This document shows, piece after piece, positions 1 to 21,148 of a stretch of 21,148 bases of DNA. The notes under the pieces were generated by a model. The model saw only the letters and a list, made by a program, of their open reading frames with translations. It had not been told where the DNA came from and ran no database searches. Location: the IMG/VR virus record IMGVR_UViG_3300043787_000164, positions 1 to 21,148 of that record; one strand, given 5' to 3'. The position numbers and the translations under genes were made by a program. The stretch's first letter is position 1; each line of letters begins with the position of its first letter. The DNA comes from a virus.

Positions 1-101
1 TCTCTGATTTGTAGCCAAGTCTCATAAGCTAAAGAATACTTCTTGCGAGGCTGATTATCGCGCAAAATCTCTGCTGTATTTTTCCACCTCATCTTGAACA
101 T
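1..101 (-). CDS. Small phage protein, N-terminal part only
   Basis: The minus-strand frame begins at the ATG at 101-99 and stays open for 33 codons to the window edge, so the C-terminus is missing. The visible part (MFKMRWKNTAEIL..., then a basic NQPRKK stretch and a YETWLQIR stretch) is basic and resembles no family I know. The main support is the promoter: a consensus -35/-10 pair lies directly upstream, with only six bases between the -10 hexamer and the ATG. The mRNA should therefore start on or next to the start codon and be leaderless. The AGGA upstream of the ATG is part of the -10 hexamer and is not a usable ribosome binding site. Confidence 0.55.
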   Translation of the reverse strand, partial: MFKMRWKNTAEILRDNQPRKKYSLAYETWLQIR

Positions 102-107
102 AAAAAT

Positions 108-136
108 ATCCTATCATAGATTGAAACTTTTGTCAA
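108..136 (-). promoter_or_regulatory. Sigma70-like promoter P1, leaderless type
   Basis: On the minus strand, TTGACA (136-131), a 17-base spacer and TAGGAT (113-108) form a near-consensus promoter. The ATG of the following gene begins seven bases after the -10. A TAAAGATTG box lies one base upstream of the -35. Confidence 0.75.
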
Positions 137-137
137 G

Positions 138-157
138 CAATCTTTAGATAAAGATTG
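138..157. promoter_or_regulatory. Perfect 9-2-9 palindrome (TAAAGATTG box pair), likely operator
   Basis: CAATCTTTA, two bases, then TAAAGATTG form a perfect inverted repeat abutting the P1 -35 box. Single copies of the same 9-mer lie upstream of the other minus-strand promoters (1892-1900, 2314-2322, 2674-2682). The paired form here suggests a dimeric regulator site; this is inference. Confidence 0.5.
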
Positions 158-175
158 TCTTCTTGCAATAGCTTT

Positions 176-334
176 CTACAAATCTTTATATATTTCTTCA
201 AGACAAAGCTCCTCTGGATATGGATGCGCATAAGTCTCTGGTAGTTCTCGAATATAAATTAGTTCTGAGAACCAGTCGTGCATATCTGATGTATCAGGGC
301 AAGATTCTATAATCAATTGAACAATTCTATCCAT
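176..334 (-). CDS. Hypothetical 52-residue acidic phage protein
   Basis: The ATG at 334-332 opens a 52-codon frame ending in TAG at 178-176. The protein starts MDRIVQLIIES and is acidic, with no recognisable domain. It follows the 337-528 gene after two bases, and its Shine-Dalgarno sequence (GGAG) lies inside the last codons of that gene, which is the usual arrangement of translationally coupled genes. It is the last gene of the leftward operon before promoter P1. Function unknown. Confidence 0.65.
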   Translation of the reverse strand: MDRIVQLIIESCPDTSDMHDWFSELIYIRELPETYAHPYPEELCLEEIYKDL

Positions 335-336
335 AA

Positions 337-528
337 TCAATCTCCATAACTGTTGATAAAGTCTATGATCTCACTCGGCGCAAAAAGCGCCTCGTAAGGA
401 TCCTCGATAGCTCTCTTGAGCATTTCTACAACAGGTTGAAGCTCAATGACCTTTATATTTGTAGTGATTTTTGGTTGCTTAGGATCATTACTAAAAAATC
501 CAGATGGTCTAAGCTCGAAAGTTTTCAT
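337..528 (-). CDS. Hypothetical 63-residue phage protein
   Basis: The start ATG (528-526) is preceded by a strong AAAGGAGGA Shine-Dalgarno sequence. The 63-residue product starts MKTFELRPSGFF and ends in an amphipathic stretch (VVEMLKRAIEDPYEALF, then EIIDFINSYGD) that is probably helical. No known family is recognised. It is followed after two bases by the 176-334 gene and lies 20 bases after the glycosylase gene, so the three are likely co-transcribed leftward. Confidence 0.75.
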   Translation of the reverse strand: MKTFELRPSGFFSNDPKQPKITTNIKVIELQPVVEMLKRAIEDPYEALFAPSEIIDFINSYGD

Positions 529-548
529 AGAGGATCCTCCTTTCTATA

Positions 549-968
549 TTATATTATAGGCCATATATAGGGTAGATTATCTTGAACTCCGGGGAAAAGT
601 GGGCCATAGTGTTTAGAGTCCTTACGAATAAGATTAGACTGATGAGAAAGATGAAAGTAAGGATTACCTAACCAATGTGGATGTTCAAATACATAGTTAT
701 ATTTTTTCAGATAATCTTCTAGTTTACCGCAGCAATTATCTTCATGGCCTCGGTTCTTCCAAACTCTGCATATAGCTATTCCATAATCGGCTAGAGAACC
801 TTCATAGCCTTTCCACATCCTTACTGCGGGATGGTTTCTCCAGCCGCTTGTCTCTGCTGAAAGAGCTTGAAGAATCTGCAAAGCCTCAACTCGTTGCTTT
901 CCTAATCGGCGCGCATCTAGAATTTCTGCTGATCTATAAAAACTTTCATATGGCAAGAATGTTTGCAT
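549..968 (-). CDS. Pyrimidine dimer DNA glycosylase, MSMEG_6728 family
   Basis: The 139-residue product matches what I know of the pyrimidine dimer glycosylase/endonuclease V superfamily (Pyr_excise, DenV-like), in its actinobacterial MSMEG_6728 branch. Visible hallmarks are the N-terminal MQTFLPY, the LGKQRVEALQIL block (about residues 22-33), GWRNHPAVRMW (about 42-52), and the C-terminal HPHWLG and LSHQSNLIRK blocks. The length is about right for the family. Members are thought to cut the glycosyl bond at UV-induced cyclobutane dimers and nick the strand, so a repair role for phage DNA is likely. The ATG has an AGGA seven bases upstream, and the gene starts seven bases after the 976-1494 gene in the same leftward operon. 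The family call is firm; activity is inferred. Confidence 0.85.
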   Translation of the reverse strand: MQTFLPYESFYRSAEILDARRLGKQRVEALQILQALSAETSGWRNHPAVRMWKGYEGSLADYGIAICRVWKNRGHEDNCCGKLEDYLKKYNYVFEHPHWLGNPYFHLSHQSNLIRKDSKHYGPLFPGVQDNLPYIWPII

Positions 969-975
969 ATATTTC

Positions 976-1494
976 CTAAAGATTCAATGTTCTTCCTATG
1001 TTATCAAGTGTTGGGCAAATAAATTGCGGATCAGTGCAGGAATGAGCATACTTTGCGCGAATCTCTGCCGGCGTAGACTCACTGCTCAATCCACATCGGC
1101 AGGAAGCGGCGCGTGGGTGCTCCAGAATTGATCTAATTAGCTCTGATTGGTGCTGAGTAAGGCTCGACGTAGAAATGGCTCTAGAAATTGCTGAGGAGTG
1201 CTCAGGACAGTTTTGTGGCCTCCTGCCGCGTTTGCGCTCCCACTGGAAGTCATGGTCTCCTACAGCACAATGCAGAGTCTCCATTCGGGCCTCAGCTTCG
1301 GCAGTTTCTATGGCTGCTCTGAGAGCTGGATCCTGAATTGCAGAGGTTGGGGTGGCCTTCGGCGTAGAATTGGCCGGAGAATGGCGCACAGTAGGCTTAG
1401 CTGGACGATGCTCATCACAATGCAGAGGTGGCCTACCGCGCTGACTTTCGCGGTCGTACCAATGATCTCCGTTTTGGCAGAAAAGTCTAGGCAT
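976..1494 (-). CDS. Protein with two tandem Cys/His metal-binding-like motifs
   Basis: The 172-residue protein carries an internal duplication. Residues 6-29 and 76-99 have the same pattern with identical spacing: C-x4-H, then R-x2-R-G-R-x-P, then C-x2-H (C6/H11/C26/H29 and C76/H81/C96/H99). The C-terminal part has two more cysteines in CRCG and another in HSC, suggesting a further metal site. The linker (about 30-70) is Pro/Ser/Thr/Ala-rich. I do not recognise a named family; small phage zinc-binding or HNH-related proteins look similar, but no nuclease core is visible. The ATG has an AAAGGA Shine-Dalgarno sequence. A frame on the opposite strand is a shadow lacking such a motif. The 146 bases upstream (1495-1640) hold no gene that I can see. 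Confidence 0.75.
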   Translation of the reverse strand: MPRLFCQNGDHWYDRESQRGRPPLHCDEHRPAKPTVRHSPANSTPKATPTSAIQDPALRAAIETAEAEARMETLHCAVGDHDFQWERKRGRRPQNCPEHSSAISRAISTSSLTQHQSELIRSILEHPRAASCRCGLSSESTPAEIRAKYAHSCTDPQFICPTLDNIGRTLNL

Positions 1495-1640
1495 AATTTC
1501 CTTTCTTGGCCCTTATCAATTGAATGGACAAAGGTAAGCCTAACACAACGCTCGACTCGGCATGCTTTGATATCGGTCTTTAGATGATACTGCCTTATTT
1601 CGGCGCGAATTAGCGCGCGGGAATTGAAGATTCTTGATAT

Positions 1641-1823
1641 TTAGAGGTTGATGCTTGCTATTGATTTAGTGGTTAGCTCCGTTAGCGATTCTACAAGCCA
1701 TCCATATTCATCACTTAGATAGTCTGCAATATCTTCAGGATCGATATCAGAGGGTACATCAACTACTTCTGGTAGATCGATCTTCTGCCCGTCGGTATCC
1801 AAGATTACAGAATAGCTAGGCAT
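1641..1823 (-). CDS. Hypothetical 60-residue acidic phage protein
   Basis: This is the first gene downstream of promoter P2, starting MPSYSVILDTDGQKI with a good AAAGGA Shine-Dalgarno sequence. The protein is strongly acidic (DVPSDIDPEDIADYLSDEYGW), compatible with a small beta-strand plus helix fold. No family is recognised. Unlike the P1, P3 and P4 genes, it has a leader of about 24 bases. It heads the operon that includes the glycosylase. Confidence 0.7.
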   Translation of the reverse strand: MPSYSVILDTDGQKIDLPEVVDVPSDIDPEDIADYLSDEYGWLVESLTELTTKSIASINL

Positions 1824-1853
1824 GATAATCCTTTCTTTGACTTCAATATCGAC

Positions 1854-1900
1854 ATTCTATCAAAGATTCTTTAGTCTGTCAAGCTTTATTTCAATCTTTA
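1854..1900 (-). promoter_or_regulatory. Sigma70-like promoter P2 with upstream TAAAGATTG box
   Basis: The minus strand has TTGACA (1882-1877), a 17-base spacer and TAGAAT (1859-1854). Transcription would begin near 1847 and give a short leader with an AAAGGA site. TAAAGATTG (1900-1892) ends nine bases upstream of the -35. The promoter probably drives 1823 down to about 176. Confidence 0.8.
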
Positions 1901-1912
1901 TGAAAGTAATTG

Positions 1913-1992
1913 GACAGAGAGCGTCGGCAGTTCTTAGCAACCAACCTAACACTTACCGATCTTGTTTCTATGTGCACCTTATACTCTCTGTC
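1913..1992. other. 80-base stretch bounded by a 9-bp inverted repeat, possible structured RNA
   Basis: GACAGAGAG (1913-1921) and CTCTCTGTC (1984-1992) are perfect complements enclosing 62 bases. Inside, TCGG/CCGA and TTAG/CTAA can pair with equal six-base internal loops. There is no protein-like frame and no tRNA T-loop. The rest of the 1883-2078 intergenic region shows nothing clear. A structured RNA is possible but unproven. Confidence 0.25.
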
Positions 1993-2078
1993 AGGACCAC
2001 TTGCCCAATTCGATCGGGCGGCTCGCGCCGGGAAGGGGTCTGTAAGCTTAGCTGTCTACCTCTACTGACTGCAATCTT

Positions 2079-2267
2079 TTATTGAATCTTTTCCACGCCA
2101 GATTCTGCCGGAGAATAAATCAAAGGATATAGTTCCTTATACTGGTAAGCAAGTTCACAGGAGCGGCTGCAAAACCACAAAGATCCATTCTTGAGCTTCT
2201 TTGTTCCGCACTCTTCGATCTCTCGATAGCAGCGGTCTGGATAAGCTAGATACGGGTTATCAATCAT
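2079..2267 (-). CDS. Small Cys-rich (zinc-finger-like) phage protein, leaderless
   Basis: I place the start at the ATG at 2267-2265, giving 62 residues (MIDNPYLAYPDRCYREIEEC...). A longer frame can be drawn from a TTG at 2303, but that TTG is itself the -35 hexamer of promoter P3, so it cannot be transcribed from P3. The protein has Cys pairs at CYREIEEC and WFCSRSC, the layout of a small zinc-binding knuckle: residues F-C-S-R-S-C-E resemble the second half of MYND/TRASH-type fingers found in small phage proteins. Seven bases separate the -10 from the ATG, so the mRNA is predicted to be leaderless. Confidence 0.7.
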   Translation of the reverse strand: MIDNPYLAYPDRCYREIEECGTKKLKNGSLWFCSRSCELAYQYKELYPLIYSPAESGVEKIQ

Positions 2268-2274
2268 AGTTCTA

Positions 2275-2322
2275 AGTATATCGACAGATCCTTGAAAAGT
2301 CAATAGTTCTTTTCAATCTTTA
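2275..2322 (-). promoter_or_regulatory. Sigma70-like promoter P3, leaderless, with TAAAGATTG box
   Basis: The minus strand has TTGACT (2303-2298), a 17-base spacer and TATACT (2280-2275), then seven bases to the ATG at 2267. The TAAAGATTG box is at 2322-2314, ten bases upstream of the -35. Confidence 0.8.
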
Positions 2323-2433
2323 TGTTCTTATGTGGCTATATACTTATTTGTTCTTATTGATACTATCTTTTTAGAATGAATTAGCCGGGGAGAATTGAAT
2401 CTCACGCGCAACTTCCGCGCCGGCTAGAAGTGG

Positions 2434-2628
2434 TCAATCCATAAATCGTATGTTGATGTAGCTACGGATATCGGCTTTGTTTTGTTCTGCTAGCTTTCGC
2501 ACGAAATCGCGCGCAGAGGAAAGAGTAATGGGATCAGCAGTAATGATCTCTATACCACGGACTACTCTGCTGCTGTGACCCGGTTCGATATCATATAGAA
2601 AGCGTGTTGACTTCTTTTCATTGATCAT
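2434..2628 (-). CDS. Hypothetical 64-residue phage protein, leaderless
   Basis: The start is set at the ATG at 2628-2626 (MINEKKSTRFLYD...). A longer frame from a TTG at 2676 would run through promoter P4 and is unlikely. The 64-residue product has alternating basic and hydrophobic segments (RVVRGIEIITADP, SARDFVRKLAEQNKA) typical of a small alpha/beta protein. No family is recognised. The -10 hexamer lies six bases from the ATG and there is no Shine-Dalgarno sequence, so the mRNA is probably leaderless. It is the leftward gene nearest to the divergent control region. Confidence 0.65.
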   Translation of the reverse strand: MINEKKSTRFLYDIEPGHSSRVVRGIEIITADPITLSSARDFVRKLAEQNKADIRSYINIRFMD

Positions 2629-2634
2629 TCTAAG

Positions 2635-2682
2635 ATTGTAGCACAGATATCTTGAGATTGGAAGAATCTTTATCAATCTTTA
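2635..2682 (-). promoter_or_regulatory. Extended -10 promoter P4 with two TAAAGATT boxes
   Basis: The minus strand shows TGC-TACAAT, an extended -10 (2643-2635), with a weak -35 TTCCAA at 2663-2658. Upstream are TAAAGATTC (2672-2664) and TAAAGATTG (2682-2674). The -10 overlaps a TGTAGCACA (2637-2645 on plus), a one-base variant of the repeated TGTAGAACA. Confidence 0.65.
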
Positions 2683-2767
2683 TTTTTGTTGTTCTTCACG
2701 GCGGAAATCGCGCGGGAGTTGGGTAGTAGTGGTATAGAACAGTAGTAGAGAAAACCCTTACCCCCCG

Positions 2768-2785
2768 GCTAAGCAGCAGCTTAGC
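2768..2785. repeat. Perfect 7-bp hairpin
   Basis: GCTAAGC, a four-base AGCA loop, and GCTTAGC form a perfect stem next to a run of six Cs. No T-run follows on either strand, so it is not a standard terminator. It may be a protein site or part of an origin. Confidence 0.4.
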
Positions 2786-2858
2786 TAGAGCTTGTGATAT
2801 GTAGCACAATATAGTTGATTATACAAACAACTTTATTGCAACCCTCCCACGTCTATGC

Positions 2859-2939
2859 TGTTCTACATTAGATCGATCTATCTAGACTGTAGGACAACCC
2901 TGTAGAACAAAAGATGTAGAACACTATATCTGTAGAACA
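2859..2939. repeat. TGTAGAACA repeat cluster, left group
   Basis: Exact copies are at 2859-2867 (as TGTTCTACA), 2901-2909, 2915-2923 and 2931-2939, with a one-mismatch copy (TGTAGGACA) at 2888-2896. Further near copies are at 2733-2741 (TATAGAACA) and 2800-2808 (TGTAGCACA). The last four sites start 13, 14 and 16 bases apart. TGT...ACA gives each site a small dyad. Confidence 0.8.
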
Positions 2940-3185
2940 ATCCTCAGCAGATTTCGCGCAGAGAAAGTTCTAAGTCTCTGTGACCTCACCTTTTTCAGTG
3001 GATGTCAGATAGGATCTCCTCTCGCTGCAGCTCGCGCCGGAGTGGTCAATCATTTCCCCCGATCGCTTCATATATACACGCGCGCGTCTGAAGGTAGTAC
3101 TGGCTGCCCCCAGGGGGTGCTCATGCTGCTTTGGATTGGATGGCTGACGGGGACGATGATAGTGAGCAAACGTCATCATAATATT

Positions 3186-3215
3186 TTGTAGAACAACTAT
3201 CTGATATGCTACAAT
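3186..3215 (+). promoter_or_regulatory. Rightward promoter P5, extended -10, overlapped by operators
   Basis: TTGTAG (3186-3191), an 18-base spacer and TGC-TACAAT (-10 at 3210-3215) form a plausible promoter for the 3278 gene. Exact TGTAGAACA sites cover its -35 (3187-3195) and the base after its -10 (3215-3223), so a protein bound there should block it. Confidence 0.6.
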
Positions 3216-3265
3216 GTAGAACAGAAGTATAGTATTTTATTAATTTTCTACAGAAATGTTCTACA
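3187..3265. repeat. TGTAGAACA repeat cluster, right group
   Basis: Exact copies are at 3187-3195, 3215-3223 and 3257-3265 (as TGTTCTACA), with TTTTCTACA at 3244-3252. The last exact copy runs into the Shine-Dalgarno sequence of the 3278 gene. Confidence 0.8.
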
Positions 3266-3277
3266 AGGAGAAGCTAC

Positions 3278-3490
3278 ATGGGTTATCAATATAAATTTAA
3301 TTATGTAAGAGTTGATGAAAATAAAATAAATAGTTATCTAGTAGATGATTTAAACCAGGCCATAGAGGAATTATCGGAATGTGAAGAAATGTCTCATATC
3401 ACTCGGGCCTGGATCGAGCGCCAGGAGGTGATCTATAGGGAGTGGGAAATATATGATATTCCCTCCGGCGCAGATGCTGCCGAGAAATAA
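3278..3490 (+). CDS. Hypothetical 70-residue phage protein, first rightward gene
   Basis: The ATG has an AAGGAG Shine-Dalgarno sequence seven bases upstream. The protein (MGYQYKFNYVRVDENK...) is acidic and looks alpha/beta, with a helical ELSECEEMSHITRAWIERQ segment; no family is recognised. Bases become noticeably more GC-rich in its last third (about 3405-3485). It lies directly downstream of promoter P5 and the TGTAGAACA sites, so it is probably the first gene controlled by them, a position typical of immediate-early or regulatory genes. Confidence 0.7.
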   Translation: MGYQYKFNYVRVDENKINSYLVDDLNQAIEELSECEEMSHITRAWIERQEVIYREWEIYDIPSGADAAEK

Positions 3491-3491
3491 T

Positions 3492-3520
3492 TTGACAAGC
3501 GTAGAGGTCTGTGCTACAGT
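3492..3520 (+). promoter_or_regulatory. Strong rightward promoter P6, leaderless type
   Basis: TTGACA (3492-3497), a 17-base spacer and TACAGT (3515-3520) with an upstream TGC make a near-consensus, extended -10 promoter. The next ATG begins seven bases after it. TGTGCTACA (3510-3518), one base from TGTTCTACA, overlaps the -10. Confidence 0.75.
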
Positions 3521-3526
3521 TATTTT

Positions 3527-3670
3527 ATGTATATATCCAGAAAAGAATATAATAATTTAAAAGATATTTTAGATTTACATTCTGAAAGTATAAAAACGAT
3601 AATTGAGGTTTTAGATACAATAGTTAATAGATTATCTGAAGATAAAAATTTAACTAAAAAGGAAATATAA
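3527..3670 (+). CDS. Leaderless 47-residue helical protein
   Basis: The frame begins at the ATG at 3527 and ends in TAA at 3668-3670. The product (MYISRKEYNNLKDIL...) is charged and probably one long helix or coiled coil (heptad-like I/L spacing through DILDLHSESIKTIIEVLDTIV). There is no Shine-Dalgarno sequence; promoter P6 puts the transcription start on or next to the ATG, so translation is predicted to be leaderless. The stop overlaps the next start (TAATG). Function unknown, but its position as first gene of the P6 operon and its near-operator site make a regulatory role conceivable. Confidence 0.65.
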   Translation: MYISRKEYNNLKDILDLHSESIKTIIEVLDTIVNRLSEDKNLTKKEI

Positions 3671-3774
3671 TGTTAACTATTATTTTAGGAATTCCATGCG
3701 TAATAATTGTTATTTTATTTATATCTAGGTGTGAATCCGGCTTATCAACTAAGAAGAGTAAAAGAAGAAAATGA
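3670..3774 (+). CDS. Small single-pass membrane protein, 34 residues
   Basis: The ATG at 3670 overlaps the previous stop codon by one base (TAATG), and its own TGA overlaps the next ATG (ATGA), so the frame sits exactly in a coupled chain. The protein has one hydrophobic segment (LTIILGIPCVIIVILFI, residues 2-18) followed by a basic tail ending KKSKRRK. This is the layout of a small inner-membrane protein with cytoplasmic basic tail. Such phage peptides can act in lysis control or superinfection exclusion, but nothing in the sequence shows which. Confidence 0.55.
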   Translation: MLTIILGIPCVIIVILFISRCESGLSTKKSKRRK

Positions 3775-3902
3775 ATTTATGTAAATTAAAATTACATAAA
3801 TGGAGTAAATGGTCTGCTACGATTTCAACTACTGGCAGAGATATTGCAAGGTATGTAGAGAATTGTAGAGCGGATTTAAGAAGGATAGGAGCTAAAGTAT
3901 AA
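3771..3902 (+). CDS. Hypothetical 43-residue basic protein
   Basis: The ATG at 3771 overlaps the preceding TGA by four bases, and the frame ends in TAA at 3900-3902, one base before the next ATG. The protein (MNLCKLKLHKWSKWS..., then RDIARYVENCRADLRRIGAKV) is strongly basic, with a HKWSKWS stretch like those in small phage proteins that carry Cys/His metal sites, although only two cysteines are seen. No function can be assigned. A larger opposite-strand frame covering the same DNA is a shadow. Confidence 0.6.
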   Translation: MNLCKLKLHKWSKWSATISTTGRDIARYVENCRADLRRIGAKV

Positions 3903-3903
3903 T

Positions 3904-4086
3904 ATGAATAACGATGTAACTTTACATATAAGATTGGAAAAGACTTTAAAGCAAGAATTAGAAAAGTATGCTGAAGCATATTCTTTAAAATTATCTAATG
4001 TAGTTCGTATTGCTTTAGAAGAATTTGCTTATAAAGATCATGAAGCTACTACTGAAGTAGCTAAAATAAAACAGGAGAATTTTTAA
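3904..4086 (+). CDS. Ribbon-helix-helix (Arc/CopG-like) DNA-binding protein
   Basis: The 60-residue protein fits the ribbon-helix-helix pattern: a short beta strand (DVTLHIRLEK, residues 4-13), helix A (KQELEKYAEAYSL), a turn with SNVV, and helix B (RIALEEFAY). Family members bind DNA as dimers through the strand pair and usually repress phage or plasmid promoters, often their own. It is the fourth gene of the P6 operon, whose -10 is overlapped by a near copy of the TGTAGAACA repeat. That makes it one candidate for the protein that reads those repeats. The fold call is fairly firm; the target is inference. Confidence 0.75.
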   Translation: MNNDVTLHIRLEKTLKQELEKYAEAYSLKLSNVVRIALEEFAYKDHEATTEVAKIKQENF

Positions 4087-4088
4087 AT

Positions 4089-4436
4089 ATGTTTGATTTT
4101 GATTTCCTTTTGAGACAAATGGACGATAAGATTGAGAAAAATTCTAAAAAGATTCAGGCATTAGCTATTAAAATAATTCCGTTAGAAGAAGAGAAAGAAA
4201 GAATAGAAAAAGCTAGACAAGTTTTAGCGGGAGAAGTTCCTGTAAGATTACCTCGTGGAACGATTACTTCTTCTATTATAGAGTTTATTACTAACAATGG
4301 ACCTGTTGTTATGAATGAAATAAGTAAGAGTATGGCAAAAAGTGGAATTATAGAATCTACTACAAGAACTATTATTTATAGCCTCTTAAAGGATAATAAG
4401 ATTAAGAGAAACAAAAATAAAGAGTACTATATATAG
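4089..4436 (+). CDS. Coiled-coil plus winged-helix DNA-binding-like protein
   Basis: The 115-residue protein has two parts. Residues 5-50 form a charged coiled coil (QMDDKIEKNSKK, then PLEEEKERIEKARQ). Residues 58-115 read like a winged helix: SSIIEFITNNG, NEISKSMAKSG, TTRTIIYSLLKDN, then a basic wing KIKRNKNKEYYI. The P-V-R-L-P-R-G linker joins them. A dimeric DNA-binding or nucleoid-associated role is likely; the partner is unknown. It follows the RHH gene by two bases. The next gene has a similar coiled coil followed by L-x-G-x-V-P-x-R, suggesting a diverged paralogue. Confidence 0.6.
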   Translation: MFDFDFLLRQMDDKIEKNSKKIQALAIKIIPLEEEKERIEKARQVLAGEVPVRLPRGTITSSIIEFITNNGPVVMNEISKSMAKSGIIESTTRTIIYSLLKDNKIKRNKNKEYYI

Positions 4437-4447
4437 ATAGAATATAA

Positions 4448-4747
4448 ATGATTTATAATATTTATTATTATATAAGCCCTACTGGAAGCAATGATTTGTA
4501 TATTAGTAAGTTACGGCGCGAGACTGCGGCCGAGATTTTGCGGCTAGAGGGTCAGATAGCTAATCTGAGGTTTTTTCAGTTAGCATTGGAGGGAAAGGTC
4601 CCTGGGCGTAAAAAGCCCGTTTCCCGGCGGAAATCTGCGAAAAAGAAAAATAAGACAAAATTAACAAAGAATGGTAAGAAGATTGGTAGACCTACTAATG
4701 CAGAAAAATTAGAACTTAAATATATGCTCATAAAAGAAATAAAATGA
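4448..4747 (+). CDS. Coiled-coil protein with basic, AT-hook-like tail
   Basis: The 99-residue frame has a coiled-coil segment (ETAAEILRLEGQIANLRFFQLALEG split by charged residues), a basic KKPVSRRKSAKKKNK stretch, and KKIGRPTNAEK, whose G-R-P flanked by basic residues resembles an AT-hook. This suggests nonspecific or AT-rich DNA binding. The start is uncertain: the ATG at 4448 has no Shine-Dalgarno sequence and the first 16 codons are extremely AT-rich. A TTG at 4496 with GGAAG upstream would give a protein starting at the coiled coil. Bases from 4511 to about 4640 are clearly more GC-rich than the flanks. Confidence 0.6.
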   Translation: MIYNIYYYISPTGSNDLYISKLRRETAAEILRLEGQIANLRFFQLALEGKVPGRKKPVSRRKSAKKKNKTKLTKNGKKIGRPTNAEKLELKYMLIKEIK

Positions 4748-4776
4748 GTAAAGCAACAACGGAGAATTTGCGCGGA

Positions 4777-4850
4777 TGGGGATTAGTGTAACATGGTGAG
4801 CACATCATACTTTGGATATGGTAGTTTAGGTTCGAATCCTAAATCCCCAG
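4777..4850 (+). tRNA. tRNA-Gln (anticodon UUG)
   Basis: The acceptor arms TGGGGAT (4777-4783) and ATCCCCA (4843-4849) pair perfectly, with G as discriminator base. The D stem is GTGT/GCAC with a GG in the loop, the anticodon stem TCATA/TATGG, the anticodon TTG at 4812-4814, a four-base variable loop, and the T arm TTAGG-TTCGAAT-CCTAA. CCA is not encoded. It should read CAA (and wobble CAG), and CAA is frequent in these AT-rich genes, so it probably supplements a GC-biased host tRNA pool. UUG is the Gln anticodon; pairing supports no other identity. Confidence 0.92.
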
Positions 4851-4870
4851 TGCGATAAATAAAGGAAAAT

Positions 4871-5071
4871 ATGATAGATACAGTATTAATTATAAATGGT
4901 GCTAAGTCTACAGATGATTTAACAGGATTAGATATTATATCTGAAGAATATGCCAGAGCTGAGAGAGTTATTCTAGTAGATAAATATGGAATAAGTAAGC
5001 AAGTAAAGTACAGAGTTGGAGAAAATGACCAGAGAGTTATGTATATAGATCTTGATAAATTAAATTTATAA
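4871..5071 (+). CDS. Hypothetical 66-residue phage protein
   Basis: The ATG has an AAAGGA Shine-Dalgarno sequence. The protein starts MIDTVLIINGAKS and alternates strands and helices (VILVDKYGISKQVKYRV, RVMYIDLDKLNL), suggesting a small mostly beta fold. No family is recognised. It sits between the tRNA and the LuxR-type gene, whose start overlaps its stop by one base (TAATG), so the two are translationally coupled. Confidence 0.65.
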   Translation: MIDTVLIINGAKSTDDLTGLDIISEEYARAERVILVDKYGISKQVKYRVGENDQRVMYIDLDKLNL

Positions 5072-5334
5072 TGGAACAGAAAAGTTTAACTCCTACTCAA
5101 GCTAAGTATCTAGCAAAATCTGCTAGAGGAATGACTTATGACCAAATTGCAAAAGATTGCGTAGTATCTGTAAAAACTATTACGGCTGCTTTGGCAGAAG
5201 CTAGAAAGAGATTGGGGACTAGAACTACATTGCAATGTTTCGCGGTGGCAATTTCGCGCGAGGAATTAGGAATAGATCACGAAGGTTATACTTTTGTACC
5301 TGAGAATCTTAAGAAAGGAAATATAAATGCCTGA
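5071..5334 (+). CDS. LuxR/GerE-type helix-turn-helix protein
   Basis: The 87-residue protein is essentially a stand-alone LuxR-type DNA-binding domain. It begins with the typical SLTPTQAKYL (cf. LTPRExEVL), then a G-M-T-Y-D-Q-I-A turn, the recognition helix region VSVKTITAALAEARKRLG, and TRTTLQC before a short C-terminal tail. There is no receiver or ligand domain, so it is likely constitutively DNA-binding or controlled by amount. In the family this domain binds promoters, often as an activator. It could switch phage transcription; the target is unknown. It is coupled to the preceding gene and overlaps the next by eight bases. Confidence 0.75.
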   Translation: MEQKSLTPTQAKYLAKSARGMTYDQIAKDCVVSVKTITAALAEARKRLGTRTTLQCFAVAISREELGIDHEGYTFVPENLKKGNINA

Positions 5335-5929
5335 GTTCCCGATACCGCCTGACGTGGTGGAGGCGGCGCTGGATGCCCAACTCGCCGCCGAAGAGGCTGG
5401 TCATGATTGCTGCGGCCCGGTCGCGATGGAGGCAGCGATCCGCGAGGCCCTCGACAAGCTAGGGCTACGAGAGGAGCGGCCGGCTGACGGAAGTGCTCTA
5501 ATCATGAGGGCTCCGTTTGACGAGGCTGCTTGTGAGCCCCGTGGCGAGTGCCCGATGTGTGGGGGCGAGACTGATCATCACCCCAAATGCGAAGTTGGCA
5601 TCTTGTCGGCTCGCGCTGTAGCTGCTGAGCAGCGGGTAGCCGAGCTGGAGGAGGCCGCTGACGGGCATCGTCAGGGCGCAGCCAACCTTGAGGATCTACT
5701 CGAATCCGCCGAGGCTGAGCGAGATGCGTTGAAGGAGCGCGTCGATCTCCTTGAGCAGTGGCTTGGGTGGATTCGCGCGACGTGTCAGCGCAACTTCGAC
5801 GGCGAGAGTGCTGCTACCTATCGCGGGCTCGTCAACTTCATCGACTTCAACCTACCCGATGCCGCGCAACGCGTAGCGGAGGAAGAAGGGGCGGCTCTCG
5901 CGGCATCCGTCTCCAAGAAAGATACTTAA
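5327..5929 (+). CDS. GC-rich cargo gene: zinc-ribbon plus coiled-coil protein
   Basis: The base composition changes abruptly at this gene. Codons become strongly G/C-ended (for example GTGGTGGAGGCGGCGCTGG) between AT-rich neighbours, and the change ends at its stop, so it looks recently acquired from a GC-rich genome, perhaps the host or another phage. The 200-residue protein has a zinc-ribbon-like CPMCGG...HHPKC (about residues 75-88), then an Ala/Glu-rich coiled coil (about 97-145), then a region with GLVNFIDFNLPDAA. Similar small phage proteins with a CPxCG site followed by a coiled coil are common and of unknown function. A bidirectional terminator follows. Confidence 0.75.
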   Translation: MPEFPIPPDVVEAALDAQLAAEEAGHDCCGPVAMEAAIREALDKLGLREERPADGSALIMRAPFDEAACEPRGECPMCGGETDHHPKCEVGILSARAVAAEQRVAELEEAADGHRQGAANLEDLLESAEAERDALKERVDLLEQWLGWIRATCQRNFDGESAATYRGLVNFIDFNLPDAAQRVAEEEGAALAASVSKKDT

Positions 5930-5937
5930 AATAATTA

Positions 5938-5984
5938 CGCCCCATTTCTAATCGAAAGAAACAGGGCGCATTATAAAGTTTTTC
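5938..5984. terminator. Bidirectional terminator between convergent genes
   Basis: CGCCC-CA-TTTCT (5938-5949) pairs with AGAAA-CA-GGGCG (to 5968), with one two-base mismatch, around a loop of about six bases. A T-run (5979-5983) follows about ten bases later on plus, and TAATTATTTT follows on minus. It separates the rightward gene ending at 5929 from the leftward gene ending at 6019. Confidence 0.6.
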
Positions 5985-6018
5985 TATTCTAAGAAATTCT
6001 AAGAAGTTAGATGTATAA

Positions 6019-6474
6019 TTAAGGTCCTCCGCAAGCTGGTACACTAACGGGCCAAGATCCTGGATCTATAGACTCGTAATAGTTAAATACACGAGTTTGA
6101 TTTTCTGGAGAGGCTCCAGAAGCAGATCCATATTTCAATCCACCTGCTGCTGCCCAAGTTGAAGGATCCCATTGATAAGCTCCTTCATATGGTGGATCTA
6201 TTATATGCCAGTTAATGGTGCTATATGAATAAGATCCTGGGCTTCCTGCCTCTCTGTTAGCTACGCAGAGATCAAAGGAAGTTATATTTGACTGTGGGTC
6301 AGGAATTCTATATTTTGCTATATGATGATGATTTATATGGTGTTTATGATGTACTTTAATTGCTTTATTAGGAACTGTTGATACTATATTTAACGCAGTA
6401 AGCGTTAGACTGACGAAAACAAGTCCGATAAAATCGGCTCCCTTTTTCGTTTTAGCGCTGCGTTTGTCAGCGCC
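6019..6474 (-). CDS. Rpf/transglycosylase-like cell-wall lytic protein without a normal start codon
   Basis: The minus-strand frame is open from an in-frame TAG (6477-6475) to TAA at 6021-6019. It encodes a basic N-end (KRSAKTKKGADF), a hydrophobic signal/anchor (IGLVFVSLTLTALNIV), a His-rich linker (VHHKHHINHHH) and a domain matching the resuscitation-promoting-factor/transglycosylase-like fold: FDLCVANRE (E at codon 6252-6250 is the likely catalytic Glu), GAYQWDPSTWAAAGG, ASPENQTRVFNYYE, WPVSVPACGG, with the two cysteines expected to form a disulfide. It would cleave peptidoglycan, as a lysin or virion-associated hydrolase. No ATG, GTG or TTG occurs before the domain; the first in-frame candidate, a TTG at 6138, would cut it in half. 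AAGGGAG lies eight bases before an ATC at 6429. A non-canonical start, a frameshift or a decayed gene are the options. It is opposite in strand to its neighbours. Confidence 0.65.
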   Translation of the reverse strand, partial: GADKRSAKTKKGADFIGLVFVSLTLTALNIVSTVPNKAIKVHHKHHINHHHIAKYRIPDPQSNITSFDLCVANREAGSPGSYSYSTINWHIIDPPYEGAYQWDPSTWAAAGGLKYGSASGASPENQTRVFNYYESIDPGSWPVSVPACGGP

Positions 6475-6479
6475 CTAAC
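6404..6479. ncRNA. Folded RNA element, three-way-junction-like, at the lytic gene start
   Basis: Four perfect helices fit into 76 bases: 6404-6408/6475-6479 (GTTAG/CTAAC), 6413-6419/6444-6450 (ACGAAAA/TTTTCGT), 6425-6429/6433-6437 (CCGAT/ATCGG) and 6455-6460/6468-6473 (GCGCTG/CAGCGC). On the minus strand the element covers the start region of the Rpf-like frame and encloses its AAGGGAG. It does not match a riboswitch class I can name. Control of translation is inference. Confidence 0.4.
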
Positions 6480-6506
6480 AGAAAAGGCTTCCGTAGAAGG
6501 AAGCCT
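6476..6506 (-). terminator. Intrinsic terminator between promoter P7 and the lytic gene
   Basis: On the minus strand AGGCTTCC, a six-base loop and GGAAGCCT are followed at once by TTTTCTGTT. There is no T-run on the plus side. It lies about 70 bases after promoter P7 and before the Rpf-like frame, so it either acts as an attenuator or ends a small RNA. A second hairpin (AGGATCA/TGATCCT, 6517-6540) precedes it. Confidence 0.65.
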
Positions 6507-6548
6507 AATTTCTCATAGGATCATCTACTTCGTTGATCCTGTACTTGC

Positions 6549-6596
6549 ACACTACTACTTCAAGAGTGGTATGTCAACACCTGCTCGATATCTTTA
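6549..6596 (-). promoter_or_regulatory. Sigma70-like promoter P7 with upstream box
   Basis: The minus strand has TTGACA (6577-6572), a 17-base spacer and TAGTGT (6554-6549). TAAAGATAT at 6596-6588, ten bases upstream of the -35, is a two-mismatch version of the TAAAGATTG box at the same spacing as in P2-P4. Confidence 0.65.
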
Positions 6597-6597
6597 T

Positions 6598-6619
6598 CTA
6601 TAGATTTTAAAATCTATAG
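6598..6619. repeat. Perfect 22-bp palindrome
   Basis: The palindrome reads CTATAGATTTT from either end. It lies just upstream of promoter P7 and before the rightward virion operon, so it is a good candidate operator between divergent units. No T-run suggests termination. Confidence 0.6.
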
Positions 6620-6690
6620 TACTTGTTTTAAAATTACATAGTTTTCTGCACTGGGCGAAAATCGCGCGGCGTGGAATTATTAGTAGGAAA

Positions 6691-6927
6691 ATGACTTCTC
6701 ATGATGTTGAGAATAAAAGAATTTCACCCCGGCCGCTTTTTGAAGCGGGAAAACTTAGATGTCCTCACGATAAACAAACTCACGATATTCTTACTTATAA
6801 GAGATTTGATTTGCCTAGAGAGTTTGAGACTCAATTAAATGTAGTTTTAAGATGTGCTTTTTGTAGCCATGTATTTTCGCCGCATCTTAATGATGATGAG
6901 ATGAAATTTATTGAGGAATCATTTTAA
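6691..6927 (+). CDS. Small zinc-ribbon-like phage protein
   Basis: The 78-residue product contains LRCPHDKQTHD (about residues 22-32) and LRCAFCSHVF (about 53-62), a C-x-H...C-x2-C-x-H arrangement that fits a zinc ribbon. It is the first gene of the rightward virion operon and its stop overlaps the next start by one base. The ATG has a short-spaced AGGA upstream. Small zinc-ribbon proteins are frequent next to phage structural genes, but no specific role is visible. No clear promoter was found in 6620-6690, although a GC-rich GGCGAAAATCGCGC stretch lies there. Confidence 0.65.
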   Translation: MTSHDVENKRISPRPLFEAGKLRCPHDKQTHDILTYKRFDLPREFETQLNVVLRCAFCSHVFSPHLNDDEMKFIEESF

Positions 6928-7466
6928 TGATTACAGATATAAAGTTAGCATCTGAAAAAAGGCACGAGGAACTTTTATTAGAAGACATTGATAAAAGATT
7001 AGATCTTTTATTAGCCAATTATCAGAGAGTTACTGCGAATCCAAGATCAATGGGATATCTAAGATTTTTACTTCGGCATTATGCTAAGAGCCCTACCCCC
7101 TGGCGTAGCTGCTATCAGGACAACCTCAAGCGGTGGGGTCCAGAGCGGACAAAAGGTCTCTGTGCGACCGTCAAGGACCTTATCCGCCAGAATACCTACT
7201 GGCGGCATGGAGCGCCTGCTGGGCCGCACGCTAAATCGGCTCCATTTGATGTAGGAGCACCAGGAGTAACCATTGCTTATGCAGACAAAGGCGCAGCAAA
7301 TCCTCCGTGGCATGGTGGAGGGCACGATTTAGGCGAGATGGCTGTACCAGATGATATTTGTTTAATAATGGAAGATTTAGGAAAGCAATGTGATCCATAT
7401 AGAGTTTTATTGGGTTTAGATCCCGCGCCAAATCCCTCTTCTGAATTAGAAAGTTTATTGCTTTGA
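6927..7466 (+). CDS. Conserved phage protein upstream of the capsid protease
   Basis: The 179-residue protein has a charged N-terminal helix (EKRHEELLLEDIDKRLDLL) and a central block NPRSMGYLRFLLRHYAKSP, then RWGPERTKGLCATVKDLIRQ and YWRHG. From memory a similar block (LLRHYAKSP...CAVLKDLIRGTTKWRG) occurs in proteins of actinobacterial phages near the portal/protease genes; its function is unknown. DNA for the block (about 7080-7250) is much more GC-rich than the flanks, so the gene is mosaic in base composition. It overlaps the 6691 gene by one base and the protease gene by four. I considered a head-assembly role from position only. Confidence 0.65.
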   Translation: MITDIKLASEKRHEELLLEDIDKRLDLLLANYQRVTANPRSMGYLRFLLRHYAKSPTPWRSCYQDNLKRWGPERTKGLCATVKDLIRQNTYWRHGAPAGPHAKSAPFDVGAPGVTIAYADKGAANPPWHGGGHDLGEMAVPDDICLIMEDLGKQCDPYRVLLGLDPAPNPSSELESLLL

Positions 7467-9700
7467 AAAATCGCCCGACTAAATCAATGGCGAATGCCGC
7501 AAAAGAAGGTTTGAGTTTATTTACTGCTGGAAACTTTCCTGTTAACTCAGTAACACCAAGGGCCATTGATGTGGGTAGAAAGATTGCTTCAGGACAAGAA
7601 TTGGACGATTCTCATATTAATGACATGGCTCATTACCATTCTTCTCATGATACTTGTCCTAAAGATTGTGAGGATCTTCTTTGGGGCGGCCCTGCCGGAG
7701 AGACTTGGGCAAAGGGAAAGATTATGCAGCAATTGAATACTGGGTTTGCAGAGGAAAATATAGATTATAATAAGTTTCTTTCTGATAAAGATACTAATTT
7801 AAGTTTAGAGATATTTTCAAATATAAAACTAGATGAGCCTGAAGAAAAAACTGATGATGGATTAATTTGGGCGCCAATCGCGCGGAGTGGAATGTTAGCT
7901 ACTCGCCCCGGTCCTAATGGGGAGAAGTTAGATAAACCTCTTGTATTTGTTCCTGGTTACTCAGATAATCAGAGAGAAAAAATAGGTCTTCAAGATATAT
8001 ATGATTCTTTTAAAGATAAGGCTGTAGAGTATACTACTATTCCTCTATCTCATGAAAATAATGTTCTTGAGAATACTGGATATATTAAAGATGTAAAAAT
8101 AGTTGATTCTAAAAAGATTCCCGGAGAGAAAGTTTTATTAGGTGGGCATGATTTTACAGAGCCAGAGGTAAAAGAGAAAGTAGAAAGAGGATCTATTCCT
8201 TCTAGATCTTGTGGGCTCTTATATGATTATAAAAATACTACTACTGGTAAAGTTTATCCAATTGCTTTAGATCATGTTTGTCTTACTCATAAACCTTGGA
8301 TGGGAGGAATGGCATCTTATGGGAGTACAGAGTTTTCTGATTCAAACGTAATTCCAATGATGCTTTCTGAGCAACCATTTACGGCGGAAATTGCGCCAGA
8401 GGATAAATCTTTTCCGACAAAACTTGCGCAAGAAATCACTAAACCACAACCTAAAGATAAAGAGGTTTTAGGAGAGTTTCTTGCAGATGTGCAGTGGGGA
8501 GATGAACCATCTTATGGCGATATAGAAAAGCAGATTAATCGTATTTTGGATGGATTTACTGGAGATATAGATTCATATCCGAATTACTTTTTAATTGATT
8601 GTACTGCAAATAAAGCTCTTGTAAAGGTAGATTACGGAATTGGTCCAGATCAAGATGCTTGGGTTGTTCCTTATATGGTTCAAGATGAAAAAGTTCAATT
8701 AGCACCTTTTACTGATTGGGTAGATGTAACTAAGAAATGGGTTAGCGATACAATTGATCCAAAACAAGATAAAGAACAATTGGATAAATTAAAAATGTCA
8801 AATGATAAAGAAGTAATAACTAGTCTTTATCTGTCTGTTCCGCAGGCAAAGAGAGATAGAGCAAAAGCAGCAGGTCATGCGCTGCCTGATGGTTCTTATC
8901 CAATTGAGAATGAGCACGATCTTCATTCAGCGGCTGTCCTTGCTGCATCGGGACATGGAGATGTTTCTGCTGCAAAATCTTTAATTCGACGCAGGGCTAA
9001 AGATCTTGGAGTAGATATAAATTCTTTGCCAGGATTTGGCCCGAAAAAAGAAAGTAAATCAAATATGTCCGATCCCTTAAAAGAGGCTTCGGCTAAAAGA
9101 CTTGGACTATCTGAGTCAAATAACAATCAGCCCATAGGAGGCCCAATGACACTCCTGATGTCAGAGGAAAAAATGGAGCTGCTTGGCCTTTCTGATGAGG
9201 CTAGGGAGTTTCAGAGACTACAGAATAAAGAGATCGAGAAATTACATCTTAAGCTTTCTGAGTCTCAAAAAGTAGAGAAAGAAACGAGTACGGCAAATAA
9301 AATTGCTAAATATAAAGAAGAAGGTTTAGAGGCATTTCCTGGTTTACTTAGAGAGTATGAGGTTACCGCTTTAAGTGATGATGGAGATGTTGCAGTAAAA
9401 CTTCATCTTTCTGAGAATGGGCATGAAACTACTATGGTAGAGACTGCGACTCAGATTGCTGAGCGGTTTATGGCGGCAATTCCGCGAAAAGATGGGAAAG
9501 TTAATCTTGGAGAGTTTGCCAATAAATTGGAAACTCCAAGCCTAGATCGTCCAAATCTTAAACCAGACGGTGCAGAGGATAAAAAAGATAGGAAAGAAAT
9601 GACGGGTGAGGAGCTTTTGGCCGAGATGGAATCTGCTGATCCTTCACTTAAAAGAGATTCAGAGTTTCTTGCGCTGAGTGATATCGGGAAAGGAAAATAA
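7463..9700 (+). CDS. Capsid maturation protease-scaffold fusion protein
   Basis: The 745-residue protein looks like a multi-domain prohead protease. Residues 1-90 hold a block known in phage proteases (RPTKSMANAA..., DDSHINDMAHYHSSH, LLWGGPAGETWA). Residues 135-285 match the protease: H at about 197 (LSHENN), then GSIPSRSCGL with Ser at about 247-249, then LDHVCLTHKPW. Residues 336-426 hold a WVVPYMVQDEKVQL domain. Residues 455-518 hold PQAKRDRAKAAG, ALPDGSYPI and RRRAKDLG, a common C-terminal block. Residues 545-745 are charged and helical, scaffold-like. Such proteins shape the procapsid and then cleave it. The frame starts at TTG 7463, overlapping the preceding stop; ATG 7487 is an alternative. 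A nested start lies at 9146. Confidence 0.8.
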   Translation: MKNRPTKSMANAAKEGLSLFTAGNFPVNSVTPRAIDVGRKIASGQELDDSHINDMAHYHSSHDTCPKDCEDLLWGGPAGETWAKGKIMQQLNTGFAEENIDYNKFLSDKDTNLSLEIFSNIKLDEPEEKTDDGLIWAPIARSGMLATRPGPNGEKLDKPLVFVPGYSDNQREKIGLQDIYDSFKDKAVEYTTIPLSHENNVLENTGYIKDVKIVDSKKIPGEKVLLGGHDFTEPEVKEKVERGSIPSRSCGLLYDYKNTTTGKVYPIALDHVCLTHKPWMGGMASYGSTEFSDSNVIPMMLSEQPFTAEIAPEDKSFPTKLAQEITKPQPKDKEVLGEFLADVQWGDEPSYGDIEKQINRILDGFTGDIDSYPNYFLIDCTANKALVKVDYGIGPDQDAWVVPYMVQDEKVQLAPFTDWVDVTKKWVSDTIDPKQDKEQLDKLKMSNDKEVITSLYLSVPQAKRDRAKAAGHALPDGSYPIENEHDLHSAAVLAASGHGDVSAAKSLIRRRAKDLGVDINSLPGFGPKKESKSNMSDPLKEASAKRLGLSESNNNQPIGGPMTLLMSEEKMELLGLSDEAREFQRLQNKEIEKLHLKLSESQKVEKETSTANKIAKYKEEGLEAFPGLLREYEVTALSDDGDVAVKLHLSENGHETTMVETATQIAERFMAAIPRKDGKVNLGEFANKLETPSLDRPNLKPDGAEDKKDRKEMTGEELLAEMESADPSLKRDSEFLALSDIGKGK
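9136..9700 (+). CDS. Nested in-frame scaffold protein with its own ribosome binding site
   Basis: Inside the protease gene, a full AGGAGG (9136-9141) stands four bases before an in-frame ATG (9146, codon 562). Translation from there would give a separate protein of about 184 residues consisting only of the helical, charged scaffold part (MTLLMSEEKMELLGL...). This is the lambda C/Nu3 arrangement, in which a protease gene contains a free scaffold gene in the same frame. AGGAGG also codes for Gly residues, so chance is possible, but it is the strongest Shine-Dalgarno sequence I see within this long AT-rich gene. Confidence 0.5.
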
Positions 9701-9703
9701 GCT

Positions 9704-10474
9704 ATGCCTTTCAATCAGTTTAGAAACCGTGAAATTCAGCGCAATACTTGTTTGCGTGGGTTTGCTGGCCGAGATTCAATTAAATCTTGTTGGTTTGCCG
9801 CTGAGACTCTAAAGGAAAAGAAATTAGGGTATGAAGCAGGAAGATTTACTGTGCCTGTTGGATCTTTCTTAACTTATTTTGTAGCAAAATATGAATCGAT
9901 TGAACCTGAACCTACTAAGGTGAAGATTTTTGAAAAGTTAGGTACAAATGCCAATGCTGTTCAAACATTAACCGAGACTGGTTCTCCTACTGGTGGTACT
10001 TTTACTATTACTTATGGCGGTCAGACTACTAAAGGTATTAGTTACAAAGCTACTGCTAAAGCTATTGTTGAAGCTTTAGTTGAATTAAGTACCATTGCTA
10101 CTTCTGAAAATATTAAAACAACTAACACTGAAACAAAAACGATCGAAGAAGAAGCCATTAAAATTGAATTTAAAGGTGAGCTTGGCAATCAAGCGCAGCC
10201 ATTATTTGTTGTAAATAGTGCTGGCTTAACTGGCGGTACGACTCCTAAAGTTACTCCTACTACTACAACTCCTGGAACTACTGCTGAGAAGATTATGGGA
10301 GTTTATGATGGACCAGAATGGGATTATTGGGGAAATACTGCTGAAGAATCAAACTTTAATGAGCCAATTCCTGTTTATTTCCACTCTTGTTCTTTTAATA
10401 TTGAAAAATTACCAGAATATAGAAAGTATGGTTTATTAGCAGAAGAATCCTTAAAAACGTGTACGTTTTATTAA
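9704..10474 (+). CDS. Virion protein with inserted beta domain, probable head decoration
   Basis: The 256-residue protein lies between scaffold and major capsid protein, where decoration or head-stabilising proteins usually sit. The N-terminal (FRNREIQRNTCLRGFAGRDS) and C-terminal (VYDGPEWDYWGN..., PVYFHSCSFNIEKL) parts form one unit interrupted by a beta domain at about residues 88-185. That insert has GTFTITYGGQTTKGISYKATAKAI, here split into GTFTITYGGQTTKG and YKATAKAIVEAL, followed by a strand-rich Thr/Gly stretch. The same type of insert is found in the tail tube protein at 15198. The ATG follows an AAAGGA. The decoration call rests on position. Confidence 0.65.
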   Translation: MPFNQFRNREIQRNTCLRGFAGRDSIKSCWFAAETLKEKKLGYEAGRFTVPVGSFLTYFVAKYESIEPEPTKVKIFEKLGTNANAVQTLTETGSPTGGTFTITYGGQTTKGISYKATAKAIVEALVELSTIATSENIKTTNTETKTIEEEAIKIEFKGELGNQAQPLFVVNSAGLTGGTTPKVTPTTTTPGTTAEKIMGVYDGPEWDYWGNTAEESNFNEPIPVYFHSCSFNIEKLPEYRKYGLLAEESLKTCTFY

Positions 10475-10510
10475 ATCGGCTAAGGTCAGAAAGGTAAAGG
10501 AAAAATTATC

Positions 10511-11776
10511 ATGGCCAAGGCCAGAATAAATAAAAGAAAAAGTTCTCTCGAAAAATTTTGGGAGGATAATAAAACTGAGTTAAATGAATATGGACTTCCT
10601 ACTATTGCTGGTGGAGCAGGAGTTGCGGCCGAAGTATCTTCTCCCGGTGCAGCAGCTTTAGGCCAAGACGTATTTGATCTATGGCCGCAATCGGCGCTGA
10701 CAGATATCTCGCTTCGTGCACTGGAGACAGCTTGGGAGACGATTCCTCATATTGGGGCAGAAATTGCGCCATTGAAGCCAGTAATGGATCGCAAAGTACG
10801 TAGGGATATTGCGGAAGTTGCTCCGTTTGGTATTGGACAGTTTAGAGCACCTGATGCAACGCCTAATATCTACAATCCTGAGATTAATTATATTGAGGAA
10901 GTTCAGAGCCTCTTGCTTTTAGATGAGATGTCTGAGATTAAGGAAGATCTTTGGATCCGTATGACTTCTGATGTTCCTTCGATACGTGCTCGCGCTGGCA
11001 TTGACTTGGCGACAATGGGCAAGATTCTTCAAATTCGCCATGAGAGGCTTACTGAAGTTATGCGCTGGAAAGTTTTCAAGGGCGAACCATTAGTTGTTAA
11101 CTTTTCTGGTGGGCAGTCTCAAGAAATTAAGCCTTCTTATCTTGAATCCCATAAGGTTTCTGCAACTGTCCCTTGGACTGATCGTCTTAATTCAACTACT
11201 ATTGATGATCTTCGTGGGTGGCAGAAGATCATTGGTAATGATGCGGGTGTGTATGGATCTAGAATCCATATGAATTCGCAGACTTGGGAAAAAATTGAGC
11301 GGTCGAATCAAGCTAGAGGGTATCTTACGCAAACTGATAGAAATTTGTTTAAGCCTACCCCTCAAGATGTATGTGATTTGCTTTGGGGTTCTACTCCATC
11401 GGATGCTCAGGGCGGTGTTGCTGCCGAGGCTCCTATGATTATCGTTACTGATTCTGGTTATCGTGCAGAAACTGGTGAAGCTGCTGGTTCTGGGCTTACT
11501 GGATATAACCGTGGTCAGTCGGCAATTACTAATTTCCTCAAGAATGGGGAAATTCTTATGACGACTAGTTATGTGTTTGAGGGAGAGAATATCGCAGATA
11601 CTTGCGATGGACCCGTTCTTATCTCGGATACATGGAATTCATTGAAAAAGAGTATCGGGGCGCAGTCTGAGCTAATTATTAATCATAATAATAAGAATGT
11701 ATATATGCGCCAAGGTTGCTCAAGATTTGTTCGTATGCGTCGTCCTCAAAGCTTCCTTCTGGCGAAGGCATATTAA
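10511..11776 (+). CDS. Major capsid protein, HK97 fold, gpE-like
   Basis: The 421-residue product is in the right place (after scaffold) and of the right size for the major capsid protein. It has a basic N-terminus (KARINKRKSS), an acidic helical part with AEVAPFGIGQFRAPD, a long central helix (EMSEIKEDLWIRM, MGKILQIRHERLTEVMRWK) and GSRIHMNSQTWEKIERSNQ, consistent with the phage capsid protein E family within the HK97 fold. It is expected to form the icosahedral shell. Codon use is less AT-extreme than in its neighbours, as usual for highly expressed virion genes. AAAGGA lies about ten bases before the ATG. Identity is judged from pattern and position. Confidence 0.85.
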   Translation: MAKARINKRKSSLEKFWEDNKTELNEYGLPTIAGGAGVAAEVSSPGAAALGQDVFDLWPQSALTDISLRALETAWETIPHIGAEIAPLKPVMDRKVRRDIAEVAPFGIGQFRAPDATPNIYNPEINYIEEVQSLLLLDEMSEIKEDLWIRMTSDVPSIRARAGIDLATMGKILQIRHERLTEVMRWKVFKGEPLVVNFSGGQSQEIKPSYLESHKVSATVPWTDRLNSTTIDDLRGWQKIIGNDAGVYGSRIHMNSQTWEKIERSNQARGYLTQTDRNLFKPTPQDVCDLLWGSTPSDAQGGVAAEAPMIIVTDSGYRAETGEAAGSGLTGYNRGQSAITNFLKNGEILMTTSYVFEGENIADTCDGPVLISDTWNSLKKSIGAQSELIINHNNKNVYMRQGCSRFVRMRRPQSFLLAKAY

Positions 11777-11789
11777 ATATTTTTAGATA

Positions 11790-12587
11790 ATGAATAAATT
11801 ACACTTTATATATGCTTTAGTTGACCCGCGTACCGACGAAGTTCGGTACGTCGGGAAAACTATTGATATAAAAAGGCGTATGAGAAGGCACAGAAATATA
11901 GGGAGAAGTGAGAATCCCAGTTTATATAGAGATAGATGGATTCAGTCATTGATGGATGATGGACTTGATTTTATTGTATGGATATTAGAAAGTTGTGATG
12001 ATAGTTCATGGGCTGATAGTGAGAAAAAATGGATAAAACTTTTTAAAGATGAAGGATGCAAGCTGACTAATCTTGCAGAGGGTGGGACTGGAGGAAAGGG
12101 GCCTTTTAGGAAAGGACAGAATCGCGGAGGTGCTACTCCTGGACGTAAAAAGCCTGCTGGTTTTGGAGAGAAAATTAGTAAAGCACAAAAAGAATATATA
12201 TCTAACAATCCAGAAGCTCGTGAAATTAGGCGGAAAAATGGAGAAAGAAATAAAGGTCGTAAACATTCTTTAGAAACTCGTGAAAAAGTTTCTAAGGCAT
12301 CTAAAAGTAGATGGGAAAGCTCTGATTATAGAAGTAAAATGAATGAAATTTATGAAGATCCAATTGTTAAAAATAAAATGCTTAAAAATGTTGCAAAGGC
12401 TGCTAAACAATCTGTAAAAAATAGAGTAAAGTTAGAATGTAAATTTTGTGGAAGAAAAATGCCCAATAATGTTATGAAAAGACATTTGGAGGTGTGCATA
12501 GGGGTTGATGCAAAAGAAATTTTCGATAATGGTATAGACTATTATTTAAAAAAAACAGCTTGCGAAATGCTACTAGTAAAAAATTAG
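11790..12587 (+). CDS. GIY-YIG homing endonuclease with NUMOD3 and zinc motifs
   Basis: The 265-residue protein starts with a GIY-YIG nuclease domain: IYALVD (residues 7-12) and RYVGKT (19-24), then KRRMRRH and the Glu in SEKKWIKLFK. Residues about 95-175 carry NUMOD3-type DNA-binding repeats (GRKKPAGFGEKISKAQ, GRKHSLETREKVSKAS). The C-terminus has a C-x2-C-x11-H-x3-C zinc motif (C217, C220, H232, C236). Such enzymes nick or cut a specific site and spread themselves by repair. It is inserted between the capsid gene and the connector genes. It has no clear Shine-Dalgarno sequence, and an 8-bp hairpin (11829-11850) lies just after its start, so expression may be held down. Confidence 0.9.
   Translation: MNKLHFIYALVDPRTDEVRYVGKTIDIKRRMRRHRNIGRSENPSLYRDRWIQSLMDDGLDFIVWILESCDDSSWADSEKKWIKLFKDEGCKLTNLAEGGTGGKGPFRKGQNRGGATPGRKKPAGFGEKISKAQKEYISNNPEAREIRRKNGERNKGRKHSLETREKVSKASKSRWESSDYRSKMNEIYEDPIVKNKMLKNVAKAAKQSVKNRVKLECKFCGRKMPNNVMKRHLEVCIGVDAKEIFDNGIDYYLKKTACEMLLVKN
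11829..11850 (+). promoter_or_regulatory. Hairpin near the start of the homing endonuclease gene
   Basis: CGTACCGA, a six-base CGAAGT loop and TCGGTACG form a perfect 8-bp stem inside codons 14-21. It is GC-rich in an AT-rich gene. Translation or mRNA stability control is possible. Confidence 0.35.
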
Positions 12588-12604
12588 GAGAAAAGTACCT
12601 AAAA

Positions 12605-13213
12605 ATGGCTAATTCATATTTAGTAAAGAAAAATACTACAGCTTCAATTGAGGGAGTGGAGGGTTATACTCATTTTGCTGGAGATGTGATTTCAGAGCTT
12701 GAGTTACCTGGGCATGTTCGAGAGTCAATTGATAAAGGTGTAAGTTGGTATACACAAACTTTTGAAAAATTGACTGAAAAAGAGGCTGAGCAACTTCGAA
12801 AGAAGGCTACTGCTGTAGAAGGAAAAAGACAGGCCCCAAATGGACAAGTTATTGATCCTCCCTGGGATGATTATATTGGTCTTCATCCAAAAGAAGTTAT
12901 TAAAAGAATGGAGACTTTATCGGCGGATGATGCTGAGAAAGTAAGACAGTATGAGAGGCCAGGAATGAATAGAGAGACAATAATTAATTTTGTTGTTCCC
13001 TCTGAGCGTGAGCCTTGGAATGAATATGATCAGATGGCTACTAGGGATATTCTAGATAAGCTAGATATTCTAGATCCACAGTCAGTTCAAGATACAATTG
13101 TTTACGAGCTTATGCACAAAAAACGGCCTGCAATTCTAGAATTTCAGCCAGAGGAAGATGGAGATAATGATTCGAATAAATTTCCTGTTGGAGCTGGGGT
13201 CGAGGAGGATTAG
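12605..13213 (+). CDS. Probable head-tail connector protein with duplicated helical motif
   Basis: I place the start at ATG 12605 (MANSYLVKKN...), giving 202 residues. A TTG frame from 12560 would overlap the endonuclease gene. AGGAG is present upstream but with long spacing. The protein has two similar segments: DYIGLHPKEVIKRMETL...VRQYERPGMNRETI (about residues 88-125) and EYDQMATRDILDKLDIL...TIVYELMHKKRPAI (about 139-178). These follow the pattern Y-x-x-M/L-...-L-...-Y-E-x4-N/K-R, which I recall from C-termini of actinophage virion proteins. Position after capsid suggests a neck/connector protein; the family is not certain. It overlaps the next gene by one base (TAGTG). Confidence 0.6.
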   Translation: MANSYLVKKNTTASIEGVEGYTHFAGDVISELELPGHVRESIDKGVSWYTQTFEKLTEKEAEQLRKKATAVEGKRQAPNGQVIDPPWDDYIGLHPKEVIKRMETLSADDAEKVRQYERPGMNRETIINFVVPSEREPWNEYDQMATRDILDKLDILDPQSVQDTIVYELMHKKRPAILEFQPEEDGDNDSNKFPVGAGVEED

Positions 13214-14145
13214 TGCCTACTGTAGTTGACTCTGCTGTAAAAAATCCTATTGTAATTCCTTTAGGAATTTCTTACAGATTTACTGATCTTATTACTAAGA
13301 ATAATAATGAACCAGTAGATATTGAATCAGCTAAATTTTATATGCGGGCATTTTTCTCTCGTGAACCATATCTAGAATTAACAGCAGAAAAAATAGAAAA
13401 AGTAGCAGGCGAGAATGTAGGTGTTAACTTAACTGCGGAAGATTTAGCCACGGAGGGCGAATTTTTCGCATGGTGGAGTTTGAAAGAAGAAGGAAATGAA
13501 TACCAAACTCCTGAGTTTCCAATTGTAGTATCAGATCATGGGCCTGGGATTGGAGTTCAAACTGGAGCAATAGTAGATGGTATATCTGATCATATGCCTA
13601 TTACTGCTGAAGCTCTGAAGAAGTCTCCATCTTTTGGTGAAAGGAGAATGCAGAAAATAGCAACTCTTATTCAATTAAGAGTTTTGAAGGAAGCGGTTTC
13701 TCCGGATCAAGAGATAGTAGCTTATGAACTACCATTACTTGATTATTTTTCAAAGAGAGTAGCTTTAGAACTTTGTACTCCTGGAATTGATTATTGGGCA
13801 AGACAACATAGAACGGCTACCGCACAAGGTCCGACTGAAATAACATCTTTTCCAGATATGATTCAAGCTCTGGAAAAACTTAGAGATAGACTGGTAATTG
13901 AATTAGAAGAAAATTGGAGAGAATTAAGTTTCTTTGTACCTGAATTAAAACAGAGAAAGGCAGTTCAGATGCCTGCTTCTTCTCTAGAATTTTATGAGTG
14001 CCCGGAAATAAATGGTAATCTGAGAAGAAGAGAAAGGCCTCTTAGTTTCGTAACTAAAAATCCAAATGAGATGCAAAGGTTGGAGACTGGATGGTGGGGT
14101 GGATATGATCTGTTTACTCTTGGATTCTTTCCTAATTTCCCATGA
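13213..14145 (+). CDS. Virion neck/connector-type protein, GTG start
   Basis: The 310-residue product starts at a GTG (13213) with GAGGAGGAT upstream. Residues 1-115 look like a beta-sandwich domain (IVIPLGISYRFTDLI, SAKFYMRAFF, GEFFAWWSL), similar in style to N-terminal domains of phage adaptor proteins. The C-terminal part is mostly helical (MQKIATLIQLRVLKEAV, MIQALEKLRDRLVIELEENW). It sits between capsid and tail genes in a chain of overlapping starts and stops, where head-completion and adaptor proteins are normally encoded. I cannot name the family. Confidence 0.6.
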   Translation: MPTVVDSAVKNPIVIPLGISYRFTDLITKNNNEPVDIESAKFYMRAFFSREPYLELTAEKIEKVAGENVGVNLTAEDLATEGEFFAWWSLKEEGNEYQTPEFPIVVSDHGPGIGVQTGAIVDGISDHMPITAEALKKSPSFGERRMQKIATLIQLRVLKEAVSPDQEIVAYELPLLDYFSKRVALELCTPGIDYWARQHRTATAQGPTEITSFPDMIQALEKLRDRLVIELEENWRELSFFVPELKQRKAVQMPASSLEFYECPEINGNLRRRERPLSFVTKNPNEMQRLETGWWGGYDLFTLGFFPNFP

Positions 14146-14810
14146 GCTTTATTAACCTTGAATCAGAGTCACTATTAGATGGAAATTATAGCCACCCTTT
14201 TGGTTTAGGGTATGAGCTTGAGTTAATTCAAAGAGCAGCAAAGGCACAGATAATACAATATCTTCCAGAATTAACTGAAAAACTTCAATCAATTTGGGAA
14301 TATAGAGATAAAGAATATGAAGAGTTTGCTAATGAAAGTAAAACTAAAATATTTATTCCAAAAGTGGAAAAAGAAAATATTAGGTCAGGAATTGAGTGTT
14401 TTTCAATTCTAGAATCTCCGCCAGAAAGATGGCCTAGCGTTCTTATATATGCAAGAGATGCAGCTCCATACGTAGTACAGGAGGATCAATTTGATACTTC
14501 ATCGGCAACTTTAAATATTGAGGTTATGTGCTTAAAGGGACCAGTCTCAACAGAAAAAGTTCACAATATAGAAGGTTTAGAAGCAATGCAAGTTTTGGAT
14601 AGCGAATTACAAAGACTTTCAGACGCAGTATATTTATGTATTCAAAAAGATAAGACTTTAAGCGGAACTGTAGGCCAGTTTGAAAAGCCTCCAAAAGTAA
14701 CAACTTCCTTACCTCAAGCTTTAAAGAGTGAAATTACTAAGGCAACTGGTGAAACATATATTTTGCAGGGAAAACAATTCGAGTGGTCGGTTCAAAAGAT
14801 AACTTATTAA
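14142..14810 (+). CDS. Probable head-tail joining or tail terminator protein
   Basis: The 222-residue protein begins at an ATG overlapping the previous stop by four bases (ATGA). It starts with two helices (GYELELIQRAAKAQIIQYL, then LTEKLQSIWEYRDKEYEEF), followed by a beta-rich core (RWPSVLIYARDAAPY, SSATLNIEVMCLKG) and a C-terminal strand region (ETYILQGKQFEWSV). This is the overall layout of phage tail terminator/joining proteins, which measure a small measured quantity around the tail end, and the position just before the tail tube gene agrees. The call is structural inference without a named motif. Confidence 0.5.
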   Translation: MSFINLESESLLDGNYSHPFGLGYELELIQRAAKAQIIQYLPELTEKLQSIWEYRDKEYEEFANESKTKIFIPKVEKENIRSGIECFSILESPPERWPSVLIYARDAAPYVVQEDQFDTSSATLNIEVMCLKGPVSTEKVHNIEGLEAMQVLDSELQRLSDAVYLCIQKDKTLSGTVGQFEKPPKVTTSLPQALKSEITKATGETYILQGKQFEWSVQKITY

Positions 14811-14831
14811 TCATGAGAAAGGGAAACTAAA

Positions 14832-15182
14832 ATGCCCGACGCTACTACGGTAACAGTCGATGGCGTCGAGCCTTCGATTTTAGTGAAGCTTCTAGATATT
14901 AAAGATAATCCTGATAGAGTAAGACTTTTTACTGCTGATGATGGCACTGAAAGATATTTAGTTAAGGAGAATGAAGAGCCAGTTCTGATAACTCCGGCTG
15001 ATCTTGGCGCGCTAGGTTCGGTAGGAATTGAGATTATTGGAGACGAGAAAGGAAAATTTGTAACTAAAGAAGATGATACTTCCGCGCCTGTTTCTTCTGT
15101 GCAATCTCCGGTGGTAAATCCGGCCGATAGTGGAGTAGTAAAACTTTCCCCGACAATTGGACAGTCTAGTCCACAAGTATAA
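14832..15182 (+). CDS. Small hypothetical virion-operon protein, 116 residues
   Basis: The protein has a beta-like first half (TTVTVDGVEPSILVKLL, RVRLFTADDGTERYLV) and a low-complexity Ser/Pro/Val tail (SAPVSSVQSPVVNPADSG). The tail suggests a flexible end. No family is recognised. It lies between the joining protein and the tail tube protein genes, with GAAAGG upstream. A frame on the opposite strand covers the same region but lacks context. It may be a tail accessory protein; position is the only support. Confidence 0.6.
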   Translation: MPDATTVTVDGVEPSILVKLLDIKDNPDRVRLFTADDGTERYLVKENEEPVLITPADLGALGSVGIEIIGDEKGKFVTKEDDTSAPVSSVQSPVVNPADSGVVKLSPTIGQSSPQV

Positions 15183-15197
15183 AGAAAGGAATAGATA

Positions 15198-16193
15198 ATG
15201 TCCAATAACGCAAATAAAGGTGGGCTCCAGAGAGTAAATCCGTTAGGGCCTGGGTTTACGCGTGGGCCGGCGAGAGTTTTAATTGCTCCGTATACTTATC
15301 TTTGGCCGACAAAGATTGGTTCAGTTATTAACTTGGAAGAAGAAGCAAACTGGAAAAATGAGAAACAGAAAATTGAAAAATTTCCTGAAGAACCTACTGA
15401 AGGCACGTTCTATTTGGGATTTGGCTCTTATCCTACTAAAGCTATTAAATATAACGCCACTCAGGCTGAAATTCAGGAAGCTTTAGAAGGTTTGCCAACG
15501 ATTGGTACTGGTGGAATTACTGTAACTTCTACTAAAACTAAAAAACTAACTGAAGAAGCAATGAAATATGAATTTGCTGGTGAATTAAAAAATCATTCAC
15601 AACCTTTAGTTCAAGTTCTTCGCAATACATGTAAAAAAACTTCTGTTGTTCAAGCTTTAGTAGTTTCTAGAGAACAGGCTGGTTTTGGACAATATGATCC
15701 GGTTGGTGAATGGACTGAGCTTGGTGCTACTAAAGGTGGCGTTAAAATTACTCGTAACAACACAGAGAGTTTGCAGGATATCGATCAGATTCAGGCTGCT
15801 GTGGCTTCGTTGCCCGATGAGTGGGAGATGACTGTGGAGGCACCTCTGGCTGAAACAAACGAGGAAAATATCGCAGTGGCATGGGAAGGCTCTGGAATTA
15901 CGGTAAACGCTACCAATACTCCTAATGAAAATATTCTCGGCTTTGGTAACCCCCTGAGTTATACCGAACGTCGCCTAGCAATTATTCATAGAATTACTCT
16001 TGGTTCGAATAAGAATCAGTTGAAAGCTTTCTTCTTCCGTAAAGTTCTTCGTTCAGCGACTGCTTCTACAATTGATTTTATGAAGACTGGTAATATGGCA
16101 ACTATTAATACCACTTTCCGTGTATTTGCTGATGCAACTGTTGGTAATCCTGAATATTCAATGGGAGAAATGTACGAACAAAATTATTTTTGA
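15198..16193 (+). CDS. Major tail (tube) protein with inserted beta domain
   Basis: The 331-residue product has the outline of a phage tail tube protein: an N-terminal GPARVLIAPYTYLWPTKIG, then GEWTELGATKGGVKITRNN (a hallmark-like WxxLG-T-GG-V-x-I segment), a long beta core and a C-terminal YTERRLAIIHRITL...MATINTTFRVFAD. A separate domain interrupts it at about residues 60-145 (EGTFYLGFGSYPTKAIKYNA, EEAMKYEFAGEL), like the insert in the 9704 protein; these may be surface-exposed Ig-like knobs. A terminator hairpin follows. A GAAAGGA site precedes the ATG. Confidence 0.75.
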   Translation: MSNNANKGGLQRVNPLGPGFTRGPARVLIAPYTYLWPTKIGSVINLEEEANWKNEKQKIEKFPEEPTEGTFYLGFGSYPTKAIKYNATQAEIQEALEGLPTIGTGGITVTSTKTKKLTEEAMKYEFAGELKNHSQPLVQVLRNTCKKTSVVQALVVSREQAGFGQYDPVGEWTELGATKGGVKITRNNTESLQDIDQIQAAVASLPDEWEMTVEAPLAETNEENIAVAWEGSGITVNATNTPNENILGFGNPLSYTERRLAIIHRITLGSNKNQLKAFFFRKVLRSATASTIDFMKTGNMATINTTFRVFADATVGNPEYSMGEMYEQNYF

Positions 16194-16226
16194 TTAGAAA
16201 AGTAATTATAAAAAGATTCGATAAAT

Positions 16227-16273
16227 TGCTCCAGATTATTGGCAGAAAAATATTGATATCTGGAGCACTTTTT
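16227..16273 (+). terminator. Intrinsic terminator after the tail tube gene
   Basis: TGCTCCAGAT (16227-16236) pairs perfectly with ATCTGGAGCA (16258-16267), followed by CTTTTT. The 10-bp stem has a loop of about 21 bases. It fits termination or RNA processing that leaves the tube protein more abundant than downstream products. AAGGA for the next gene follows directly. Confidence 0.75.
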
Positions 16274-16286
16274 AAGGATAGATAAA

Positions 16287-16658
16287 ATGGGTGCAAAATC
16301 TTACGAATTGCCTACTTCAGAAGGGTTAGTAAAAGAATCTAATATTGAATCTAAATATAAAGAATCAGTATATAATGAAACAACTGGTAAATATGAAGAA
16401 ATTGAAAAAACAAGTTCTTTAGGAAAATATAAAGGGGGGAATCTTTTAGGATGGAATATAAGGTCTAAAGGAAAAGCAGAAATTATATTATATGATAATG
16501 CTACAGAAGCTAAAAATAATATTTCTGGTCCTTTATTTTTTAAAGAAAAGGAAAATAAGATTAATGACTTTTCCATCGGAAAAAATTTTTCTACTGCAAT
16601 TTGGATGAAAATAATTGAAGGAGAAGTAGAAGGTATCTTGTGGTTAGACATAGAGTAA
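16287..16658 (+). CDS. Small beta-rich virion protein, fibre-associated
   Basis: The 123-residue protein (MGAKSYELPTSEG...) has a C-terminal GWNIRSKGKAEIILYDNAT, then FSIGKNFSTAIWMKIIEG and GILWLDIE. In small phage proteins next to fibre genes, a segment of the type 'induced signal in a jelly-roll, ...G...F..G.yv.v..G.veG.v' is common, and this one fits. It may bind to the particle surface as a decoration or fibre protein. Evidence is the pattern and position between tail tube and fibre. The opposite-strand frame is a shadow. Confidence 0.6.
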   Translation: MGAKSYELPTSEGLVKESNIESKYKESVYNETTGKYEEIEKTSSLGKYKGGNLLGWNIRSKGKAEIILYDNATEAKNNISGPLFFKEKENKINDFSIGKNFSTAIWMKIIEGEVEGILWLDIE

Positions 16659-16662
16659 AATA

Positions 16663-19600
16663 ATGCCAATTTTTACATATGTGAAAAATGCAGATCCTAA
16701 GAGTAAGGTCACTGGAATTGAGCTAGAAGGTGGCCTTACTTTATATCTGGGTACTTATGCTAATTTAACTGCAAAACAATTAGAACAAATTTATAGAAGT
16801 GGCATGGGAATAATTCTTGAAGAAGGAATTATTCCTCCTGCTGCTAATGCTGGTAGCACAACAGCTTCTGGTGGAACGATTATTCCTCCTTGGTCTGCTA
16901 ATACTTTATATAGGCAATATCAAGTTACTACACATGAAGAAAAAATATATATAGCTAAAAAAGAATTTGAATCCGGGTCGGTTTTTAAAGAAGAAAATTG
17001 GGAATTGATTGGCAGTGGAGGAGGCGGAGGAGTAACAGAAAAAAAAGTAGAAGAAATAGCTGAATCAAAGTCTTCTACTAAATTAGCTAAGGCTGAAAAT
17101 CTTAAAGATGTAGCTGATGCTGGTAGTAGTCGGGCCAATGTACATATTCCTGTACTTACTCCGGTTCAGTGTGTATCGACTTCTAATGTAGCTTCTCTTT
17201 CTGGTGAACCTACCTTTGATGGATTTAAAGCAACAGAAGGACAGGTTCTTCTTACTGCTCAAGCTGAAGCTAAAAATAATGGTATTTGGAATATATCTGT
17301 TGGGGCATGGACTCGACCTACTGAGTTCGCTAATGAATTAGAAATAAAGTCTCGAAGTGTTCTTGTTATAAATGGAACCGTATATAAAAAGACTATATGG
17401 TTTTTAAATACTTCAGGGATTATAAAAGTTGGTACTACGTCTCAAGTATGGGAAAAAATAAGTAGTCCTATAAGCGAACCAAAAGAAGAATCGTTGGGGG
17501 AAGTAGGGGCATCTGTAGAATTTAATTTAGCAGAAAATAGAAGATTATTTAAAGCGACTGTTAAAGAAGCTGAAACAGAAATAAAATTTAAAGGATTTCC
17601 TGTTATACCAAATTATGCTATTGTTGAATGTTATTTAAAACAGGGTGCAGGCGGAAATAAAAAATTTAAATTTAAAAATATTGAATGGATAGGCCCTGAA
17701 CCTTCTTGGGAACTTATTGAAGGAAAAACAAATGTAGCTAATCTTGTTGTTGTTGAAGAAGGAGCTAAAGTATATGGTTATGGAGAAGCTTCTTCTTTAC
17801 CTGTAGGCGGTATGACTGGTCAGTCATTAGTAAAGAAATCTGGTGTAAATTATGAAACTAAATGGGAATCGGTTCCTACATATGCTCAAGTTGCTGAAAG
17901 TCAGCCTTTTCCTGTAAAGTTACCGGAGTCTTATGGAGCTTTAGGGAATGGAAAACTTTTAGCAGATGCTGAAATAGAATCTACTAAAAAAATATTACAA
18001 TCTCCTTCTGCACCTTTTACTGCGGCTGATAAAGGAAAATATATAGCTATAGTAGCGGCTGGTGAAGAAGCAAAAATAGAAGGCAAGACACCAGCTGAAA
18101 AGGGAGGTTATTATAATGAACATCCTCAGTGGAATACTCTAACTTCTAGAATTTCTGAATATAAAGGGCCGGAAGAAATAGAATTAGAAGTTGAAGCAAA
18201 ACATACAGTTAAAGGAGTTTTAGCGGTATATGCAACCGACGATACTGTTGCTATTCAAGAAGCTATCAATAATGCAGTAAAAGAAGCTAAAGAAGGAGCC
18301 GGATATTGTGAGGTATGGTTTCATCATACTATATACGGTGTAGCTGGTGAATTAAAAACAGGTGGAGAAACTGAAGGAAATGCGCAAATAACTTTGCCTA
18401 TTGTAGGCTCTTCTGGAGGTAGATTTACAGATGGAGTAACAAAATCTGCTTCTAAAAAATTGACTTCAGCTACAGCTAATTTTAAGTTTTATGATAAAGG
18501 CGCTGAATTGATATCGGCAGGAAAAATAAAAGCTGGTACTATAATTGAAAATGTTTTATCGAATACAGAAGTAGAAATGAGCGGAGTAGCTGAAGCTGAA
18601 GCGTCGGGGGTTACAGTAATTGTGGCTGCTACTCGTGCTCAAAAACAGAGTATGAAGATTACAATAAATTTAAAAGGCAGTAATGAATCTAGTGGACTAC
18701 CTCAGTGGTATCAAACAGTTCCTCAACAGGCTGGTGCTTGTCTATTTAGCTTTGGTCCGAGGGCTGCTGGAGAAACAAAATTGGTTGGTATACATGCTCA
18801 ACCGGAATATAGTCTCACTAATGGTAGGCCTTCAATGATTGGTGGACCTACCCCTAATAAGGGGTATACTTATTTGAGATTTAGTAACATGATGGTTGTT
18901 GTAACTGGGCTAACAATTAGCGCTCCATCTAACTCAACAGTTAGTGGAATAGATCTTGCTGGAGTATCAAATGCAAATATAAATAGTTTATCAAGTTATG
19001 CTTTAGGCGTTCCTGGGCTTATAGGAGAAGCGCCAGGGGCTAATTTAAATGAATTTGTTATTCCTTGGGCTGGCTATGAAAAAGAATTTATAGCTCATAA
19101 GAAGGCAGCAGTTGCTTTAGGAATGCCAGGTCATGGTAATAATGATAATTCATATGTGACCCAGCATAGCGTAGAGGGACATACAGGCGCCATTGAGATA
19201 GGTGAACATGGATGGCATTCGGCTATGCGTTCTGTTTATTGTTTGATTGGAGTCATTCCTCAGAGTGAACATTGGTTTTGGTCTTCTACGATTGGATATT
19301 TGTCAATAGAGGATACTATATTCCCTATATATGTACCTAGTGGGTATGCCGAATTTACTTTAAATATTAATATGCTTGATGCGGGTGGATCTGAAGGAAG
19401 ATGGGGACAATTTAGGATGATTGATGATGAAGGCAATGCAATGAAAGGAGTTGTATATGCTAATACGATAGTGGGTGGTATAACTGGTGCAAAGTTAGTT
19501 AAGGTTATAAATGTTCAATATCCTCCTGGTAATGCGGTTACTAATGGATTTTCGGCGCAAATACCTGCTGTACCTGCTAGTAAATCTTTTGCTACAAATA

Positions 19601-20016
19601 CTTTTTATAGAGATGCTCAAGTAGTTATTAAAGCTAAAGCATCATCATCTGTTAAGGTGACAGTTGATGGATTAAGTGAATTTACTGGTAAACCTACTAT
19701 TTCAACAAAAGAAGTAAAAGAAGTTGCAGCAGTAGCGGGTAGGAATTCTAGTTTAAATAACCTTAAAAAAGGTGCTATATTAAAAGGAACTAATGTTGAA
19801 GGATTTGAAGTGAAAGAATATAATTCTGGAACTAAAATTCTAACTGTAGAATCTGAAATACTTGCTAGCCCTGGAAAAGTTACTATTGTAGCAACTGCGG
19901 AAGCTAAGAGAGAAATTCCTGAAAGTACATCTCAAGAAGTATTTGTTCCGTCTGGAGCTACTATAAGTTTAACTTATCCGGGAGAAGCGCCTACTTGGGA
20001 TTGGGATTTGCTTTAA
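16663..20016 (+). CDS. Large tail fibre/tailspike with beta-helix domain
   Basis: The 1117-residue protein is a modular receptor-binding or depolymerase protein. Residues 1-60 form a likely tail-anchoring part. Residues 74-117 (PPWSANTLYRQYQVT..., ENWELIGSG) resemble a chitin-binding/CBM5-12 type module. A GGGGG linker follows, then residues 140-265 (LAKAENLKDVADAG..., GVWT-like NNGIWNISVGAW). About 420-530 hold YGALGNG...ATDDTVAIQEAIN, the usual entry to a pectate-lyase-like beta-helix, which covers about 610-950 (VSGIDLAGVSNANINSLSS, and so on). Three diverged copies of a small FTAADKGKYIAI-type beta domain are seen (about 445-520, 595-655, 1025-1085). It likely binds or cuts surface glycans. 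Confidence 0.8.
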   Translation: MPIFTYVKNADPKSKVTGIELEGGLTLYLGTYANLTAKQLEQIYRSGMGIILEEGIIPPAANAGSTTASGGTIIPPWSANTLYRQYQVTTHEEKIYIAKKEFESGSVFKEENWELIGSGGGGGVTEKKVEEIAESKSSTKLAKAENLKDVADAGSSRANVHIPVLTPVQCVSTSNVASLSGEPTFDGFKATEGQVLLTAQAEAKNNGIWNISVGAWTRPTEFANELEIKSRSVLVINGTVYKKTIWFLNTSGIIKVGTTSQVWEKISSPISEPKEESLGEVGASVEFNLAENRRLFKATVKEAETEIKFKGFPVIPNYAIVECYLKQGAGGNKKFKFKNIEWIGPEPSWELIEGKTNVANLVVVEEGAKVYGYGEASSLPVGGMTGQSLVKKSGVNYETKWESVPTYAQVAESQPFPVKLPESYGALGNGKLLADAEIESTKKILQSPSAPFTAADKGKYIAIVAAGEEAKIEGKTPAEKGGYYNEHPQWNTLTSRISEYKGPEEIELEVEAKHTVKGVLAVYATDDTVAIQEAINNAVKEAKEGAGYCEVWFHHTIYGVAGELKTGGETEGNAQITLPIVGSSGGRFTDGVTKSASKKLTSATANFKFYDKGAELISAGKIKAGTIIENVLSNTEVEMSGVAEAEASGVTVIVAATRAQKQSMKITINLKGSNESSGLPQWYQTVPQQAGACLFSFGPRAAGETKLVGIHAQPEYSLTNGRPSMIGGPTPNKGYTYLRFSNMMVVVTGLTISAPSNSTVSGIDLAGVSNANINSLSSYALGVPGLIGEAPGANLNEFVIPWAGYEKEFIAHKKAAVALGMPGHGNNDNSYVTQHSVEGHTGAIEIGEHGWHSAMRSVYCLIGVIPQSEHWFWSSTIGYLSIEDTIFPIYVPSGYAEFTLNINMLDAGGSEGRWGQFRMIDDEGNAMKGVVYANTIVGGITGAKLVKVINVQYPPGNAVTNGFSAQIPAVPASKSFATNTFYRDAQVVIKAKASSSVKVTVDGLSEFTGKPTISTKEVKEVAAVAGRNSSLNNLKKGAILKGTNVEGFEVKEYNSGTKILTVESEILASPGKVTIVATAEAKREIPESTSQEVFVPSGATISLTYPGEAPTWDWDLL

Positions 20017-21148
20017 TGTTTAGAATATTAATTTTATTTATTTGCTTTTTAAATTTATTTATTTATGGATGCGGAAATAATCATAAGATTGATAAAGGAG
20101 ATATTTTTTATTATAGGCACCATTCAGGATCTGTTAATACTAAAAAAGAAGGATTAAAAACTAATTGTTTTGGGCACGAAGAAGAATGTGGATATCCTGG
20201 AACTGAAAGTGCCGGAGTGGAAAAAGGAAAAACTCTTACAGAACATTTAGGTAATTTAGTTGTTTCTACTGAAGGACAAGTAGTAAAAGAAATGGTAATA
20301 AAAGGAAATTTGGAAATAAAGGCTAATAATGTAATAATTGAAAATGATGAAGTGATATCATATAGTCAAAAAAGAGATTGTGAAAAAGGAGAACCTTCTG
20401 AAGGGTCAGGAGCTGTTCAGGTGCAACAGCATGGTAGCGAAATCTCTACAGGAATTGTTATTCGTCATATTACAGTTCATGGCGTTACACAAGGATGTCC
20501 TGAATCTTTAGGAAACGGAATATCAATCAGGCAGGAAAGCTCAGCAGCCGACGTAAAAATCGAATGGACCAAGGTCTACTGGACCGGACAGTGCTTCCAA
20601 TATTCAGCCTGGTATGAAAATAATTATTGTAATGATAATGGTTCTATACCGGCAAATGGATCGCAAGGACAAGCACATTATGATGGTATATTTGCGCAAG
20701 GACAAGGGTGCAGTAGACCATCCCCTTGTTTAGTTATTAGGCATAATACTATTTTGGTACCGCATTGGCAGACTGCAACTATGAACTTAGGAAGCGCTGT
20801 TTTGGAAATAGGGGAAGAGCTTATTGAAGAAAATTTGCTTGCTGGGGGTGGATATTTGATTTATCCTCCTAGTCACCCAGAACCGCCTTTAGTTAGAGGG
20901 CCAGTATATTTTAAAAATAATAGATATGCTAGATGTTTGGGAAAAGAATATTCATCTAAAGCTGGTGGTCACAGGCTTTGTGAAGGATTACCGGAAGAAA
21001 ATGAAATTACTGAGGCACCTTTAGAATCTGATGGACATGGATTTTTTCCTAATGGTGGATCATACGGAGTTATTTATCCTATTTTTAATGCTGAAAAGAT
21101 AATTAGATCAGGAAATTACTGGGATAATAATTTAGAAGCGGCTCCATA
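20016..21148 (+). CDS. Lipoprotein-like beta-helix protein, truncated by the window end
   Basis: The ATG at 20016 overlaps the fibre stop (TAATG), and the frame is open for 377 codons to the edge. It begins with a hydrophobic signal (MFRILILFICFLNLF) and a lipobox-like IYGCG, so the mature protein would start at a lipidated Cys. The remainder has the features of a right-handed beta-helix: VVSTEGQVVKEMVIKGNLEIKA split by turns, VQVQQHGSEISTGIVIRHIT, NGISIRQESSAADV, HYDGIFAQGQG, VIRHNTIL, FKNNRYARC. Numerous cysteines (pairs in GCSRPSPC and TGQCFQ) suggest extracellular disulfides. A phage-encoded exported or virion-attached glycan-binding protein is likely. It is missing from simple gene models because it has no end here. 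Confidence 0.75.
   Translation, partial: MFRILILFICFLNLFIYGCGNNHKIDKGDIFYYRHHSGSVNTKKEGLKTNCFGHEEECGYPGTESAGVEKGKTLTEHLGNLVVSTEGQVVKEMVIKGNLEIKANNVIIENDEVISYSQKRDCEKGEPSEGSGAVQVQQHGSEISTGIVIRHITVHGVTQGCPESLGNGISIRQESSAADVKIEWTKVYWTGQCFQYSAWYENNYCNDNGSIPANGSQGQAHYDGIFAQGQGCSRPSPCLVIRHNTILVPHWQTATMNLGSAVLEIGEELIEENLLAGGGYLIYPPSHPEPPLVRGPVYFKNNRYARCLGKEYSSKAGGHRLCEGLPEENEITEAPLESDGHGFFPNGGSYGVIYPIFNAEKIIRSGNYWDNNLEAAP

Follow-up and report, generated by a model that had tools for sequence, protein, structure and literature searches.

A short DNA word recurs in both orientations across a divergent control region of the virus record studied here, raising the question of whether a single protein reads it and what that protein would control. 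The stretch analysed, referred to as the window, is the whole 21,148-base record, itself a fragment of a genome. The word is the 9-mer TGTAG(A/C)ACA (TGTAG[AC]ACA), which occurs 10 times in the window, as compared to a mean of 0.26 in dinucleotide shuffles.

A 9-letter word clustered at a divergent locus

All 10 copies of TGTAG[AC]ACA lie within 1 kb, at 2637-3518, and none is present in the remaining window; a reversed control pattern yielded 0 matches over the full length. When up to one mismatch to TGTAGAACA was allowed, 14 matches were obtained, whereas 100 shuffles averaged 4.1 and never exceeded 10. A preliminary description, made from the letters, had placed seven exact copies of TGTAGAACA and several near copies in this region, and each of them is present at its position and on its strand (Table 1). 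The same holds for the one-base variants that it had seen over the -10 elements of promoters P4 and P6. The cluster is therefore real as described, whereas the extent originally given to it, 2733-3265, was too narrow.

Since the window comprises just a 21-kb fragment, the genome-wide motif check was run on three near-complete relatives, which had been found by using the capsid and LuxR-type proteins as queries: G001 (91,381 b), G002 (91,255 b) and G003 (93,609 b), with capsid identities of 71-82%. These genomes contain 15, 9 and 14 copies of the word, respectively, compared to shuffle means of 0.9, 0.8 and 1.3. Inside 1 kb, we counted 7, 5 and 9 copies in the relatives and 10 in the window, while no shuffle had more than two. 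Rather than being evenly spread, the 9-mers are concentrated in two regions. The main cluster occupies the same divergent locus in all three relatives, having leftward genes on one side and, on the other side, the rightward operon for a ribbon-helix-helix (RHH) protein, a LuxR-type protein and structural proteins. Comparison with these phages also revealed that the cluster is kept while its sites have shifted: individual positions moved from phage to phage, with no one-by-one conservation, which indicates that the regulatory word is maintained rather than sequence identity being inherited. The array is real, conserved and regulatory.

Table 1. Features of the control region in the window and main clusters of the word in the three relatives
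Feature	Position	Strand	Remarks
Gene behind P4	2628-2434	-	apparently leaderless start
P4 -10, TACAAT	2640-2635	-	leftward promoter; ATG 6 nt beyond -10
Putative operator TGTAGCACA	2637-2645	+	leftward reading TGTGCTACA; overlaps P4 -10
Near copy TATAGAACA	2733-2741	+	1 mismatch
Putative operator TGTAGCACA	2800-2808	+
Putative operator TGTAGAACA	2859-2867	-	sole opposite-orientation site in left half
Four head-to-tail sites	2888-2939	+	2888 (TGTAGGACA); 2901, 2915, 2931 (TGTAGAACA); start-to-start 13, 14, 16 nt
Spacer element, ~80 bp	3100-3183		motif read on - (leftward) strand; partly conserved in four phages: GATGACGT...ATCGNCCCCG...GCCA...GAGCACCCCCTGG
Putative operator TGTAGAACA	3187-3195	+	on -35 (TTGTAG, 3186-3191) of rightward promoter P5
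P5 -10 and adjoining site	3205-3223		TACAAT 3210-3215, formed by one-mismatch copy TATGCTACA (3205-3213); exact TGTAGAACA site 3215-3223 (+) directly after
Near copy TGTAGAAAA	3244-3252	-
Putative operator TGTAGAACA	3257-3265	-	abuts AAGGAG ribosome-binding site of first rightward gene (3278-3490)
Promoter P6	3492-3529	+	rightward; TTGACA 3492-3497, 17 nt, TACAGT 3515-3520
Putative operator TGTGCTACA	3510-3518	-	as TGTAGCACA; on P6 -10
Gene behind P6	3527-3670	+	apparently leaderless; ATG 6 nt past -10
RHH protein, 60 aa	3904-4086	+	Arc/CopG-like; favoured candidate binder/autorepressor
LuxR/GerE-type helix-turn-helix protein, 87 aa	5071-5334	+	alternative candidate binder or later-gene regulator
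Main cluster, G001	2970-4102		8 sites
Main cluster, G002	71602-72979		6 sites
Main cluster, G003	80488-81454		9 sites plus one TGTAGTACA

The edges of the motif were defined by comparing 35 array sites matching TGTAGNACA, taken from the window and the three relatives. They proved to be sharp, with eight fixed positions, A or C at position 6, and flanks carrying no information. The arrays contain essentially no TGTNNNACA with centres other than those of the motif, and the AG therefore belongs to the recognition sequence. The spacing of the sites is irregular, ranging from 10 to 583 nt, with some pairs 10-16 nt apart and many sites standing single.

Beyond this group of phages, the array was absent from the fragments of distant capsid relatives (34-35%) that we examined. 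Among 50,697 cultured phage records, neither a DNA search with window positions 2000-8000 nor protein searches with the capsid and RHH proteins returned a match; the maturation-protease region was matched by Gordonia phage ChisanaKitsune over a short stretch, at 57%. Scanning 2.9 million viral contigs for paired TGTAGAACA produced at least 119 stretches and, among the matches listed, no comparable array except that of G003; a second scan, for the tandem pair, yielded nothing more than pairs in contigs other than G003. The multi-site stretches of the first scan (L120, L016, L124) were discarded as repeats in or near coding sequence or as simple repeats. One of them, on an unrelated viral contig (L120:10565-11325), holds 23 TGTAGAACA copies within 1 kb amid a mosaic of ~10-bp repeats (TGACGTACAT, TGTAGTTCAT), which we regard as a coincidence of the word, though odd in itself. 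A literature search for TGTAGCACA gave chance matches only, among the matches listed.

The second group of sites is found near tRNA genes (G001 71268-74262, corresponding to L131:9268-12262; G003 12751 and 13239; G002 1041 and 89067). As a cluster it spans 71-74 kb in G001 and 12.7-13.2 kb in G003, in or close to the region where GC skew is maximal. At three of these sites (G001 73887, G001 74254 and G002 1041), the 9-mer is followed by a common CATTAGATT. The copy at G001 71268 sits immediately behind a transposase-like ORF (L131:8857-9267), which is present in G001 only and is 62-65% identical to ORFs of Actinomycetota MAGs. These best matches of the IS transposase are suggestive, but only suggestive, of an actinobacterial host.

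Sites on core promoter elements and their orientation

Read as TGTKCTACA, the word gives TACANT at the -10 of P4 (2637) and P6 (3510) and at G001 4094 and 3633, and near copies supply a TACANT -10 at P5 (3205), G001 3330 and G003 80139. For P5, the preliminary description had proposed that one site covers the -35 element and another abuts the -10, which holds on the sequence; G001 has a pair, CGTGCTACAaTGTAGAACA, equivalent to the P5 near copy and exact site. P6 has counterparts with a site on the -10 in G001 (TTGACA-18-TACAAT) and G003 (TTGACA-17-TACGCT). Except at P5, the word-bearing -10 elements are followed by an ATG 6-7 nt downstream, implying leaderless messages. Further sites fall on ribosome-binding sites or start codons (window 3257; G001 3452-3485; G003 80681), and in the window as well as in the relatives repeated sites overlap or flank promoters of the operon. 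Promoters of the same type lacking the word are present at 2275(-) and 108(-) of the window. Since such motif-free leaderless-type promoters occur, the word is not just the host -10 but an addition to the basic promoter.

The orientation of the sites tracks transcription on either side of the divergence. On a unified map, sites lie on the + strand left of the divergence point and on the - strand right of it; applying the best single switch per genome, this arrangement accounts for 30 of 33 sites (P = 0.0013, with 0.13% of random orientations scoring as well). In map order, the strands are ++-+++++-- in the window, +++----- in G001, +++++---- in G003 and -+-+-- in G002, the latter being the exception to this pattern. 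Where the leftward arm of G001 ends, in its second cluster, the polarity relative to leftward transcription is reversed; polarity is therefore not a general property of the sites and may reflect the overlap with -10 elements. The earlier proposal that one protein could serve both leftward and rightward transcription gains support from the conservation in four phages, the -10 overlap and the orientation switch at the divergence point.

Between the two halves of the array sits the spacer element, which was also located at L130:3230-3326, L162:755-860 and L132:12296-12400. We considered it as a structured RNA and rejected this idea, as in none of the four phages does it fold better than shuffled sequences; an Rfam match was likewise absent. 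A leftward protein encoded in the spacer was also dismissed, the frame (69 aa in the window) not being conserved and meeting early stops in G003 and G001.

Proposed operators for early shut-off and a possible replication origin

The enrichment of the word, its retention at one shared locus by the four phages, its overlap with core promoters, its transcription-linked orientation and the co-location of an RHH gene with invariant contacts are all observed features of this region. With moderate confidence, we favour the reading that the array represents the operators of one phage-encoded sequence-specific repressor, most plausibly the RHH protein, controlling divergent early transcription. The binding, the repression, its timing and the RHH protein as the binder are what we infer from sequence. 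Upon DNA entry, when the repressor is absent, the strong promoters, several of them apparently leaderless, would fire in both directions, and the rightward operon would yield the small Arc/CopG-like RHH protein. Having accumulated, this protein would occupy the TGTAG[AC]ACA sites on -10 and -35 elements, start sites and ribosome-binding sites, turning off both directions, its own operon included, in an autogenous shut-off. Such a circuit, the most parsimonious one, would act as a timed early shut-off and not as an immunity switch, since the phage lineage is probably virulent, that is, non-lysogenic. The proposal would predict the set of early promoters and the way they are silenced without lysogeny genes. 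For an uncultured phage lineage of ~91-94 kb, to which none of the cultured phages searched is closely related, it delimits a control region and names both a 9-bp word and a candidate regulator of 60 residues. Moreover, the four phages, having kept the motif while the sites moved, offer a natural test set for the evolution of operator arrays.

Such a system is known in kind, whereas its particulars are new. Among described circuits, the nearest is that of Reg(p576): this RHH repressor from pLS20-family conjugative plasmids has short operators next to or on both sides of several promoters, one of which lies upstream of the repressor gene itself (PMC8708921). There, too, short repeated operators lie at strong promoters, and an entry burst of early genes is followed by shut-off. 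The operators of Reg(p576) are dual heptamers (TTATCCCnnTTATCCC), whereas those proposed here would be single polar 9-mers, irregularly spaced and placed on the -10 elements of leaderless-type promoters. Among phages, Arc and Mnt of P22 are small RHH proteins that repress phage promoters. The Foldseek match of the window RHH protein to Arc is weak, but the fold is the same. Arc binds one operator as two dimers, in contrast to the ~10 dispersed putative sites in two transcription directions seen here. More generally, RHH repressors usually bind adjacent pairs of sub-sites as two dimers, and the many single, irregularly spaced sites therefore count against the RHH-operator reading. The second-cluster sites near the tRNAs are also harder to read as promoter operators, and the true binder could be encoded outside the 21-kb window or be unrecognisable by family models.

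Origin function, alone or combined with operator function, is the main rival. The likeness of the 9-mers to DnaA boxes in size and irregular arrangement suggests that they could be initiator boxes beside an AT-rich unwinding region, the promoter overlap then reflecting autoregulation by the initiator. DnaA-box clusters and plasmid iterons likewise have 9-mers in both orientations, an AT-rich neighbour and a GC-skew minimum. In each of the three relatives, cumulative GC skew reaches its minimum within the array (G001 3425, G002 72339, G003 80821) and its maximum in or near the second motif region (G001 73456, G002 146, G003 11491). The array also contains the most AT-rich 60-80-bp windows of G002 (72185-72260, the genome minimum) and G003 (80553-80660, joint lowest) as well as, for G001, the 60-bp window ranking third in AT content, and a DnaB-type helicase, a primase and RecA are phage-encoded. 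However, divergent transcription at the same point likewise creates a skew minimum, and the sole opposed gene family has a third-position skew near zero, intermediate between what replication and transcription would cause. Unlike DnaA boxes, the word is not TTWTNCACA; neither a DnaA C-terminal domain nor a recognised initiator was found, and many copies lie on core promoter elements, including isolated sites that coincide exactly with -10 elements and are separated from the AT-rich tract by hundreds of bp. On balance, we consider a replication origin less likely than an operator role. More doubtful still is a dual role, in which one 9-mer system would provide both operators and origin in a new virulent lineage, the RHH protein or an unrecognised initiator coupling shut-off of the divergent, apparently leaderless early promoters to the start of replication, with the second cluster lying near the skew maximum. 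The locus offers a direct way to ask if early shut-off and the replication origin use the same sites.

Candidate binders and further readings

According to an ORF comparison, the recognisable DNA-binding proteins common to all four phages are the RHH and LuxR-type proteins, both of which had been nominated as binders. In 4/4 phages, both genes are found downstream of the array, on the same strand, the RHH gene being at 3904 in the window, 5718 in G001, 69735 in G002 and 78538 in G003. The RHH family has Arc-like repressor matches in PHROG, and its model matches CopG, ORF56, SvtR and Arc in Foldseek, with probabilities of up to 0.99 and weak E-values, as expected for 60 residues. For both folds, contact positions were taken from general knowledge. 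In the predicted base-reading strand of the RHH protein, T-x-H-I-R-L, the T, H and R are 100% conserved in the four sequences, compared to 50% overall pairwise identity. In contrast, the presumed recognition-helix contacts of the LuxR-type protein have a mean pairwise identity of 0.13 in the four phages vs 0.55 overall, and just 0.6% of random column sets are equally variable. Because the 9-mer and the RHH strand are constant, whereas the LuxR-type recognition helix has diverged, we favour the RHH protein as the better candidate reader. Its nomination is strengthened by the invariant strand, and that of the LuxR-type protein is weakened. The LuxR/GerE-type protein (5071) is conserved in the same operon in all four phages and clearly has the GerE/NarL DNA-binding fold; yet, with almost all of its presumed base contacts differing between phages although the 9-mer is unchanged, it seems improbable that this protein, instead of the RHH protein, binds the sites as a repressor or activator.

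Even less credible is that the word is no operator but part of the promoters themselves, namely an upstream-extended -10 recognised by RNA polymerase carrying a phage or host sigma factor. TGTKCTACA does often provide TACANT at the -10, and its orientation tracks transcription, but in most sites the sixth -10 position is not T, copies are also found on ribosome-binding sites and start codons, and other promoters of these phages do without the word.

The poorest chance of all falls to an L5-type stoperator or immunity system, in which a lysogenic repressor halts transcription at polar sites. Stoperators of cluster A phages are asymmetric and follow transcription, and their reversal abolishes function (PMC9283540, PMC6550527). 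The present array shares the short asymmetric sites and the correlation with transcription only locally, in the main array, while in the second cluster of G001 the polarity relative to the leftward genes is opposite. L5 and its cluster A kin are temperate and have 13-bp sites genome-wide, read by a monomeric two-domain HTH repressor, whereas we observed a local 9-bp array and detected no lysogeny genes. In the three near-complete relatives, searches for a tyrosine integrase (PF00589), a serine recombinase (PF00239) and a ParA-type ATPase (PF13614) found none, though fragments and divergent proteins could escape such searches; a CI-like HTH_3 scored above cut-off in G002 only, and no CI-type repressor is common to the relatives. 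In these genomes, copies of the 9-mer gather in two regions instead of occupying intergenic gaps genome-wide. With lysogeny genes not found and the sites concentrated, a lysogenic switch is unlikely, and both the phage immunity switch and the stoperator-like system raised in the preliminary description are disfavoured.

The 9-mer was also considered, and rejected, as an orienting word of the FtsK type: an FtsK/SpoIIIE protein is encoded, but FtsK_gamma gave just one sub-threshold match in one genome. The FtsK/SpoIIIE-family translocase, which has an FtsK alpha domain, is conserved in G003 (L162:11452-12609), G001 (79779-80564) and G002 (82669-83793), its best cultured-phage matches being only ~38% identical. 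A class II lysyl-tRNA synthetase-like protein of 413-435 aa was recognised by eye in G003 (L158:5053-6294), G001 (L131:14678-15985) and G002 (L132:6652-7893), where its gene lies directly downstream of the LuxR-type gene. Beside the RHH gene, two phages encode small lysine-rich proteins with GRP-type (AT-hook-like) ends (window 4448-4747; L130:5894-6223), which are possible nucleoid-type proteins. Finally, the window encodes a pyrimidine-dimer DNA glycosylase at 549-968 (-) (Pyr_excise, E 1.5e-22), which is also found in G001.
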